Positions 1-64,000 of a DNA stretch of 64,000 nt are shown in pieces (the first letter of the stretch is position 1; every line of letters starts with the position of its first letter). Below the pieces are notes generated by a model, which was not told where the DNA came from, ran no database searches, and was given only the letters and a program-made list of their open reading frames with translations. Location: NCBI RefSeq assembly GCF_031181385.1, contig NZ_JAPSKV010000005.1:124001-188000 (forward strand). The letters are read 5' to 3'. The stretch is from Fredinandcohnia onubensis (lineage in GTDB: Bacteria > Bacillota > Bacilli > Bacillales > Bacillaceae_L). A program made the translations under genes and the position numbers.

Positions 1-889
1 TTGCCAATCTAGCAGCAGCTGCAACATTCCAATATCCAACACGAAAAGCACCAGTTAATGTATCAACCAACATTGAACCATTTGTTAAATAAGGTTCCAT
101 TGTTGGATCACCATCGTATCCACCGTAGATCAATTTTTTCCCTTTAGCTTCTGCAGCAGTAATGGCAGCTAAACCAAGTGGATCAGAAATAAATGCAATC
201 GCATCTAATTCAGGGTAATTATTTAACCAAGTATCAGTAATTCTTTGTGCTTCAGCAGGGTCAAAATTAGTTGGCTGATTCCCAACTACTTCGATATTTG
301 GAAACTCCTTTTCCATTGTTTCCATAAAACCAGCTTCCCTCGTATCAGATACGAAGTTACCTTTTGCACCACTTAATAGCGCTACTTGTCCTTCTCCATC
401 CAGAGCTGTTCCAATTACTCGAGCTACCATCGCCATGTTTTCATAGTCAGGATATAAAGTATTGTAATTCCAATCTCCCTCTACCTTATTGCCCATTGTA
501 ATAACTTTGATACCCGCTTCTTTAGCTTCCTCTATAACTGGCTTAACTGCATTCTTATCTAAAGGGTCAATCAGAATTACATCAACTTTTTGTTGAATAT
601 AGTTTTCAATAATCGAAACTTGTTTTTCTACTGAACCGTCGGCACTTTGCCATTCAGTTACAACACCATAATCTTTTGCAGCCTGATCGCCCGCTTCTTT
701 CATTTGTACAAAGAATGGATTACTTAAATCGATTGCTGCAAGTCCAAGTACTATTTTGTCCTCAGAATCTGATCCACCTTTTTCTGATCCGTTTGAGCTT
801 CCAGTCTCCTCATTACTACAAGCTGCTACCCAAAAAAGCAACATAATAAACAAGACAATTGACCATTTTCCCTTTGAAAACTTTTTCAA
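1..889 (-). CDS. Sugar ABC transporter substrate-binding lipoprotein (RbsB-like), 3'-truncated by window edge
   Basis: Reading the minus strand from a TTG at 889 gives an open frame that runs off the left edge (about 296 residues visible). It starts KKFSKGKWSIVLFI, has a hydrophobic signal segment and a lipobox VAAC, then a Ser/Gly-rich linker. The mature part carries features of type I periplasmic sugar-binding proteins (Peripla_BP_4 / ribose-galactose group): LGLAAIDLSNPFFVQMK near the N-terminus, IDPLDKNAVKPV, and GYDGDP near the end. A GGGAGG ribosome binding site lies just before the TTG. Such proteins deliver a monosaccharide or related compound to an ABC permease; permease and ATPase genes would lie outside the window. 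It is separated by 160 bp from the MBL gene and probably has its own promoter. The ligand cannot be named. Confidence 0.85.
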   Translation of the reverse strand, partial: MKKFSKGKWSIVLFIMLLFWVAACSNEETGSSNGSEKGGSDSEDKIVLGLAAIDLSNPFFVQMKEAGDQAAKDYGVVTEWQSADGSVEKQVSIIENYIQQKVDVILIDPLDKNAVKPVIEEAKEAGIKVITMGNKVEGDWNYNTLYPDYENMAMVARVIGTALDGEGQVALLSGAKGNFVSDTREAGFMETMEKEFPNIEVVGNQPTNFDPAEAQRITDTWLNNYPELDAIAFISDPLGLAAITAAEAKGKKLIYGGYDGDPTMEPYLTNGSMLVDTLTGAFRVGYWNVAAAARLA

Positions 890-1049
890 GATTTTTTCCT
901 CCCTTTTATATGTAATGCAAATTAATAAAAATGTTTTGAACTTAGGAATCACCTCCTTCTTTTGATATTTGTTTGCTCAACGTTTTTATAGTTTTATAAT
1001 AAACAAATACATATTTAGGAATATCTAAGTTAAACGAGTTAATTTCCGA

Positions 1050-1781
1050 TTATAGATTTGGAGGTAATTTTAAATTTACAAAACAATCATGGGCTTGATT
1101 TATGTGTTCATAGGCTCTACTTTGCAAAAAAACACCATGGCCTGAATATAAGCTATCAATTTTATATTTTTGTAGTTTTTCTATCGTCTTTGCATATTTT
1201 TGAATACTGCAATCCCAAATATTTTGTAAAACAATTTTTCCACCTGCAAAAATACTGTCACCTGCAAATAACACTTTTTTACCATTAGTTTCAATTAGAT
1301 AAGAGAGATGATCATCTGAGTGTCCTGGAGTTTCTATTACATGAAAAGTTATGTTACCAATTTGTAGAAGTTCGCCTTCAGAAACCTTTTTAGTTATCCG
1401 AATAGGCTCAAATTTGTAATCTTGTGGGTATAAACCGGCTTTAATAGCTAAATTAATACTTGTTTTTTCACGATCTGCTACTTCAAGCCAAGTTGAGGAT
1501 TCTAGTGGTGCAACAATATTAATTCCGTATTTGTCCTGAAAAAATGATGCTCCACCTGCATGATCTCCATGTGAATGAGTAAGGAAAAGATATGATATCT
1601 TGTTTAGTGGAATATTATGGCGTATAAGATTATGCTCTATCTTTTCTGTGTTAATCCCACAACCTGCATCAATTAATACATATTGATCGCCACAATTAAC
1701 AACATACACATTACAATCAGATGGATGACTAATCTCAAAACCTAGGCTTCCACTGCCAACTAGTTTAATGTTTTCTAACAA
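1050..1781 (-). CDS. MBL-fold metallo-hydrolase
   Basis: The 243-residue protein has the metallo-beta-lactamase-fold signature THSHGDHAG at about residues 68-76, a later ETPGHSDDHLSY histidine region, FAGDSIF and a C-terminal GHG. These supply the usual dinuclear metal site. The start is a TTG preceded by GGAGG at 9 nt. Family members include glyoxalase II-type thioesterases, lactonases and sulfur dioxygenases. This one has no fused domain and the substrate is unknown. It lies 18 bp downstream of the aldehyde dehydrogenase, so the two are likely co-transcribed and may act on one pathway, for instance on a thioester or lactone. That link is inferred from position only. Confidence 0.85.
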   Translation of the reverse strand: MLENIKLVGSGSLGFEISHPSDCNVYVVNCGDQYVLIDAGCGINTEKIEHNLIRHNIPLNKISYLFLTHSHGDHAGGASFFQDKYGINIVAPLESSTWLEVADREKTSINLAIKAGLYPQDYKFEPIRITKKVSEGELLQIGNITFHVIETPGHSDDHLSYLIETNGKKVLFAGDSIFAGGKIVLQNIWDCSIQKYAKTIEKLQKYKIDSLYSGHGVFLQSRAYEHINQAHDCFVNLKLPPNL

Positions 1782-1799
1782 ACTATATTTCCTCCTTTC

Positions 1800-3245
1800 T
1801 TATTTTATGGGGAAGTTAATACATATAGTTTTTAAGTCCGACATTGCGATTAGTGAATGTTTCCCACCGATACGGCCAATTCCACTTTTCTTTCCTGATG
1901 CACCACCAAATGGAATATGAGGTTCCCAGTAATTACTATTTTCATTTATATTCACAATTCCAGCTTGTAAATTGTCTGAAAAATACTGTGTATCGTTCAA
2001 GTTGTTAGTAAAAACTGCATTTACCAAGCCCCATTCATTATGGTTTGCAATACGTAAAGCTTCTTCGTTAGAATCAAACGGTATTAGTGGGATAACCGGT
2101 CCAAAAGTCTCCGCCATGTTATATAAACTATCTTCAGGAACATCTACGATTAAGGTTGGTTCGAAGAAGTAGTTTCCTAGTTTAGTATTTACCCTACCTC
2201 CCCTAAGTATTTGAGCTCCTCTATTTTGACTATCTTGTGCATGCTCTATATTTTTTTTAACGACATCCAAATTATTTAGAGGACCCATTGTAGTTAACGG
2301 ATCAAATGGATCACCTAATCTAACTTTATCCACTTCATTAAATAAAAGCGTTTTCATTTCTTTGTAAACTTCACGATGAACAAGTATTCTTTCTGTCGAG
2401 GAACAAACTTGCCCAGCGTTTGCAAAACAACCATCAGCTATTGATGTTGCTGCAAACTCTAAATCTGCGTCCTTTAATACAATCGTTGGCCCATTGCCTC
2501 CAAGCTCTAAAAGCAAAGGTTTCCCAGCCCCACGTATGGCAATTTGTTTCCCAGTCTTTGAACTACCTGTAAAACCTATTGCATCCGTTTGTGGGTGAGA
2601 AACGATTTCATCACCTACTATATGTCCATAACCAGTGACTAAATTTACAAAGCCTTTAGGAAGATCGGCCTCCTCCATGCATTCCATCAATTTGATTGCG
2701 CATAGGGATGTCGTTGGAGCAGGTACCCATACAATAGTATTTCCAGCTGCTAAACCTGCGGATAAGTATTCTGTAGGTATCATAAAAGGAAAATTCCAAG
2801 GAGTTACAATCGCATATACACCCCTAGGCTGATAAATATTAAAGACCCTTTTATTTTTATCTTCAACGGGAATAACAGATGATTCTAACCATTTTATTTG
2901 TTCAGCCGCCTCTTGAAAAGTTTTTACAGCGTTTGAGACTTCCGCTAATGCTTCTGTATGATAAGGTTTTCCTTGTTCTTCACTTAATACCCTCGCCAAT
3001 TCTTCTTTTCTCTTATCAATAACACCAGCAATATTTAGAAGTAATTCTGAACGTTCCCAAGGAGAATAACGTTTATACTTTGCACTAGCGCGTTTTGCTG
3101 CTAAAACTGCATTCGATGCATCTTCCCTTTGGCCCTCAGTAATTCTTGCTAACACAGTTTCAGTAGAAGGATTAATTGTATCAAAATATTTTCCAGATGC
3201 TGACTGTTCCCACTTCCCATTAATATACATCTTATATTCTCTCAT
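1800..3245 (-). CDS. Aldehyde dehydrogenase family protein with altered cofactor-site residues
   Basis: A full-length 481-residue ALDH: PWNFPF near residue 150, catalytic glutamate E247 in LELGGNGP, catalytic cysteine C281 in GQVCSSTERI, and the ETFGPV motif. Members oxidise aldehydes to acids with NAD(P)+. The usual KPSE stretch after GNTVV reads GNTIVWVPAPTTS here, so the Lys and Glu that normally contact the cofactor ribose are Val174 and Pro177. Cofactor binding is therefore likely modified. The ATG at 3245 has its GGAGGG about 14 nt upstream, which is long; an in-frame ATG at 3230 is an alternative. It lies between a YheO-type regulator and the MBL hydrolase on the same strand. The substrate is unknown; semialdehyde or lactaldehyde type enzymes are the nearest guess. 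Confidence 0.88.
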   Translation of the reverse strand: MREYKMYINGKWEQSASGKYFDTINPSTETVLARITEGQREDASNAVLAAKRASAKYKRYSPWERSELLLNIAGVIDKRKEELARVLSEEQGKPYHTEALAEVSNAVKTFQEAAEQIKWLESSVIPVEDKNKRVFNIYQPRGVYAIVTPWNFPFMIPTEYLSAGLAAGNTIVWVPAPTTSLCAIKLMECMEEADLPKGFVNLVTGYGHIVGDEIVSHPQTDAIGFTGSSKTGKQIAIRGAGKPLLLELGGNGPTIVLKDADLEFAATSIADGCFANAGQVCSSTERILVHREVYKEMKTLLFNEVDKVRLGDPFDPLTTMGPLNNLDVVKKNIEHAQDSQNRGAQILRGGRVNTKLGNYFFEPTLIVDVPEDSLYNMAETFGPVIPLIPFDSNEEALRIANHNEWGLVNAVFTNNLNDTQYFSDNLQAGIVNINENSNYWEPHIPFGGASGKKSGIGRIGGKHSLIAMSDLKTICINFPIK

Positions 3246-3327
3246 TTTAAATCTATTTCCCTCCTAATTTACCACCAAGTCTAAACATTCAGATATTTAA
3301 AACTAAAATATAAAGGGGTTTTGCCCC

Positions 3328-3975
3328 CTATGTGTTTCTTCTTTGCTGGCTTACGCGCATTTCCTCTAGATAATTATATAGTGTATATTTAGAGACATCT
3401 AATAACAATGCAACACGCTCCATTGATCTTTTAACTGTAAAAACACCTTTATCATCTAAAAATTTCAGAATATTAATTTTATCCTCCTTATTCATAAAAG
3501 GAACAGGCTTTCCAACAGCCTTTACGGCCTCCTGTAATAAACCTTCAATAACATCGTTAATATCTCCTGAAAAAGTTTCTTCAACCTGTTGTTCTGTTTC
3601 TATAAAACTATTAATTACATGTGATGCCATAATAAAATCAGTAATGTTGTGATTTATACATAATGCACCAACAATAGAACCCTTATCATTCCTTATATAA
3701 ATTGATGATGATTTTAAGGTCTTTCCATCTTTTGTTGTTGATGAATAGTTTAGGATGTCACTATCTTTATCTTCATCTCGTTTAGCCTGCAAACCTAAAT
3801 TGGTACTCGGGTCCCCCACTTTTCTTCCAGTTATATGTCCATTTTCAATTGCAACAATCGAAGATTCCATATTTTTTAGATTATGTAAAACCACTTCGCA
3901 ATTTGGACCAAGTGCGTTTGCAATCGACTTTACAAGTGGCATTAAAAGACTGTAAGCTTCCTCTAGTTTTTCCAT
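3328..3975 (-). CDS. YheO-like PAS domain and helix-turn-helix transcriptional regulator (DauR type)
   Basis: The 215-residue protein begins with a YheO-like PAS domain (roughly residues 5-120; LVKSIANALGPNCEVVLHNL and the GSIVGALCINHNITDF segment) and ends with a helix-turn-helix (about residues 160-205; GVFTVKRSMERVALLLDVS...YTLYNYLEEMR). This is the architecture of DauR, the repressor of D-arginine catabolism in Pseudomonas. Related regulators sit beside amino-acid catabolic genes. Start ATG at 3975 with a GAGGT element upstream. It likely controls the neighbouring aldehyde dehydrogenase/MBL genes or the creatininase/EamA genes; the ligand is not predictable. Confidence 0.85.
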   Translation of the reverse strand: MEKLEEAYSLLMPLVKSIANALGPNCEVVLHNLKNMESSIVAIENGHITGRKVGDPSTNLGLQAKRDEDKDSDILNYSSTTKDGKTLKSSSIYIRNDKGSIVGALCINHNITDFIMASHVINSFIETEQQVEETFSGDINDVIEGLLQEAVKAVGKPVPFMNKEDKINILKFLDDKGVFTVKRSMERVALLLDVSKYTLYNYLEEMRVSQQRRNT

Positions 3976-4048
3976 CTTTTATATACCTCATTTCAATTCA
4001 AATATTTTACAATTTTATTTCTTATGAGAATATTTTAACAATTCAAAC

Positions 4049-4096
4049 AAAAAAAGTAAAGGACTTAAAAAAATTTTTTTGGACCTTTACTTTTTT
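4049..4096 (-). terminator. Rho-independent terminator after the EamA exporter gene
   Basis: The arms AAAAAGTAAAGG (ending 4062) and CCTTTACTTTTT (from 4084) form a stem with an A/T-rich loop. Read on the minus strand the second arm runs into a T-tract. It lies 36 bp beyond the stop codon of the gene at 4132-5043. Confidence 0.7.
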
Positions 4097-4131
4097 AATC
4101 TTTACAATATTTTTTTATATTTTATTAAATT

Positions 4132-5043
4132 TCACACTGATTTACTTTGATTTATTTTTCTATCCCGAATATACTCAAGAGATCCCGAACCTATCAGAAC
4201 ACCTAAACTTATTAATATTAGGCCAAAGATATGATTTACTGAAATCTTTTCACCTAAAAAGAGAATAGCTCCTAATAAAGCAAAAATTGTGCTAAAATTG
4301 ATGAATATTGCAGTTTCGGCTGGTCCTACTTTTTTAATTGCAACATTATAAACCATATGTCCAAATGCTGTCGCACACAGGGCACTAAATAAGAAAATGA
4401 GACCTAATTTCCAACTAAACAACTGCAAAATTTGCCCTACATTAGATCCATTATAAAAGCTCAACAAGAAAATAATAATACCACCAATAACTAACATAAA
4501 ACCTGTTAAAAGTCGGGGATCTAACTCCGGATTTAATTTACTAATTTGAATAAAGCTTATTGCTTGAGTTAGTACACCAATGAAAATTAATAAATCACCA
4601 GATGATAACAACGTAATTCCGGCTGTACCAGAAAGTGTAGTAACAATGACACCAGCAAACCCAAGCAAAAAGCCAATAACCTTCACTAATATTATTTGTT
4701 TATTTAAATAAATAATTGCCGCCATCATAGTTAAGAGGGGACCCATTCCTAATATTAAACCACTATTAACCGCTGAAGTATTGTTAAGCCCCAGTGCAAT
4801 TAACATATGATGTGCAACAACATTAAATAGAGAAATAATTAAAATGATAAAGAGCTCTTTTCTTTTTGGCATTCTAAAAATCCTCATAAAGTAGCATATT
4901 ACACACACACTAATCCCCGCTACAAAAATACGAAATGATGTAAGTAATACCGGTTCAATATTCGTAACTAAAACTTTTATCGCAGATACATTAAATCCCC
5001 ATAAAATCATAACAAGCAGTAAAATTAAATAAATATTTCGCAA
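4132..5043 (-). CDS. EamA/DMT-family transporter (metabolite exporter)
   Basis: A 303-residue protein with about ten hydrophobic helices arranged as two EamA repeats (first repeat begins LLLVMILWGFNVSAIKVLV; second begins GDLLIFIGVLTQAISFIQI). Drug/metabolite transporters of this family often export amino acids or their derivatives. The start is a TTG at 5043 with AGGTGAT just upstream. It is preceded by the creatininase-family gene and followed by a terminator, so it may be the last gene of the catabolic unit and could release an excess amino product. It resembles the second EamA protein at 39733-40656 at the N-terminus and in the overall pattern, which suggests paralogy. Confidence 0.87.
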   Translation of the reverse strand: MRNIYLILLLVMILWGFNVSAIKVLVTNIEPVLLTSFRIFVAGISVCVICYFMRIFRMPKRKELFIILIISLFNVVAHHMLIALGLNNTSAVNSGLILGMGPLLTMMAAIIYLNKQIILVKVIGFLLGFAGVIVTTLSGTAGITLLSSGDLLIFIGVLTQAISFIQISKLNPELDPRLLTGFMLVIGGIIIFLLSFYNGSNVGQILQLFSWKLGLIFLFSALCATAFGHMVYNVAIKKVGPAETAIFINFSTIFALLGAILFLGEKISVNHIFGLILISLGVLIGSGSLEYIRDRKINQSKSV

Positions 5044-5189
5044 ACCATCACCTAATTTCTATTTAGGTGCCTTCTGAAATACACCATTCTTCTTTAAAAG
5101 TCTTTTTATTTATTTTACATTCAGTATTTAACTGATTAAAAGGAGCTAAATTATGATCTGATATTTTAAATCCTTTTTGATACTTCTTG

Positions 5190-5975
5190 CTATTCATTAA
5201 AATAGCTAAACTCTTTTACCAAGCTGTTAAATTCATGGATTAGGGATTTCATTAATCTTTCACCAGTTTCTTTCGTTGCCATCGACGGTGCTCCTATTTG
5301 ACCTGTCGGGGTTAAATCTTTAAATTTTTTATAGATATTAATTTTATTTGGTGCAAACATATCAACATTTTGAAACGGAATGACCGGTAGCATTACATCT
5401 TCAATTAAGCTTTCCCTTACATCAACTTTATCTTGGTGGAAAAAGTATTTTAATGAGGTTTCTAGTTCACAGGCATGAGCCATTCCGTTTAAAGGTGACT
5501 GACGAATATCCTTGATGTGGTCAGACAACAAATGCCAATATGTAAAATATAAAATAGGCATTGAATGCTTAGAAGACATTTCATCAGCAACCGTTTTTAA
5601 TAAGGATTGATTTCCCCCATGGCTGTTCATTAAAACAATCCTTTTAATATCATGTTCTAGTAAACTTTCAATAATATCACATACAACATGGAATAAAGTT
5701 GATTGCTTAAGCGTTATGGTTCCACAAAAGTCCATATGATGTGGAGAATACCCTGCCCAAACTGGTGGTAATACTAATACCCTTTCTTTACAGTTTTGGG
5801 CCATACTGAGTGCAATGTGATTTCCTAAATCTGCATCAGTATTCAGTGGTAGATGTGGACCGTGTTGTTCAGTCGCTCCTACGGGAATAATCACAATCGG
5901 GTTATCTTTTTCAATGATTTCCTTTAACTCATAGGACGTATAATCACTGTATACATAACTTTTCAGACAAATCAC
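5190..5975 (-). CDS. Creatininase family protein
   Basis: The 261-residue sequence has creatininase-family motifs: IIPVGATEQHGPHLPLNTDADLG near residues 29-52, with the metal-ligand Glu-Gln-His and Asp, PPVWAGYSPHHM, and LMNSHGGNQS. Family members are metal-dependent amidohydrolases acting on creatinine or on formamide intermediates of riboflavin/F420 synthesis; others are uncharacterised. It overlaps the end of the aminotransferase gene by about 32 bp, so translation is probably coupled. The start is uncertain: a GTG at 5975 sits directly on the GAGG element, and a CTG at 5966 has better spacing. Its presence in an amino-acid or amino-sugar cluster suggests hydrolysis of a cyclic amide or N-acyl group, which is inference. 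Confidence 0.83.
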   Translation of the reverse strand: MICLKSYVYSDYTSYELKEIIEKDNPIVIIPVGATEQHGPHLPLNTDADLGNHIALSMAQNCKERVLVLPPVWAGYSPHHMDFCGTITLKQSTLFHVVCDIIESLLEHDIKRIVLMNSHGGNQSLLKTVADEMSSKHSMPILYFTYWHLLSDHIKDIRQSPLNGMAHACELETSLKYFFHQDKVDVRESLIEDVMLPVIPFQNVDMFAPNKINIYKKFKDLTPTGQIGAPSMATKETGERLMKSLIHEFNSLVKEFSYFNE

Positions 5976-7143
5976 CCTCTACGATTTGATCTTGATAAAA
6001 TCTTCCTAAGATTTCAATTCCTTTTTGTAAAAGCCTATCGTCTCCTGCAAAACAAACCCTAATCATCTTTTCACCCGATGGTCCAAATGTTGTACAAGGG
6101 GCGACCGCAACTTTTTCTTCTAGTAATAATCTTTTCGCAAAATCCATTGAATTCATATTGGTCTTAGAAATATCAATTACAATATAAAAGGCTCCATTTG
6201 GTTTTACAAAATTCATTTGATATTTTGACAATAGTTCACACGCCATATCCCGTTTCTTTTTATAAATTTCTCTGGTTTCTTCCACAAATTTGTCAGCAAA
6301 AGGAGAATTTAAAGCAGCCTCCCCTGCCTTTTGTGAAACAGATGATGCACATGTTGTAATAGGTTCTTGTAGTTTCGTTGTAATCCCATATAAATGTTCT
6401 GGGATAATGGCATACCCTAGTCTCCAACCTGTCATCGCAAATGATTTGGAAAATCCATAAATTGCAATAATATGATCGTTATAGTCAAGGTCAACTGATA
6501 ATGCACTGATGTGCTCACGATCATAAATTAATTCATCATAGATTTCATCTGAAATAATATAAATGTTTTTTTCTTTTGCTACATCGATAATTTCTTGATA
6601 CATTTCCTTTGGAATTACAGCTCCTGTTGGATTATTAGGAGAATTTAAGAGTATAGCTCTTGTCTTGTCAGAAATTTGTTCTTTTAACTTTTCCACATTA
6701 GGCAAATATTCATTTTGTGGGTCTGTCGGGTAATATTTCGGTACCGCATTTTGAAGTCTGATTAATGCGTCATAATTCGGATAACAAGGGTCAGGTATTA
6801 ACACTTCTTCCCCATTATCTACTATTGATAGTAAAGCAATATTAATAGCGGCTACAGCTCCTGGTGTTACAATAATGTTTTTCATATTTAGTTCAACATC
6901 ATACTTTGTCTTCATCCGATTCATAATTGCTTGGCGTAATGAAGGGAAGCCAGCATTGGCAGTGTACCTAGTTAAATTATTCTGTATTGCAGAAATGGCG
7001 GCTTCCTTAATAAATGCTGGTGTTTCAAAAAATGGTTCCCCTACCTGTAGTTGAATCACTTCCTCATCCATCTCAAGAGCCATTTCCATGATTTCACGTA
7101 TTCCATTTCTTTTGATTTCATTTCTTCTACTAATATGCTTCAT
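5944..7143 (-). CDS. Pyridoxal-phosphate aminotransferase, class I/II
   Basis: Fold-type I aminotransferase of 399 residues with the internal aldimine lysine in YGFSKSFAMTGWRLGY (about K233), the NSPNNPTGAV motif, SDEIYDELIY and the C-terminal FGPSGEKMIRVCFA arginine motif that binds the substrate carboxylate. I chose the ATG at 7143 because GGGGG lies 10 nt upstream; a longer frame from 7182 would overlap the upstream aldolase gene and has no good ribosome site. It is 19 bp downstream of the KDPG aldolase gene. Enzymes of this subgroup transaminate aspartate, alanine or aromatic amino acids. In this cluster it may move nitrogen from or to pyruvate; its substrate is not determined. Confidence 0.9.
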   Translation of the reverse strand: MKHISRRNEIKRNGIREIMEMALEMDEEVIQLQVGEPFFETPAFIKEAAISAIQNNLTRYTANAGFPSLRQAIMNRMKTKYDVELNMKNIIVTPGAVAAINIALLSIVDNGEEVLIPDPCYPNYDALIRLQNAVPKYYPTDPQNEYLPNVEKLKEQISDKTRAILLNSPNNPTGAVIPKEMYQEIIDVAKEKNIYIISDEIYDELIYDREHISALSVDLDYNDHIIAIYGFSKSFAMTGWRLGYAIIPEHLYGITTKLQEPITTCASSVSQKAGEAALNSPFADKFVEETREIYKKKRDMACELLSKYQMNFVKPNGAFYIVIDISKTNMNSMDFAKRLLLEEKVAVAPCTTFGPSGEKMIRVCFAGDDRLLQKGIEILGRFYQDQIVEGDLSEKLCIQ

Positions 7144-7162
7144 AGGAATATTACCCCCACAC

Positions 7163-7798
7163 TTATTGAAAATTTGATGCAATTTTCATTATTTCTTTTA
7201 CATGTTGAGTAAGCTGTTTATAATTTCCTTCAGTAATCATTTGTTTATCTAACAATGAACCACCCATCCCCACTGCAATGGATCCAGCCTTTAAAAAATC
7301 AGTAATGTTATTCTTATCAATTCCACCAGTTGGGATAAAATTAACAAAAGGCATTGGCCCCTTAATATCCTTAATGAAACTAGCCCCAACTATCTTTGCG
7401 GGGAATAATTTTACTGCATCTGCCCCCGCTTCATGTGCTTGATAAATTTCAGACGGTGTCATGACTCCAGGTATCGAAATCACATTATGTTGTAATGTGC
7501 GTTTTACAACATTATCACTAAAGTTTGGTGAAAAGATAAATTTCGCTCCTGCTTCAACAGCTTGATCAACTTCTGTTACAGTTAAAACAGTTCCAGCTCC
7601 AATCAATAGGTCATCCTTGAAAACCTCACTTGCCTTCTTTATGACACCTACTGTATTCGGGCTACCAAATGTTACTTCCATTGTTTTGATTCCCCCTAAT
7701 AACAGAGCCTCCATTACTTTTAACACTTTTCCCTCTGGTATATTTCGAATTACTGCAATAATTTTATTTTCTGTGATTCGTTGTATTTCTTTTTTCAT
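7163..7798 (-). CDS. eda: 2-dehydro-3-deoxy-phosphogluconate (KDPG) / 4-hydroxy-2-oxoglutarate aldolase
   Basis: A 211-residue class I aldolase of the Eda family. The Schiff-base lysine is K130 in GADAVKLFPA, E41 lies in EVTFGSP, and the family motifs AVIRN, GAGTVL and PTGGI are present. It splits KDPG to pyruvate and glyceraldehyde 3-phosphate in the cytoplasm. Its ATG shares a base with the stop of the kinase gene (TAATG), so the two are translationally coupled. Kinase and aldolase side by side define the KDG to pyruvate route, the lower part of hexuronate or amino-sugar-acid breakdown. Confidence 0.93.
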   Translation of the reverse strand: MKKEIQRITENKIIAVIRNIPEGKVLKVMEALLLGGIKTMEVTFGSPNTVGVIKKASEVFKDDLLIGAGTVLTVTEVDQAVEAGAKFIFSPNFSDNVVKRTLQHNVISIPGVMTPSEIYQAHEAGADAVKLFPAKIVGASFIKDIKGPMPFVNFIPTGGIDKNNITDFLKAGSIAVGMGGSLLDKQMITEGNYKQLTQHVKEIMKIASNFQ

Positions 7799-8775
7799 TA
7801 TCGATGAACCTCGTCACCTGATGGCTCAATCATAAATTTTTGATATTCATCTAGTTGCTTTCGATAAGGAAACCCTTCAATATCACCATTTGTCTGAACA
7901 ACGAGCGCTCCAATTAGATTTGCTTTTTCCAATGCCAACTCAAGATTTTTTCCTTCTAATAGGCCACTGACAAAACCAGCAGCAAATGCATCACCAGCTC
8001 CAATTGGATCATTTACTTTGTCGACTTTAAGGCCTGCAACATAATTACTTTGAAGTGAATTCGCGTAGAAGCAGCCTTTACTTCCAAGTTTAATAACTAC
8101 TGTTATTTCAGTTTTTAGATTAATATAATAATTGGCTATTTCTTCTGGAGTAGTCAATCCAGTTAAGAATTTTGCCTCTTCAATACCAGGTAAAAAATAA
8201 TCTGATAAATTGGCAATATGATTTAATAGATTTCTATACTCATTTTTGTCGCTACATAATTTAAAGCGAATATTCGGATCAAAAATAATCTTTATCCCAT
8301 TACGTTTTGCAACCGTAATTGCTTCAAAAATCATATCCCGACAACTGGCACTAAGTACTGGTGTAATCCCTGTCACAAATAAATACTTTGATTGTGAGAA
8401 ATATTCTTCATTAATAATCTCTTTTGTCATATGACTAGCTGCAGAATTTTTTCGATAATAATGCACATTAACTTGATTTTGTATGAGCCGTTCCTTTATT
8501 AGTAGACCTGTAGGATGGTGGTCATCAAATTGCACAAAACTTGTATCAACACCATTTCCTCTAATTGTATTGTGTATAAAATAGCCTAATGAGTCATTAC
8601 TTAAACGACTAATCCAACCTGTTTTATGACCCAATCTACTTAAACCAATTGCAAAATTAGATTCTGCTCCACCGATCTGCTTCATAAATAAATGTGCATC
8701 GGTAAATGGCAAATCTTGCATCGGGTTAAAGACTGCCATTGTTTCCCCAATCGTAATAACATCTAATTTTTGCAT
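7798..8775 (-). CDS. kdgK: Sugar kinase, PfkB family, probable 2-dehydro-3-deoxygluconate kinase
   Basis: A 325-residue ribokinase-family protein with the N-terminal GGAESNFAIGLSRLG substrate-side motif and the C-terminal ATP/anion-hole motif DPIGAGDAFAAGF, whose Asp is the catalytic base. The start is the ATG at 8775 preceded by GGAGGG; a frame opening at 8808 would overlap the upstream gene and lacks a ribosome site. The specificity for KDG is inferred from the directly adjoining KDPG aldolase, with which it is coupled through a TAATG overlap. Other sugars such as fructose or tagatose phosphate cannot be excluded from sequence alone. Confidence 0.88.
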   Translation of the reverse strand: MQKLDVITIGETMAVFNPMQDLPFTDAHLFMKQIGGAESNFAIGLSRLGHKTGWISRLSNDSLGYFIHNTIRGNGVDTSFVQFDDHHPTGLLIKERLIQNQVNVHYYRKNSAASHMTKEIINEEYFSQSKYLFVTGITPVLSASCRDMIFEAITVAKRNGIKIIFDPNIRFKLCSDKNEYRNLLNHIANLSDYFLPGIEEAKFLTGLTTPEEIANYYINLKTEITVVIKLGSKGCFYANSLQSNYVAGLKVDKVNDPIGAGDAFAAGFVSGLLEGKNLELALEKANLIGALVVQTNGDIEGFPYRKQLDEYQKFMIEPSGDEVHR

Positions 8776-8794
8776 ATTTCCCTCCATTTTCACA

Positions 8795-9775
8795 TTATTC
8801 ATCCCCATGAATTATGCTCAGTAACCTATATTTGTCTATATTTGATCCACTCGCTATAACAACAGTTCTCTTTTGTTTTTCAATTTGATTTTCCATAATA
8901 CTTGCAAGTGTAACTGCACCTGAACCTTCAACTAATACCTTCCCTAAAAAAAGAAAGTCATTAATTGCAGCTTTTATCGTATCCTCTTTTACACAAATGA
9001 TCTCATCAACCCATTTTTGCATTAAATTAAACATATATGGTTCAGGATTTTTCAATGATAATCCATCTGCAATAGTAGTGGAATCTAAGATTTTAGTTAA
9101 TTTGCCTGTCTTCCAACTTTCGTAATATGCATTCGAACCCTCAGGTTGAACACCAATTACTTTTACATCCGGTTTTATCGATTTGATCGCAATTGCAATT
9201 CCAGATATCAAGCCACCACCACCGATTGGTACGATGACCTGTTCTACTTCTGGCAGCTCATTAAGGATTTCTAAGCCAATCGTTCCTTGACCTGCGATAA
9301 CATCACAATCAGCGACAGGATGGATATACACATATTGATGTTCTTCCGATAGTCTGCGAGCTTCTGTGTATGCTTCATCATACGTTTCACCAAGCACAAC
9401 TACTTTTGCGCCTAACCGCTTGCAAGTATCAATTTTTATTTGTGGTGTTTTTTCAGGTACAACAACCGTTGCTTGTACGCCAATATATTGGCTAGAATAA
9501 GCGACTCCAATTGCATGGTTTCCAGCAGATGCCGTAATATAATGTTGATTTGATTGATTCTCTTGGAGTGCTAATATTTTGTTAAAAGCACCTCTAATTT
9601 TAAATGAACCGGTTGGCTGTAGTGCTTCGGTTTTAATGTAGATTGGAAATCCATATTTCATATTTAAAATTTCGTGATTTACAATTTTGGTTTGTAAATT
9701 GATTTTTTCTTGAATTCTTTCCCTTGCTTGGTTTATTGTTTCGAGAGTTGGTATATTCAGATTTTGACCTAACAT
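8795..9775 (-). CDS. Threonine/serine dehydratase-like PLP enzyme
   Basis: Fold-type II PLP enzyme of 326 residues: the cofactor lysine K59 in PTGSFKIRGA, ASAGNHAIGVAYSS, and the phosphate-binding GGGGLISGIA loop. It lacks the C-terminal ACT regulatory domain of biosynthetic IlvA, so it resembles catabolic threonine/serine ammonia-lyases and hydroxyaspartate dehydratases or EutB-type enzymes. Its ATG overlaps the stop of the threonine synthase-like gene (TAATG). Such enzymes release ammonia from beta-hydroxy amino acids and form reactive enamines; a RidA-family gene in the same cluster fits that chemistry. The exact substrate is unknown. Confidence 0.88.
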   Translation of the reverse strand: MLGQNLNIPTLETINQARERIQEKINLQTKIVNHEILNMKYGFPIYIKTEALQPTGSFKIRGAFNKILALQENQSNQHYITASAGNHAIGVAYSSQYIGVQATVVVPEKTPQIKIDTCKRLGAKVVVLGETYDEAYTEARRLSEEHQYVYIHPVADCDVIAGQGTIGLEILNELPEVEQVIVPIGGGGLISGIAIAIKSIKPDVKVIGVQPEGSNAYYESWKTGKLTKILDSTTIADGLSLKNPEPYMFNLMQKWVDEIICVKEDTIKAAINDFLFLGKVLVEGSGAVTLASIMENQIEKQKRTVVIASGSNIDKYRLLSIIHGDE

Positions 9776-10995
9776 TACTTCAGACCTTCCAAGAGCAATT
9801 TCTTTAGTTCATCAACATCCGGACCAATACATGGTATATAGTTATCGTTTGCAGAAATGCTTTTCATATCTTTTAGTCCGTTTCCTGTCAATAGTAATAA
9901 TACAGATTTATTGACCAAATTTTCTGAAATATTTATTTGTTTAACTGCAGCAAGCGCAGCAGCTGAAGATGGTTCAACGAATAATCCTTCATTCATAGCT
10001 AGTTCTTTTTGGGCTTGTAATATTTCTTCATCACTAACATCCACACAAATACCAGATGACTCTCTAATAATATCAAGAGTATAAGTCCCGTCTTCTGAGT
10101 ACCCATTTAATCCATCACCAATTCCACCAGCAACTGTTTGAGGATTAATTTCTGCATATACCTTTTCAGCATTTTCCTTATATGCCTTTGAAATAGGTGA
10201 ACACCCCGAAGCTTGAACACCAATCATTTTCGGTAACTTTCTGCCTAGATTAAAGATTTCATTCATTTCTTGGAATCCTTTGTATATTCCGACTAACAAT
10301 GGACCCGCTCCAATTGGTACCACAATATAATCTGGCCATTCCTTTATTTGATTATGGACCTCAAAGGCTACGCCTTTATCTCCTTCAAGTGTATATGGGT
10401 TAATAAATGTTGTAGTTAAATTATATAGCTCACCTAGTTCACTCATTTTTAAAGCCAAGTCATAACTATTACTGTATGGCCCTTTAACTTTGATGACTTT
10501 ACTTCCAAAAAACTGTGATTGCCTCACTTTTTCCGCTGGTGTACTTTCCGGTACAAGAATGATAGCTTCTAAATTAAGTCTAGCGGAGTATGCCGCAACA
10601 GAAGCAGCCCCATTTCCACTAGAAGCAACGACCACTTTGTTATACCCAAATTCTACTGCTTTTTTCATTCCAGCTGCTACTGGACGATCCTTGAAAGAAC
10701 CTGAAGGATTTGAGAACTCACATTTACCAAATAATTTGCGTAAACCAAGCATATTAGCAGTCTTTAATAATTCTAAAGTAGGTGTATCCCCTTCCCCTAA
10801 TAAACTACTAGTTTTCTCATCATGAAAAATTAGTGATTGTTTTAATTTATTGGCGCTTGAATTGGTTACGAAGTTGAAATCATTAAAATTATATTCAACA
10901 CGTAATATCCCCTTACAATTTGGACATTTATATACAGGTTTCGCATCAAATACAGATTCACAGCTTACACATTTTAAATAATATCCGGTTCCCAT
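9775..10995 (-). CDS. Threonine synthase-like PLP enzyme
   Basis: A 406-residue fold-type II PLP protein with an N-terminal zinc-ribbon-like part (Cys pairs CVSC and CPNC at about residues 9-12 and 24-27), the cofactor lysine in NPSGSFKDRPV (about K102), ASSGNGAASVAAYSA, and LLTGNGLKD near the end. This matches ThrC of Gram-positive bacteria, which makes threonine from O-phosphohomoserine. The start at ATG 10995 has AAGGA at 9 nt; a TTG at 11004 overlaps the upstream stop. Inside a catabolic operon and without hom or thrB, it is more likely an enzyme recruited for another beta-substituted amino acid, but a true threonine synthase is possible. Confidence 0.8.
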   Translation of the reverse strand: MGTGYYLKCVSCESVFDAKPVYKCPNCKGILRVEYNFNDFNFVTNSSANKLKQSLIFHDEKTSSLLGEGDTPTLELLKTANMLGLRKLFGKCEFSNPSGSFKDRPVAAGMKKAVEFGYNKVVVASSGNGAASVAAYSARLNLEAIILVPESTPAEKVRQSQFFGSKVIKVKGPYSNSYDLALKMSELGELYNLTTTFINPYTLEGDKGVAFEVHNQIKEWPDYIVVPIGAGPLLVGIYKGFQEMNEIFNLGRKLPKMIGVQASGCSPISKAYKENAEKVYAEINPQTVAGGIGDGLNGYSEDGTYTLDIIRESSGICVDVSDEEILQAQKELAMNEGLFVEPSSAAALAAVKQINISENLVNKSVLLLLTGNGLKDMKSISANDNYIPCIGPDVDELKKLLLEGLK

Positions 10996-11000
10996 ATATA

Positions 11001-12185
11001 TCAATCCTTGCCTAATAATTTAATTGCAACTTCAACAAAGATTTTACCTGCCATGACAACTTCCGATTTATGGACTTTTTCATTTTTTATATGTGCTTGA
11101 TTTAATGAACCAGGACCAAAGATAATGGTAGGAATCCCTTTTTCTACTGAGAAAAATGGCGCTTCACAAGTAGCTTCAAAAGATTTTATATGAATATCTC
11201 CTTTATGCTTTTGACTAATTTCCTTTACAGTATCAACAAGAACATGATCTTTTTCTAATAAACTAGCAGCTAAAAATGTGTATTTTTCAAGCTCGTATTC
11301 TACTCCTTCTTTCACTGCAACTTCACTAAGTAATTGCTCATATTCCTGTGTTACACCTTCTATTGTTTCACCTGGTAAGATTCTACGGTCAATTTCCACA
11401 ACACATTCATCAGGAATGATATTACCTGCAATACCACCTCTAATTGTTGTAATATTGCTGATTGCACTTCCTAAAAAGTCGTTGATGTGATTTTTTCGTA
11501 ACTCAGCACCATAGTTGAAAAGATATGGTAAGATTTTACTCATATTTTCAATTGCATTATTAGGGTTTTTCACATAACAAGAATGACCTGCTTCCCCTCT
11601 TGTTTTAAGATTGTAACGAGCTACACCTCGATGACCAATTGCAATATCTAAATCGGTTGGTTCACTAATGATTGCAAAATCAGCGGTAATATCCTCTTTT
11701 AAAAATTGTTTCATTCCTTTATTTACAAGCTCTTCATCTGCATTTAAAAACAAGATTAACTTTCCGTTTTTTGGATATCCTAAGCGTTTTAAACAGATTG
11801 CTGCATATACCATTGATGCAACCCCAGACTTCATATCTGAAGTTCCTCTACCATAGATATAGCCATCTTCATCTTCAAATGCATCAAATGGTCCGTAAGT
11901 CCATCCTTCAACTCCAGCTGGAACTGTATCTAAATGACCGTTATATATAATCGTTTTTCCTTCGTTTTCTCCCTCTAAAACAGCATATAAATTCGGTCTT
12001 CTATCATCTACATACTCAAGGCGTGAAGATATACCTTCTTTACTTAAAATTTCTTGAATTTTCAATGCAACATCTTCTTCATAGTTTCCTGGATTTTCAC
12101 TAGGAATTCGGACAATCTCTTTAAATATGCTAAGCTGCTCTCCCTCGTTAAACACAGTTTGTATTTGGTCCAGCACTTTGTTCAT
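11001..12185 (-). CDS. M20 family metallopeptidase/deacylase (ArgE/DapE group)
   Basis: The 394-residue protein has the M20 zinc sites: NGHLDTVPAG, GRGTSDMKSG, NADEELVNKG, and a C-terminal FGPGSLNQAHIKNE. A dimerisation domain interrupts the catalytic domain, as expected (GHRGVARYNLKTRGEAGHSC). The start at 12185 is chosen for AAGGAG 9 nt upstream; an earlier start would overlap the preceding gene by about 60 bp. M20 enzymes of this group remove acyl groups from N-acyl amino acids or cleave dipeptides. Next to the TRAP transporter and the D-threonine aldolase-like enzyme it may unmask the amino group of an imported N-acyl compound. Confidence 0.9.
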   Translation of the reverse strand: MNKVLDQIQTVFNEGEQLSIFKEIVRIPSENPGNYEEDVALKIQEILSKEGISSRLEYVDDRRPNLYAVLEGENEGKTIIYNGHLDTVPAGVEGWTYGPFDAFEDEDGYIYGRGTSDMKSGVASMVYAAICLKRLGYPKNGKLILFLNADEELVNKGMKQFLKEDITADFAIISEPTDLDIAIGHRGVARYNLKTRGEAGHSCYVKNPNNAIENMSKILPYLFNYGAELRKNHINDFLGSAISNITTIRGGIAGNIIPDECVVEIDRRILPGETIEGVTQEYEQLLSEVAVKEGVEYELEKYTFLAASLLEKDHVLVDTVKEISQKHKGDIHIKSFEATCEAPFFSVEKGIPTIIFGPGSLNQAHIKNEKVHKSEVVMAGKIFVEVAIKLLGKD

Positions 12186-12198
12186 GTTATCAAGCTCC

Positions 12199-13281
12199 TT
12201 AAAAATAGTCTCTTCCTCTTGCATCAACATTAATGGAACGTACAAGGCGATTATCTTCAAATAAAAATACTTGTTTATATAAATTCGGTACTACGCAAGC
12301 ATGGTTTGGAATAATCTCTACAATGTCACCTATTTTTACATCCACTTTTTCTGGATCATATTCAACAAAACCATGTTCTTCATTTAATTTAACAATCTTC
12401 AGCTCTGGATTATTAACAACTAACCCATATTGATTTCCTTTTATTGGCTGATCAGTTGTCATTGCCTTTGACCCGGCATCAATTGTTGCCTTTCCTTTCA
12501 TTGGAATACTAATTACTTTTGCAACAATTCGTAAGGCACATTGGTCGATATTCGCAATGCCAAGATGTACAGCATTCATATCATAGAATATAAAGTTTCC
12601 TGCTCTTGATTCAGTAATACCCGATAATTGATTGGGGAATTGTGAAGAAACAGTTGATCCACCTGATAATACTTCAACGTTGATTCCTTCAGCTTCAAGT
12701 TTTTGCTTATTTTCTAATAGTATCGAAGCTTCTTCCTTCGTTTTTTCTGGGTGCTGTTCAACAGGATATCCGTAAATATGGCCATAATACGTAAATATCC
12801 CTTTAAAATTTATCCACTTCTTACTAGTAACCTTTTTAACAAAATCTACAGTTTCTTCAGGTTGAATTCCTTCTCGGTGTCCGCCACTATCAATATCAAC
12901 GAGTACATTAACTGATTTGTTTAATTTTTCGCCGATTTTATCTAAACCTTCCAGCCCAATCTCACTATCTACTAAAGTAGTGAAAGTGAAACAATACGTA
13001 CTTAAAATATTGTAGAGACGATTCCATTGATCTTCTCCTATCAATGGCATTGCAAGCAAAATATTGTCGATTCCACCCTTTGCCATGACCTCTAATTCAG
13101 TCAAGGTTGCACACGTAATCCCTATTGCTCCACTTTCAATCTGTAATTTTGCGAATTCAACATTTTTATGTGGTTTTATGTGTGGACGGTGAGAAATATT
13201 ATATTCCGCTAAAGAATCTACCATTGACTGAATATTATTTTTAACTTGAGCAAAATCAATTTTTACATACGGTGTAATCAC
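12199..13281 (-). CDS. D-threonine aldolase / D-serine dehydratase family PLP enzyme
   Basis: A 360-residue fold-type III PLP protein. The alanine racemase-like N-terminal barrel carries RPHIKPHKN with the likely cofactor lysine K39. The C-terminal D-serine dehydratase-like domain carries the metal ligands His327 and Cys329 in PNHACVVPN. Members include D-threonine aldolase, D-serine dehydratase, 3-hydroxy-D-aspartate aldolase and D-glucosaminate dehydratase, all metal-dependent. It is the first enzyme gene after the TRAP transporter genes (22 bp after the large permease), which suggests that it or its M20 neighbour acts on the imported compound. The downstream KDG kinase and KDPG aldolase make a D-glucosaminate-type substrate attractive, but this is inference. 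Confidence 0.88.
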   Translation of the reverse strand: MITPYVKIDFAQVKNNIQSMVDSLAEYNISHRPHIKPHKNVEFAKLQIESGAIGITCATLTELEVMAKGGIDNILLAMPLIGEDQWNRLYNILSTYCFTFTTLVDSEIGLEGLDKIGEKLNKSVNVLVDIDSGGHREGIQPEETVDFVKKVTSKKWINFKGIFTYYGHIYGYPVEQHPEKTKEEASILLENKQKLEAEGINVEVLSGGSTVSSQFPNQLSGITESRAGNFIFYDMNAVHLGIANIDQCALRIVAKVISIPMKGKATIDAGSKAMTTDQPIKGNQYGLVVNNPELKIVKLNEEHGFVEYDPEKVDVKIGDIVEIIPNHACVVPNLYKQVFLFEDNRLVRSINVDARGRDYF

Positions 13282-13303
13282 TTCATTTACACATCCTTTT
13301 CAA

Positions 13304-14593
13304 TTAATCAAATAATCCTGGAATCCACATTGTTAAGCCTGGGATAAATGCAATGAGAATAACCACAGCTATTCCAGTAATTGCAAATGGGATCAAGTCT
13401 TTAACTGCTTTATCCATTTCAAGTTTTGCAATGTGTAATGAAATGAACAGAGTTGTACCTACAGGAGGAGTAAACAATCCTAATGCAAGTGTACATAACA
13501 TGATGAGTGAGAAGTGGATCGGATCCATACTCATTCCTGTTGCAATCGGCATAAAGATAGGAATGAAAATAAACAAGTTAGGAACTAAGTCCATAACCAT
13601 ACCGAATATGAACATTACGATAATCATCATTAGTAATAAGCCCCAGTTTGGTAAACCTAAGTTAAGTAGAAAGGAAGACATTGCTTGCGGGATTCCTTCT
13701 TGGATTAAAATCCAAGTAAAGATTGATGCCGTACAAACTATCATCATAACCGAAGTTGTAGAGTATACACTTTCTTTTAACGCTTCTGCAAACGCTTTCC
13801 AGCTTAACGTTTTGTAAACAAAGATTGCAATTAATAACGCATAAACTGCTGCAACTGCTGCTGCTTCTGTAGCTGTTGCAATTCCAAATACTATTACAGA
13901 CAATAATACAATCGGTAACATAAGCGCCCAAAATGCACCTGTAATATTTTTCACTAGTTCCTTTATAGTTGGTCTTTCTTCTCGAGGGTAATCCCTTCTC
14001 AATGAGATAATAATGGTAGTTGCTAAATATGTAATTCCAATAAGTAAACCTGGGATAATTCCAGCCAAAAACATTTCTGCAACAGATAGATTTGCTAACC
14101 ATGCAATAATAATCATAGTACTACTCGGAGGAATGATTATACCAACTACAGAGCTTGTCGCATTTATGGCTACAGCAAATGATGAACTATAGCCTTTTTG
14201 TTTCATTTCAGGGATTAATACGCTACCTACTGAGGCTGCATCTGCTACAGAAGATCCGGAAACACCAGCCATACCCATACTAGTTACGACTGATACACAA
14301 CCTAATCCACCTGGTAAATGTCTTACCATTGAATTTGCAACATTGATTAATCTTCTTGCAATATCACCATGAACCATTAAGTTTCCTGCCAGAATAAAGA
14401 ATGGAACTGCTAAAAAAGCAAAGGATTGAGTATTAGAAAAGAAGCGTTGTGCTAATGTTGATAACGGAATACCTTCAACTAACATAAAAAGTAAAGAGGA
14501 AGCACCCATTGCAAATGCGATTGGAGTTCCAAGTACAATCAATAGAAAAAAACTACACACCATGACCAAAATCATTGTTTTCATCAACTCCAT
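13304..14593 (-). CDS. TRAP transporter large permease subunit (DctM)
   Basis: A 429-residue, very hydrophobic protein of the DctM family with about 12 membrane segments, including the typical SSSTMIIIAW and FTPPVGTTLF loops. It is the ion-coupled transport subunit of a tripartite ATP-independent transporter. Its start overlaps the small-subunit gene by 41 bp; a GGAG lies very close to the first ATG, and the ATG at 14584 is an alternative. The gene directly precedes the D-threonine aldolase-like gene. TRAP systems import carboxylates, including sugar acids and some amino acids. Confidence 0.93.
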   Translation of the reverse strand: MELMKTMILVMVCSFFLLIVLGTPIAFAMGASSLLFMLVEGIPLSTLAQRFFSNTQSFAFLAVPFFILAGNLMVHGDIARRLINVANSMVRHLPGGLGCVSVVTSMGMAGVSGSSVADAASVGSVLIPEMKQKGYSSSFAVAINATSSVVGIIIPPSSTMIIIAWLANLSVAEMFLAGIIPGLLIGITYLATTIIISLRRDYPREERPTIKELVKNITGAFWALMLPIVLLSVIVFGIATATEAAAVAAVYALLIAIFVYKTLSWKAFAEALKESVYSTTSVMMIVCTASIFTWILIQEGIPQAMSSFLLNLGLPNWGLLLMMIIVMFIFGMVMDLVPNLFIFIPIFMPIATGMSMDPIHFSLIMLCTLALGLFTPPVGTTLFISLHIAKLEMDKAVKDLIPFAITGIAVVILIAFIPGLTMWIPGLFD

Positions 14594-15065
14594 ATACCGT
14601 TTTATTTTTTATAATCTCGAATATTTGTATAATTATCACGACAGTTGAACCTAGGAATGCAATTACCATTGATACATATAACCAAGCTCTTGAGATCTCA
14701 ATAATCGGTAGTAAAACGTCCACAACACTTTCGGTTAACTCATAACTAGATTTCAACATTAACAACGAAAAAGCCAACATTACAACTTTGTTAAAAATCA
14801 TGACAAATTTCTTTGTATTTCCTGTTAGTTTATCGAAAAAGAATGATACACCGATATGGTCATTATTTTTTGTTACTGCGATAATTGCTAAAAATACCAA
14901 CCAGGGAAAGACTAAACCTGTAAATGCGCTAACGAATGTAAACGAATGATTAAATAATTTCCGACTTATTACCTCAAGAGTGACGACAAGGGTTAATGCA
15001 ACTAATAGAATATTGGAAATTCCAACAGTTGTCCGTAAGAAGTAATCTAATATTTTCTTACCCAT
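14553..15065 (-). CDS. TRAP transporter small permease subunit (DctQ)
   Basis: A 170-residue membrane protein with four hydrophobic helices and the DctQ-like pattern ALTLVVTLEVISRKLFNHSF followed by FPWLVFLAIIAVTKNNDHIGV. It pairs with the large subunit in the membrane. It lies between the binding-protein and large-subunit genes, with an overlap to the latter that implies coupled translation. Confidence 0.9.
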   Translation of the reverse strand: MGKKILDYFLRTTVGISNILLVALTLVVTLEVISRKLFNHSFTFVSAFTGLVFPWLVFLAIIAVTKNNDHIGVSFFFDKLTGNTKKFVMIFNKVVMLAFSLLMLKSSYELTESVVDVLLPIIEISRAWLYVSMVIAFLGSTVVIIIQIFEIIKNKTVYGVDENNDFGHGV

Positions 15066-15133
15066 TATTCATTTCCACCTCCAAAATTGATGTTATAACC
15101 GGATGAAACTTCCATCCGGTTACTTAAGAACTA

Positions 15134-16171
15134 TTACTTACTTGCACGATAGTCTTCAATGAATTTTTGAGTTTTTTCCAAAAAGTCTTTACCGACGAAC
15201 TCATGGAAAGCTGAATAATCAATTTTCTCACTAAATGCATCTAAATCTGGATCGGTAACAATCTCTAAATCTTTTCCTAATTCATCTAACATTTCTTCAT
15301 GTTTTTGTTGTGTGTAATCGCGAGACGCTTTTTGGGCTGCTTCTGCTGCTTCTAAAACAATTCCTTGTAATTCTTCATCAAGGCTACTAAATAATTCATT
15401 ATTCATGATAAAGTTAACATGATAGTAAAAATGGTTTGTAAGTGTTAAATGATCTTGAACTTCATGAAAGTTACTTTCATAGATTGCATCTAATGGATTG
15501 AATTGACCATCAATTACGTTTTGTTGTAATCCCATGTATACTTCTGTAAATGCCATTGTTGTTACAGCAGCACCTAATTGAGTAAATGTTTCAACAGATG
15601 TTGGTTCCTGTGGACTACGAATCTTTAATCCTTTTAAATCTTCTGGAGTTTTAACAGGATGTACACTATTTGTAATTTGTGCAAACCCAAGATCTGTATG
15701 GGTAAGCACTTTGTATCCTTTTTCTTCAGCTTTTGCTTTAAGTTCATCTCCAATTTCACCATCTAGAACAGCGTATGCTTCTTCAAAGTTTTGAACCATG
15801 AATGGCAGTGCTAATACTGAGTATTCTGGAATGATGTTTTGCATTCCCCCACCACCTGCTAATTGCATATCTAAAGCACCTGAGCGAACTTGTTCTAACA
15901 TTTCTTGCTCAGAACCTAAAATTTCGCCCGCGAAAATTTCAATCATAACTTTTCCACCAGTTTTTTCTTCGATTACTTCTTTAAATGCTTTTGCAGCTGC
16001 ACCTCGTGTGGAATTCTCTGGTGTGTTATAACCTATTTTCCATTCATAAGACTCACCTTTATAACCGGAGTTGTTATTACCTGTTTCTGTGCTAGTTTCC
16101 TCATTTCCTCCACATGCAGCAGTTACAATAACTAACATCAAAGCAACTAAAAAAGCGAAAACCTTCTTCAT
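15134..16171 (-). CDS. TRAP transporter substrate-binding lipoprotein (DctP)
   Basis: The 345-residue protein has a signal segment MKKVFAFLVALMLVIVTAAC with a lipobox-like cysteine, then a DctP fold: LGSEQEMLEQVRSGALDMQL, PFMVQNFEEAYAVLDG and GLKIRSPQEPT, where the conserved arginine pairs with the ligand carboxylate, and later NVIDGQFNPL. It captures the substrate outside the membrane for the DctQM permease. GGGAGG precedes the ATG. Two long direct repeats lie immediately upstream and about 100 bp upstream, and are probably operator sites. The conserved Arg implies a carboxylate ligand; the compound is unknown. Confidence 0.92.
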   Translation of the reverse strand: MKKVFAFLVALMLVIVTAACGGNEETSTETGNNNSGYKGESYEWKIGYNTPENSTRGAAAKAFKEVIEEKTGGKVMIEIFAGEILGSEQEMLEQVRSGALDMQLAGGGGMQNIIPEYSVLALPFMVQNFEEAYAVLDGEIGDELKAKAEEKGYKVLTHTDLGFAQITNSVHPVKTPEDLKGLKIRSPQEPTSVETFTQLGAAVTTMAFTEVYMGLQQNVIDGQFNPLDAIYESNFHEVQDHLTLTNHFYYHVNFIMNNELFSSLDEELQGIVLEAAEAAQKASRDYTQQKHEEMLDELGKDLEIVTDPDLDAFSEKIDYSAFHEFVGKDFLEKTQKFIEDYRASK

Positions 16172-16183
16172 AATTTGCCTCCC

Positions 16184-16304
16184 TGTTCCTCATTGTGGAA
16201 CAACGTTCCAACCAATGATTATAATTTTCAATAGATTTATATGTTTTATGATAATTCACTAAAAATGTTTATCCCTTGTTCCTCATAGTGGAATTACGTT
16301 CCAA
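16184..16304. promoter_or_regulatory. Paired 28-bp operator-like direct repeats before the TRAP operon
   Basis: Two nearly identical 28-bp blocks occur at 16184-16211 and 16277-16304. Both begin TGTTCCTCAT and end ACGTTCCAA, with GTGGAA between. Each contains inverted parts (GTTCC..GGAAC and GGAACAACGTTCC in the first copy). The inner copy abuts the ribosome binding site of dctP and the outer lies 93 bp away. Since an IclR-family gene is adjacent, these are likely its binding sites and may support looping repression. Confidence 0.65.
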
Positions 16305-16424
16305 GATTAAATACCATTTAAGTATTTTGATACAAATAACAGAAAGAAGTTCTATTATATAAACGATCAATAATATTATTTTCGTTACGCATTACGGAGT
16401 GATGTCTCGGTGTTTAAAAATCGG

Positions 16425-17198
16425 TCAATCCGGAACACCCAATTTTGCACCAAGTTGCCTCGAAATTCGACGGGCCGTTAGCGTAATTATTTCAATTAAC
16501 TCATTCTCGATTCTTTTCATAGTTACCCTTGATTCTGGTCCTGATATACTTATAGCTGCTACCGGGTTTTGTTCATGGTCAAAAATCGGTGCAGCAATAC
16601 ATCTTATACCATCTTCATTTTCAATATTATCAAGTGAATAACCATTTTTACGAATTGTTTCTAGCTCCCTTTTCATATGTTCAAGGCTCGTAATGGTATT
16701 GGATGTATACGCTTCCATTCCTTTCGAAAGTAAAATCCTTTCTACTTCCTTTTCATCCAAATAGGCTAAAATAGATTTTCCAACACCTGTGCAGTGCATT
16801 AATCCCCTTTTCCCTATTCTAGAGTGCATACGGAGCGCTCGCTTCGACTCAACTTTATCAACATAAACTACTTCACCATTATCGTGAATACACAAGTGAA
16901 CTGTTTCATTAGTAACCCTTGACAATTCTTCAATTTTTGCTTTTGCAACATCCCGAATATTTATATTTTCTAAAATATAGTTGGAGATATAAAGAATTTG
17001 AGTGCCAAGTTTGTATTTCTCAGTAACTGGATCTTGTGTAACAAAATTAAAATCTAACAGTGTATGTAGTAATCTATGTGTTGTACTTTTTGCAACATCT
17101 AATCGGTTTGAGAGTTCGGTTACTCCAATCCCATGAGGATGTTGAGTTAAAATATTTAATATTTCTAATGCTCTTCCTACTGACTGTACTTGCGCCAT
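16425..17198 (-). CDS. IclR family transcriptional regulator
   Basis: The 257-residue protein has an N-terminal winged helix (residues 1-65; SVGRALEILNILTQHPHGIGVTELS) and a C-terminal IclR effector domain (HCTGVGKSILAYL, GYSLDNIENEDGIRCIAAPI, AAISISGP). IclR proteins sense small carbon metabolites and repress or activate catabolic operons. It lies between RidA and the TRAP genes on the same strand and probably acts at the repeated sites at 16184-16304. The ATG at 17198 has GGAG 10 nt upstream. Confidence 0.93.
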   Translation of the reverse strand: MAQVQSVGRALEILNILTQHPHGIGVTELSNRLDVAKSTTHRLLHTLLDFNFVTQDPVTEKYKLGTQILYISNYILENINIRDVAKAKIEELSRVTNETVHLCIHDNGEVVYVDKVESKRALRMHSRIGKRGLMHCTGVGKSILAYLDEKEVERILLSKGMEAYTSNTITSLEHMKRELETIRKNGYSLDNIENEDGIRCIAAPIFDHEQNPVAAISISGPESRVTMKRIENELIEIITLTARRISRQLGAKLGVPD

Positions 17199-17228
17199 TT
17201 ACAATCTACTCCATTTAGGATCAACCTG

Positions 17229-17693
17229 TTACCCTTCTAATTCAACAATCATTTCAATCTCAACTGGTGTATCAAATGGTAGTTCATTAGCTGAAAAAGC
17301 ACTTCTTGCGTGTTTACCTTTCTCCCCAAAAACTTGCACTAATAATTCAGATGCTCCATTCATTACATAGGGTTGCTCAACAAATCCATCTGCTGAATTA
17401 ACAAAACCTAAAACTTTCACAACTTGTTTAACTCTATTAAGATCTCCAATTTCTTGATGTAATACCGCTAAACAATTTATCATTGTTTGTCTTGCAGCTT
17501 CATATCCTTGCTCAATTGTAAGCCCATCTTTTCCAACCTTTCCTTTATAGATTAGCTCACCATTTTTACGACAATCTTGTCCAGAAGTATAAACCAGGTT
17601 TCCAAAAGTTTTTGCTGGTTCATATTCGGCTACTGGTTTATTGGCTTCCGGAAGTTCAATACCTAGTTCTTTTAGATTTACATAAATATCCAA
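17229..17693 (-). CDS. RidA family protein (enamine/imine deaminase type)
   Basis: A 154-residue YjgF/YER057c/UK114 protein, of the longer subgroup. It retains the arginine of the HARSAFSANELPFDTPVEIEM segment, which in RidA binds the substrate carboxylate. RidA hydrolyses the reactive enamines and imines released by PLP dehydratases, and several such dehydratase-like genes lie downstream in this cluster. The TTG at 17693 is preceded by GGGGGAG at 6 nt. It is probably the first gene of the catabolic transcription unit, followed after 30 bp by the IclR gene. Confidence 0.88.
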   Translation of the reverse strand: MDIYVNLKELGIELPEANKPVAEYEPAKTFGNLVYTSGQDCRKNGELIYKGKVGKDGLTIEQGYEAARQTMINCLAVLHQEIGDLNRVKQVVKVLGFVNSADGFVEQPYVMNGASELLVQVFGEKGKHARSAFSANELPFDTPVEIEMIVELEG

Positions 17694-17939
17694 CCAATTC
17701 TCCCCCTTTTTGTTATTTAAATTATTTTACGATTTTAAATATATCATTTTTAGATTTTTACAACAAGTCATAATCTTATAAATTTACAAAAATATTTTTA
17801 TAGTTCAAAAAATTTTTAAATAAGCGTTCCTTTGTAAATTAATTTCAATTAATGCTTAAATACATGTAAATAATGAATACCTTTAAGAAATTCGGTACTT
17901 ATCGACCAAGCCCATTCTACTATCAGACTGTAAAAATAG

Positions 17940-18152
17940 AGGTATATTTTAACCGAGCTAAGCGTCAATCCGGGCGTTATCGCGATGGCAGTCGGCTGGG
18001 GAGATGCATGGACGAACCTCATCCAACCATTCTGGGCATTGCCAATCTTAAGTATTGTTGGCCTTCATATTCGACACATTATGGGCTATTGTATCCTACT
18101 AAGTGTGTGGATTGGGATTGTGACTTCGATTTTGATTTATTTTGTGTACTAG
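17940..18152 (+). pseudogene. 3' remnant of a short-chain fatty acid transporter gene (AtoE-like)
   Basis: In the plus frame ending with TAG at 18150-18152 the translation reads MAVGWGDAWTNLIQPFWALP followed by a hydrophobic tail (ILSIVGLHIRHIMGYCILL and SVWIGIVTSILIYFVY). This is the C-terminal end of AtoE-type short-chain fatty acid transporters. Upstream sequence has no in-frame continuation of the usual 400-odd residues, so only the last 60-70 codons remain. It sits in the gap between the catabolic island and the LarA-like gene and is a trace of a deletion or insertion at this boundary. Confidence 0.65.
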
Positions 18153-18201
18153 GGTAGCGGAGAGATTAAGTCGGAGAATTTTCCCTTGTACTCCTATAAA
18201 A

Positions 18202-18231
18202 AGACCTTGCTTTGTAATTTTAGCAAGGTCT
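18202..18231 (-). terminator. Terminator after the LarA-like gene
   Basis: A perfect 10-bp stem AGACCTTGCT/AGCAAGGTCT with a 10-nt loop. On the minus strand it is followed by TTTTTAT. It lies about 50 bp past the stop of the gene at 18282. Confidence 0.8.
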
Positions 18232-18281
18232 ACTTCATTTTCACATATGATTCAATCTTGATTAAACACACTATTCCTTGA

Positions 18282-19529
18282 TTACTGAAGCTCTCCCTGA
18301 TGGTTAAACTTCATCTCAGAAGGAGTTCCAATTAGCTCAAAGCTTGGATTGTCCTTAATTCTTTCCCATAAAGCCTCGGAAACCTCTAACTCATCAAGTG
18401 ATAATGTGTTATGAATTCGTACAATTAACAGGTCATCCATTTGAACCGTCTGCAAAAATTGAATAGCTACATTTACTAGTTCCTGTTCTGTTTGTAACGT
18501 AATCGGTATTTTAGCAAGAGCTGGAAATACTGATGTAATCGTATTCATATACGTATAATCGAGATCAATTTTATTAACTAATTGCTGTGTGGTTAGATCA
18601 GCGTACCCTATCCCTATTGCATTTCCATGAGATTCAGGGGTCAAATCAAACACACCAATGTATTTAATATCTGGATGTTTAGGTTCTTCCTGACCACGAA
18701 CGTAAATTCGTCCAATAATGTTCGGATCCATTCCAGTCCCGCTTATATTTTTTCCCATTTCATCAACTAATAAAATATCAATCTCGTTTAAAGGTAGACT
18801 AGGCATTAAGCTTTTGGCCATTATAAGAAGTTGTTTTTCAACTTCTATTAGGTCCTCAGCCGGAACTGCTTTAATTAGCGTAAGTTCATCATGGGCATTT
18901 TCAACTAAAGCCACCCCAAATGCGATGGGCATTTTTTCAATAATCAATTTACCCATTTCAGGAATTAGATTCTTCAGGCCATAGATTCCATGACTATGAA
19001 TCACACTCGCTCCCTTTTGCTTACCAAGACCCACTGTCAACATTTTGATAATGCCACTTTCAATATCACTTTTAAAATTGGTATGTGGTTTTACCCGATT
19101 GATGACAATAATCGCGTCTGCTTCAGATGCAATCTGGTCAAAGTAGACAGGAATATTATCCCCAACCGTTCCAATTTGAACGACTTCCATTGATGAATGG
19201 ATAGGAGCACCTATTTCATCAGGCGATAAACCATAGTCTAGTAGAATTTGTTTTTGACCTTCAGATGTTGCCCCACCATGACTACCCATAGCTGGTACTA
19301 GAAACGGCTCCCCGCCTTGCCCCTTGACATTCCTTACAACGTTTTTCACAACTTCCTTTAGGTTTGCTATACCGCGACTTCCTACTGCTATGGCGATTTT
19401 TGCACCAGGCTGAATTGTTTTTTTGATATGTTCTAGGTTTAATTCACGAGTTATTTCATCTGCTATATTCTCAATTTTATCGTTATTAAACTTTTGTCTG
19501 ATTTTTACCAATTTTGGATAGGTGTTCAT
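18282..19529 (-). CDS. LarA-like nickel-pincer-type racemase/epimerase family protein (lactate racemase domain)
   Basis: A 415-residue protein with lactate racemase N-terminal domain features: IAVGSRGIANLKEVVKNVV, FLVPAMGSHGGATSEGQ, VVINRVKPHTNFKSDIESG and MLTVGLGKQKGASVIHSHG. The LarA superfamily uses a nickel-pincer nucleotide to racemise or epimerise 2-hydroxyacids and sugar acids. No larB, larC or larE cofactor genes are present nearby, so the cofactor would have to be made from elsewhere, or this branch works differently. It follows the Nramp-like gene by 33 bp on the same strand. The substrate is unknown. Confidence 0.82.
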   Translation of the reverse strand: MNTYPKLVKIRQKFNNDKIENIADEITRELNLEHIKKTIQPGAKIAIAVGSRGIANLKEVVKNVVRNVKGQGGEPFLVPAMGSHGGATSEGQKQILLDYGLSPDEIGAPIHSSMEVVQIGTVGDNIPVYFDQIASEADAIIVINRVKPHTNFKSDIESGIIKMLTVGLGKQKGASVIHSHGIYGLKNLIPEMGKLIIEKMPIAFGVALVENAHDELTLIKAVPAEDLIEVEKQLLIMAKSLMPSLPLNEIDILLVDEMGKNISGTGMDPNIIGRIYVRGQEEPKHPDIKYIGVFDLTPESHGNAIGIGYADLTTQQLVNKIDLDYTYMNTITSVFPALAKIPITLQTEQELVNVAIQFLQTVQMDDLLIVRIHNTLSLDELEVSEALWERIKDNPSFELIGTPSEMKFNHQGELQ

Positions 19530-19562
19530 TTTATCATTCCTTTTACTAAAACAATCTGTCTA

Positions 19563-20948
19563 TTAAAATAATTCTCCAACAAACCAAAGGGATGTAAAAA
19601 GTATAAAACATATACCAAGAATTACCTTAATGATCCAATTCATTCTATACTGTTTTGGTACCTGTCTATTTAGATATAGTAAAGCAATCCCATATAATGG
19701 GAACAACAAACTAAGAGCTGCAGTTCCTATTGTAATTAGAAACGTAGGTGCACTAATAAACATATAAAAAATAATCCATGCGAATATTACTGATACAACC
19801 GTAATTGTATATACTTTGTTAAAACTTTTTGTATTCGATTCAGTTTTTGTAAATTCTTTTCTTAGATCAATCACCATTCTTGCAGTACCATCCGCAATCC
19901 CAAGTGCAGTTGTAGCTAACCCAGCTAGGGCCCCAATCATAAAAATCACAAAATACCCTTGCCCTAATACATCTGTAAAGACTCTAGATATTTTTTCTAC
20001 TACATTTACACCATCAGGTATTTCACCTGCTGCACCAAGAACAACAGATCCAGTGATAAAGAAGGCTAATGTAACAAGAAACGTTGCTGTTGTACCAATC
20101 CATGTATCCAATTTTAGTACACTAAACCAATACTTAATACGTTCGTGCTTCTTTGCTTCATTACTCTCTTCAATATGAGCATGTTTAACATAGCCCTTAC
20201 TTAAAATCCATGTTGAGTAATAAATTAACTCAATACCGGCTCCTACACTTCCTAAAACAGCTAAAGATATAAGAACAGAACCCTCAGGAAGGCTAAATGA
20301 CATTCCTTTAACAAGCTCTACAACCGAGTAAGAGAATTGATCACTTTGAGGAATGGCGAAGAAAGCTATGTAAACCATAAATATTGTCAAACCAACAACA
20401 ATTAGCATCATCACTTTCTCTACTACTGCGTAAACATTTAATTTCGGAATAAATATTCCAATCAAGAGTATTGGAAGATAACAGAGATTAGCAATTACAC
20501 CCCATGTTGATGCCGAAATGGCAGGAAATAAAACATTTAAAGTTCCACCAACTGCACCACCTATACCCGCAATAATGACCAAAACTACGAGCGCTAATAA
20601 AACAAGGAAGACCCATAAGAACCAAGACTTTCCTTTAATTTTCGGCCCAGGAATATCCGCAAATCCTTCAGTTATCGTCCTCTGTGTCATCAAAGTGTAT
20701 CTACCGATTTCCTGCTGAATAAAACCTTTTAGAAAGATTCCCCAGACAAGAACCCATAAAACCGCAAAACCTGCTATCGCACCTAGACGTGTAGCATTGA
20801 CAATTTCCCCACTCCCAACAGCCGCAGCAGCAACTATAAGGCCTGGACCAACCCATTTTAACTTAGATACTAAACCCTTCTGTTGAACAACATCCTGAGT
20901 GCTTGTTTCCGAATTAAGCTGTAGATTATTATTTTCGAAGTTACTCAT
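19563..20948 (-). CDS. Nramp-family transporter homologue lacking canonical metal-site motifs
   Basis: The 461-residue membrane protein shows the Nramp/LeuT-like fold pattern of about 11 helices. The first helix reads GPGLIVAAAAVGSGEI where Mn/Fe transporters have a DPGN motif, and helix 6 reads GSVGAGIELIYYSTW where they have (A/M)PH; the key Asp, Asn and Met ligands are therefore absent (about residues 44-48 and 236-240). It belongs to a divergent branch of the family, and transport of Mn or Fe should not be assumed. It probably shares a transcript with the LarA-like gene downstream, which raises the idea of Ni, Mg or an organic substrate; this is inference. Confidence 0.8.
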   Translation of the reverse strand: MSNFENNNLQLNSETSTQDVVQQKGLVSKLKWVGPGLIVAAAAVGSGEIVNATRLGAIAGFAVLWVLVWGIFLKGFIQQEIGRYTLMTQRTITEGFADIPGPKIKGKSWFLWVFLVLLALVVLVIIAGIGGAVGGTLNVLFPAISASTWGVIANLCYLPILLIGIFIPKLNVYAVVEKVMMLIVVGLTIFMVYIAFFAIPQSDQFSYSVVELVKGMSFSLPEGSVLISLAVLGSVGAGIELIYYSTWILSKGYVKHAHIEESNEAKKHERIKYWFSVLKLDTWIGTTATFLVTLAFFITGSVVLGAAGEIPDGVNVVEKISRVFTDVLGQGYFVIFMIGALAGLATTALGIADGTARMVIDLRKEFTKTESNTKSFNKVYTITVVSVIFAWIIFYMFISAPTFLITIGTAALSLLFPLYGIALLYLNRQVPKQYRMNWIIKVILGICFILFTSLWFVGELF

Positions 20949-21375
20949 TTCCTTCCCCCAATTTTCAAAATTATTATTCTCTTAAATACTTTTAAGAGTT
21001 AGAGACAAACCTAAGAAAATTCAATCGTTTTCCTTACAAGGGTAAAATAAAAAAGCATTATTACTATACCCTTTTATGTACTACAAAAATAATTAGTCCA
21101 ATTTTCACCTCGTCTCCTTCCATTATTTCATTAGCCCCCTTCTGGCTAACTTAAATTTACAATCTTTGGTATTTCTAATATTATTTGTCATGTTAGTTGA
21201 AAACAATGTAGATAAATTCATCATATAGCGGTTGTTAATATCTGTAAAGTTTAATTATTGAAAATATTTATATAATTTTATTTTTTCCCTTAATTATATC
21301 AATCTAATAAAATATAGTTTGTTCAGATAACACTAATTCTTTTTTTATAGATTGAATTATAGTTGTTTCAAAAAA
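20949..21375. other. Intergenic stretch without recognised genes
   Basis: About 430 bp of very AT-rich DNA upstream of the Nramp-like gene. I found no credible coding frame, RNA gene or repeat. It should contain the promoter of the Nramp-like/LarA-like pair, but I could not single out a convincing one. Confidence 0.5.
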
Positions 21376-21414
21376 AAATCAGGTGCCTCTTATAACTTAA
21401 GAAGTACCTGATTT
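21376..21414 (-). terminator. Terminator after the small lipoprotein gene
   Basis: AAATCAGGT (21376-21384) pairs with ACCTGATTT (21406-21414). On the minus strand the stem is followed by an uninterrupted T-run. It lies just beyond the stop codon of the lipoprotein gene. Confidence 0.75.
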
Positions 21415-21417
21415 CTC

Positions 21418-21864
21418 TTATTCGCCTAATTGTTGAATCTGATCAATTGTATTAGTTATGTTCTGTAATGTTTGAAATAACTCACTATTTTCAAGAAGAG
21501 CCGGATCTAATTGTCCATTCTCGATATTATCAAGATACAAATTAACGCCTTCTTCTGCCTGTTGGTTATAATCAACGATTTGTTGATGGAGATCCTCTGC
21601 GACTCCTGGTGGTTGCAGCGCGTTAAATGAATTCATGTCTTCCTGCATTTCAGTTAACATCGTTTCAAGATCTGCTCTTGCTTGCTCATCGGTAACAGCC
21701 TGTTCTGCTAGGCTGGGAGCCTCGTTAACAAAAGTACTAACCTCATTGACATAATCCGTTGCCTCATTCACATACGTTAATGTATTATTAACATCCTCAA
21801 GGACGGAACAAGCCCCAAGAAATAGTAACCCTATTAAAGAAAAAACTAAAAGTCGTTTCTTCAC
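21418..21864 (-). CDS. Small lipoprotein, DUF6376-like
   Basis: A 148-residue protein with a classical lipoprotein signal: basic MKKR, hydrophobic core and lipobox LGAC at about residue 19. The mature part is acidic and predicted helical (NEATDYVNEVSTFVNEAPSL; repeated Val-Asn-Glu) with a C-terminal coiled-coil-like stretch. It resembles the Bacillus lipoproteins grouped as DUF6376, whose role is unknown. It would be anchored on the outer face of the membrane. It is followed by its own terminator and appears monocistronic. Confidence 0.7.
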   Translation of the reverse strand: MKKRLLVFSLIGLLFLGACSVLEDVNNTLTYVNEATDYVNEVSTFVNEAPSLAEQAVTDEQARADLETMLTEMQEDMNSFNALQPPGVAEDLHQQIVDYNQQAEEGVNLYLDNIENGQLDPALLENSELFQTLQNITNTIDQIQQLGE

Positions 21865-21962
21865 TATATCCCCTCCTGTTTTGTAAGCATACCATATATA
21901 CGATACAAAACGGGAAAGGTTTCATTTTTCTTAGCTGGCCCATGTGTTTCCAACTTCATATA

Positions 21963-22295
21963 TTAGTAATGATATGAATCATCAAATTGAACAATATGCT
22001 TGCGATTCCCAATGCCTTCACCATTCAAATCCCAATACGGCAAAAAATCAACTTTTATATGGTCGATATATAGAGGTTCCTCCATGAGATTCTGGAATAC
22101 ATCATCTTCTCGTTCAGTTCCACTATATTCAATGACAATATCCAAATCACTTTCAACATGAAAATTGCCGTATAAACGACTCCCGATAATAGCTATCTTC
22201 TTAATTTCAAGATCAAAATCATCAAGTGTCTCGTCAATATGAGACATGACCATTGATGTAAGTTCACCCATGGAATATTGACTTAACCCGTACAC
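21963..22295 (-). CDS. Nucleotidyltransferase-domain protein
   Basis: A 110-residue protein with the minimal nucleotidyltransferase core: IIGSRLYGNFHVESDLDIVI, containing the GS...SDxD metal-binding motif, and a third acidic residue in KVDFLPYW. Solo domains of this size often act with an HEPN partner in MNT-HEPN toxin-antitoxin pairs, but no HEPN gene is adjacent here. The start is uncertain (GTG at 22295 or the ATG eight codons later). The function is unknown. Confidence 0.7.
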   Translation of the reverse strand: MYGLSQYSMGELTSMVMSHIDETLDDFDLEIKKIAIIGSRLYGNFHVESDLDIVIEYSGTEREDDVFQNLMEEPLYIDHIKVDFLPYWDLNGEGIGNRKHIVQFDDSYHY

Positions 22296-22398
22296 CCCAA
22301 CAGTACCCAGAATGACACCTCTATTCTTCTTTTAAATAATGTATACACCTTTAGTATTAACCGTGTGTCCCAATTATCAAAAAATAAACATAGAAAAC

Positions 22399-23100
22399 CT
22401 ACATCCCCTGCAATTCATTAACCGTCACTAACCTATACCCCTCATCCTTAAGCGATTGGATAATCCCCTCAATTTCTGCTAAAACTTTATCGCTATCTTC
22501 ATACATCGGGTGCATCAAGATGATGGAACCTGGTATAATATTGTCTTTGACATACTGGATCCTATCCTCGGTTTCAGTGTAGAAGGTGTCCGGTTCAATA
22601 TTCATGGTGATTGTGTCTTTCTTTTCCTTATAGAGATAATAAGGTAATCCAACGAGTTTTTTGCTGTTTGGTGGGCGGAAGTCAATTTCTCCCTCATACC
22701 CTGATTTACGGATAAGTTCATCTGTTTTATCAATTTCTTCTTTAATAAAGGATGGGGATTTAAAGATCATACGGTTATGGGAATACGTATGATTCCCAAC
22801 CTGATGCCCCGCTTCAGCTATTTTCTTTGCTTCCTCTGGATATTTCTCTATATCTTGTCCGATTAAGAAGAATGTTGCCTTTACATCATATTTTTCCAAT
22901 AGCGGAAGGATTTCGTTCACATTTTCGGTCGGTCCATCGTCAAATGTCAAGGCAGCCACTTTTTGATCTGTCTCGACTTGCTGGGTGAGTCTGCCAAATA
23001 ATTGGAATGACCTTGAGTTCATTAACTTGTAGCTGCCGAATAAAGCAAGAAAAATAATTAAAATAACTACTCCACTAATTGCCAATTTTCTTTTCATCAT
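22399..23100 (-). CDS. Polysaccharide deacetylase family protein
   Basis: A 233-residue protein with an N-terminal signal anchor (residues 5-25) and a NodB domain: TFDDGPTENVNEILPLLEKY (motif 1 with catalytic Asp and metal Asp), HTYSHNRM (motif 2 with the two metal histidines), DFRPPNS (motif 3) and IILMHP (motif 5). Such enzymes remove N-acetyl groups from peptidoglycan, chitin-like or other amino sugars outside the membrane. It is transcribed away from the small plus-strand gene at 23186 and shares a short divergent promoter region with it. Confidence 0.9.
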   Translation of the reverse strand: MMKRKLAISGVVILIIFLALFGSYKLMNSRSFQLFGRLTQQVETDQKVAALTFDDGPTENVNEILPLLEKYDVKATFFLIGQDIEKYPEEAKKIAEAGHQVGNHTYSHNRMIFKSPSFIKEEIDKTDELIRKSGYEGEIDFRPPNSKKLVGLPYYLYKEKKDTITMNIEPDTFYTETEDRIQYVKDNIIPGSIILMHPMYEDSDKVLAEIEGIIQSLKDEGYRLVTVNELQGM

Positions 23101-23185
23101 TTGCTTCCTTTGTATTTATTTGAACTTCAATTATAGTAAAATTAACAGGATAATAGAAACCGTAATTTGGAATAGGAGATTTTAT

Positions 23186-23470
23186 ATGGTTAAAAAATTT
23201 ATAAAATCATTTGTTGAAAAGGGCAATGTGATTCGATTTGAGTTAGATGATTGGTACAAATGGTACAAAGAACCCGAGAAGTTTCACGATGCAGTTGTTG
23301 AGTACCTAACTCTTGAAGGAAAAAAAGTGGAGACGCTTTCTATCATAAAAAACGTAACGAGCAATAAAGTCTCGGAGATGCTCATTGATGGTGACAAATA
23401 TGAACTTACTGTTCTCGCAGGAAGTATAGCTGCGACTGCGCAAACTGTGATTTTAAAGAAAATTGATTAG
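23186..23470 (+). CDS. Hypothetical protein, 94 residues
   Basis: I do not recognise this protein. The start at ATG 23186 is set by AGGAGA a few bases upstream. The sequence (MVKKFIKSFVEKGNVIRFEL at the start) is soluble, basic at the N-terminus, and ends in a hydrophobic AGSIAATAQTVIL strand-like segment. The composition and codon use match the neighbours, and the good ribosome site supports translation. It is followed by a hairpin repeat and the bidirectional terminator before the cold-shock gene. Confidence 0.6.
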   Translation: MVKKFIKSFVEKGNVIRFELDDWYKWYKEPEKFHDAVVEYLTLEGKKVETLSIIKNVTSNKVSEMLIDGDKYELTVLAGSIAATAQTVILKKID

Positions 23471-23487
23471 GCTAGGAGTTTGTAAGC

Positions 23488-23537
23488 GGACCGCGGGGCA
23501 GTTCTTAAAGGGACCAAAAGAACCGTCCCCGTGGTTC
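23488..23537. repeat. Hairpin repeat of the ACCGTCCC type, copy 1
   Basis: GGACCGCGGGGCAGTTCTT and AGAACCGTCCCCGTGGTTC form an imperfect inverted repeat around AAAGGGACCAAA. The same arm sequence recurs at 56374-56441. Hairpins of this kind are scattered through many Bacillus genomes as REP-like elements. Confidence 0.65.
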
Positions 23538-23550
23538 ACAAGAACATAAA

Positions 23551-23582
23551 AAAGGGATATACCGAAATTGGTATATCCCTTT
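23551..23582 (-). terminator. Terminator after the cold-shock gene, probably bidirectional
   Basis: A perfect 13-bp stem AAAGGGATATACC/GGTATATCCCTTT with a 6-nt loop. On the minus strand a T-run follows. It also lies after the small plus-strand gene. Confidence 0.85.
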
Positions 23583-23601
23583 AGCTTATTAAGATCACTT
23601 A

Positions 23602-23802
23602 TTAAGCTTTGCGAACGTTAGAAGCTTGTGGACCACGTTGTCCTTGCTCTACATCAAAAGTTACACTTTGACCTTCGTCTAATGATTTGAAACCTTCGCC
23701 TTGGATTGCTGAGAAATGTACGAATACGTCTTCTCCGCCTTCACGCTCGATGAATCCAAAACCTTTTTCTGAATTAAACCATTTAACTTTACCTTGTTCC
23801 AT
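23602..23802 (-). CDS. Cold-shock protein (CspB/CspD type)
   Basis: A 66-residue single cold-shock domain with both RNA-binding motifs, KGFGFI (RNP1, residues 13-18) and VFVHF (RNP2, 26-30). These proteins bind single-stranded nucleic acid and melt RNA structure. Which of cspB, cspC or cspD it corresponds to cannot be settled from sequence alone. The leader of more than 100 bases without another gene upstream fits the long 5' untranslated regions of csp genes. AGGAGGC precedes the ATG. Confidence 0.95.
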
Positions 23803-24048
23803 GTAAATTGCCTCCTAGTGTGATTGCCACACATTTTGTTACTATCCTTGTTCAAATACCTTAGACGAAAAACAAAATGAATCTTTAATCTGAATAAGAA
23901 CAAAAATAATTCTTCCTTAGAATAACAGATATAAAAGAAAATAGCAAATCATATTAAGAAATTAATTATTAACAGGTCTTTGTACTCATTAGAGGAGCCT
24001 GTAAAATAAGCTCCTCCAAATGTTCAACAAAAGCCTTATCACCCTTCG

Positions 24049-24774
24049 CTATGTTAAGGCTAATTCCTGTTTTTGCTTTCTCCTGTATACGATTTTAGAT
24101 AGTAACACACTACATTCATACAAGAAAAGTAGTGGCACGATCACAATTATATCAGACACAAAATCTGGGGGTGTTATTAATACTGCTGTGACAATTAATC
24201 CAAAGTATGAGTACCTTCTCATTTTTTGTAAGCGGTATGGGTTTAAGATTCCTAGGCTTGTTAGGAACATGATGATCACTGGCAATTCAAACAAACATCC
24301 AAATGGAAGAACAATATTAACCATAAATCCAAAATATTTTTCAGCCGTAAAAAAGTTCATAAACAAATCCCCTGATAAGGAAAGCAGGAAATCAAATACG
24401 ATTGGAAAAATAACAAAATAGCCGAAACTTATGCCTGCAATAAATAAAATAAACAGAGAGGGTATGTAGGCCAATGTAACCTTCCTCTCAGTTGAAGATA
24501 ATGCTGGTTTTACGAAGAGCCAAATTTGATGAGCAGCAATTGGAATCGTACCAGCAATGGCAACGATGCCTGATAGTGTTAAATAGACCCATATAATGTC
24601 ACTTGGCCCTAAAATCGCCAACTTAATTGACGAATCTTGAATGATCCAATCATAAATATCCTTTACAAAAACAAACGCAAGAATCAATAAAAGCATAAAG
24701 CTTCCGAGGATAATAATAATACGTTTCCTCATCTCAGTTAAATGATCCACCAAATTCATTTCTACCTTATCCAT
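24049..24774 (-). CDS. tatC: Sec-independent protein translocase subunit TatC
   Basis: A 241-residue membrane protein with six predicted helices and TatC motifs: HLTEMRKRIIIILGSF at the N-terminus, FVKPALSSTERK, and FELPVIIMFLT. TatC recognises twin-arginine signal peptides. I chose the ATG at 24774 because GAGGTG is 5 nt away; the GTG at 24780 lies inside that element. It is the last gene of the phoX-small protein-tatA-tatC unit, which strongly suggests a dedicated TatAC pair for PhoX, like phoD-tatAd-tatCd in B. subtilis. Confidence 0.95.
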   Translation of the reverse strand: MDKVEMNLVDHLTEMRKRIIIILGSFMLLLILAFVFVKDIYDWIIQDSSIKLAILGPSDIIWVYLTLSGIVAIAGTIPIAAHQIWLFVKPALSSTERKVTLAYIPSLFILFIAGISFGYFVIFPIVFDFLLSLSGDLFMNFFTAEKYFGFMVNIVLPFGCLFELPVIIMFLTSLGILNPYRLQKMRRYSYFGLIVTAVLITPPDFVSDIIVIVPLLFLYECSVLLSKIVYRRKQKQELALT

Positions 24775-24834
24775 AAACACACCTCTATTCTAAAAAAAGA
24801 TGCAAGTAAGGTACTTACATCTACAGTGATTTCA

Positions 24835-25044
24835 TTAAATGGCTGTTGATTTCTTTTCAGAGCTTTGAAGTTCCTCTTTTGGTTTTTCTTCATCTTCCCC
24901 AACCAATTCACGTGTTGATTTTTTAAATTCCTTCAATGTCGTACCGAAAGCACGTCCAATTTCGGGTAGCTTTTTCGGACCAAAGATAACTAACGCAATC
25001 ACGAGGATTAGAATAAGACCTGGAATTCCAATATTTTGTAGCAT
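24835..25044 (-). CDS. tatA: Sec-independent protein translocase subunit TatA
   Basis: A 69-residue protein with one N-terminal membrane helix ([20 protein letters not shown]), the hinge [14 protein letters not shown], an amphipathic helix and a charged tail. TatA oligomers form the transport passage. In Gram-positive TatAC systems one TatA covers the TatB role too. The start at 25044 gives GGAGG an 8-nt spacing; the ATG at 25050 is too close. Confidence 0.95.
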
Positions 25045-25061
25045 AAACATTTCCTCCTTGT

Positions 25062-25250
25062 TTACATCGCTTTTTTAATGGATGATTTTCGATGGTTTTC
25101 AAAATTGAACAATTTATAATCCGCCTTCTGTTCGCAGATTAGACATTTAAAACTTCCTGAGATTTTCATTTCGTCTGGAATCGGTTGGATATGTGGTAGA
25201 AATATCCTTTCTAGGCCTTGATTCACATGCTGTTTACACACGACAATCAT
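25062..25250 (-). CDS. CxxH/CxxC small protein (YyzF/BA_5709-like)
   Basis: A 62-residue protein with CKQH at residues 5-8 and CLIC at about residues 36-39, the arrangement of the CxxH/CxxC protein family found in Bacilli. The four residues could bind one zinc ion. The family has no known role. Here the gene lies between phoX and tatA on the same strand with 11 bp to tatA, so it is probably part of the PhoX secretion unit. This location differs from the yycJ-htrC neighbourhood where the family usually sits. Confidence 0.65.
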
Positions 25251-25327
25251 GCAAAATACTCCTCTCGTCTTTTACAGAAAGGTGTAAACGATCCTTTCCC
25301 GCTTACACCTCTACCTTACGTAATCGA

Positions 25328-26974
25328 TTATTTAAATGCCCCGCCTTGAACGGCTACCAGGCATGAACGACCAAATGTTTTGCCTGGATATGGGTTCCAT
25401 GTAGCAGGATGTTGCACATCCAGGAATAAAGTCCGCTCATCCGGAGTTAACCAAGGGCCCGTTACCTCACAGCCTTTTGGACCTGATGCAAATTGGAATG
25501 GATCTCCATACTTTTTCCCATCCGTCGGAACCATAAAGACACCACAGTTTTTATATTCTGCATACACATTATCCTCGGTAGCACTAAAATCCTCGACTAC
25601 CCAAAGATTTCCTTTACTATCAAAGTGAAGGTTATCCGGACAAGTAATTCCGCTCTGTTGACCTCCAGCAATAAATACTTCAAATGTAAACTTATCACTG
25701 CCATGATCACCATTTGCAGGAACGAAACGGTAAATTTGGCCATGGAAATTTCCGTGATTCGAGTTATTTGTTAGTGCTAAGAATACACTTCCGTCAATTG
25801 GATGAATCTCTACATCTTCTGGACGGTCTAACTTAGTCGCCCCTACAGCTGCAGCTGCTTCGCGCGTATAGGTTAGTACATCCGCTTGACTTGTAAAAAA
25901 CTTTTCCCCATCTTTTTCATAGTTTTGTAGTTTAGAATTTGTTTCATAATCTAATGCAATCCATGTTTGTTTGCCAAGGTCTGCTACGTACAATGTACCC
26001 TCTTCCAAAATATTAAAGTTTGCTTCTCGATTAGTTGGATTGAATTTCTTTTTACTTACAAATTTATAGAAACTTTCTCCGCGACTATCGTCACCCATAT
26101 AGACAACCACTCGGCCATCTTTTGTTTGTCCCATTGCAGCATTTTCATGTGCGAAACGTCCAAGAGCTGTGTGTTTGCGAACAGGTGCATCAATGTTAAA
26201 AGGATCAACCTCCATTACCCAGCCATAGTGCTCATCGGTAAAGTTTGGCCAGCCATAATCATCACCATATTCCGTGTTTTCCTCGCAAGAAAGAGCTGTA
26301 TTCCAAAGTGTGCGTCCACCACTACAGTTTCCAAGTGAACCTTCCACTACTTTCGCTCCTTTTACAGCAGAGCTTCCAGCTGCAGGTCCAGTCAATTGAA
26401 TAGGGGTAGTCCCATCCACACGTCGATTATATGTATCATCTTGGACTAATACCCATTTTCCTTTTTCCTTTTTTACATGGATAACAGAACCGCCAACAGA
26501 TTCTTTCTGCATCTTTAGAAAGGCTGGATATTGTGCAAGATTTTCTTTTTTGTATGTATCTGGATTAATTCCCAATATATTCATATAATTATCTGGTTCA
26601 GGGAACTCATGGTTAACCCAAATTAAACCTTCCTCCGAATTTGTACCGCCTTTTAGCGCGTCCATTGGAAAATAGACGGTAAGGTCAGCTGCGTCACCAA
26701 ACTTTTCCCCTCTCGAATTAATCACATCGCCGTAAGAAACGATAATATTATAGTTATATCCCTTTGGTAGGAGTAATTCATTTTCCCATGATCGATCAAT
26801 TTCTTTAAAAGGAACTGTCAGTGGTTTCCCCTTCCCAGTTGGTTTTCCATCCATTAAATGATTAGCTGTTGCTGCACTTGCTTTAGGAGCTAGCATTCCC
26901 AGTCCTGATGTTGCTGCCACCACTGCTGCTGTTCCACTACCCATATACGTTAAGAATTTACGTCGATCCATCAT
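25328..26974 (-). CDS. phoX: Secreted PhoX-family alkaline phosphatase with twin-arginine signal
   Basis: A 548-residue protein with a twin-arginine signal (DRRKFLTYMGSG followed by a hydrophobic stretch and an APKASA cleavage region). The body is DUF839/PhoX: GLIWVNHEFPEP, CSGGRTLWNTALSCEENTE, RFAHENAA, DRPEDVEIHPIDG and CPDNLHFDSKGNLWVVEDF. PhoX enzymes hydrolyse phosphomonoesters using Fe3+ and Ca2+ and are exported folded by Tat, which agrees with the tatA-tatC genes downstream. Expression under phosphate starvation through PhoP is expected from the family; I saw only loose TTTACA-like repeats upstream. GGAG lies 7 nt before the first ATG. Confidence 0.92.
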   Translation of the reverse strand: MMDRRKFLTYMGSGTAAVVAATSGLGMLAPKASAATANHLMDGKPTGKGKPLTVPFKEIDRSWENELLLPKGYNYNIIVSYGDVINSRGEKFGDAADLTVYFPMDALKGGTNSEEGLIWVNHEFPEPDNYMNILGINPDTYKKENLAQYPAFLKMQKESVGGSVIHVKKEKGKWVLVQDDTYNRRVDGTTPIQLTGPAAGSSAVKGAKVVEGSLGNCSGGRTLWNTALSCEENTEYGDDYGWPNFTDEHYGWVMEVDPFNIDAPVRKHTALGRFAHENAAMGQTKDGRVVVYMGDDSRGESFYKFVSKKKFNPTNREANFNILEEGTLYVADLGKQTWIALDYETNSKLQNYEKDGEKFFTSQADVLTYTREAAAAVGATKLDRPEDVEIHPIDGSVFLALTNNSNHGNFHGQIYRFVPANGDHGSDKFTFEVFIAGGQQSGITCPDNLHFDSKGNLWVVEDFSATEDNVYAEYKNCGVFMVPTDGKKYGDPFQFASGPKGCEVTGPWLTPDERTLFLDVQHPATWNPYPGKTFGRSCLVAVQGGAFK

Positions 26975-27279
26975 ATATTCGCTCCTTTTATTTTGAATCT
27001 AAAAGTTATTTACAACGCAATTATGCTTGTACATTTTTGAGATAGTATTAATGTGCATCGTGTTTTTTGTAAATGAGGCAAAACAGGAATAACGGCTGTT
27101 ATTTTTGGAATTAAATGTAAAACACTTGGGATTTAGTAGAAAAATAGGGATAGTATTTCGAGATTCTTTCTTAGGTTGATTCGAGGGAACTAGGTTTATT
27201 TTCAAAGTAAAAGTAAAACGACTCTCAATAAAATTTACACTCACGACACATTTAATGATTCATTCTACATCACGACTCT
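26975..27279. other. Intergenic region upstream of phoX
   Basis: About 300 bp with no credible gene. It must hold the phoX promoter. Short TTTACA and TTTTAC words occur on the minus strand, as in PhoP boxes, but their spacing is not regular enough for a firm call. Confidence 0.4.
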
Positions 27280-27284
27280 AAAAA

Positions 27285-27310
27285 AGGTACTCCCCAAAAG
27301 GAAAGTACCT
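27285..27310 (-). terminator. Terminator after bioB
   Basis: AGGTACT pairs with AGTACCT around a 12-nt loop, and on the minus strand TTTTTT follows. It is 9 bp past the bioB stop codon. Confidence 0.8.
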
Positions 27311-27318
27311 AATTCACC

Positions 27319-28332
27319 TTAATCAATTGTCATTTTTTCTTTATTTTGGGACAGTGTACCTTCCCAATCGATTTCAAAGCCGAGGTCTTTTAACATTTTG
27401 TGGTCAGCCGAGCCTTCTTGGCCAACAGTTGTGAGATAATCTCCTACAAAGATTGAGTTTGCAGCATAAAGGCCAAGTGGTTGAAGGCTTTGCAGATTTA
27501 CTTCTCTTCCTCCTGAGATGCGTATTTCCTTTGTTGGATTGATAAAGCGCATGAGGCACAGTACCTTCAGGCAATATCGTGGATTCAGTTCGTTTGTCCC
27601 CTCTAAAGGTGTTCCATCAATCGCATGCAAGAAATTGACCGGTATGGAATCGGCATCTAAGACACGTAAGCTTTTTGCCATATCCACAACATCTTGCATG
27701 GATTCTTTCATCCCCACAATTACTCCGGAACAAGGTGAGATTCCTTGCTCTTTAATGGTTTCCACGGTATTAACCCGATCTTGATAGGTATGTGAGGTTG
27801 TGATACATTCATGGTGATTTTCAGATGTATTAATGTTGTGATTATACCGATCAACACCCGCGTCTTTTAGTTTTTTTGCTTGATCCGATTTTAAGATACC
27901 TAGACAAGCACAAATTTTCAAATCATATTTTTCTTTGATTTCCTTTACGGCAGATACAACGTGGTCCACTTCCTTGTTACTTGGTCCGCGTCCACTTGCT
28001 ACGATACAATAGGTTCCAACTTGCATTTGATGAGCTTTTTCAGCCCCTTTTAAAATTTCTTCCTTATCCATCATTCGATATTTTTCAATCGGTGCAGTTG
28101 AAATACTAGATTGTGAGCAGTACCCGCAATTTTCCGGACATAGCCCAGATTTTGTATTAATAATCATATTTAACTTCACCTTATTACCATAGTAACGATG
28201 ACGGATCACGTAAGCACCATGTAGCAACTCTAATATTTCTTCATCTGGAGAGTTTAAGATATCTAATGCCTCATCATTCCTTAATTCATAGCCATCGATC
28301 ACCTTTAACGCTAATTGCTTCCATTTATTCAT
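27319..28332 (-). CDS. bioB: Biotin synthase
   Basis: A 337-residue radical SAM enzyme with the cluster-binding CPENCGYC motif (C65, C69, C72) and biotin synthase motifs YNHNINTSENHH and GGREVNLQSLQPLGLYAANSIF. It inserts sulfur into dethiobiotin, the last step of biotin synthesis. It follows bioY by 21 bp; no bioADFW genes are present, so the cell may import biotin or dethiobiotin, or hold the early genes elsewhere. Confidence 0.97.
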   Translation of the reverse strand: MNKWKQLALKVIDGYELRNDEALDILNSPDEEILELLHGAYVIRHRYYGNKVKLNMIINTKSGLCPENCGYCSQSSISTAPIEKYRMMDKEEILKGAEKAHQMQVGTYCIVASGRGPSNKEVDHVVSAVKEIKEKYDLKICACLGILKSDQAKKLKDAGVDRYNHNINTSENHHECITTSHTYQDRVNTVETIKEQGISPCSGVIVGMKESMQDVVDMAKSLRVLDADSIPVNFLHAIDGTPLEGTNELNPRYCLKVLCLMRFINPTKEIRISGGREVNLQSLQPLGLYAANSIFVGDYLTTVGQEGSADHKMLKDLGFEIDWEGTLSQNKEKMTID

Positions 28333-28353
28333 CTGTTTTCTCCCCCATTTTTT

Positions 28354-28953
28354 CTAATTAACCGATTTTTTCAAGTTCGCAAAATAACCCCGACTACCCA
28401 GTGTCCGTTCAAAGCGATGCGCAAATAACCCTGCTCCAATCGCAAGGACGATATCTTTTGGTAACGGGACAATCATCCACAACCATGCCATCGAATACGT
28501 AAATCCTTCTGGGGCCGCCGCCCATAATTGATAAGAAAAATACATCCAGTTCGTTCCGAAAAGATAATTAATGGACATCCCAATGAGGGAAGCAATGCCA
28601 TATGTATGAAGCGCCTTTTTCTTTTCGATCATGATTCCTGTTATATACGCCGTAAAAACAAATGAAACAATAAAACCAAAAGTCGGACTTAATAAATGAG
28701 TAAATCCTCCGCTAAACTTAGCAAACACAGGAACCCCTACTAAGCCTACAAATGCATACACACACATGCTAATCGCACCAAGACGACTACCTAAAATCGC
28801 CCCCGCCAAGATGGCGAAAAAGGTTTGCAACGTGATGGGCACACCGCCAACAACCATAAATGGCGCAATCGATGTAATGTTCGCCCCGATTGCCATTAAC
28901 GCCACAAACATTCCTACCAAACTAATATCAATCGTTGATAACTTCCTTTTCAA
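28354..28953 (-). CDS. bioY: Biotin transporter substrate-binding subunit BioY
   Basis: A 199-residue S-component protein with six hydrophobic helices and BioY motifs (GGVPITLQTFFAILAGAILG; GLVGVPVFAKFSGG; PTFGFIVSFVF). It captures biotin alone or with an ECF module. The start is a TTG at 28953 with GGAGG 8 nt upstream. The BirA-type operator and promoter upstream indicate biotin repression of bioY-bioB. Confidence 0.95.
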   Translation of the reverse strand: MKRKLSTIDISLVGMFVALMAIGANITSIAPFMVVGGVPITLQTFFAILAGAILGSRLGAISMCVYAFVGLVGVPVFAKFSGGFTHLLSPTFGFIVSFVFTAYITGIMIEKKKALHTYGIASLIGMSINYLFGTNWMYFSYQLWAAAPEGFTYSMAWLWMIVPLPKDIVLAIGAGLFAHRFERTLGSRGYFANLKKSVN

Positions 28954-28985
28954 TTCTTTAGCCTCCTTCTTTTATCTATATAATT

Positions 28986-29038
28986 AAAATAATGAGAAAA
29001 CGGTTTATTTGTCAACCTCTTTTTAATTTAAGTTAACA
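28986..29038 (-). promoter_or_regulatory. BirA operator overlapping the bioYB promoter
   Basis: On the minus strand TGTTAAC, 15 nt, GTTGACA (29038 to 29010) matches the bacillary BirA site TGTwAAC-N15-GTTwACA with one difference. The second half-site contains the -35 box TTGACA, followed 18 nt later by TATTTT. Bound holo-BirA would block the promoter. Confidence 0.8.
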
Positions 29039-29054
29039 TATAAAATATAAAAAT

Positions 29055-29079
29055 AGGAGTCTCTTAAGGTGAGACTCCT
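29055..29079 (-). terminator. Terminator after the subtilase gene
   Basis: A 9-bp perfect stem AGGAGTCTC/GAGACTCCT with a 7-nt loop; on the minus strand it is followed by ATTTTTAT. Confidence 0.75.
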
Positions 29080-29108
29080 TAAAAAATAGACATGCTACGG
29101 CAAATTAG

Positions 29109-30746
29109 TTAGTAAACTCTAAACGTTGTAGAACCGGTACTGCTTGAATATCCACTCTTTGAAGCAGTTGCATCTAATTTGTATGTTCCAGTTGCTGTGT
29201 AATAGTTTGTGCCAATTGACCAGGTTGCTACACCTGACGAATTGGTTGTTGCAGTTGATGTTACCGTTGTTCCATTTGGTCGTGTGATTTTAAAATTCAC
29301 AGATGCATTTGCAAGCGCAGCTCCATTTGAATCTTTTACTGTACTTGTGACATAAACGGTTTCTCCACGATAATAGTAGCTGTAGTTTGTCGATACAGTT
29401 GTAACTGTTTCAGTTGATGATGGTGGTGGAGGTGTAGTTCCGCCGCCTCCAGAAGCCGCTACAACCGCTGCATGAGCATCAACAATTCCATACCCGTATT
29501 GCGTAAAGCTACCAGCCTCTTGTGCTGTATCACGTAAAATTTGTCTAGCTTGTGAAACTGAAATATTCGGATTTGCCGCTCTAATTAATCCCGCTACCCC
29601 AGCCACATGTGGAGTCGCCATTGATGTACCTGATAAGGATGTATAGCGACTATTTGGATAGGTGCTGTAAATATTCGAGCCAGGTGCCATAAGCTCTAAG
29701 CCAGATCCATAGTTTGAAAAGCTTGAGCGTGTTCGGTTCGATGTTACCGACCCTACCGCAATTACACTACTATAAGCGGCTGGATACGAAATACTCGATG
29801 CCCCGTCATTACCAGAAGCTGCTACAACAATCGTTCCTTGTGAGGTTGCAGTTTGCACCGCCTCATCCATACTTTGATTATAGCCTCCCCCACCAAGAGA
29901 CATATTGATGACGTCTGCATCAATATTCGCTGCATATAAAATACCCTGTGTAATTCCATATAAAGAACCTGACCCATCATCACCGAGTACCTTCACTGGA
30001 ATAAGAGTTGCATTTTGCATAACTCCAGATACTGATCCATAGCTTGCAATCGTTCCAGCAACGTGAGTTCCATGGCCTTGAACATCCATCGTTGTTCCGT
30101 CGACGAAGCTTCTGCCTAAGCTCGTGTTCACAAAATTGGCTAGACTAGGATGGTTATGGTCGATTCCAGTATCCAACACGGCAATTTTTACAGCACTTGA
30201 CCCATTCGTTACTGTCCATGCTTGCGGAGCCTTAATCATGTCGTAATGCCATTTTTGATTTTGATGAACAGCTTGAATTGTTGCTGTTCCTTCAATGGCC
30301 ATCATCTTATAGTTTTCGGAAATATACCTAACTTTGAAACCAAGATCCATTAACTCTATACGCAATTCTTTTATTGCCATATTACTAGATTTGAACTGGT
30401 CCGGAGAGTATTTGACTAAGTAGACTAAGCCCATTTTCTCGACTACTTTTTTGTTAAAATTTTTATTTAGGAGTGGTTTGACTGAAGTATCTTCTACATG
30501 GAGAGTGTCTATGATTGAGAATCCTTTTGCTTTCAACGCATCATCCTGGCCTGTCAGACTATCTGCGCTCTGGATTGTGGAATCCGAATTGCCCTTTTGT
30601 TTTGGTTCCACTGAAACGATTAGTTCGCCTTCAACAAAGTCTTGGTTCCCCTTCCCCGCATTGTCAGGCTGTTCGGCAAAAGTTACACCTGCAAACATCG
30701 TTAAAACGAGTAAAAGCACAATCGCAAAACTGACTAATTTCTTCAT
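29109..30746 (-). CDS. Secreted S8 family serine peptidase (subtilisin-like) with C-terminal Ig-like domain
   Basis: A 545-residue preproprotein: signal peptide to about residue 24, an inhibitor-type propeptide to about 165, then the subtilase domain with the triad Asp192 (AVLDTGID), His225 (GHGTHVAG) and Ser375 (GTSMATPH), and the oxyanion Asn in AASGND. A PPPP linker near residue 440 leads to an Ig-like domain of about 90 residues (KDSNGAALANASVNF). The enzyme is an extracellular alkaline-type protease; the C-terminal domain may bind substrate or the wall. It stands alone with its own terminator. The gap upstream (30747-31150) holds no other gene. Confidence 0.95.
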   Translation of the reverse strand: MKKLVSFAIVLLLVLTMFAGVTFAEQPDNAGKGNQDFVEGELIVSVEPKQKGNSDSTIQSADSLTGQDDALKAKGFSIIDTLHVEDTSVKPLLNKNFNKKVVEKMGLVYLVKYSPDQFKSSNMAIKELRIELMDLGFKVRYISENYKMMAIEGTATIQAVHQNQKWHYDMIKAPQAWTVTNGSSAVKIAVLDTGIDHNHPSLANFVNTSLGRSFVDGTTMDVQGHGTHVAGTIASYGSVSGVMQNATLIPVKVLGDDGSGSLYGITQGILYAANIDADVINMSLGGGGYNQSMDEAVQTATSQGTIVVAASGNDGASSISYPAAYSSVIAVGSVTSNRTRSSFSNYGSGLELMAPGSNIYSTYPNSRYTSLSGTSMATPHVAGVAGLIRAANPNISVSQARQILRDTAQEAGSFTQYGYGIVDAHAAVVAASGGGGTTPPPPSSTETVTTVSTNYSYYYRGETVYVTSTVKDSNGAALANASVNFKITRPNGTTVTSTATTNSSGVATWSIGTNYYTATGTYKLDATASKSGYSSSTGSTTFRVY

Positions 30747-31150
30747 TTACATACCTCCGTTTTTAGTTTTGAAAAACAACTCGTATGATATAAGTCAGTG
30801 GCACGCTCCCTTCTATGTATCGTATATATACAGAAAAAAAGTAAAAAAAGTCGACTAGTTGATGACTTTTTCACTTTTGACTGTCAAGATTATGTATTCG
30901 GTGAAATCGATTGATGAGGAATTGTTGAGAAGATGTAAATTGCGTTTGACGTTTGTAAAAATTGAAATGTCCTCTGCCTCCATTACACTACAATTTTCCA
31001 GTTGTGACCGTCAATATCTTTTGTAATATTCAGTTATTTACTACTACAAAATAATTTCCATACCCAAAATGGACAAGCCAAAATATCTAATTTAACTAGT
31101 ATTATAGTCTTTCACATAGATTCACCGCTTTGGTGCGGTAATAGAAAAAA
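30747..31150. other. Intergenic region upstream of the subtilase gene
   Basis: Roughly 400 bp without a credible reading frame or repeat. It contains the promoter region of the protease. I see no firm regulatory element. Confidence 0.4.
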
Positions 31151-31151
31151 A

Positions 31152-31179
31152 TCAGGTACCTCCCGAAGGAAGCACCTGA
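31152..31179 (-). terminator. Strong terminator after the FAD/Rieske oxidoreductase gene
   Basis: TCAGGTACCTCC and GGAAGCACCTGA flank CGAA, which on the minus strand reads as a UUCG tetraloop. A run of T follows on that strand. Confidence 0.9.
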
Positions 31180-31183
31180 GTTT

Positions 31184-32749
31184 TTAATAACCTGAATCCT
31201 CTGATGTTAAGTTATCTAGCATTGTGTAATCGTATTGCTGTAGTGGCTTTTCTGCCGGCCCTTCTAAAACTTCACCCGTATAGGAGAAACGTGATCCGTG
31301 ACACGGGCAATCCCAGGATTTTTCACTATTATTCCAATGACATTCACAGCCAACATGGGTGCAAGTTGTATCAACAATGTATAGTTTCCCACTTTCGTCT
31401 TTGTAAGCCCCTTTTCGATGACCATTAATTGAAATGACTGCACCTTCCCCATTTGGAATATCATCCACATTTTTCTGAGGAATATCCATTTTTCCTTGTA
31501 CGAGATGCTTTACGACATCTGCATTTATCTTAAAGAAATTTTTCAAACTTGGATGTGCATAGAATCGAGCAGGGGAATACAGATCACGATAAGGATTATT
31601 ACGTTTCAATATAATATCCCTAAATAATAACGCAGCTACGGTACTGTTTGTCATACCCCACTTACGGAAACCAGTTGCGACTAGAATGTTTGGTTCACTG
31701 GTTGTTAATTCCCCGATATATGGAATTTTGTCCAGTGTCTCAAGATCTTGTGCGGACCAGTGGTATTTAATATCCTCTAATTCAAAAACCTGTTCACTAA
31801 AAATACGTAAGGAATTGTAATCTTCCTTTGTGTCGGTTCTTTCACCCGTTTGATGGCTTCCGCCTCCAAGGATAATGTACTCTTCGCCATTTGTTGAAAC
31901 AGAACGAATCGAACGAGTTGGCTTATCGACACTTAAATACATGCCACCCGGGTAACTCTCCTGTGCTTTAACGGCAACAGCGTATGAACGAGATGCTTTC
32001 ATTCTAGCCGAATAAAGCCCTGTCCCTTCATAAAATGGGAAATGAGAACACGCGAGGACGAAACCACCGGTTACACGTTTGTTATTACGAGTGAGTACGG
32101 TAGGTTTTTCCCCTGTTTCAACATTTACCGCTACCGTATGTTCAAAGATAAGTCCACCTTTTTCTTTAATGATTTTGACAAGGTGAGCTAAATATTTGAC
32201 TGGATGGAATTGTCCCTGATTTTTCATCACAATTGCGTTTTTTATCTCAATGTCAAAAGGAATACTGTTTACGAGACCACCATCAATTCCAATTTTTTTA
32301 TAGGCTTGTGCTTCGTTCTCAATCTTTTGTGCATACTCATCCGTAGTTGAGTAAAGATACGCATCCTGTTCCTTAAAATCACACTCAATTTGGTGCTCTT
32401 CTACTGTTTTTTTGACAAAATTCAATGCATCCGTGTTTGCTTCGTAGTAAAGCCTCGCTGTACTTCTTCCGAAATTTGTAATGAAGTCATCATAGATGAG
32501 GTCATGCTGTGCTGTAACTTTTGCAGTCGTGTGTCCGGAAGTACCATTGAGTAATTGATCCGCCTCTAATATGGCAACTTTCAATCCCTCGTTTACTAAG
32601 ACATACGCGGAGGTTATACCTGCAATCCCCCCACCTACAATCACAACATCTACCTCAAGGTCTTCCTCGAGAGGAGGAAACTCCGGAATGTCCACATCGG
32701 CTCTCCATAAAGGCTCGGGTGCTTCGGGAAGCTTTTTCTCATTTGCCAC
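31184..32749 (-). CDS. FAD-dependent oxidoreductase (DAO type) fused to a C-terminal Rieske [2Fe-2S] domain
   Basis: A 521-residue protein. The N-terminal part is a DadA/GlpD-like FAD domain (DVVIVGGGIAGITSAYVL dinucleotide fold, LNGTSGHTTAKVTAQHDLIY). The C-terminal 90 residues form a Rieske domain with CTHVGC and CPCHGSRF, giving the two Cys and two His cluster ligands. The fusion suggests electron transfer from an amine or hydroxyacid substrate through FAD to the iron-sulfur cluster. No signal peptide is present, so it acts in the cytoplasm or at the inner membrane face. It is a single gene with its own terminator; the substrate is unknown. Confidence 0.92.
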   Translation of the reverse strand: MANEKKLPEAPEPLWRADVDIPEFPPLEEDLEVDVVIVGGGIAGITSAYVLVNEGLKVAILEADQLLNGTSGHTTAKVTAQHDLIYDDFITNFGRSTARLYYEANTDALNFVKKTVEEHQIECDFKEQDAYLYSTTDEYAQKIENEAQAYKKIGIDGGLVNSIPFDIEIKNAIVMKNQGQFHPVKYLAHLVKIIKEKGGLIFEHTVAVNVETGEKPTVLTRNNKRVTGGFVLACSHFPFYEGTGLYSARMKASRSYAVAVKAQESYPGGMYLSVDKPTRSIRSVSTNGEEYIILGGGSHQTGERTDTKEDYNSLRIFSEQVFELEDIKYHWSAQDLETLDKIPYIGELTTSEPNILVATGFRKWGMTNSTVAALLFRDIILKRNNPYRDLYSPARFYAHPSLKNFFKINADVVKHLVQGKMDIPQKNVDDIPNGEGAVISINGHRKGAYKDESGKLYIVDTTCTHVGCECHWNNSEKSWDCPCHGSRFSYTGEVLEGPAEKPLQQYDYTMLDNLTSEDSGY

Positions 32750-32883
32750 AATAAACCCTCATTTCCTAAATAAGTAAGTTTGGGTTTAGGATTTCCAGTA
32801 ATTTGGGTATCATGCATGGGGTGGACGAAATTACGGGGGTTTTAAAGAAAATTGGGACAGTGCTGAAATTGTTTAGTTGTTGA

Positions 32884-33083
32884 TGAAGGGGATTCGGAGC
32901 GTTAATCCGTAGGGTTATCCTCTTCATACCACTTATAAAGGGGATTCGTTGATCTCTTCTGCGGAGTTTTCCTCTTCATACTGTTTATGAAGAGGATTCG
33001 CGGTTTTTTTCAGCGGAGTTTTCCTCTTCATTCCGCTTATGAAAGGGATTCGCCAATTTTTTCCGAATTGTTTTCCTCTTCAT
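32884..33083. repeat. Tandem 52-bp repeat array (4 units) with inverted ends
   Basis: Units start at 32884, 32936, 32988 and 33040 (the last shortened to 44 bp). Each starts with TGAAGRGGATTCG-like sequence and ends with TCCTCTTCAT; the first unit reads TGAAGGGGATTCGG. The ends are inverted copies of each other (GAAGAGGA/TCCTCTTC), so every unit and every junction can form a hairpin. The centre varies. It fills the gap between the Rieske gene and the ABC permease gene. Confidence 0.85.
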
Positions 33084-33090
33084 AAAAAAA

Positions 33091-33113
33091 TCACCCGCCC
33101 ACAGGACAGGTGA
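33091..33113 (-). terminator. Terminator after the ABC permease gene
   Basis: TCACC...GGTGA-type stem just beyond the permease stop; on the minus strand it is followed by TTTTTTT, which adjoins the tandem array. Confidence 0.7.
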
Positions 33114-33119
33114 ATTAAA

Positions 33120-34220
33120 CTAAGAGGTAACTTCCTTGTTTTTCACAACGCGTGATGTTAATAATGGAATCATAACGATAACCCCAATCATTACAACAAG
33201 CGCAACAATAGAATAAAGGACAGGGATTCCAAAGAGATTGATTGTGCTAAAATCATCAAAAAACGGCTCAACATTCATGTAATATATAAACGAAAATTGG
33301 AAGATATCCTCTACCCAATTAGGCAGTTGAAGTGTTTCTACCAAAAAGTATGGTATCGCAAAGATAGCACCATTTATGATAAGTGAAACCAAAGCATTTT
33401 TACACATAGACGAGATAAGCACAATCATAATGGCAAAACAACATGCACCGAACAAATGGAACCCTAATTGCAGTAAATGGTACTCTAGCATTGTAAAACT
33501 ATAAGGCGAAAAATAGTATTTAAAGGTATATTGGATGGACGATTCCCAGCCACTATTCCCATATTGAATAAGATTCCACGCAATGTTAAAAATCTCCCAT
33601 CCCACTACAACTATAACGGTATAAATTAAGGCTGCTCCAATTTTCGCACCTAGTAATGATCCTCTACCCTTTTTCGAACTAAGAATATAGTTGTCCACCC
33701 CCGTGCTATATTCCTGGGTGTACATACTAGAAAGCCCCACCAAAAGCATGGCTCCTGTGATGAATACGGAAAAAACGCTAGCATAATCGATAATTTCTTC
33801 CGGACCTTTGTTATAAGTGAAATAAGAGGTGTCAATCTCTTTTAGCATGGCTGTTTGAAGTTCGGTATTATATTTATTTTCACCTGCTAGCTCTTTAATT
33901 TTTTCCTGAGCATTCAATTCCACCTGATGACCATATGCAATATTTTCGTAAACTCCCATCAGGGTCCATTCATCTTCAGACAACCACTGATCGGTTTCCA
34001 TCATTTCGTCTTGCTTTTTCATTAACTCTTCATTACCCTTGGCAGCAACTTCAAGTTTTTCCTCAGTAACTTTCCCTTCCCAATCCTTATAGATTGCTCT
34101 TTCTTGATTGGCACCAGGATAATAGGTAAATCCCGTCGAAAAAACAATCAGCAAAAGGAACGCAACATACACCATTCTTTGCTTAAAAATTTTATATAAC
34201 TCAAATTTCAATAACTCCAT
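33120..34220 (-). CDS. ABC transporter permease (ABC-2 type)
   Basis: A 366-residue membrane protein. One helix lies near residues 15-33, a large outside loop rich in Lys and Glu follows (about 35-140), then five or more helices, as in ABC-2 exporters of the YxlG/YtrC kind. It follows the ATPase gene with no gap and closes the sigma-factor operon. It would form the membrane part of an exporter whose substrate is unknown; antimicrobial peptide or lipid export is usual for such pairs. Confidence 0.85.
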   Translation of the reverse strand: MELLKFELYKIFKQRMVYVAFLLLIVFSTGFTYYPGANQERAIYKDWEGKVTEEKLEVAAKGNEELMKKQDEMMETDQWLSEDEWTLMGVYENIAYGHQVELNAQEKIKELAGENKYNTELQTAMLKEIDTSYFTYNKGPEEIIDYASVFSVFITGAMLLVGLSSMYTQEYSTGVDNYILSSKKGRGSLLGAKIGAALIYTVIVVVGWEIFNIAWNLIQYGNSGWESSIQYTFKYYFSPYSFTMLEYHLLQLGFHLFGACCFAIMIVLISSMCKNALVSLIINGAIFAIPYFLVETLQLPNWVEDIFQFSFIYYMNVEPFFDDFSTINLFGIPVLYSIVALVVMIGVIVMIPLLTSRVVKNKEVTS

Positions 34221-35093
34221 TTATGCCACCTCCTCATCGAAATAGTAGAGATATAAATCCTCTAGATTCGGATGTTCTTGTACAGCATTTTGATGAGGTT
34301 TGATATCACTTAAAATTCGTAGCTCGAATTTATCCCCAACCCGAGCAATGTTGCCAACCTTATATATAGATTGAAACTTTGTAATTTCAGATTCAGTATC
34401 AACTGTGACAGACCACACCTTTTCTTCGATTCCTTTCAATAACGATTGAGGTGTCTGCTTTTGAATCAGTTTTCCTGATTTTAAAATCAAAACTTCCTTC
34501 GCAATGAATTCGATATCTGACACAATATGTGTGGATAACAATACAATTCGGTTTGTTGAGATTTTCGATAACAAATTTCGGAACCGAATTCTTTCTTTTG
34601 GATCCAAGCCTGCCGTCGGTTCATCCACGATCAGAATTTTCGGGTCGTTTAACAGAGCTTGCGCAATTCCGACACGTCGCTTCATCCCCCCTGAAAACTT
34701 CCCTACTTTTTTCTTCGAATGCTCACCTAATCCTACCAATTCCAATGTCTCTATAACCTTTTCCTTGGCCTGTTCTTTCGATAGACCTTTTAATGTCGCA
34801 ATATAAAGCAAAAACTTTTCAGCTGTAAAATTTTTGTACAGCCCCACATGCTGAGGCAAATATCCGATGACATCTCGATACCGATAATCTAAAACCGAAA
34901 TATCTTGACCATCTAATAATACTCTTCCGGAGCTCGGCTTCATAACACTAGCAAGAATGCGCATCAATGTCGTCTTCCCCGATCCGTTCGCCCCTAAAAT
35001 CCCGTACACCCCTGTTGTAAATTCTAAATTTATAGAGTCCAGTGCCTTTTTATCGTCAAAGACTTTTGACACATTTTCAATGGTTAAATTCAT
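34221..35093 (-). CDS. ABC transporter ATP-binding protein
   Basis: A 290-residue ATPase with Walker A GANGSGKTT (about residues 33-41), signature FSGGMKRRVGIAQAL, Walker B ILIVDEPTAGLDP and the switch STHIV. It powers the permease encoded directly after it. Its start overlaps the preceding membrane-protein gene by 17 bp, so the genes are translated together. The order sigma factor, membrane protein, ATPase, permease resembles sigY-yxlCDEFG of B. subtilis. Confidence 0.93.
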   Translation of the reverse strand: MNLTIENVSKVFDDKKALDSINLEFTTGVYGILGANGSGKTTLMRILASVMKPSSGRVLLDGQDISVLDYRYRDVIGYLPQHVGLYKNFTAEKFLLYIATLKGLSKEQAKEKVIETLELVGLGEHSKKKVGKFSGGMKRRVGIAQALLNDPKILIVDEPTAGLDPKERIRFRNLLSKISTNRIVLLSTHIVSDIEFIAKEVLILKSGKLIQKQTPQSLLKGIEEKVWSVTVDTESEITKFQSIYKVGNIARVGDKFELRILSDIKPHQNAVQEHPNLEDLYLYYFDEEVA

Positions 35094-35889
35094 ATGAAAT
35101 ACCCCTTTTGTAAATTCTGCTCATTTTAATCATGATAAAAATCGTTGCAGCTACAGTTACCAAAATATAAAACACCGCTGAAATGGTTTCGATTCTTTCC
35201 ATTACATCTTGTTGTGCTAGAAACAGAGCAACTACTGTCCAAACAATTATTCCACCGGTTAACGTGTATGCTCGACGAAATTTTGAAGCTACCACTAACA
35301 TGATCGCTGCAATGATCGTAAATGGTGTCGCCCAATAGAGAATTAATTTTCCAATCATCACCTCAGGTAGGAGAACTGCAAAACTAATCGTTAACAGGAT
35401 ATTCAGAGTGATATTGAAGACCCCCACAACAACCATTCTGGATAGAATAATTTCTTGCAGGCTAAATTTAAATGACATCTCAAGTTCAGCCATCTCGGTA
35501 TTTCCACTCTTAAACACCTCAATCAACCCGATGAATGTTGGGAGTGGGGCCACATACAGCATAATCAGATAGGGGTCTAACTCGTAAAAAAGAGTTGAAG
35601 TTACTCCGATTAGTAAAAATAATAGATTCAACCCCCAAAACAATGGTGAAAAATAAGAGACTTCCCTTGTTGAATGTCTCAATACGGTTGATATGCTGGC
35701 AACTAGTGTCTTCCATTTATTTTCTTTTCTAGGAACGTGAGGACGCAGTGCATCAATTGTCAGCATGATTTCAGATTCACTCGGAAATTCTACATCAAAC
35801 TCGTCCAAAGCCATTCCCAATTCCTGTTCCAATGCAAAAATCTCATCATCGATCTCAAAATTATCGTTTTGTCTGTCGTTTTTGCTCAT
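35077..35889 (-). CDS. Membrane protein, possible anti-sigma factor or ABC-associated subunit
   Basis: A 270-residue protein with a cytoplasmic acidic N-terminus of about 85 residues (FEIDDEIFALEQELGMALDE) and about six membrane helices. The start ATG at 35889 has an AGAGAGGTGAGGG site and overlaps the end of the sigma factor gene by 29 bp. Genes coupled directly to ECF sigma factors usually encode their anti-sigma factor, and the acidic N-terminus could bind the sigma factor; there is no zinc-binding HxxxCxxC motif. I cannot assign it to a named family. Confidence 0.65.
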   Translation of the reverse strand: MSKNDRQNDNFEIDDEIFALEQELGMALDEFDVEFPSESEIMLTIDALRPHVPRKENKWKTLVASISTVLRHSTREVSYFSPLFWGLNLLFLLIGVTSTLFYELDPYLIMLYVAPLPTFIGLIEVFKSGNTEMAELEMSFKFSLQEIILSRMVVVGVFNITLNILLTISFAVLLPEVMIGKLILYWATPFTIIAAIMLVVASKFRRAYTLTGGIIVWTVVALFLAQQDVMERIETISAVFYILVTVAATIFIMIKMSRIYKRGISYEFNH

Positions 35890-36433
35890 TTCCCTCACCT
35901 CTCTCTAATGCTGTTGCAAGTTTCCCAAGGCCTTGCTTCAATCTTGATTTAACGGTCGACACATTCGCTTTTGTTATGTCGGCTATCTCCTGAATTTTCA
36001 TGCCATGATAGTATTTCAGAATCACAGCTTCTCGTTGAATATCTGGTAGACTATTAATAGCAGACTTTACCTGCTCCCTTGTTTCCTTCCGTTCAAATAT
36101 GTAGGGAACATTACTGTTTTCACTTTTGATTGTTTCCTGAAGCTCCGTTTGCGTAAATGTCTGCTTATAGTCAGCACTTCTCCAATAATCGCGGCAATGA
36201 TTGACGGCTATTGTATAGAGCCAGCTTTTAAAACTACCTTTATTTGAATAAGATTTAATCCGCTGCATCATTTTTATAAAAATTTCCTGTGTTAAATCGT
36301 ACGCCATTTCCTTGTTTCCCACTTTTCGATAGACAAAAGCGTAAATGGATTTATAATACTTCCTTGTCAAAACCTCCATCGCCGCTTGACTACCTTGCAG
36401 GATTTCTTCAATTAGTTCTTGATCCTCAGGCAT
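35861..36433 (-). CDS. ECF RNA polymerase sigma factor (SigY-like by context)
   Basis: A 190-residue sigma-70-family protein with region 2 (YKSIYAFVYRKVGNKEMAYD, DLTQEIFIKMMQRI, FKSWLYTIAVNHCRDYWR) and region 4 (LPDIQREAVILKYYHGMKIQ, EIADITKANVSTVKSRLKQG). It directs RNA polymerase to a small set of genes, normally including its own operon. ATG at 36433 with GAGGTGA 5 nt away. The following genes are a membrane protein, an ABC ATPase and a permease, which fits a cell-envelope stress unit. I could not fix an autoregulated -35/-10 pair by eye. Confidence 0.93.
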   Translation of the reverse strand: MPEDQELIEEILQGSQAAMEVLTRKYYKSIYAFVYRKVGNKEMAYDLTQEIFIKMMQRIKSYSNKGSFKSWLYTIAVNHCRDYWRSADYKQTFTQTELQETIKSENSNVPYIFERKETREQVKSAINSLPDIQREAVILKYYHGMKIQEIADITKANVSTVKSRLKQGLGKLATALERGEGNEQKRQTKR

Positions 36434-36562
36434 TTTAATCACCTCAATTATGTAAGACGAAAAGATTTGAAAAAAGATTTATTCCGTCTATAAAAAAGTT
36501 TCTGCTTTGATTATCTATTTAGAATGAGAAGGCTGCAACGGGAAATGATAATTACGTAGAAA

Positions 36563-36591
36563 AGCACCTATCCCAAAAATGGATAGATGCT
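36563..36591 (-). terminator. Probable terminator after the small membrane protein gene
   Basis: AGCACCTATCC and GGATAGATGCT pair with a short internal mismatch; on the minus strand TTTTC follows. It lies 15 bp beyond the gene at 36606. Confidence 0.5.
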
Positions 36592-36605
36592 GAGTAAATT
36601 TTGTC

Positions 36606-36917
36606 CTATATAAAATAATTCAGTACAAAATACACAATCAAGCAAAGGATAGATCCTGTTAAAAATGGACTAATTCGGAGTCGTACTTTTTCATGCTTTC
36701 GTCTGTAGCTACCGAGAAATGTATTAAAAACGGCCATCTCTGAGTTTTTTGTAAAAATATCGCCTGAGGAGCCCATTAGGAATGCGACTATAATAAAGAA
36801 ACAAGAGCCAATAAACAAGGTAGTTAACGTATTTGCGTCTAAATAGAGGGATACTCCATAAAGAATGGCTACCTCTACGGTAGTAACAAGGAGCGCAAAT
36901 GTCATGTATCGTACCAT
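36606..36917 (-). CDS. Small membrane protein of unknown function
   Basis: A 103-residue protein with three predicted helices: residues 4-25, 32-48 and 84-102. A basic loop SYRRKHEKVRLRIS lies before the last helix. I do not recognise it beyond a general likeness to DUF3899-type small membrane proteins of Bacillus. GGAGG is 8 nt from the ATG, which supports translation. It is upstream of the sigma operon on the same strand but separated by a likely terminator. Confidence 0.6.
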   Translation of the reverse strand: MVRYMTFALLVTTVEVAILYGVSLYLDANTLTTLFIGSCFFIIVAFLMGSSGDIFTKNSEMAVFNTFLGSYRRKHEKVRLRISPFLTGSILCLIVYFVLNYFI

Positions 36918-37046
36918 TGTTCATCCCTCCTTCCTCAAACTGCTGATACCGTTTATTACGAATGAGCGCGAGAAAAGTTTCGGAATACTTAGTATATATT
37001 ATTCCGCTTTTTCATCATTTAGTCCGGACAAACCAAGGCCTGGACT

Positions 37047-37114
37047 TTACCAACTAATAGATTATTAAAATTGTAAGCGGTTTTAGTTGGTAAGTAAAAA
37101 ATACATGTTATAAT
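37047..37114 (+). promoter_or_regulatory. aspA promoter region with 10-bp inverted repeat
   Basis: TTACCAACTA (37047-37056) and TAGTTGGTAA (37084-37093) are perfect inverted copies 27 bp apart. The right arm contains a -35-like TTGGTA, and TATAAT follows at 37109-37114 after 16 bp. The arrangement looks like a two-site operator on the aspA promoter. Confidence 0.55.
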
Positions 37115-37193
37115 GAGGTGGATGACAGTTGCAAACTAGTAGGAAAGGGAATTTAATACTACTAGAATGTATATGTAAAAGGGAGAGAACATC

Positions 37194-38612
37194 ATGAGCC
37201 AAGTTCGAATAGAAAAGGATTTTCTTGGAGAAAAAGAGGTTCCAGTTGATGCCTATTATGGCGTCCAAACGATACGTGCAGTTGAAAATTTTCCGATAAC
37301 TGGTTACCGTATCCATGAAGAATTAATTATCGGATTAGCAATGGTTAAGAAAGCCGCAGCATTAGCAAATATGGATGTGAAGCATCTATATGAAGGTATT
37401 GGTAAGCCAATTGTACAAGCGGCCGATGAAATCATAAACGGAAAAATGCACGACCAATTTATTGTAGACCCTATCCAAGGTGGAGCAGGTACGTCTATTA
37501 ATATGAATGCAAACGAAGTTATTGCTAATCGTGCACTCGAGATCCTTGGACATGAAAAAGGAAAATACAATGAAGTAAGTCCAAACAGCCATGTGAATAT
37601 GTCTCAATCTACAAATGATGCATTTCCAACGGCACTTCATATTGCCACACTAAATTTAATAGAGAAATTATTAAAAACAATGGAGTATATGAAAGAGGTT
37701 TTACAACAAAAAGCACAAGAATTTGACCATATCATAAAAATGGGAAGAACACACCTTCAGGATGCAGTGCCGATTCGACTTGGACAAGAGTTCGCTGCAT
37801 ATGCCCGTGTGTTAGAACGCGATATAAAGCGTATACAACAATCCCGTCAGCATTTGTATGAGGTTAACATGGGAGCTACTGCTGTAGGAACCGGGCTTAA
37901 TGCTGAACCACGTTATATCGAAAATGTAGTCAAATATTTAGCGGAAATTAGTGGGCTTCCTTTAGTGGGTGCTGAACATCTAGTTGATGCTACCCAAAAT
38001 ATCGATGCCTACGCCGAAGTTTCAGCTGCTTTAAAAATAAATATGATGAGTATGTCAAAAATCGCAAATGATTTACGGTTAATGGCTTCAGGACCACGCG
38101 CAGGACTTGGCGAAATCAGCTTACCAGCAAGACAACCTGGTTCATCGATTATGCCAGGTAAAGTAAACCCTGTTATGCCTGAAATGATTAACCAAGTTGC
38201 GTTCCAAGTGCTAGGAAATGATCATACAATCTCCTTAGCTACTGAAGCTGGCCAACTAGAGTTGAATGTAATGGAACCAGTTTTAGCATTCAATTTATTG
38301 CAATCACTTAGCATTATGAATAACGCATTCAGAGCATTTACTGATTATTGTCTATCAGGAATCAAAGCAAATGAAGAGCGTTTAAAGGATTACGTAGAAA
38401 GAAGCGTCGGACTGATCACGGCCGTAAATCCACATATTGGATATGAAGTCGCCTCTCGAATCGCAAGAGAAGCTATCTTAAATGGCAAACAAGTACGTGA
38501 ACTTTGCTTGCTATATGATGTGTTAACTGAAGAAGAATTAGATCTTATCTTAAACCCTTATGAAATGACAGAACCAGGGATTTCCGGTTCAGCGTTGTTG
38601 CAACGAGCATAA
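37194..38612 (+). CDS. aspA: Aspartate ammonia-lyase
   Basis: A 472-residue fumarase/aspartase superfamily enzyme with the signature GSSIMPGKVNPVMPE (about residues 318-332), NMSQSTNDAFPTA and the aspartase-like GRTHLQDAVPIRLGQEF. It converts aspartate to fumarate and ammonia. Fumarase C has very similar motifs, but the N-terminus (RIEKDFLGEKEVPVDAYYG) fits AspA of Bacillus. GGGAGAG precedes the ATG. A single gene with its own promoter and terminator. Confidence 0.93.
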   Translation: MSQVRIEKDFLGEKEVPVDAYYGVQTIRAVENFPITGYRIHEELIIGLAMVKKAAALANMDVKHLYEGIGKPIVQAADEIINGKMHDQFIVDPIQGGAGTSINMNANEVIANRALEILGHEKGKYNEVSPNSHVNMSQSTNDAFPTALHIATLNLIEKLLKTMEYMKEVLQQKAQEFDHIIKMGRTHLQDAVPIRLGQEFAAYARVLERDIKRIQQSRQHLYEVNMGATAVGTGLNAEPRYIENVVKYLAEISGLPLVGAEHLVDATQNIDAYAEVSAALKINMMSMSKIANDLRLMASGPRAGLGEISLPARQPGSSIMPGKVNPVMPEMINQVAFQVLGNDHTISLATEAGQLELNVMEPVLAFNLLQSLSIMNNAFRAFTDYCLSGIKANEERLKDYVERSVGLITAVNPHIGYEVASRIAREAILNGKQVRELCLLYDVLTEEELDLILNPYEMTEPGISGSALLQRA

Positions 38613-38614
38613 AC

Positions 38615-38640
38615 AAAGAGGACTGGCGACAGTCCTCTTT
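38615..38640 (+). terminator. Terminator after aspA
   Basis: A 10-bp stem AAAGAGGACT/AGTCCTCTTT followed by a short T-run on the plus strand. It can also serve the convergent SDR gene. Confidence 0.85.
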
Positions 38641-38650
38641 TTAAATTATA

Positions 38651-39436
38651 TTAGATCGCCTTCACCATACCACCGTCAACCAAGTAGGCTTGCCCAGTCA
38701 TATACGTGTTAGCGTCAGATACTAAAAATGTCACAAAATTTGCGAATTCTTCAGGCGAACCATAGCGTTGTAATGGGATTGTTTCTTTAGCCATTTTTTC
38801 AATTTCCTCAACTGGCTTTCCTAGTGTCTCAGCTCTTACGTTATCTAAGTGTGCCACCCGGTCTGTTGCAATACGTCCAGGTGCGACCGTATTGATCAAG
38901 ATATTATATGGCGCTAATTCCTCAGCTAATGTTTTTGATAATCCGACAATTCCTAGTCGAAAAGTATTGGAAAGAATCAGACCAGGAATAGGCACTTTGA
39001 TAGACGAAGATGCAATATTGATAATTTTTCCGCCATTTTCTTTCAAGTATGGTAGAGCGCCACGAATCATGCGAACAAAACTTAATAGATTTAATTCAAA
39101 TGCCCCCTGCCAAGCTTCATCATCTAATTGATCAAATGTTCCTGCTGGAGGACCTCCCGCATTGTTCACGAGAATATCAATAGTGCCAAACGTATCTACT
39201 GTATGCTTAATGAGAGCCTCGATGTCTTCTTTATTGGTAATATCCGTTGGTAGGTAAGAGACTTTCCCCTTGTTGAATGCTGAGAGTTCGGCCTGAACTG
39301 CTTTTAGTTTGTCCTCACTGCGGCTTGCCAGCATCACGTTGGCGCCTTCTTTTACGAGTTGGGTTGCGATTGCTTTTCCAAGACCTTGGCTTGATGCTGC
39401 AACGATAGCTGTTTTCCCATTTAAATTTAACTCCAT
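38651..39436 (-). CDS. SDR family oxidoreductase with non-canonical active site
   Basis: A 261-residue Rossmann-fold protein with the dinucleotide motif AASSQGLGKAI and NNAGGPPAGTF. The usual YxxxK catalytic pair aligns to SNTFR in LILSNTFRLGIVGLSK, so Tyr is Ser and Lys is Arg. This pattern defines a known 3-oxoacyl-reductase-like subgroup of SDRs rather than a random defect, and the activity of that subgroup is unclear. It is convergent with aspA and has its own start with GGAGTG upstream. Confidence 0.85.
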   Translation of the reverse strand: MELNLNGKTAIVAASSQGLGKAIATQLVKEGANVMLASRSEDKLKAVQAELSAFNKGKVSYLPTDITNKEDIEALIKHTVDTFGTIDILVNNAGGPPAGTFDQLDDEAWQGAFELNLLSFVRMIRGALPYLKENGGKIINIASSSIKVPIPGLILSNTFRLGIVGLSKTLAEELAPYNILINTVAPGRIATDRVAHLDNVRAETLGKPVEEIEKMAKETIPLQRYGSPEEFANFVTFLVSDANTYMTGQAYLVDGGMVKAI

Positions 39437-39540
39437 ATGTCATTCACTCCTTAAAGTTGAGTTTATTCTTCCATTTTAGCCCATTTTTATCGTTTTGTGT
39501 TGTGCTTCAGAAGTAATTTATACAAGCTCTGGAGGATAAC

Positions 39541-39700
39541 GCGCTAACTTTTAATTAATTGCACTTTAATTCTGGTAATTGCGTTATATTTTTGTGAATT
39601 GCGCGTTATTTTCCGGAATCGCACTCTAACTAAAATAATTGCGCTATATTTCCGATAATTGCGCTATAGCACCAAATATCGCTCTAAACACAAAAAAAGC
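39541..39700. repeat. Tandem 20-bp repeat array (7-8 units)
   Basis: From 39541 the sequence falls into successive 20-bp units, each starting GCGCTA, GCACT or a variant and usually ending AATT. The clearest unit is GCGCTATATTTCCGATAATT at 39641. Seven units hold the exact register; the eighth (39681-39700) fades into the terminator of the next gene. No reading frame spans it. Confidence 0.85.
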
Positions 39701-39723
39701 CAGCTCCCACAAAAAGAGCTGAC
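39699..39723 (-). terminator. Terminator after the second EamA gene
   Basis: GCCAGCTC pairs with GAGCTGAC; on the minus strand the stem is followed by TTTTTTT. Confidence 0.8.
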
Positions 39724-39732
39724 CCGCCTACT

Positions 39733-40656
39733 TTATTTCGACACTGAAACCTCAACCTGCTTATCAATCTTAGGTTTCCGTTCGAAAATACCAGTTCCTA
39801 ATAACACGCCCATTACAATTAAAACAAAACCAACTAACTGAATGAATTTGAATGCTTCATTTAAGAACAACACCGAACCGACCAGAGAAAAGAACGGTGC
39901 AAGGTTTAAGAAAATGGCCGTTTCGCCTGGGCCAATTTTGGAAATGGCAAAATTATAACACAGGTTTCCGATACCCGTTGAAATAATCGCAGATGCAGCA
40001 AATACGCCCCACACATATGGAGGTACAGCACCAGTTGAGGCGATCGATTGCCCCTCAAGCGCGAAGCTTAACATTATCAAGAAGCCTGCCCCCATTAATA
40101 AAGCGTAACAGGTAATCGTTTTTGCGTTTAATGTATAGGAAGCTTTTCGAATAAAAATAAAACTTACCGCCTGAGCAATGACGGATAAAAACACATAAAA
40201 ATCCCCAAGTGCGAGCTTCGTAAATGACCCTCCACCCAGGATTAAGATAAAATAAATACCCATGATTCCTAAAAATACACCACTGATTTTTAGAATCGTC
40301 ATTTTGGCTTTTAGGAAAAGCACCGCCAAAATATTGGTAACGAGCGGTATTAAGGCTAGAATGGATGCACCATTTGTGGCGCTCGTGCCCGTCAAGCCAA
40401 CAGAAAGTAATGCTTGGTGGCCAAGAATTCCAGTCAAAGCACTAAGTGAAACATACCCAAACTCGTGTAGATTCATTTTTTGGAGACCTTTTTTCACATA
40501 CAAAAAGACAAAAATTACAAGGCCTGCTGCCAAGATTCGTAGACCGGTAATGGATACAGGCGGAAAATTTTCAACCAATATTTTGATTGCTACAATATTT
40601 AGCCCCCACGCAACCATGACAAATAACAGAATGCCGTATAAATAAAGTTTTCGCAC
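39733..40656 (-). CDS. EamA/DMT-family transporter
   Basis: About 307 residues with ten hydrophobic helices in two EamA repeats (LLFVMVAWGLNIVAIKILV at the start; GDFYVFLSVIAQAVSFIFI in the middle). Very similar in layout and local sequence to the EamA protein at 4132-5043. A probable exporter of amino acids or metabolites. The start is uncertain between GTG at 40656 and GTG at 40662; the first leaves room for the GGGTGAT element. A terminator follows the gene. Confidence 0.87.
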   Translation of the reverse strand: MRKLYLYGILLFVMVAWGLNIVAIKILVENFPPVSITGLRILAAGLVIFVFLYVKKGLQKMNLHEFGYVSLSALTGILGHQALLSVGLTGTSATNGASILALIPLVTNILAVLFLKAKMTILKISGVFLGIMGIYFILILGGGSFTKLALGDFYVFLSVIAQAVSFIFIRKASYTLNAKTITCYALLMGAGFLIMLSFALEGQSIASTGAVPPYVWGVFAASAIISTGIGNLCYNFAISKIGPGETAIFLNLAPFFSLVGSVLFLNEAFKFIQLVGFVLIVMGVLLGTGIFERKPKIDKQVEVSVSK

Positions 40657-40749
40657 AATCACCCATCCATTCTGATGTGATCCATCTGTTGATTAATGCA
40701 CTCTATTATACTCCATATCTGCTAAAAAATGGCTCGAAAAATAAAAGTC

Positions 40750-40781
40750 CGGTGAGAAAACACAAATTGTGTCTTCTACCG
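40750..40781 (-). terminator. Terminator overlapping the TetR gene stop codon
   Basis: CGGTGAGAAAACACAA pairs imperfectly with TTGTGTCTTCTACCG; the stop codon of the TetR gene lies in the stem. On the minus strand it is followed by GGACTTTTATTTTT. Confidence 0.7.
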
Positions 40782-41381
40782 AACAAGTCCTTTTTTCAAA
40801 AGGTTCATTTCGATTGTAAAGCTCCTTAATGCGGATTCTGATGATAGGTCATACGCAAAGGCATGGATTAAATTGCGCAGCATCACAGATGTAATGATTT
40901 GCATCGCATGAAACAATTCCTCATCATTCGAGACATTCATCTTGCTTTTATTAATAAGAGAGCTTAATTCCACAAAGTTTTCGTTCATCTCCACTTCGCC
41001 CGTTATTCTGTCAAACGTACGTTCAATCTTGTGGGTCATGTTAAGCAAGGCATTTTTTAAAAAGGTTAATTCTTCTTCATCTTCCTCTAAGAACAGTTCG
41101 AAAAAATCATTAATCGTTTGAAATAAATCACCATCATGCTTATCTAACATGGACAGAAACTCAACTTTCTTTTCTTTCGCGTATTCACTTAATAAAAAGA
41201 AAAAGACATCTTCTTTATCCTCAAAATATTGATAAAAACTTCCGCGTGGAATTCCAGCAGCTTTTATAATATTGGAAATGGAAGCTTCGAATAACGGAAC
41301 ACTAGCAAATTCCTGTTTTGCCGCTTCAATCAGTGTTTGTTTTTTATCATCTGGTAAATTAAAAAAAGTGATCTTCGGCAT
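40776..41381 (-). CDS. TetR family transcriptional regulator
   Basis: A 201-residue protein with an N-terminal TetR helix-turn-helix (IIKAAGIPRGSFYQYFEDKE DVF region, residues 35-65) and a variable helical ligand domain. Start ATG 41381 with a GAGAGGTGA element. It begins 12 bp after the alarmone synthetase stop, so the two form one operon. Three TGACA-N3-TGTCA palindromes upstream of the operon are probable sites for this regulator. The ligand is unknown. Confidence 0.92.
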   Translation of the reverse strand: MPKITFFNLPDDKKQTLIEAAKQEFASVPLFEASISNIIKAAGIPRGSFYQYFEDKEDVFFFLLSEYAKEKKVEFLSMLDKHDGDLFQTINDFFELFLEEDEEELTFLKNALLNMTHKIERTFDRITGEVEMNENFVELSSLINKSKMNVSNDEELFHAMQIITSVMLRNLIHAFAYDLSSESALRSFTIEMNLLKKGLVR

Positions 41382-41393
41382 TTTCACCTCTCC

Positions 41394-42110
41394 CTATTTG
41401 TCGAAGGATAAAAAATCATAAGGAAGAAGGATTTTATCATCCAATGTATAAAGCTCTTCCGTTTTCGTTGATTCCTTTAGTTTGTTCATTTCTCTTTGAA
41501 GTTTTTCCATCTTTTTATCTAATTGCGCTGCTGTTATAGCTGCTTCCTTTAATTCATCCTTCATATGCTGCGGGATTTCTTTATTGTATTTATAGTAAAT
41601 TTTGTGCTCCAAGCTTGCCCAGAAATCCATGGCGATGGTTCGAATTTGAATTTCAACAAAAATATGCTCTTCACGGTCGGACATAAAAATTGGAATTTGC
41701 ACAATTAAATGTAGACTTTGATACCCATTTGGTTTTGGATTTTTAATGTAATCCTTGCACTCGATTAAGGTAACGTCCTTTTGCTTTTGCAGCATTTCAC
41801 TAATTTTATAAATATCGGAAATATAGGCGCATGTTATCCGAATCCCCGCAATGTCCCGGATATTTTCTGTGATGGACTCAAAACTATAGTCATATCCCTT
41901 GCGTTGGATTTTGTTCAATATACTTTCTGGTGATTTCAGTCGAGATGATACATGCTCAATTGGGTTGTAATCATGTATATATTTAAACTCCTGCTTTAAA
42001 ATATTGATCTTAGTCATCATTTCTTCAAGCGCAAATTTGTATGACATCATAAATCGTATTAGTTCTACTTTCATATCTTTAAACTGATTCATTCTAATTC
42101 CTATAGACAT
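41394..42110 (-). CDS. Small alarmone synthetase (RelP/YwaC-like GTP pyrophosphokinase)
   Basis: A 238-residue RelA/SpoT-type synthetase domain without hydrolase, TGS or ACT parts. Key segments: NPIEHVSSRLKSPESI, DIAGIRITCAYISDIYKI, NPKPNGYQSLHLIVQIP and EIQIRTIAMDFWASLEHKIYYK, which carry the catalytic Glu and pyrophosphate-site residues. It makes (p)ppGpp from GTP/GDP and ATP. It resembles B. subtilis YwaC more than YjbM. GGAG stands 7 nt before the ATG. Co-transcription with a TetR regulator would link alarmone production to a chemical signal. Confidence 0.88.
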   Translation of the reverse strand: MSIGIRMNQFKDMKVELIRFMMSYKFALEEMMTKINILKQEFKYIHDYNPIEHVSSRLKSPESILNKIQRKGYDYSFESITENIRDIAGIRITCAYISDIYKISEMLQKQKDVTLIECKDYIKNPKPNGYQSLHLIVQIPIFMSDREEHIFVEIQIRTIAMDFWASLEHKIYYKYNKEIPQHMKDELKEAAITAAQLDKKMEKLQREMNKLKESTKTEELYTLDDKILLPYDFLSFDK

Positions 42111-42135
42111 AATTCGTCTCCTTTAATGTGAAAAT

Positions 42136-42319
42136 CAAATACACACCGTGTATTTGCTGCCCAGATTTTTTCGAGCTTGCTCGAAAACTTTCCTTTGAAA
42201 ATCTGTGGCATCCGCCGGAGGCTTAACTTTATTCAGTCAAAGTTCAACATAAACTAAATGGATACTTATTAGCCATTAAACCAACCTCTAGAAAAATTAA
42301 AGCTACCTGAATAAAGTTA
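42136..42319 (-). repeat. Structured dispersed element, copy 1 (in the leader of the alarmone synthetase operon)
   Basis: Minus-strand copy of an element also present at 53380-53512. It has three stem-loops: CTGAATAAAGTTA/TAACTTTATTCAG at 42319-42224 with a long loop in between; CAGATTTT/AAAATCTG enclosing TTTTCGAGCAAGCTCGAAAA; and CAAATACAC/GTGTATTTG at the end. The conserved linker reads GCCTCCGGCGGATGCCACAG. It ends 25 bp before the synthetase start codon, in the sense orientation. Confidence 0.8.
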
Positions 42320-42425
42320 TTGGTCTTTTACAAATCGAAGCTTTGACACCAAGCGATTGCAGTTTTTTTGCAAGCTTTCGTAGTTTCATTTGGTTCAATT
42401 CATTTTTAGGTCCTGTCTTTATCAT
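42303..42425 (-). CDS. Possible small basic peptide, 40 residues, perhaps a truncated gene
   Basis: From ATG 42425 the minus strand encodes 40 residues beginning MIKTGPKNELNQMKLRKLAK and ending in PITLFR. GAGGTGA lies 9 nt upstream, a good ribosome site. The last codons fall in the first arm of the dispersed element, so an original longer gene may have been cut by that element. The start codon overlaps the innermost TetR-type palindrome. I do not recognise the sequence; it is rich in Lys and may be a chance frame. Confidence 0.3.
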   Translation of the reverse strand: MIKTGPKNELNQMKLRKLAKKLQSLGVKASICKRPITLFR

Positions 42426-42498
42426 GACATCATGTCACCTCACAATTTCATTCTAGATGACACCATGTCACAAGTCAATTAAATATGACACATTGTCA
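42425..42498. promoter_or_regulatory. Three TGACA-N3-TGTCA palindromic operators
   Basis: TGACATCATGTCA (42425-42437), TGACACCATGTCA (42458-42470) and TGACACATTGTCA (42486-42498) are 13-bp palindromes spaced 33 and 28 bp apart. They lie upstream of the alarmone synthetase-tetR operon and are likely bound by that TetR protein. Confidence 0.7.
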
Positions 42499-42523
42499 CA
42501 CTATGTTCACATCCATAGAAAAA

Positions 42524-42547
42524 GCCTTTCTCATTTTAGAGAAAGGC
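42524..42547 (-). terminator. Terminator after the MFS gene
   Basis: GCCTTTCTC/GAGAAAGGC stem with a 6-nt loop; on the minus strand TTTTTC follows. Confidence 0.85.
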
Positions 42548-42555
42548 CTTAACAG

Positions 42556-43857
42556 TTACAAAGCAGTACTTGTTTTTTCCACAACAGGATTCTGTTCATT
42601 CAATTCAGGGTGAGCTTTTCTCACGACACTTGGTCTTGCTAGAACAAGGACCACTCCGATTAAAATGACCGCTGTTGTGATGAGAATATATTGACCTGGT
42701 AATACATCGTATAAATAGCCAAATATTATCATCCCCAGTGGCATTAAAGCTACTGCCATCGATTCTAAAATTGAAAACACGCGCCCCTTAAAATCATCAT
42801 CAATCATTTTTTGCATCATGACTTGAAGCGGTGTATTGACAACGATAATCATTAATCCATTAATAAACATCGCAACAAAATAATACACAAACACTGACCA
42901 ATACGATAATGAAATCATTAATGGAACAGCCATCGCTCCCATAATGACCCCTAACCCAATAATTCCACGTTTTGAAACAAGGAATGGATACTTCACTTCT
43001 TTTCGAATCGAGAAGTAAATCGAGAATAACAGCATTCCAATGGCAAAGGCCCCTTGCGTGAAGCCGAAATGTTCTGAAGCCAACTTTAATTTTTCAATCA
43101 ATATAAACGAGTAACCGACCTCAAAAGCTCCAAAAAGGAAGTTGATGACTAATGCCATCCAGATCATCGTCATCAGAACCTGTTTTGTTTTTAAATAGGT
43201 AATACCAGCTTTAATGCTTTCCCACATGGTCTCCTTCTGTTCCGTTTCATCTTTCACCTTGCGATTAGAGAACAGGTTGAAGTTCATGGTAGATTCAAGT
43301 AAAACAGCAATGACAGAAGCTACAATGTACATCCCTAAAAATAATTCCATCGATACTGTACCATATAACAGTCCACCCACTGCTGGGCTACCGATGGCCG
43401 CAAAAGATATTGAAATTTGATTAAGTGACATTGCTTTTTGAATACGTTTTTCATCCACCAAACCGGTAATCGAAGATGTGAAGGTTACACCAGTAAATGA
43501 AGTTGCGATCGATAATACGACAGTTGTTGTGAATATCGCAATCAGGGATAAACCATAAGTTAGACTAAAAACGAGTAATCCAACAATCGCTAATGTCGTA
43601 ACGAGTTGTGAGATAATCACAATTTTTTTCCGAGAATATTTGTCTGCCGCATAACCTGCTAGCGGCGCTACAAGTGCCCTCGGTAAAAGATTACAGATTA
43701 GATTTGTTGCAAAGCTTGTTGCTGATCCTGTTAGTTGAAGTATATAAAAACTGATTGCAAATGCGTATACTTGTGCGCCGAATGAGGAAATGATTTTACT
43801 AATTGTGAACGTAAACAAATGATAAGATGCCCTTTTAAGCTTTTGTTGTTCATTCAT
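42556..43857 (-). CDS. MFS transporter (drug or metabolite exporter)
   Basis: A 433-residue protein with about 12 membrane helices. It has the MFS loop motif GYAADKYSRKKIVI between helices 2 and 3 and is of the MdtG/YfmO-like exporter type. Start ATG 43857 is chosen because GGAGGAAT is 6-7 nt upstream; an earlier frame to 43905 overlaps the operator palindrome. It is divergent from the XRE-TPR regulator, and two palindromes in the gap suggest direct control by that regulator. The substrate is unknown. Confidence 0.9.
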   Translation of the reverse strand: MNEQQKLKRASYHLFTFTISKIISSFGAQVYAFAISFYILQLTGSATSFATNLICNLLPRALVAPLAGYAADKYSRKKIVIISQLVTTLAIVGLLVFSLTYGLSLIAIFTTTVVLSIATSFTGVTFTSSITGLVDEKRIQKAMSLNQISISFAAIGSPAVGGLLYGTVSMELFLGMYIVASVIAVLLESTMNFNLFSNRKVKDETEQKETMWESIKAGITYLKTKQVLMTMIWMALVINFLFGAFEVGYSFILIEKLKLASEHFGFTQGAFAIGMLLFSIYFSIRKEVKYPFLVSKRGIIGLGVIMGAMAVPLMISLSYWSVFVYYFVAMFINGLMIIVVNTPLQVMMQKMIDDDFKGRVFSILESMAVALMPLGMIIFGYLYDVLPGQYILITTAVILIGVVLVLARPSVVRKAHPELNEQNPVVEKTSTAL

Positions 43858-43881
43858 GCTAATTCCTCCAATTTTGGAAAA

Positions 43882-43952
43882 GTTTAATTTAATTAAACAA
43901 ATCATATCATCATATTACTTTCTTTTCAACAAAAAGTTTAATATAATTAAAC
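43882..43952. promoter_or_regulatory. Two palindromic operators between the MFS and XRE-TPR genes
   Basis: GTTTAATTTAATTAAAC (43882-43898, perfect) and GTTTAATATAATTAAAC (43936-43952, two central differences) stand 54 bp apart start to start, one near each divergent gene. They are probably sites of the XRE-TPR protein. Confidence 0.7.
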
Positions 43953-43986
43953 AAAATAATAAAAATAGGGAGAGTGCCTATTTCTT

Positions 43987-45225
43987 ATGCTAGGTGAACG
44001 CATACGTAAATTACGCAAACAAAAGAAATTAACATTAGAAGAACTTGCAGGAACAAAACTGACAAAAGGCATGCTTAGCCTAATTGAAAATAACAAAGCA
44101 AATCCATCAATGGAGAGCTTAACCTACATTGCAGAGAGATTGGAAGTGGATTTGTCACAGCTTTTAAATGAATTCAATTTCGATGAGCTACAAGACATAT
44201 TGGATCAAGCGGAAAAAGTTTTCATTCTGGATTCTAGCCAGAATCCTGATAAATACAAAAAACTTATTCCACTTATTGAACCGGTCGTTCCTCAACTTAA
44301 TCAGGGATATGTAGCTGCAAGATTATTGGAATTGTATGGTTATAGTCTGTATTGGGAAAAGCAAGGGGATTGGAAACAGCCACTTGAGCAGGCTGCAAAC
44401 TTATATGACCAAATGAATGTTACCCCAAAAAGAACGAGTATTGGCGTTTTTCGTGGGCTTGTCCATTTCTTGGATTATAATTATGATGAAGCATTAGCGA
44501 CCATCCTCCAAGAGCGAAAGGAAATTGAAAAGAATCATGTCTTTATTGATCCAGTTTCTAGGTTAGACCTTGATTATCAAGAAGCAATCCTGTACTTCGC
44601 AGTCGGGGATATTGAATCAGCCAAGCGTGTGATGGATGAAGCGATTGCCTTCTCACAAAAGAATAAAATATTCTATTTAATTGATGATTTATACAGGCTT
44701 GCAGCTGCATATGCCATGATGGCTGAAGACCGTGAATTACATGAATACTATTTGACTAAGATAAAGCAGTATGCTGAGTTTTCTGATGATAAAATGTCGA
44801 AGATGACATCTCAGCTTTTTTATATTGAATCACTTAATTCGGTTAAGCAGGATTACAAAACAGCCCTTGAAATCGTAAATAACTATTTATCAGATCCGGA
44901 ATTTAATCATCAATTCGACGAGTGGTTTTATCTTGAAAAAGGAAAAGCCTTACGTGGACTTGGGCATTACGAAGAGGCGATTGAATATTTTGATCAGGTT
45001 GAGATTCCTGAGTACCATCGCCACCCTTTCGATCTTTCACAATTTTATTTGAAAGAAACCTACAAAGCACTCTGCTGTGTCGAGCTCGGTAAGCTTGATG
45101 AAGCTATATCTGCAGCAAAGAAGGCAGTAGAATTATTTGACCACCTGCCCGATTCGCCTTATAAAGAATATAGTTTGAAAACGTATGAACAAATAAAAGA
45201 AAAAACAACTCGTTCTGAAAGTTAA
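43987..45225 (+). CDS. XRE-type helix-turn-helix regulator with TPR domain (RRNPP-like)
   Basis: A 412-residue protein. Residues 4-60 are an XRE helix-turn-helix (RIRKLRKQKKLTLEELAGTK; LTKGMLSLIENNKANPSMES). The remaining 340 residues are helical repeats of TPR type (LGHYEEAIEYFDQVEIP; LGKLDEAISAAKKAVELFD). The layout matches peptide-sensing PlcR/NprR-like regulators, yet no small secreted peptide gene follows it. It is divergent from an MFS exporter with shared palindromes in the gap. It may sense the exported compound or a peptide made elsewhere. Confidence 0.88.
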   Translation: MLGERIRKLRKQKKLTLEELAGTKLTKGMLSLIENNKANPSMESLTYIAERLEVDLSQLLNEFNFDELQDILDQAEKVFILDSSQNPDKYKKLIPLIEPVVPQLNQGYVAARLLELYGYSLYWEKQGDWKQPLEQAANLYDQMNVTPKRTSIGVFRGLVHFLDYNYDEALATILQERKEIEKNHVFIDPVSRLDLDYQEAILYFAVGDIESAKRVMDEAIAFSQKNKIFYLIDDLYRLAAAYAMMAEDRELHEYYLTKIKQYAEFSDDKMSKMTSQLFYIESLNSVKQDYKTALEIVNNYLSDPEFNHQFDEWFYLEKGKALRGLGHYEEAIEYFDQVEIPEYHRHPFDLSQFYLKETYKALCCVELGKLDEAISAAKKAVELFDHLPDSPYKEYSLKTYEQIKEKTTRSES

Positions 45226-45238
45226 CGATAACAAAAAG

Positions 45239-45278
45239 AGGTATTTTTCTTTGCCGCGAGCCGGTTAGAAAAATACCT
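45239..45278 (+). terminator. Bidirectional terminator between the XRE-TPR gene and the coat gene
   Basis: A 12-bp stem AGGTATTTTTCT/AGAAAAATACCT with a T-run after it on the plus strand and A-rich flank before it, so it can stop both convergent transcripts. Confidence 0.85.
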
Positions 45279-45286
45279 TTTTTATA

Positions 45287-45583
45287 TTAGTCTGTTAATT
45301 CTAAAGCTGTTTTCGTAATCGTGAGGTCTGTTTGGAGCTGTTCACTTAGATCGCTTGGGTAATACATCCCTTTTTCAATCATGTAATTTGAGATATTTGC
45401 ATGTGTTTCAACTGCATGCCGAAGCTGCTCACGCAATACTTGTCTTACTTTTGGTGTAGATGCTTCTGTTATTGCAAAGGCTAAGTTTCGCACCCCAGCT
45501 TTTGCAGAGATAAGAAAATCAGTTGCAATGACCTGATCGGTCATCCCACCCATTCCCATTAATTTCTTAAAAATATCATTCAT
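45287..45583 (-). CDS. CotF-family spore coat protein (YraD-like)
   Basis: A 98-residue Coat F domain protein (TDFLISAKAGVRNLAFAITE; REQLRHAVETHANISNYMIE; KGMYYPSDL). These proteins are made in the mother cell and deposited in the spore coat. It is encoded after, and overlapping by 8 bp, the small gene at 45576. The length matches YraD of B. subtilis. A paralogous pair in reverse orientation lies at 45937-46523. Confidence 0.85.
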   Translation of the reverse strand: MNDIFKKLMGMGGMTDQVIATDFLISAKAGVRNLAFAITEASTPKVRQVLREQLRHAVETHANISNYMIEKGMYYPSDLSEQLQTDLTITKTALELTD

Positions 45584-45785
45584 TGTCTTTGCTCCTATCT
45601 GTAATTAATTGCTGAAGTTGGGTGATGAACCTCCTCCCAGAATCAACATCATTCGTTAAGATACTTTTTAACTGAGGGTCTTGGACAAGTCCACTCATCG
45701 TAAATGCTTTTGTCACACATAAATTTTTAAACGTCAGTAGTTCATGTACCTCAAGGGTTTCATGAAGCCCCATGTATTGTGTCAT
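45576..45785 (-). CDS. Small spore coat-associated protein (YraE-like)
   Basis: A 69-residue protein (GLHETLEVHELLTFKNLCVT) that resembles the small companions of CotF-like proteins in the yra region. Its core HETLEVHELLTFK is nearly the same as HETMETHEMINFK of the divergent gene at 45937, so the two are paralogues. It is probably made with the downstream CotF-like protein during sporulation. The exact role is unknown. Confidence 0.78.
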   Translation of the reverse strand: MTQYMGLHETLEVHELLTFKNLCVTKAFTMSGLVQDPQLKSILTNDVDSGRRFITQLQQLITDRSKDNE

Positions 45786-45936
45786 TATAGCTCTCCTTTC
45801 TTATGTCACCTATTGTTAGATTACCTTGGGCGTAGGTTCTTATTCCACTCTACCTTCATACTAATTTTGGAAATCAATTTCCCACCCATTTTTGCCGAAA
45901 ATAGGTCATCCTAAAGTTAAAAAGGAGTGACTTTTT

Positions 45937-46146
45937 ATGCATCAAAACACACTCGGTTTCCACGAAACCATGGAAACTCACGAAATGATCAATTTTAAAA
46001 CAATATGCTTAGTACGTTCAAAGCTTATGCAAGGCATTTGCTTTGATAATGACTTAAAATCCTTGATGGAAAAGGATGTCCACCAAACGATGGCAGCCAT
46101 AGAAGAACTAAAGGAACTCTATGAAAAAGCACGTACAAATTCTTAA
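45937..46146 (+). CDS. Small spore coat-associated protein (YraG-like)
   Basis: A 69-residue protein, paralogue of the minus-strand gene at 45576 (shared HETMETHEMINFKTICLVRS pattern). AAAGGAG lies 8-9 nt before the ATG. It is followed by a CotF-like gene and the adhB-like gene on the same strand, as in the B. subtilis yraG-yraF-adhB order. Likely a sporulation-specific coat or coat-assembly component. Confidence 0.78.
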   Translation: MHQNTLGFHETMETHEMINFKTICLVRSKLMQGICFDNDLKSLMEKDVHQTMAAIEELKELYEKARTNS

Positions 46147-46157
46147 AGAAGGTGATC

Positions 46158-46523
46158 ATGTTGAATCAGGATTATTTAGATCCAAAATACGCTGAAGGAA
46201 TGCCTAAGATGGCCGATGCCTCTTTTGCTATGGACTTTCTGCTTTCAGTTAAAACAGGGATTCGTTACTATTCAGTTGCATTAACAGAGACGGCCAGTCA
46301 CGAGTTACGCGAAGCACTCTATCGCCAAATGGAACAAGCGCTAGATTTACACGAAGAACTATCTGATTTGATGATTCGTAAAGGCTGGTTATACCCAAAT
46401 GATGTTGAAAAGCAAATTGAATTAGACCTTAAGTCAGCAGATATGGCCCTTTCCATTGCTCGAATGGAGCTTTTCCCAATTGACACTGACAGACGGGGTA
46501 CATTTGCAACACCGAATAAATAA
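46158..46523 (+). CDS. CotF-family spore coat protein (YraF-like)
   Basis: A Coat F domain protein of about 121 residues (AMDFLLSVKTGIRYYSVALT; LYRQMEQALDLHEELSDLMI; RKGWLYPNDVEKQ). Paralogue of the gene at 45287. I use the ATG at 46158, with AAGGTGAT directly upstream. It lies between the small YraG-like gene and the dehydrogenase gene, suggesting one sporulation operon. Confidence 0.85.
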   Translation: MLNQDYLDPKYAEGMPKMADASFAMDFLLSVKTGIRYYSVALTETASHELREALYRQMEQALDLHEELSDLMIRKGWLYPNDVEKQIELDLKSADMALSIARMELFPIDTDRRGTFATPNK

Positions 46524-46542
46524 AGGGTAGGAGGAAATTCAC

Positions 46543-47682
46543 ATGAAAGCCGTTACATATCAGGGCATAAAAGACGTTGCCGTAAAAGAAGTCGAAGATC
46601 CTAAAATCCAAAAAGCGGATGATATTATCGTGAAGGTAACAAGTTCCGCCATATGTGGATCTGATTTGCACTTAATCCATGGAATGATACCCAACACTCC
46701 AGAAAATTATATAATTGGACATGAGCCGATGGGAATCGTAGAAGAAGTGGGTCCCGAAGTGACCAAGATAAAAAAAGGCGATCGGGTGATCGTTCCCTTT
46801 AACATGGCTTGTGGAAAGTGTTGGTATTGTACACATGACTTTTCAAGTCAATGTGACAATGCAAATGAAAATGGGGATATGGGTGGTTTTTTAGGGTATT
46901 CTGAAACAACTGGTGGATTTGCTGGTGGGCAAGCGGAATATTTACGGGTCCCTTACGGTGATTTCACCCCGTTTAAAGTTCCGGAGGATAGCGAATTAGA
47001 AGATGAGCAACTTGTTTTGCTCGCAGATGTTTCCTCTACTGCTTACTGGTCTGTTGAAAATGCGGGAGTCAAAAATGGAGATACCGTCATTGTTCTTGGC
47101 TGTGGACCTGTTGGACTTCTTGTGCAAAAATTCGCATGGATGTTTGGTGCCAAAAGGGTTATAGCCGTCGACTATATCGATTACAGACTACAGCATGCAA
47201 AAAAGACGAATAATGTTGAAATCGTTAATTTTGAGAGTGTAGACAATGTTGGAAACCATCTTAAAGAAATTACGCAAGGTGGAGCGGATGTTGTCATTGA
47301 CTGTGTAGGAATGGATGGTAAAATGTCACCGCTAGAATTTTTGGCAACAGGTCTGAAACTCCATGGAGGCTCAATGGGTGCGATTGTTACCGCGGCACAG
47401 GCTGTCCGTAAATGTGGCACGATTCAGCTCACAGGAGTATACGGAATGAGATACAATGCCTTTCCTTTAGGGGACATTTTTCAACGAAACGTTCAATTGA
47501 AAATGGGACAAGCACATGTTATTCCCATCATTCCTAAACTGCATGACCTCATTTCTGAAGGTAAATTTGATCCAAGAGACATCATTACTCATGTATTACC
47601 TTTAGAACAAGCAAAACACGGCTATGAAGTCTTTGATACCAAGACAGAAGATTGTATAAAAGTTGTGTTGAAACCACATTAA
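46543..47682 (+). CDS. Zinc-dependent alcohol dehydrogenase (AdhB-like)
   Basis: A 379-residue MDR alcohol dehydrogenase, class III/formaldehyde dehydrogenase-like. It has catalytic zinc residues in CGSDLHLIHG and GHEPMGIVEEVG, the four structural-zinc cysteines in CGKCWYCTHDFSSQC, and the NAD motif VLGCGPVGLL. The length and position after CotF-like genes match B. subtilis AdhB in the yra operon. It would oxidise an alcohol or aldehyde with NAD+; why it is linked to spore coat genes is unknown. AGGAGG is 9 nt before the ATG. Confidence 0.9.
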   Translation: MKAVTYQGIKDVAVKEVEDPKIQKADDIIVKVTSSAICGSDLHLIHGMIPNTPENYIIGHEPMGIVEEVGPEVTKIKKGDRVIVPFNMACGKCWYCTHDFSSQCDNANENGDMGGFLGYSETTGGFAGGQAEYLRVPYGDFTPFKVPEDSELEDEQLVLLADVSSTAYWSVENAGVKNGDTVIVLGCGPVGLLVQKFAWMFGAKRVIAVDYIDYRLQHAKKTNNVEIVNFESVDNVGNHLKEITQGGADVVIDCVGMDGKMSPLEFLATGLKLHGGSMGAIVTAAQAVRKCGTIQLTGVYGMRYNAFPLGDIFQRNVQLKMGQAHVIPIIPKLHDLISEGKFDPRDIITHVLPLEQAKHGYEVFDTKTEDCIKVVLKPH

Positions 47683-47693
47683 TATGCGTAGCC

Positions 47694-47722
47694 AAAGACT
47701 AGGATTCCCCCCTAGTCTTTTT
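47694..47722 (+). terminator. Terminator after the adhB-like gene
   Basis: A perfect 10-bp stem AAAGACTAGG/CCTAGTCTTT with a 7-nt loop and trailing T residues on the plus strand. Confidence 0.85.
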
Positions 47723-47827
47723 ACTTTGATTTATAAATCCTCAGGAAATAAAAAGTACTTTTATTTAATCCCTAATTTTTGATATTATACATAGAGAAAA
47801 TAGCACGAATAGAAACAGGTGAATAAA

Positions 47828-48733
47828 TTGGATTATCAAGTTTTACTTTATTACAAATACATCGATATTGATGACCCGCAGGCTTTTAGAGACCAACATT
47901 TTGAATTATGTTCTTCCCTTGGATTGAGAGGTAGAATTCTTGTTGCAACAGAGGGTATCAATGGTACTGTGTCAGGTACGGTTGAACAGACGGAAAGATA
48001 CATGGAATTTATGAGAAGCGATGCTCGGTTTTCGGATATGGTTTTCAAAATTGAGAAAAGCGAAGAACATGCTTTTAAAAAGCTCAAAATAAAAGTAAAA
48101 CCAGAAATTGTTAATTTAAGTCTTGATGAGGACTTAAATCCCAATCAAATTACTGGTAAGCATCTTTCACCAAAGGAATTCCTTGAAACGTTGCAACAAG
48201 ACGATGTCATCATTCTTGATGCGCGGAATACGTATGAGTACGATCTTGGTCACTTTAGAGGTGCCATCCGACCAGATATCGAAACCTTCCGCGAGCTGCC
48301 AAAATGGGTCGAAGAAAATTTAAGCGAGCATAAGGATAAGAAAATATTAACCTATTGTACAGGTGGAATTCGTTGTGAAAAATTCTCTGGGTTCCTTGTA
48401 AACGAAGGATTCAAGGATGTTTCTCAGCTTGAGGGTGGCATCATTACGTACGGATATGATCCAGAGGTAAAAGGTGCACTTTGGGACGGAAAATGCTATG
48501 TATTTGATGAACGCATTTCTGTACCAGTTAACCGAACTGGTGAAGAAACAGTGGTTGGAAAATGTCATCACTGTGGGAAACCAGAAGAACGTTATGTAAA
48601 ATGCGGAAATCCAGAGTGCAACAAGCATCTCCTACTATGTGAGGACTGCGAACATGAACACTACAGATCTTGTAGCCAGGACTGCAAAGACCACCCACAT
48701 AATCGCTATGTGAAGGAACATCAATTGGCGTAA
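47828..48733 (+). CDS. trhO: tRNA uridine(34) hydroxylase TrhO (rhodanese-related)
   Basis: About 301 residues: an N-terminal YceA-type domain ([19 protein letters not shown]), a rhodanese domain with the active-site Cys in [11 protein letters not shown], and a C-terminal cysteine-rich zinc-binding tail ([19 protein letters not shown]). TrhO uses oxygen to make 5-hydroxyuridine at tRNA position 34. I use the TTG at 47828 because AGGTGA lies 6 nt upstream; a GTG at 47819 falls inside that element. Single gene with its own terminator. Confidence 0.92.
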
Positions 48734-48735
48734 AG

Positions 48736-48766
48736 AAAACTGCTCAGAGCAAATCTGAGCAGTTTT
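48736..48766 (+). terminator. Bidirectional terminator after trhO
   Basis: AACTGCTCAGA/TCTGAGCAGTT, an 11-bp perfect stem with a 5-nt loop and T-run on the plus strand; it also lies at the end of the convergent gene at 48766. Confidence 0.88.
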
Positions 48767-49434
48767 TATTCTTTTTGTGCAAATCTCGCAATCTCCTCCG
48801 AAGCATAAACCACTTTCCCCTGTTCTTTTTCCAGAGCCACTTTGTACATCGCTTTTGCTAATGTTTTTCCTTCGATCGCTCTATACTTTTGGAGGGGGCC
48901 AGTAAATATAAACTTTAAGCCTTTAAATAAGAAAGCAGCCATTTCTTCTCCAAGTCGAAATTCGCCTCTGTATCCAAGTAGAAGTGACGGACGAAAGATG
49001 GACAGTTGTTCGAAGTTAAGTTTACGAACCTTTTCTTCAAGTTCCCCCTTCATTCTTGGATAAAAAAGCTTAGAGTTACGGTCTGCATTCATTGAACTAA
49101 CAACTAAATAATGTCTTGCGCCTGCCTCTTTTGCAATCCGACCAATGTCAACTGGATAATCGACATCTATTTTGTACATTGCTGCTTGGGTCTTCGCCTT
49201 TTTGATGGTAGTGCCTAAACAAACGAACACATCATTCACCGCGAAATATTGTTTATACTCATTAAGACGATCGAAATCGACGATTACTTCTATTAATTTT
49301 GGATGATTCATCTTAAGTGGGTTTCGAACTAGAGCATACACCTGCTTATATTCAGAACCCTCTAGCAATTTATGTAGTAGTTCATTTCCAATTAAACCAG
49401 TTGCCCCAGCAATAAGTGCTGTCTTCTCTTCCAC
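48766..49434 (-). CDS. NAD(P)H-binding oxidoreductase (HTATIP2/NAD-epimerase-like)
   Basis: A 222-residue atypical SDR with the N-terminal AGATGLIGNELLHKLL nucleotide motif, VFVCLGTTIKKA, and YLVVSSMNAD. The YxxxK pair is seen as YPRMKGELE. Such proteins resemble HTATIP2 and bacterial YbjS/YtbQ-type reductases, whose substrates are mostly unknown. It stands alone, convergent with trhO. Confidence 0.83.
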   Translation of the reverse strand: MEEKTALIAGATGLIGNELLHKLLEGSEYKQVYALVRNPLKMNHPKLIEVIVDFDRLNEYKQYFAVNDVFVCLGTTIKKAKTQAAMYKIDVDYPVDIGRIAKEAGARHYLVVSSMNADRNSKLFYPRMKGELEEKVRKLNFEQLSIFRPSLLLGYRGEFRLGEEMAAFLFKGLKFIFTGPLQKYRAIEGKTLAKAMYKVALEKEQGKVVYASEEIARFAQKE

Positions 49435-49732
49435 TTTGCCAACTTCCTTTCACATAAAAACGCAATTTTCCCTTCATAAGTATACCCATTTTTATTTTAT
49501 TTGGCATGTTACTAATCCGTTGTAGGACTTTCTTATGAAAAAAGTATAGTTTTATAGAGTTGATAATGGTAAAAATAGGGAATAAGTGCCATATTTCATT
49601 CTTTTTCATCTAATTTTACCAAAATTTTCACTCAATTAGACACAAAAGTAGTTTCATCTGTATTATAATAGAATTAATAATATTATCTAACTATTTACTA
49701 TATTATAAATTTTTATTACTTGAAGGTGAATC

Positions 49733-50995
49733 ATGGAAATTACTAAGCACATTTTGTTTAACCTTGCATTATTAATCATTCTTTCATTTATAGGTTTAAT
49801 TTGGTTTGAACGAAAACGAAATCTTACCCTATCAAAGTGGGAAGCGTACATAGGGTTAGTTGTGCTTATTTTGACTTGCTTTATCGTTTCATATCAACCT
49901 ACCCCTTCTTACTATTTTGATCTTCGTCTTATTCCTGTATTAATAGGAGGACTTTATCTTGGAATTGGTCCGATCCTGTGTCTGACAGTTATTATTATAA
50001 GGGGGTTCTACGGCTTTAATTTTGGTTTTTACGCGACAATTGCCCTTTATCTTCCAATGGCTTTTTCTTTGTGGAAGCTATACCCATGGTTTTGGAAACA
50101 GAGTTCTAATAAGCGTGTGTGCATTTCCGTACTTTTGACCTTTATTGTATCCATCCTTACAGCGGCTGCACTTCAATTTTCGAAACCGAATGTAAATACT
50201 TTCGATGCTTGGTTTGCCTATTTACTCATTCCAGCGATTGGCTTAGGAATTTTGTCCTACTTAACTGAGTTTTTTCGCAATAATATCCAATTGCGACAAA
50301 CCATTGTAAAATCTGAGAAGCTCCACGCAGTCGAACAAATGGGAGCGGCGATTTCTCATGAAATACGAAATCCTTTAACGGCAGCAATGGGATTTGTACA
50401 ATTGTTGATGTCTAATACTCTACCAAGACATAAGCAAAAAGAATATTTGACGATTATTAAAGAAGAGTTAGCTTCTGCTGAACATGTTATTCAAGAATAT
50501 CTAACTTTCTCTAAACCAGCATTAGATACGGTTGAAACCCTCCAAATCAAACGCGAATTGCAACAAGTAATATCTATTTTAAAGCCTACTGCAAACCAGC
50601 ACTCGGTTGAAGTCATTACGAATTTTTCTTTGATAGGCTCGATGGAAGGCGACCGACAAAAGTTCCATCAATGCTTTATCAACGTCATGAAAAATTCGAT
50701 TGAGGCAATGCCCGGTGGTGGAAGATTATATGTTGAAACCAGTTATGACCGATCAAATGTAAGCATTATCATCCGTGACACAGGAATGGGTATGACAAAA
50801 GAACAAATTGAGCGACTTGGTGAACCTTATTACTCTACTAAAGGGCCAAAAGGAACAGGTCTTGGAATGATGGTCGTTTATAGTATTGTAAAAGCAATGA
50901 AAGGTACGATCAAAGTATCAAGTTCTGTTGGCGAAGGAACTGAATTCACATTCCAATTTCCATCTGTCCTTTCCACAAATGAACCCCACGTCTGA
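49733..50995 (+). CDS. Membrane sensor histidine kinase (KinB-like)
   Basis: A 420-residue protein with about six N-terminal membrane helices (to residue 185), a HisKA domain with the phospho-acceptor in AAISHEIRNPLTAAMGF (near residue 207), and an HATPase domain with N box NVMKNSIEAMPGGG and G boxes DTGMGM and GTGLGMMV. There is no response regulator gene beside it, and no PAS domain. The layout matches KinB and related kinases feeding the sporulation phosphorelay. GAAGGTGA precedes the ATG. Its signal is unknown. Confidence 0.9.
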   Translation: MEITKHILFNLALLIILSFIGLIWFERKRNLTLSKWEAYIGLVVLILTCFIVSYQPTPSYYFDLRLIPVLIGGLYLGIGPILCLTVIIIRGFYGFNFGFYATIALYLPMAFSLWKLYPWFWKQSSNKRVCISVLLTFIVSILTAAALQFSKPNVNTFDAWFAYLLIPAIGLGILSYLTEFFRNNIQLRQTIVKSEKLHAVEQMGAAISHEIRNPLTAAMGFVQLLMSNTLPRHKQKEYLTIIKEELASAEHVIQEYLTFSKPALDTVETLQIKRELQQVISILKPTANQHSVEVITNFSLIGSMEGDRQKFHQCFINVMKNSIEAMPGGGRLYVETSYDRSNVSIIIRDTGMGMTKEQIERLGEPYYSTKGPKGTGLGMMVVYSIVKAMKGTIKVSSSVGEGTEFTFQFPSVLSTNEPHV

Positions 50996-51004
50996 AACGT
51001 GGGG
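50984..51004 (+). terminator. Hairpin over the kinase stop codon, probable terminator
   Basis: CCCCACGT/ACGTGGGG stem with a 5-nt loop that includes the TGA stop codon; followed by ATATTTTAT. It separates the kinase from the convergent gene at 51010. Confidence 0.65.
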
Positions 51005-51009
51005 ATATT

Positions 51010-51501
51010 TTATGCAAATTCTAAAAAAGCTTTTCCTCTTCTTTTTGCCCTAATATCTCGTTTTATCGCCTCGTAAACTTCCTGTTTTGTTCCTTTCACT
51101 TCTTGTTTTTGTTCTGTAAGCAGACAGTATAAAAGCTTTAAATCTAATGCAGTGGTATCCTTCATAACTTTCGTTTTAGAGGTATTATCAATAAATGCGA
51201 TAATCTCTAGCGGTGACCGAAACTCAGTATAATTCAGTTTTGTTCCCACCAAATCACCGTACTTTTCTTGAAATACTGAGTCAATCATATCAGAAAACGA
51301 TGGCTTGTTTTTCTTGCTAGAGCGTTTTTCTGTGTTAACTTTTACGATTTCATCCTCAAGCGTGACATCACCGAAACGATGAAAAATCTCAATTGCTTTC
51401 TCAATCTCTTTTACATCCTTTTTCGGTAGTTGAAGTGTTTCATAGATTGTTTTTAATTTTTCCAAATGATCTGCAACCTTTTGATAGGTAATGGTAGTCA
51501 T
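51010..51501 (-). CDS. Hypothetical protein, partner of the orphan ParA
   Basis: A 163-residue soluble protein that I do not recognise. It is charged and helical, with a Lys/Ser-rich middle (NTEKRSSKKNKPSFSDMIDS) and a basic C-terminus (KRDIRAKRRGKAF). It follows the ParA-like gene by 17 bp on the same strand. Partners of ParA ATPases are typically small DNA-binding or cargo proteins, and the basic tail could bind DNA. No ribbon-helix-helix or ParB motif is evident. Confidence 0.6.
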   Translation of the reverse strand: MTTITYQKVADHLEKLKTIYETLQLPKKDVKEIEKAIEIFHRFGDVTLEDEIVKVNTEKRSSKKNKPSFSDMIDSVFQEKYGDLVGTKLNYTEFRSPLEIIAFIDNTSKTKVMKDTTALDLKLLYCLLTEQKQEVKGTKQEVYEAIKRDIRAKRRGKAFLEFA

Positions 51502-51518
51502 CTATTTCCTTCCTCCAC

Positions 51519-52436
51519 TTATACGAGACTGTTAAAAATATTTGGTTCAATACAAAATAATATTTCATCCGTCAACGCTGCATATTCGGAACGTTTCTTT
51601 CCTTCTGCAGTATCACGTGCGATTGCTTCATAATGTTTGATTACCGTTTTGAAAAAATAATTTCCTTTTTCTAAATCTGAGAGTATAGAATCAATATCTG
51701 CTTCTTTTAATTCTATTTTTAAAGCATTTATCTCATGATCATTGTTAACATTTGTCTTTTTGAGCGTTTCAAATATACCTATTAATTTAGGTTTCTCCCC
51801 AAATAATAATTTTGCTACTACTGCTTTTTCATGATCTTCACAATGGGTTTTGTAAATTTTATCAACTATTTTGATATAATGGCTTACCCCGCGAATACTC
51901 ATCGTTTGAATAATCGTCGGAATTAAATAGTAATTTGATAGGAGAAATGCGCCTTGGGTAATCACATTGTTACTTGGTGGACAGTCAAATAATATATAAT
52001 CATACTTACTTTCAAGCTGAGTCGTTTGAAAAAATTGCTGGAGCACAACAAGGTCTTCAAAATCATCTCTTAATCGTGAAGCAAGTTGATCGAGGCCACC
52101 ATTTGTATAAAATAGATTAGATGGAATGAAGTGAATTTGTTCAGGGGTTTGTTTGATTAAATTTGTCGTATCAATGGAGTACCTCAGGTTAGGAAACTGT
52201 TTAAATTGCAACCACAAATCATAGACAAAGTTAAGGCTTTCATCGTTCTTAAGCTGTTCAAGGTCTCTGTCAATTCTAGTAAGACAAATTTCACTCAGTG
52301 AGCATTGTGGATCTAAATCAATTAGTAGCACTTTCTTTTTTGCTTCTACCAGGTGAAGCGCAATCTGATAAATACTCGTAGTCTTGCCAACTCCCCCTTT
52401 GTAATTACCAACAAAAATCTTGTTTCCTTGCGCCAA
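51519..52436 (-). CDS. ParA family ATPase (orphan, chromosomal)
   Basis: A 305-residue ParA/Soj-type ATPase with the deviant Walker A motif KGGVGKTTS (residues 13-21), IDLDPQCSLSE, and YDILFDCPPSNN. These proteins position plasmids, chromosomes or protein clusters through ATP-driven binding to DNA. It is not the chromosomal soj, since no parB, rsmG or replication genes are near. It is paired with a 163-residue protein of unknown type. It could be a plasmid-derived partition unit or a cargo-positioning ATPase. The TTG at 52436 has a GAGGGGG site. Confidence 0.87.
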   Translation of the reverse strand: MAQGNKIFVGNYKGGVGKTTSIYQIALHLVEAKKKVLLIDLDPQCSLSEICLTRIDRDLEQLKNDESLNFVYDLWLQFKQFPNLRYSIDTTNLIKQTPEQIHFIPSNLFYTNGGLDQLASRLRDDFEDLVVLQQFFQTTQLESKYDYILFDCPPSNNVITQGAFLLSNYYLIPTIIQTMSIRGVSHYIKIVDKIYKTHCEDHEKAVVAKLLFGEKPKLIGIFETLKKTNVNNDHEINALKIELKEADIDSILSDLEKGNYFFKTVIKHYEAIARDTAEGKKRSEYAALTDEILFCIEPNIFNSLV

Positions 52437-52605
52437 TTGTTTACCCCCTCAGAAGTATTCATTTTAATGTATTAACGAATGAGGAAAATATGCTTATTTT
52501 GCTTTATCATAACCTTTTCTTATATCAATTTATAAAATATTTATAATTTTCTTATACCAATTATTACTATATGATAAAAGTAACAATCGCAATGGAGGAG
52601 AAAAA

Positions 52606-53376
52606 ATGGACATTAAATCAGATGTTAAAAAACAATTTGGCCGCAGTGCTGCCTCTTATGTAACAAGTGAAGGTCATCGAAAAGGTGGAGATTTACAAAC
52701 ATTGGTTGCATTAGCCGATGCAACAGGCACAGAGCTAGCCCTTGATGTTGCTACGGGTGGCGGACATACTGCCAATGCCCTTGCTCCTCTTGTAGGAAAA
52801 GTTACAGCATTGGATCTAACACCAGAAATGTTAGCTGCTGCTGAGAAATTTATTAAAGGGAACGGCCATGAAAATGTTGAATTTGTTGAAGGCGATGCTG
52901 AAAAACTACCATTTTCAGATGAAACATTTGATATTGTATCTTGCCGGATCGCTCCTCACCATTTTCCTAACATTACTAGCTTCGTAAGTGAAGTATCACG
53001 TGTTTTAAAATCAGGTGGGCAGTTCTTGTTAGATGATAATGTTGTTCCAGAAAACAAGGAGTTTGATGAATTTTATAATACAGTCGAAAAAAGAAGAGAC
53101 TATAGTCATTTTCGAGCTTGGAAAAAGTCAGAATGGCTTCAAATGCTAGAAGATGAAGGTTTTGAAATCCAAGAACTTTATCGTTTTGACAAGCCTTTTG
53201 ATTTTGAAAGCTGGTGTAACCGTATGCATGTGTCAGACACCGAAAAGGCCGAACTGAACGACTATATGCTAAACTCTTCCGATAAAGTCAAAAAGAAGTT
53301 TCGTATCCAAATAGAAAATAATACGATCATCTCATTCCAAGGGGAAGCGGTTGTATTAAAGGCTACAAAACTCTAG
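52606..53376 (+). CDS. Class I SAM-dependent methyltransferase (UbiE/YodH-like)
   Basis: A 256-residue protein with SAM-binding motifs ALDVATGGGHTANALAPLVG (motif I), VTALDLTPEMLAAAEKFI, and FDIVSCRIAPHHFPNITSFV with LKSGGQFLLDDNV. It belongs to the methyltransferase_11 group. The acceptor is not known. GGAGG lies about 7 nt before the ATG. It is immediately followed by a dispersed structured element. Confidence 0.87.
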   Translation: MDIKSDVKKQFGRSAASYVTSEGHRKGGDLQTLVALADATGTELALDVATGGGHTANALAPLVGKVTALDLTPEMLAAAEKFIKGNGHENVEFVEGDAEKLPFSDETFDIVSCRIAPHHFPNITSFVSEVSRVLKSGGQFLLDDNVVPENKEFDEFYNTVEKRRDYSHFRAWKKSEWLQMLEDEGFEIQELYRFDKPFDFESWCNRMHVSDTEKAELNDYMLNSSDKVKKKFRIQIENNTIISFQGEAVVLKATKL

Positions 53377-53379
53377 GTT

Positions 53380-53512
53380 TTAACTTATTCAGCAGAAGTC
53401 TCTAACTTCCACTGAATAAGTTAAAGCCTCCGGCGGATGCCACAGATTTTCAAAGGTGATTTTTCGAGCAAGCACGAAAAAATCTGGGCACAAATACGCC
53501 AAAGCGCATTTG
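53380..53512 (+). repeat. Structured dispersed element, copy 2
   Basis: Plus-strand copy of the element at 42136-42319. First stem TTAACTTATTCAG/CTGAATAAGTTAA (13 bp, 19-nt loop); the shared linker GCCTCCGGCGGATGCCACAG; second stem CAGATTTT/AAAATCTG around a TTTTCGAGCAAGC hairpin; last stem CAAATACGC/GCGCATTTG. It lies 47 bp upstream of the broken nitronate monooxygenase gene, in the sense orientation. Confidence 0.8.
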
Positions 53513-53559
53513 ATGTGGGGGATTTCCTCCACTTTCTTTTCATTTAGGAGGTTTTCGTT

Positions 53560-53852
53560 TTGATTAATAATAAAGTTACTGAACTGTTAAAGATTGAACA
53601 CCCGATTATCCAAGCTCCGATGGCTAGTGGAATTACAACTTCAGAATTAGTTGCACTGTTCACGAAAATGACCTCCCGGAGTTTCCTATTCAGAATTCAC
53701 TGACCCAGGATATCCGAAAGGCATCAAGTTTACAGAATAATAAAGACTTCATGTCACTATGGTCTGGACAAAGCCCAAGATTAACAAAGCATCAAAGCGT
53801 TGCAAACTTAATAGAATCAATCATTTCAGAAGTGGAGCACATAAAATGTTAA
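53560..53852 (+). pseudogene. Nitronate monooxygenase remnant (internal deletion)
   Basis: AGGAGG then TTG at 53560 begins a good N-terminus (NNKVTELLKIEHPIIQAPMA followed by SGITTSELVA), typical of 2-nitropropane dioxygenase-type nitronate monooxygenases. After about 30 codons the frame shifts, and the last 60 codons of the same family follow in another frame (NDLPEFPIQNSLTQDIRKAS, later FMSLWSGQSPRL) up to TAA at 53850. More than half the gene between is missing. Family members oxidise nitronates with FMN. Confidence 0.8.
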
Positions 53853-53898
53853 TATTGTCCTCGGCTTCAGACACAGACTCACTTTTTCCGCGGTCCCT

Positions 53899-53928
53899 TG
53901 TCCGAAGTTGACACAGCAGCTTCGGACA
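53899..53928. repeat. Hairpin downstream of the thi operon
   Basis: TGTCCGAAG/CTTCGGACA, a perfect 9-bp stem with a 12-nt loop. No T-run follows on the minus strand, so it may be a dispersed hairpin repeat rather than a simple terminator of thiD. Confidence 0.5.
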
Positions 53929-53940
53929 CTGCTCCTATAA

Positions 53941-54726
53941 TCAGTTCTTTATTGCGTAACAATGATTCAACGGTCCACTGCCTTTTCCAAGGTCAAGTCC
54001 CGCTTCTAATGCTCCCGTAATATATTGTTTTGCTTCCTGTATACTTGTTTTAATATCATGGCCTTTTGCTAAATTACAAGCAATCGCTGATGAAAGCGTA
54101 CACCCTGTTCCATGCGTATTCGGGTTACTAATACGTTCTCCTGGGAACCATGTGAACTCGCCATTACTATATAATAGATCATCCGCTGTATCTTCAAGAT
54201 GTCCACCTTTAATTAAAATGGCACCTTTATATGTGTCGGACAATTTTTGGGCAGCCACTTGCATGTCTTCCTTCGTCGTAATCTCCATCTCGCCAAGCGC
54301 CTCTGCCTCATGTATGTTTGGTGTAATAATAGTAGCTAGCGGAATTAATTTGCTAATCAAAGCGTCCATCGCCGATTCACTCAAAAGTCTACTCCCACTT
54401 GTTGATATCATGACTGGATCCACTACTATATTTGAAGGCTTATATTCTTCTAGTTTTTCAACGATTTTATGGATAATTTCAGGTGATGACACCATCCCGA
54501 TTTTCACACTATCAGGAAAAATATCAGTCATGATGCAATCCAGCTGTTGCCCCACAAATTCAGGAGTTGAATCGAGAACACCGTATACGCCAGTTGTATT
54601 TTGAGCAGTAAGAGCTGTAATGGCACTCATTGCATACATATTATGGGCTGTAATTGTTTTAATATCTGCCTGAATCCCCGCTCCCCCACTACAATCAGAG
54701 CCAGCGATCGTCAATACCTTTTTCAT
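53941..54726 (-). CDS. thiD: Hydroxymethylpyrimidine (phosphate) kinase
   Basis: A 261-residue ribokinase-fold kinase with GSDCSGGAGIQADIKT near the N-terminus, VDPVMISTSG and NTHGTGCTLSSAIA (anion hole and catalytic Cys region). It phosphorylates hydroxymethylpyrimidine to the pyrophosphate used by ThiE. It starts on the stop of thiE (TAATG overlap) and is the last gene of thiM-thiE-thiD. Confidence 0.95.
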   Translation of the reverse strand: MKKVLTIAGSDCSGGAGIQADIKTITAHNMYAMSAITALTAQNTTGVYGVLDSTPEFVGQQLDCIMTDIFPDSVKIGMVSSPEIIHKIVEKLEEYKPSNIVVDPVMISTSGSRLLSESAMDALISKLIPLATIITPNIHEAEALGEMEITTKEDMQVAAQKLSDTYKGAILIKGGHLEDTADDLLYSNGEFTWFPGERISNPNTHGTGCTLSSAIACNLAKGHDIKTSIQEAKQYITGALEAGLDLGKGSGPLNHCYAIKN

Positions 54727-55373
54727 TATCCTTCACTCCTTAACATCTTAGCTGAAAGCTCTTGTAATTCCTTTGTTGCAGCAAGGATATCAGTCTGTGC
54801 AAAGATTGCCGATACTACCGCAACCCCGTCTACCCCGCTTCCAGTCAACTCTAAAATATTCGTTTTATTAATCCCACCAATTGCAACAATGGGAATCGAT
54901 ACGCTCTTACAAATTTCTTGAACCGTTTCGAATGTCATCGGTTTCGCATCTTTTTTTGTACCTGTCGGAAATACTGAACCAATACCAAGATAATCTGCAC
55001 CCGCTTTTTCGGCAGCAATAGCTTGTTCTACATTTTGAGCCGATACACCTAGAATTTTATCTGGTCCAATCATTTCACGTACTTTTTCAACCGGCATATC
55101 CTCTTGCCCAACATGCACACCATCTGCATCACAAGCTTGCGCAATTTCAACGCTATCGTTTATAACAAAAGGAACATCATAGAAAGCCGTTAACATTTTA
55201 AGTTCAATAGCTTCTTGTAAAAAATCATCATACCCCAGATTTTTTTCTCTAAGTTGAAGGAAAGTGATGCCACCTTTTAGTGCTACTTCCACTTGTTCAA
55301 CTAAGGTTTGGCTGCCTGTCCAGGCACGGTCTGTTACTGCATATAGTTGCATAAATTTATTATCGATTTTCAA
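54726..55373 (-). CDS. thiE: Thiamine-phosphate synthase
   Basis: A 215-residue TIM-barrel enzyme with FLQLREKN, DADGVHVGQEDMPV, and GIGSVFPTGTKKDA, plus the phosphate loop VAIGGINKTN. It joins hydroxymethylpyrimidine pyrophosphate and thiazole phosphate. It overlaps thiM by 14 bp and thiD by one base, showing tight coupling. Confidence 0.96.
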   Translation of the reverse strand: MKIDNKFMQLYAVTDRAWTGSQTLVEQVEVALKGGITFLQLREKNLGYDDFLQEAIELKMLTAFYDVPFVINDSVEIAQACDADGVHVGQEDMPVEKVREMIGPDKILGVSAQNVEQAIAAEKAGADYLGIGSVFPTGTKKDAKPMTFETVQEICKSVSIPIVAIGGINKTNILELTGSGVDGVAVVSAIFAQTDILAATKELQELSAKMLRSEG

Positions 55374-56184
55374 TGTTCATACCACCTTGTAATTGTGTAA
55401 AATCTAGTTTGCTCATCGCATCAATCAAGTACATACGGAATGATGAAGTTCCCGCGTTCATTTCTACTACTTTTTGATGAGCCAATTCCCCGCAATATCC
55501 CATTGCGCTCACTGCTGCGGCTGTACTCTTTAAAATGTCACCAGGATTAGCTCCACAATAAGATGCTACAACAGAAGTAAGCATACAGCCGGTTCCTGTG
55601 ATTTTTGACATCATTGGGTGACCATTTCTGATCGCAAAGGCTTCATCCATATTCGCAACGATATCAATAGCACCTGTGATTGCAATGACTGCACCTGTTT
55701 GTTTACTTACTTGCTTTGCAAACTGAACCATTTCATTAAGATTACCTTCGTTGATGACGTCTTCTGCAGCTGCATCCACACCTTTTGTATTTCCACTTCC
55801 TGCATGTACCGTTTTTATTTCTGATAAATTTCCTCTGATAACCGCAAATTGTACCTCGTCTAAAAGACGATAGACAGTATTGGTTCTTAAGCTAGACGCA
55901 CCTGCTCCTACAGGATCCAAAATTACAGGATGCCCTAGTTTGTTCGCTGCTTTACCTGCTAAAATCATAGATTCTATTGTTCTCTCATTTAAAGTACCGA
56001 TATTAATCACAAGTGCATTGCAGATGCTTGTAATATCCGCCACTTCCTTTGGATCGTCCGCCATAATTGGTGAACCTCCACATGCAAGGACGATATTTGC
56101 AACATCATTAACCGTCACATAGTTTGTAATATTATGGACAAGCGGTGAATTTTGCCTAACGTTTTTTATGATTTGCTCAAACAT
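55360..56184 (-). CDS. thiM: Hydroxyethylthiazole kinase
   Basis: A 274-residue kinase with VHNITNYVTVNDVANIVLA, GSPIMADDPKE, and MSKITGTGCMLTSVVA. It salvages the thiazole moiety. The start at 56184 has GGAGGATAACC; the reading frame stays open further upstream but only through the riboswitch terminator. First gene of the operon controlled by the TPP riboswitch. Confidence 0.96.
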   Translation of the reverse strand: MFEQIIKNVRQNSPLVHNITNYVTVNDVANIVLACGGSPIMADDPKEVADITSICNALVINIGTLNERTIESMILAGKAANKLGHPVILDPVGAGASSLRTNTVYRLLDEVQFAVIRGNLSEIKTVHAGSGNTKGVDAAAEDVINEGNLNEMVQFAKQVSKQTGAVIAITGAIDIVANMDEAFAIRNGHPMMSKITGTGCMLTSVVASYCGANPGDILKSTAAAVSAMGYCGELAHQKVVEMNAGTSSFRMYLIDAMSKLDFTQLQGGMNIENR

Positions 56185-56202
56185 GGTTATCCTCCATTCA
56201 AT

Positions 56203-56238
56203 AAAAAATGCGGTATACCTGAAATAGATATACCGCAT
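56203..56238 (-). terminator. Riboswitch-controlled terminator before thiM
   Basis: ATGCGGTATA/TATACCGCAT with an 11-nt loop and TTTTTT on the minus strand. It lies directly after the TPP aptamer and before the thiM ribosome site, so it is the expression platform. Confidence 0.9.
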
Positions 56239-56259
56239 GAATCGTCATACTTACACACA

Positions 56260-56345
56260 TTCCCTACGTTGGCATTATCCAAATCAGGTAAAGGGTCAAA
56301 GCTACATTTCGCTTACTCTCAGCCCACAAGTGTGAGCTCCCCTGC
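56260..56345 (-). ncRNA. TPP riboswitch (THI element)
   Basis: On the minus strand the aptamer shows GGGGAGCTC, the conserved GGGCTGAGAG, GACCCTTTACCTGATTTGG and ATAATGCCAACGTAGGGAA, all in order. Binding of thiamine pyrophosphate should favour the terminator and shut off thiMED. Confidence 0.96.
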
Positions 56346-56357
56346 TTTTATTCAATT

Positions 56358-56370
56358 AGATTCTATTATA
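56358..56370 (-). promoter_or_regulatory. -10 element of the thiMED promoter
   Basis: TATAAT on the minus strand, upstream of the TPP aptamer. The corresponding -35 region falls in the hairpin repeat at 56374-56441 and has no clear TTGACA. Confidence 0.5.
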
Positions 56371-56373
56371 GCA

Positions 56374-56441
56374 GAACCACGGGGACGGTTCTAGTGGTTC
56401 CCTCAAAAATTAGGGACCACAGGAACCGTCCCTATGGTTCC
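56374..56441. repeat. Hairpin repeat of the ACCGTCCC type, copy 2
   Basis: GAACCACGGGGACGGTTC, then GTGGTTCCCT, an AT-rich loop, AGGGACCAC, and GGAACCGTCCCTATGGTTCC form an imperfect inverted repeat of about 30 bp per arm. One arm matches the element at 23488-23537. It reaches the stop codon of the DUF421 gene and the thi promoter. Confidence 0.7.
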
Positions 56442-57139
56442 TAGTGCAGCATATTGTCGTCTTTGTTGTCTATGTAAAGAGAACCATCTTTCTGTACTTC
56501 TGCGTAAAACACCTCAGATACATCCGTAACTCCTGCATTTTTTAATTGTTCGTTTAACCAGTCTGTATCTAAGTTCAGTCGGGAAAGATTCACTTTGTTT
56601 ATAGTACCGTCTGATATGACCTCGGTAGAAATTGGGTATATAGAGGGGTTACTGCTAATATTAGCATCTTCTTTTGTGAAAGGCATTTTATGTTCGTAGG
56701 GCATCACCGAAAGTTGTCCACTGGTTTCAAAGATGGCATAATGAACATCTTTTATAGAAAAGTACCCTTTTTGTCTTAATAACGAATTAAGAGCATCCAT
56801 ATCTAGTCGAGTAGAACGAAGTGAATTCTCCATAACCTTTCCTTCCTTTATCACAATGATTGGTTCCCCTGTGATTACTTTCCTTGCTTTTTTAAACTTT
56901 ATATCAATAAAACCCATAGCAATTGTAAAAACACTCCACCCTATTAACGCTAATATTCCATTAGATAGACTAAGATCTGAACTAAGTGCAAAATTCGCTG
57001 CGATGGAACCAATTGCAATCGCAGAAACAAAATTAAAAAACGTCATTTGACTGATTTCTTTTCTTCCCATTAACCTAGCCAGTACAAATAACACCACAAA
57101 CGCAAGTGTAATCCTTATTAAAAGTTGTGAAGTATCCAT
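56441..57139 (-). CDS. DUF421 family membrane protein (YetF-like)
   Basis: A 232-residue protein with three N-terminal membrane helices (LIRITLAFVVLFVLARLMGR, with the RLMGRKEISQMTFFNFV signature) and a cytoplasmic C-terminal domain of two alpha/beta repeats. YetF/YrbG/YkjA-like proteins are widespread in spore formers; the family has poorly known roles, some linked to spore germination. Start ATG 57139 has AAAAAGGAG upstream; the frame to 57205 lacks a ribosome site. Transcribed toward the thi operon. Confidence 0.88.
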   Translation of the reverse strand: MDTSQLLIRITLAFVVLFVLARLMGRKEISQMTFFNFVSAIAIGSIAANFALSSDLSLSNGILALIGWSVFTIAMGFIDIKFKKARKVITGEPIIVIKEGKVMENSLRSTRLDMDALNSLLRQKGYFSIKDVHYAIFETSGQLSVMPYEHKMPFTKEDANISSNPSIYPISTEVISDGTINKVNLSRLNLDTDWLNEQLKNAGVTDVSEVFYAEVQKDGSLYIDNKDDNMLH

Positions 57140-57309
57140 AAAAAAACTCCTTTTTAACTTGTTGAACTTTATTTTTTCCCTAATAAAACAATTTAATGAA
57201 TACACCCAATTTTAAAAAGAAGAATTGCTTTCGTCACTACAATAATGTACGATACATAGTATAAATCAAATACTGTACATCATTTAGTATTAAAAAATGA
57301 GGTGGGTGA

Positions 57310-57657
57310 ATGAGTGATCTATTTAACTCATTAATGACTGAACTTAGAAGAGGAACGTTGACACTAGCTGTTTTGAGTCAATTACGAACCCCCCAATATG
57401 GATACTCCCTAGTCCAATTATTAGAGGGTTCAGGTATCGCCATTGACCAAAGTACGTTATATCCTTTGCTTCGCCGTCTGGAAAAACAGGAGTTGGTGAC
57501 AAGCAGCTGGGATATATCTGAAAGTAGACCACGTAAGTATTATGTCCTAAGTGAGTTCGGTCTTGAGATCTTTTTACAGTTAAAAAAGGAATGGATTCAA
57601 AATTCGAAAGAGCTATATAGATTATTAGAGGGAGAGGAAGATTATGAATCTGATTGA
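57310..57657 (+). CDS. PadR family transcriptional regulator
   Basis: A 115-residue protein with the PadR winged helix: RGTLTLAVLSQLRTPQYGYS, DQSTLYPLLRRLEKQELVTS, and SRPRKYYVLSEFG. GAGGTGGG lies just before the start. It overlaps the next gene, a broken HAAS-type membrane protein, by 14 bp; PadR plus HAAS genes form a common Bacillus pair in which the second protein is thought to transmit the signal. Confidence 0.92.
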   Translation: MSDLFNSLMTELRRGTLTLAVLSQLRTPQYGYSLVQLLEGSGIAIDQSTLYPLLRRLEKQELVTSSWDISESRPRKYYVLSEFGLEIFLQLKKEWIQNSKELYRLLEGEEDYESD

Positions 57658-57969
57658 TATCTACGTGCAGGAAGTCACTCGAAGGCTGCCTGAAAAAAAT
57701 CGGAAGGATATTGCACTTGAGTTACAATCGACTATCGAGGATATGCTACCTGATGATTACAATGAAGAAGATGTAAAAACCGCTAGAAAAATTAGGGAGC
57801 CCTGCAAAATTGGCGAGTGGGTATCTCGACCATCTATATGACCGAAGACCTTTTCACTATGAACCCAGATCAATTTAACTCTAGAATGAGTATTGGTGTG
57901 ATTATTATTCTCTTAGTATCTGTAGCAATCAATATCTACGATGGTTTTCGCAAGGCCCGTATTCAATAA
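57644..57969 (+). pseudogene. HAAS-domain membrane protein gene, frameshifted and internally deleted
   Basis: The first 45 codons (NLIDIYVQEVTRRLPEKNRK and following) are an intact HAAS N-terminus. Near 57783 a one-base shift moves the reading to another frame, which continues the family sequence (LEKLGSPAKLASGYLDHLYD) for about 30 codons. After a large gap the last segment (SIGVIIILLVSVAINIYDGF) matches a C-terminal membrane helix in a third register, ending with TAA at 57967. A normal protein would have 300 or more residues. Confidence 0.8.
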
Positions 57970-58070
57970 TTTGATTTTTACCAAACTCCCATGAGGGATT
58001 AGTTGTCCTATTCTTTTTCTCAAATGCATATAGATGAGTAATAGATATGGAACAAAGGAGTTTGGTGACC

Positions 58071-58394
58071 TTGAATAAATTTTTGATCGCAATCGGGATA
58101 CTATCTATTATATTTGTGACCGGTGTAATTGAATCAGATGATGTCTATGAATACAAAAATGCAATCTCTGTATCTGGTATGTCTTCAGATGAAGAAGTAA
58201 CGGCAAACCCTGAAGAGGATACTTCAGACGAAGAAATGATTCCAGAATTGGAAATGCAGTATGTTGACACTGAAATTGTCAACGGAAATAAAGTTGAAAT
58301 CTACCGAGAATATGAGATTTATCGCAATGAAGCAAATGAAGTAATTAAAAGAGTTCCAACCGACAATTATGAGTATTTAGAGTACTGGAGATAA
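58071..58394 (+). CDS. Hypothetical protein with N-terminal membrane segment
   Basis: About 107 residues: an N-terminal hydrophobic segment (FLIAIGILSIIFVTGVI) that could be an uncleaved signal or anchor, then an acidic region (SSDEEVTANPEEDTSDEE) and a Tyr/Glu-rich C-terminus. I do not recognise it. The start is uncertain: GGAG then GGTGA precede TTG 58071, while GTG 58065 is also possible. It is followed by a terminator and is likely monocistronic, perhaps exported. Confidence 0.55.
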   Translation: MNKFLIAIGILSIIFVTGVIESDDVYEYKNAISVSGMSSDEEVTANPEEDTSDEEMIPELEMQYVDTEIVNGNKVEIYREYEIYRNEANEVIKRVPTDNYEYLEYWR

Positions 58395-58398
58395 GGAA

Positions 58399-58434
58399 AA
58401 GGAGTTAAGTCCTGTGTTTAAGGCTTAACTCCTT
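58399..58434 (+). terminator. Bidirectional terminator after the hypothetical gene
   Basis: AAGGAGTTAAG/CTTAACTCCTT stem with a 14-nt loop, then TTTTTTC on the plus strand; it also follows the convergent gene at 58440. Confidence 0.85.
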
Positions 58435-58439
58435 TTTTC

Positions 58440-59141
58440 TTAGCAACTTTCTACAAATCTTGTAAAAATACGCTTTGCAATCTCGTCTCCATTGACCGCC
58501 AAACCTTCGGGATGCCATTGCACGCCTAACACAAAGGAATGTCCCTTGCTTTCGATTGCCTCGATGATGCCATCTAAAGCAACCCCCGAAACCTCAAGTG
58601 GATATGGTACATGGCGAACAGCCTGATGATGATACGTATTCACCTTAAATTCAGAAGTCCCTGCAATGGATTCTAGTAGACTCCCTTCCTTCACTTTCAC
58701 AGAATGAGCAAGATGATACCTTGTTGCCTTCTGGGAGTGCTGAAGAAGCCCGGTTTCATGCTGATCATAAATATCCTGATACATATCCCCACCAAGCGCG
58801 ATATTCAAAATCTGGATTCCGCGACATATCGCAAGGATTGGCTTATTTGCAGTTAACATCTCCTGAATGATGGCAGGCTCAATTTGGTCTCTTCCAGGTG
58901 AAATCATCCCGAGCTTCGGATGTGGCTCCTCCCCAAATAAGGTTGGGTCAATATCCCCTCCCCCTGTTAAAAGAAGCCCATCTATCTTACTTGCAATCTG
59001 TGAAACATCTTCATCAATGCCAATTGGTAAAATAACCGGAATTCCTCCGGCTCCAATCACAGCTTGAATATAATCATTCGACAGCGTATGTTTATAATCC
59101 AACTCAACATGCGAGGTAACACCAATAATCGGTTTATTCAT
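58440..59141 (-). CDS. Class I glutamine amidotransferase-like hydrolase (peptidase C26, PuuD type)
   Basis: A 233-residue protein with the nucleophile Cys in AICRGIQILNIALGG, the GGGDIDPTLFGEEPH motif of gamma-glutamyl-GABA hydrolases, and the His-Glu pair in GVQWHPEG. It probably hydrolyses gamma-glutamyl amides such as gamma-glutamyl-GABA. It is 15 bp downstream of the P1 peptidase gene, so the two are likely co-transcribed and may break down unusual peptide or amide bonds. Confidence 0.88.
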   Translation of the reverse strand: MNKPIIGVTSHVELDYKHTLSNDYIQAVIGAGGIPVILPIGIDEDVSQIASKIDGLLLTGGGDIDPTLFGEEPHPKLGMISPGRDQIEPAIIQEMLTANKPILAICRGIQILNIALGGDMYQDIYDQHETGLLQHSQKATRYHLAHSVKVKEGSLLESIAGTSEFKVNTYHHQAVRHVPYPLEVSGVALDGIIEAIESKGHSFVLGVQWHPEGLAVNGDEIAKRIFTRFVESC

Positions 59142-59156
59142 GTTGATTCCCCCTCA

Positions 59157-60206
59157 TTATGAAATAATCTCACTCATCATTTCAGCCAAAGAATAAAGTG
59201 TGTTTCCATTTCGGCCTGTTGTCGTTTTTGCAGTTAGTAATGACTGTAAAATTGCTTCCTCCGTGGCGTCTGCTGTCGCTAAAAAGGCTTGATCCAGATC
59301 ATCTTCGTGGATGAAATTTAGAGTCTGAAGTTCTCCTTTATTTTCATGACTGATTGTGTTTGCGGTTGAGAAACCGATGAAAACATCCCCACTCCCATTT
59401 CCGAAAAATGAACCTGTTCTACTAAGTCCCACCGATGCACGTTTGATGATTCGCTTTAATTGACGTGAAGTCACCGGTAAATCAGTTGCGATAATAATCA
59501 TGATGGAGCCTTTGTCACCAGTTTCGCTGTTTGTCTGGAGCTTCGCCTTGATGATTGGCCCCACATGGATTCCATTTAGGCGAAACTGATCAATCTCCCC
59601 AAAATTGGAGAGCACCAAGACGCCCAGGGTGTAGTTTCCATGAGGATATGTAAGGATTCGCGACGAAGAACCAATCCCCCCTTTTAGCCCAAAGCATTTC
59701 ATTCCTGCCCCTGCACCGACACTGCCTTCCTCGAAATTGGTTGCGGCTGTTTCGAGGGCTTCCCGGACATTCTTTTCCGTGATTGACTGTTTTCGGATAT
59801 TATTTAAAAACATATCATTGCACTCTCCGATGACAGGATTTACCGTCCCGGTTGTATCACCAATCTCCTTATTTTGCTCAAGCATATGGCTGATGAGGTG
59901 ATTGGCGACCGCCCCCACACTTAGCGTATTTGTGAGCAGAATGGGTGTTTCGATCGTACCAAGTTCATCAATTTGAAGAGTTCCCATCGTCTTTCCGAAC
60001 CCATTCATAGCATATGAAGCAGCAACCACTTTATTGTTAAAAATATTTGTGTCATGCGGGATGATGGCTGTCACCCCTGTCTGTATATCCCCATCTAAGA
60101 TGGTAGAGTGGCCGACTCTCACGCCTTTTACATCTGTAATTTTATTTAAAGCTCCTGTTGGTGAGTTGCCAATTGATATTCCGTAATCTTTTAGTCTTTT
60201 TTGCAT
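59157..60206 (-). CDS. P1 family peptidase (DmpA/BapA-type aminopeptidase)
   Basis: A 349-residue member of the DmpA/ornithine acyltransferase-fold family. It begins KITDVKGVRVGHSTI and has GSVGAGAGMKCFGLKGGIGS, where the Gly-Ser in KGGIGSSSR is the expected self-cleavage site that exposes the nucleophile serine, and later GTVNPVIGECND and DATEEAIL. These enzymes release N-terminal D- or beta-amino acids from small peptides and amides. The C26 hydrolase gene follows. Confidence 0.9.
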   Translation of the reverse strand: MQKRLKDYGISIGNSPTGALNKITDVKGVRVGHSTILDGDIQTGVTAIIPHDTNIFNNKVVAASYAMNGFGKTMGTLQIDELGTIETPILLTNTLSVGAVANHLISHMLEQNKEIGDTTGTVNPVIGECNDMFLNNIRKQSITEKNVREALETAATNFEEGSVGAGAGMKCFGLKGGIGSSSRILTYPHGNYTLGVLVLSNFGEIDQFRLNGIHVGPIIKAKLQTNSETGDKGSIMIIIATDLPVTSRQLKRIIKRASVGLSRTGSFFGNGSGDVFIGFSTANTISHENKGELQTLNFIHEDDLDQAFLATADATEEAILQSLLTAKTTTGRNGNTLYSLAEMMSEIIS

Positions 60207-60345
60207 TTTTGTGTAACCCTTTCCGATTTGTATTTGTTATTAGTATAGGTTAGATGGGCAGTTTGAGTATAGGTGGGTAGGGATATTTTTGTTTTATTTA
60301 ATTGAGTGTTATGTTTTGGTGTGTTGCTGGTTTGATGTTTACTAG

Positions 60346-60822
60346 TTTTATCCAGTTGCGGGTGTCTTTCGCGGCTTTGCTAGTTCAGCGTTTCCTAATT
60401 TTATCCAGATATAGGCGTCTTTCGGCGCTTTGCTGGTTCGGTGTTTCCTAATTTTAACAAGATACAGGCGTCTTTCGCGGCTTTGCTGGTACGGAGTTTC
60501 CTGAATTTATCCAGATACGAACGTCTTTCGGCGCTTTGCTGGTTCGCTGTCCCCTAATTTTATCCAGTTGCAGGCGTCTTTCGCGGCTTTGCTGGTACGG
60601 CGTTTCCTAATTTTGTCCAGATACGAACGTCTTTCGGCGCTTTGCTGGTTCGCTGTCCCCTAATTTTATCCAGATGCAAGCGTCTTTCGCGGCTTTACTA
60701 GTCCGGTGTTTCCTGATTTCATCCATTTGCGGGTGTCTTCCGGCGCTTTGCTGGTTTGCATCCTCCTAATTTTATCCAAACAATGACCTCTTTTTAGTGT
60801 TTAGTAGGTTACCTAGCTACAC
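60346..60822. repeat. Tandem 53-bp repeat array with alternating unit types
   Basis: Eight units start at 60346 and every 53 bp after (60399, 60452, 60505, 60558, 60611, 60664, 60717), with a degenerate ninth at 60770 and a faint one before 60346. Each reads TTTTATCCAG, a variable part, GTCTTTC, GCTTTGCTGGT-like sequence and TTTCCTAA. Odd units have CGCGGC and even units CGGCGC in the same place. Units 4 and 6 are almost identical. No open frame or gene is associated. Confidence 0.9.
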
Positions 60823-60826
60823 TACG

Positions 60827-60998
60827 GCCTTTGCGTTACTCTTTTCCTCTACTATTCTATCAATCGGGTACGGTATCACTCTCTTGCGTTCCCTTTCCAC
60901 ACTCCTAGCCTATCAATCGGGCATGCATCACTCTCTTACGACCCCTTTCCACACTCTTTATCCAACAATCAGGCACGCATCCCCCTCTCCTCCAATCG
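60827..60998. repeat. Second tandem array of 52-53 bp units
   Basis: Units at 60857 and 60910 begin CTATCAATCGGG and contain CACTCTCTT and CCCTTTCCACACTC; a third at 60962 begins CCAACAATCAGG. A partial unit precedes at about 60827. The sequence differs from the array just before it but the period is the same. Confidence 0.75.
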
Positions 60999-61068
60999 AA
61001 TTAGTTGAAATGTTCTGTAGAATTCCTTTAGAATGAAACTATCGTTTTGACAATTAGGAGGGGAAAAC

Positions 61069-62064
61069 ATGAAAGCGTTTGTACATTACAAAGTTCCTGG
61101 AATGGACGGAACATCTTATTCGGATATTGATGAAATTGAACCAAAACAAGGTGAAGTGAAGGTCAAGCTGAAAAGTGCTGGGCTCAATCACCGTGATTTA
61201 TTTGTTTTACATAGACATAAAGAAACAGATCCGCCATTAGTAATAGGGTCGGATGGTGCTGGGATTGTTGAGGCGGTAGGTCCTAGTGTCGAAAGTGTTC
61301 AGGTCGGAGATGAAGTCATCCTCAATCCATCTTTAGGCTGGAAAGAAAAAAGTGATGCTCCACCTGAAGGTCATGAGATCCTTGGCCTACCCGATCACGG
61401 AACCTTTGCCGAAAAGATCACAATCTCTGCGGATAATGTTGGTCCAAAGCCAGCACATTTATCATGGGATGAAGCTGGTGTCTTATCGCTTGCAGCCATG
61501 ACTGCCTATCGTGCATTATTCACTCGTGCAAATGTAAAACCGACTGATACTGTCTTATTACCTGGAATCGGAAGTGGTGCCGTTACGTTCCTTTTACTAT
61601 TCGCGAAAGCAATCGGGGCTCGTGTAATCGTTACTTCTCGCTCTGAAGCGAAGCTAAAACAAGCTCTTGAATTAGGTGCTGATGTAGGGATTGATAGCAA
61701 TGGAGACTGGAATGAGGCGTTAAATGGAGAAAAAGTAGATATCGTGGTTGAAACAGTTGGAGCAGCCACCTTCCATAAATCACTTGGACAGCTTCGAAAA
61801 GGTGGAAAAATGGTAACATTCGGCGCTTCTGCTGGTGATTCGGTGGACTTCAATCTTCGCGAATTCTTTTACGGTCAATATACGTTACTTGGCTCAACCA
61901 TGGCGAGTACAGAAGAGTTCAATGAGATGTTGCAATTTGTAAATCAACATAAAATTAAGCCTGTAATTGATAAAGTATACCCTCTTGAAGAAACTAAAAA
62001 AGCAATGCAGCGTATTGACGAAGCTGAACAATTCGGAAAAATAGCGATAAAAATCGAAGACTAA
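61069..62064 (+). CDS. Zinc-binding dehydrogenase / quinone oxidoreductase-like MDR protein
   Basis: A 331-residue MDR-fold enzyme: GroES-like N-terminal domain (KSAGLNHRDLFVLHRHKETD, GSDGAGIVEAVGPSVESVQVG) and a Rossmann domain (VLLPGIGSGAVTFLLLFAKA). It lacks the cluster of four structural-zinc cysteines and is closer to NADPH:quinone reductases or enoyl reductases such as YogA. The substrate is unknown. AGGAGG is 9 nt before the ATG. The gene lies between the repeat zone and a GC-richer hairpin region. Confidence 0.88.
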   Translation: MKAFVHYKVPGMDGTSYSDIDEIEPKQGEVKVKLKSAGLNHRDLFVLHRHKETDPPLVIGSDGAGIVEAVGPSVESVQVGDEVILNPSLGWKEKSDAPPEGHEILGLPDHGTFAEKITISADNVGPKPAHLSWDEAGVLSLAAMTAYRALFTRANVKPTDTVLLPGIGSGAVTFLLLFAKAIGARVIVTSRSEAKLKQALELGADVGIDSNGDWNEALNGEKVDIVVETVGAATFHKSLGQLRKGGKMVTFGASAGDSVDFNLREFFYGQYTLLGSTMASTEEFNEMLQFVNQHKIKPVIDKVYPLEETKKAMQRIDEAEQFGKIAIKIED

Positions 62065-62072
62065 AATGAATA

Positions 62073-62186
62073 GCGCAAGGCGCGCGCATGCCAGCGACAA
62101 GCACAAGAAAGCCCTAACAGAAGACGCTTTTTGCCTCCCGAAGCGCTTTGCTTGTGCCCTCAAGCCGATGGCGCCTACAGCTTGAC
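62073..62186. repeat. GC-richer hairpin-forming segment, likely dispersed repeat
   Basis: A block whose composition is unlike its surroundings (GCGCAAGGCGCGCGCATG at the start; GATGGCGCCTACAGCTTGAC at the end). GCACAAG (62101-62107) and CTTGTGC (62151-62157) are inverted copies, and GCGC-rich ends also face each other. It has no coding frame and lies in the 3' region of the MDR gene. Confidence 0.5.
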
Positions 62187-62189
62187 CCG

Positions 62190-62217
62190 AACTGCACCTA
62201 ATAAAGGTGCAGTTTTT
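62190..62217 (+). terminator. Terminator after the MDR gene
   Basis: ACTGCACCT/AGGTGCAGT stem with a 5-nt loop and TTTTTCT on the plus strand; A residues in front let it act for the convergent gene also. Confidence 0.88.
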
Positions 62218-62961
62218 CTATCCAAAATAACCCGTTAATTTTTTCTTCATCTGTTCCTTGTTCTCAGCAAATTGCCTGTGACGGTGACCATTTCCACCTG
62301 ATGTATGTGGAAATCCATAAAGAACGCTATCTGGTGATACATACCCATTTTCTGCAAGATAGTTGAACACAGCTGTCACATTAACCCCTAGAGGAATGAT
62401 GAGCGGATTTTGCATACGCACCAACTCTTCTGTAAAACTATCCATAATATGTTTCTTTAACAGTTCCGTTTTTAACATCTTTGGAGTAGAACCACTGTAG
62501 TTTTTTCCCTTATAGAATACTGGATACCTAATAACAGAAGCTGTTTGAACAAGATGACTTGCAGACGTAAAAAGCTCACTGGTCGATTCAATTTCGAGGT
62601 ATGAGTGTAACCCTAGTTCATCGAGCATCCCAATCAGATTTTTCCTCATCGGACCTTCAAAACTGGAATTCTTTTTCACCTCGTGTAGGAGTTGCTCATT
62701 AGAAAGGTCTTTATTTTTCGGATCAAGGATTGTTGAATATGATTTTTTCATTTGATGTAGCCCTGGTGTGATTCCGACAATCATGACTTTTGCAGACTCA
62801 TTTACGTATTCAAATGGAGCATAGTAGATTTCGAGGCGCTTTTTTTCATCCTTGTCCAATAAAAATGTCTCGCTCTTTAAGTCTTCTTCTATATAGTCCA
62901 TGGGCAAGGATAAAATTTTTTGTTTGTATGTTTCGAACTTTGAACCGACTACGATTGCCAC
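62218..62961 (-). CDS. Uracil-DNA glycosylase superfamily-like protein
   Basis: A 247-residue protein with a GITPG segment (VMIVGITPGLHQM, about residues 58-70), placed like the first active-site motif of UDG-fold proteins, and a C-terminal YGFPHTSGGNGHRHRQF where UDG-fold enzymes carry their HP(S/N) motif. ELVRMQNPLIIPLGVNVT would be the strand before it. It may be a nucleic-acid or nucleotide-binding protein of that fold; I am not certain of activity. AAGGGAGG lies upstream of the ATG. Single gene on the minus strand. Confidence 0.65.
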   Translation of the reverse strand: MAIVVGSKFETYKQKILSLPMDYIEEDLKSETFLLDKDEKKRLEIYYAPFEYVNESAKVMIVGITPGLHQMKKSYSTILDPKNKDLSNEQLLHEVKKNSSFEGPMRKNLIGMLDELGLHSYLEIESTSELFTSASHLVQTASVIRYPVFYKGKNYSGSTPKMLKTELLKKHIMDSFTEELVRMQNPLIIPLGVNVTAVFNYLAENGYVSPDSVLYGFPHTSGGNGHRHRQFAENKEQMKKKLTGYFG

Positions 62962-63007
62962 ATGAATTCCTCCCTTAAGTTGAACAGGTATACGGATTGG
63001 TATACCT

Positions 63008-64000
63008 TTAAGCTACTACATCTCGTTCATTTTTATATTTTTCGTATTGTTTTTCGTCCATTATTGTTTTTAACATTTGAACAACTTTCCAAACGTCCTC
63101 ATACGAATTATAAAGGGGTACTGGTGCAAGTCGAATGATATTTGGAGCCCGAAAGTCAGGAATCACTCCATTTTCTTTGAGTGCCTTACAAATTCGTGCT
63201 GCTTCCTTATGCTCAAGACTGACGTGGCCTCCTCTAACAGACATATCAAGCGGTGAGCCAATCGTGAATCCCAGCCCTGTTAGTTCAGTATCGATCAGTT
63301 CAATTAAAAAATTCGTCAATCCAAGAGATTTACTCCGAATACATTCAATCCTTACCTCAGCAAACATTTCAAGCGAACCGAGTAAAGGAGCTAAACTTAA
63401 CACATGAGGAGTCCCAATTTGAAAGGCCCCCGCATTGCCTGCCGGTGTAAACGTATGCTCCATATCAAATTGCTTTTCTTTATTTGACCCAAACCAGCCC
63501 GCTAAGCCCGGTAATACGCCAAAATGCTTACGATTCACATACAATCCTGCAACCGCTCCAGGGCCACCATTAAGATGCTTATAATTGCACCAAAAGGCAA
63601 AGTCTACATCCCATTCAGAAAAGGAGTGTGGAATTGCACCGATTGAATGACAGCCATCAAACCCGATTATAATTCCGCGCTTATGTGCCGCATCAGTAAG
63701 ACGCTTCATATCTAAAATCTGACCACTCCGATACAATACGCTTGGCAAAACCACCAAAGCCACCTCATCGGTCATTGCCCTAATAATGTCATCTTCAGCT
63801 AAATAACGGCCCTCATGACTTTTTACCCTAACAAGATGTTCATCTGGATTAAGCCCATGAATCTGCAACTGACTTTGAAGGGCATAGATATCAGATGGGA
63901 AATTTAATTCATCCGCTACAATCTTTGTACGTTTCCCTTTTGGCTTATAAAAGGTCGCAACTAATTGATGAAGATTCACCGTCGTGGAACCCGTTACAAT
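63008..64000 (-). CDS. kynU: Kynureninase, N-terminus beyond the window
   Basis: The frame is open to the window edge (ITGST-like [17 protein letters not shown] at the very start of the visible part), so about the first 90 residues are missing. Visible features: [20 protein letters not shown], the cofactor lysine in [15 protein letters not shown], and a C-terminal [20 protein letters not shown] with [15 protein letters not shown]. Kynureninase is a PLP enzyme splitting kynurenine to anthranilate and alanine. Other kynurenine genes, if present, lie outside. Confidence 0.93.

Follow-up and report, generated by a model that had tools for sequence, protein, structure and literature searches.

Two structured elements in the window

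The window is the whole stretch of DNA that was analyzed, 64,000 nucleotides from Fredinandcohnia onubensis (contig NZ_JAPSKV010000005.1, positions 124,001 to 188,000). It carries two copies of a structured element, which an earlier note, made from the letters alone, had described as sharing a linker and three stems. Both copies were found as described, and their 20-nt linkers are identical. The features, in window coordinates, are as follows.

42134..42319, minus strand: copy 1, whole element, with a long stem-1 loop and stem 2 in the mini-hairpin form; site empty in G006, G005 and other relatives
42307..42318, minus strand: copy 1 stem 1, outer arm AACTTTATTCAG
42225..42236, minus strand: copy 1 stem 1, inner arm CTGAATAAAGTT
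42203..42222, minus strand: copy 1 conserved linker
42136..42156, minus strand: copy 1 stem 3, CAAATACAC/GTGTATTTG as read on the element strand
53378..53514, plus strand: copy 2, whole element, with a short stem-1 loop and stem 2 in the mini-hairpin form; site empty in seven relatives
53382..53392, plus strand: copy 2 stem 1, first arm AACTTATTCAG
53412..53422, plus strand: copy 2 stem 1, second arm CTGAATAAGTT
53426..53445, plus strand: copy 2 conserved linker, its final bases being the start of stem 2
53439..53489, plus strand: copy 2 stem 2, GCC-CAGATTTT paired with AAAATCTG-GGC and enclosing a mini-hairpin
53491..53512, plus strand: copy 2 stem 3, CAAATACGC/GCGCATTTG, the sixth pair being an A.C mismatch

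A covariance model of the linker with stems 2 and 3 (R1), built from 58 sequences that included both window copies, recovered them at 42134-42222 on the minus strand (94 bits) and 53426-53514 on the plus strand (102 bits). The third-best match had an E value of 0.6, leaving only two good matches in the window. The matched differences noted earlier between the copies proved correct: an extra T in one stem-1 arm is met by an extra A in the other (AACTTTATTCAG/CTGAATAAAGTT against AACTTATTCAG/CTGAATAAGTT), and an A-T pair in stem 3 of one copy is G-C in the other, at the eighth pair. The sixth pair of copy 2 stem 3, an A.C mismatch on the plus strand, is a G.U wobble on the opposite strand.

Each copy was said to end 25-47 bp before a start codon. 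An ATG at 42110 lies about 23 bp past copy 1 and a TTG at 53560 lies 45 bp past copy 2, but the gene following copy 2 (53560-53760) is decayed. Its counterpart in G006 (locus L201) is an ORF of 356 aa, of which approximately the first 32 residues are followed here by a shifted tail; we take it to resemble a nitronate monooxygenase. Copy 1 alters the last residues of a small ORF (42303-42425, minus strand), which has 39 aa in G006 and 40 aa here, where its stop codon comes from the element. The sole Rfam match at gathering level in the window was a TPP riboswitch upstream of thiamine genes (56243-56353, minus strand).

A repeat family with interchangeable parts

Copies per genome were counted, as the earlier note had proposed. 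The genome holding the window (G000, 4.26 Mb) has 55 places matching the linker at up to three mismatches, against 0 for a reversed-pattern control, and all nine genomes of the genus carry linker copies (15-83 each). Locus L162, of F. onubensis, matches L044 of G000 at 96.8% identity over 3.7 kb, which places the host near Fredinandcohnia. In other genera of the family, one linker copy each was found in two of eight genomes. Across a sample of the class, with up to 11 candidates per genome scored under strict filters, R1 matched in at least 17 of 398 genomes (8 of 146 genera). Among the matches listed from named records, a separate set, are species of Lysinibacillus, Siminovitchia, Ureibacillus, Psychrobacillus, Sporosarcina and Bacillus. 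One record titled Arthrobacter beigongshangensis (L156) holds three element copies and an S-box riboswitch; the name is that of an actinobacterium, and these sequences probably come from a contaminating Bacillus of that same strain series. Carriage by plasmids, phages or viruses found no support: copy 2 had no blastn match among plasmids and phages, and an 18-base linker pattern was found in no viral contig. No description of the linker or the element was found in the open-licence PMC text searched.

For the anatomy of the family we assembled 217 distinct copies from G000, its relatives and named records; stem 3 could not be parsed in 13 of these, nor stem 1 in 15. As parsed, the element is 126-474 nt long (median 195) and runs from the stem-1 hairpin at one end through the linker and the stem-2 hairpin to the stem-3 hairpin at the other end. 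Stem 1, present in 202 of the 217, has a short loop of 6-22 nt in 55 copies, a long one of 40-80 nt in 139, and a longer one still in eight. The distance from linker to stem 3 falls at 40-49 nt in 140 copies (the mini-hairpin form) and at 100-109 nt in 41. Stem 2 itself comes in two interchangeable versions, CCACAG...CTGG and CCACGA...TCGG. The linker contains a small hairpin, GCC-TCC-GGC; when the minus strand of copy 2 is folded, the linker is predicted to pair with the apical part of stem 3. No complete ORF in the 190 copies parsed at both ends exceeded 90 aa, and the one of that length came from a copy with a misparsed far end; the element has no evident gene. A second repeat, around GTGAAACTTCAATCAGTGGG...CCACTGATTGTTAGTTGAACCAATC, is nested in or near elements in both orientations (L063, L104, L352, L353).

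Matched base changes maintain the fold

A kept fold, on which the earlier note had suggested that selection acts, was supported in alignment A1, which comprises 58 hand-chosen copies of the 217 over 99 columns. Its structure was set by hand, because RNAalifold gave a poor fold on a gappy MAFFT alignment of 135 short copies. Double changes were seen at 16 of 27 pairs against 6.9 in shuffles, none of 500 shuffles attained any of five covariation measures, and the signal was lost when partners were slid. The proportion of paired cells was 94.7%, against 87.6% in shuffles, a percentage that leans toward the structure since this was derived from the same sequences. Compensated variation was seen in stem 1 too, as in L047 (ACATTATT/AATAATGT). 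These results support a fold maintained by matched base changes in the stems. Both window copies folded better than 200 of 200 shuffles on either strand, with z scores of -5.6 for copy 2 and -8.5 for its complement, and of -4.2 for copy 1 and -4.7 for its complement.

Wobble pairs bear on which strand folds. A.C on the plus strand was found at the stem-3 wobble site in 30 of the 58 A1 copies, at two stem-1 sites in 22 and 8 among 83 sequences, and at a stem site of the nested Bacillaceae-1 module (described below) in 15 of 41. Together with the better fold of the copy 2 complement, these four high-count sites are no more than a hint of folding on the minus strand. Distinct stem-1 arms gave 55 A.C against 30 G.T, and A1 with the stem-3 pair removed showed no clear bias (20 A.C against 14 G.T). 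Against the hint, the energy of copy 1 is lower on the strand first read (-53.8 kcal/mol, against -45.1 on the complement), although z there is slightly weaker. The hint does agree with CsrA sites predicted on the reverse complement of Bacillaceae-1, whose discoverers, in the passages that treat it, left the strand open (PMC4333381).

Bacillaceae-1 as a nested module

The long version of stem 2 contains a core resembling Bacillaceae-1 (RF01690), in 41 of 41 long copies. The comparison with Rfam that the earlier note had suggested gave a divided answer: neither window copy matched RF01690 (gathering score 35 bits) in the Rfam scan, but long copies elsewhere did. In a scan of ten loci RF01690 matched five times, in four loci, and the shortened insert of L011 gave no match. 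By comparison with the linker places, 8 of the 12 RF01690 matches listed for G000 fall inside the element.

RF01690 also occurs apart from the element. It matched in 80 of 398 class genomes, against the at least 17 for R1, and among 30 RF01690 loci, one per genome, R1 matched in a single one, where RF01690 was inverted. In L361 it directly adjoins the upstream side of a 16S rRNA gene, and in L347 RNase P is close by; L352 and L353, on our reading, place it amid other sequence of repeat-like character, and by eye it lies between stem 1 and the linker in L141. RF01690 thus looks like an independent structured module able to insert into the element, of which it is an optional part, and the varied settings in L373, L361, L347, L352, L353 and L141 make it look mobile itself. 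Bacillaceae-1 is listed in the literature as an RNA that is not cis-regulatory (PMC2864571). What Rfam holds as a free-standing sRNA is here recast, in part, as a nested module of a mobile repeat, which bears on its unsettled strand.

Empty sites point to recent insertion

At the copy 1 site, seven relatives could be read: the element is absent from G006, G005, G009, G011, G012 and G008, and a short remnant is present in G010. None of the seven relatives that matched at the copy 2 site has the element there; G007 was unreadable at both window sites. We then tallied the 47 copies of G000 with parsable flanks, 45 by flank searches in G006 and G005 and the two window sites. Identities of 96.1% (G000-G006) and of 90.0% and 90.9% for the comparisons with G005 place G006 as sister and G005 as outgroup. 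G006 was empty at 32 sites, filled at 14 and unread at one, and G005 was empty at 34 and filled at 13. Both were empty at 25 of the 47 sites, the two window sites included; with this branching, these are most simply insertions in the G000 lineage. G006 alone shares a further nine sites with G000, and all three genomes are filled at five. Seven more sites hold the element in G000 and G005 but not in the sister G006, so copies must also be lost or inserted in parallel.

Junctions were measured at 24 of the 25 both-empty sites (L051 was left out), in place of an earlier exact-match scoring of 39 sites that was confounded by SNPs; among the 45 searched sites, L009, L020, L023, L034, L042, L051 and L052 yielded no empty-site junction. 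At 23 of these 24 sites the shared left flank stops -4 to +6 bases from the ACTTTATTC core (-12 at the remaining one), and the shared right flank starts -6 to +9 bases around TTTGA. Between the flanks, -2 to 8 target bases are involved, with a median of 2 lost; single losses of 1-2 bases are uncertain because the relatives differ by 4-10%. On our reading, insertions lie after the T-run of a terminator in L015, L017 and L018 and inside a terminator hairpin in L019 and L022.

The earlier note had named a plain MITE, with target duplications, as the outcome that would speak against its reading. The element is small, non-coding and present in many copies, as a classical MITE is, but no target-site duplication longer than 2 bases was found at the 24 sites (L044, outside the measured set, has a 4-base overlap). 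Nor are the ends inverted repeats of each other: the left end is AACTTTATTCAG, the right end is ATTTGAT past stem 3, and each forms a separate hairpin. In sum, the element inserted after the split from close relatives and turns over rapidly, with compensated stems, a modular build, small target losses and no duplicated target.

Interpretation and alternatives

We consider it probable that each copy is an insertion of one structure-defined family of non-autonomous mobile elements, BOX-like in behavior. A trans-acting enzyme would read a folded single strand and place it in intergenic DNA rich in T and A, in many cases at a terminator hairpin or within one. The stems may be retained because they are what this enzyme reads, or through recopying of one arm from its partner; effects on neighboring genes would be a by-product.

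BOX of Streptococcus pneumoniae is, in the parts of PMC3049150 that describe it, likewise small, folded, modular, intergenic and high in copy number, with no mobility gene of its own known, and is thought to be parasitic and non-autonomous. That description gives BOX terminal inverted repeats and makes it currently slow-moving, whereas here the ends are two separate hairpins and many insertions postdate the divergence from a relative of 96% identity. The repeats bcr1-bcr18, in the portions of two sources that cover them, are also intergenic and folded, bcr1-bcr3 being MITE-like and often in UTRs, but they are described for the Bacillus cereus group and the present family was found in other genera (PMC3446304, PMC2267715). 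To judge by the descriptions of BOX and bcr1-bcr18, the family is probably new.

A more far-reaching version, which we hold to be unlikely, is a fold-defined mobile class in which a single strand, RNA or DNA, would be moved by an undescribed enzyme, a terminal hairpin would partly pair with the target as guide or template, minus-strand hairpins with GGA loops could bind CsrA, and Bacillaceae-1 would be nested. The evidence for templating of the outer stem-1 bases by the target was weak: in the genus set, these bases covaried with the flank at two positions (p 0.011 and p 0.0016) and not at a third (p 0.45); outside the genus the first position gave p 0.27, and the altered arms of L045 were not found in its empty target.

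Elements derived from IS200/IS605 have palindromic ends that form hairpins, make no target duplication and may show a fork bias. Movement of the present element by such a Y1 transposase, in single-stranded DNA, would account for hairpins at both ends without target duplication. It would also fit G008, where 22 of 26 copies run in the direction of the replication fork; there, two orientation switch points were noticed first and the GC skew of 20 sampled stretches agreed afterwards (origin near 3.6 Mb, terminus near 1.1 Mb). Of 17 genomes in the bacterial family, 15 have a match to the transposase family PF01797; the two without one, G007 and G009, carry 30 and 53 copies of the element. At 20 PF01797 loci of the genus no ends were shared with the resident Y1 genes, and a copy lay nearby only at L242, beside a broken gene copy and not as flanking ends. 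Target bases are lost, too, where an IS200/IS605-derived element would insert without loss. We therefore rejected a Y1/RAYT partner and regard this origin as decidedly unlikely. Together, the failure of the Y1 family to track the copies and the lost bases weigh also against the enzyme side of the preferred mobile reading, and a precise HUH/Y1 reaction fits poorly.

The earlier note had put forward two readings, a leader RNA and a mobile element, small and palindromic. The empty sites uphold the second; the first, as a conserved regulator, is unsupported because positions turn over between close relatives. As cis-regulatory RNAs, the copies would act on the genes that follow them, for instance through linker CCUCC or UCCU loops pairing with downstream Shine-Dalgarno sequences. 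Orientation is in keeping with this: by a simple longest-ORF gene caller (51 copies in G000, 26 in G008), copies between parallel neighbors run in gene direction in 48 of 56 cases (31/36 in G000, 17/20 in G008), and many end 8-28 nt from a called start codon. The fold, moreover, is kept. Yet a conserved position before orthologous genes is missing, both relatives being empty at 25 of the 47 sites and filled at five; copies also occupy convergent places (5/51 in G000, 2/26 in G008), copy 2 stands upstream of a decayed gene, and the wobble hints point to the opposite strand. We judge a leader role very improbable. Selection by neighboring genes could underlie the orientation bias; the fork and the genes run the same way in too many cases for either to be singled out as its cause.

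There is little to recommend a retro-element, in which reverse transcription of a minus-strand RNA would take place at the target, the 3' end of the RNA lying at the left (stem-1) junction: the left-junction range, the wobble pairs favoring the minus strand and the weak covariation with the flank would suit it, but the left and right spreads overlap, the covariation failed at the third outer position and, outside the genus, at the first, and RVT_1 (PF00078) had no match in G000, G005 or G012, on which ground a reverse transcriptase partner was rejected. Integron attC sites have arms of the form RYYYAAC/GTTRRRY, which the stem-1 arms resemble, but the inserted unit here is without cassette boundaries, and attC was dismissed.

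Under the preferred reading, a family of non-autonomous mobile elements, Bacillales offer a system with recent activity, where the known empty sites of dozens of insertions can be compared, so that what moves BOX-like repeats becomes testable. One Lachnospiraceae MAG record, in which contamination is possible, has the same linker adjoining tmRNA, with stems of very different sequence that still pair.
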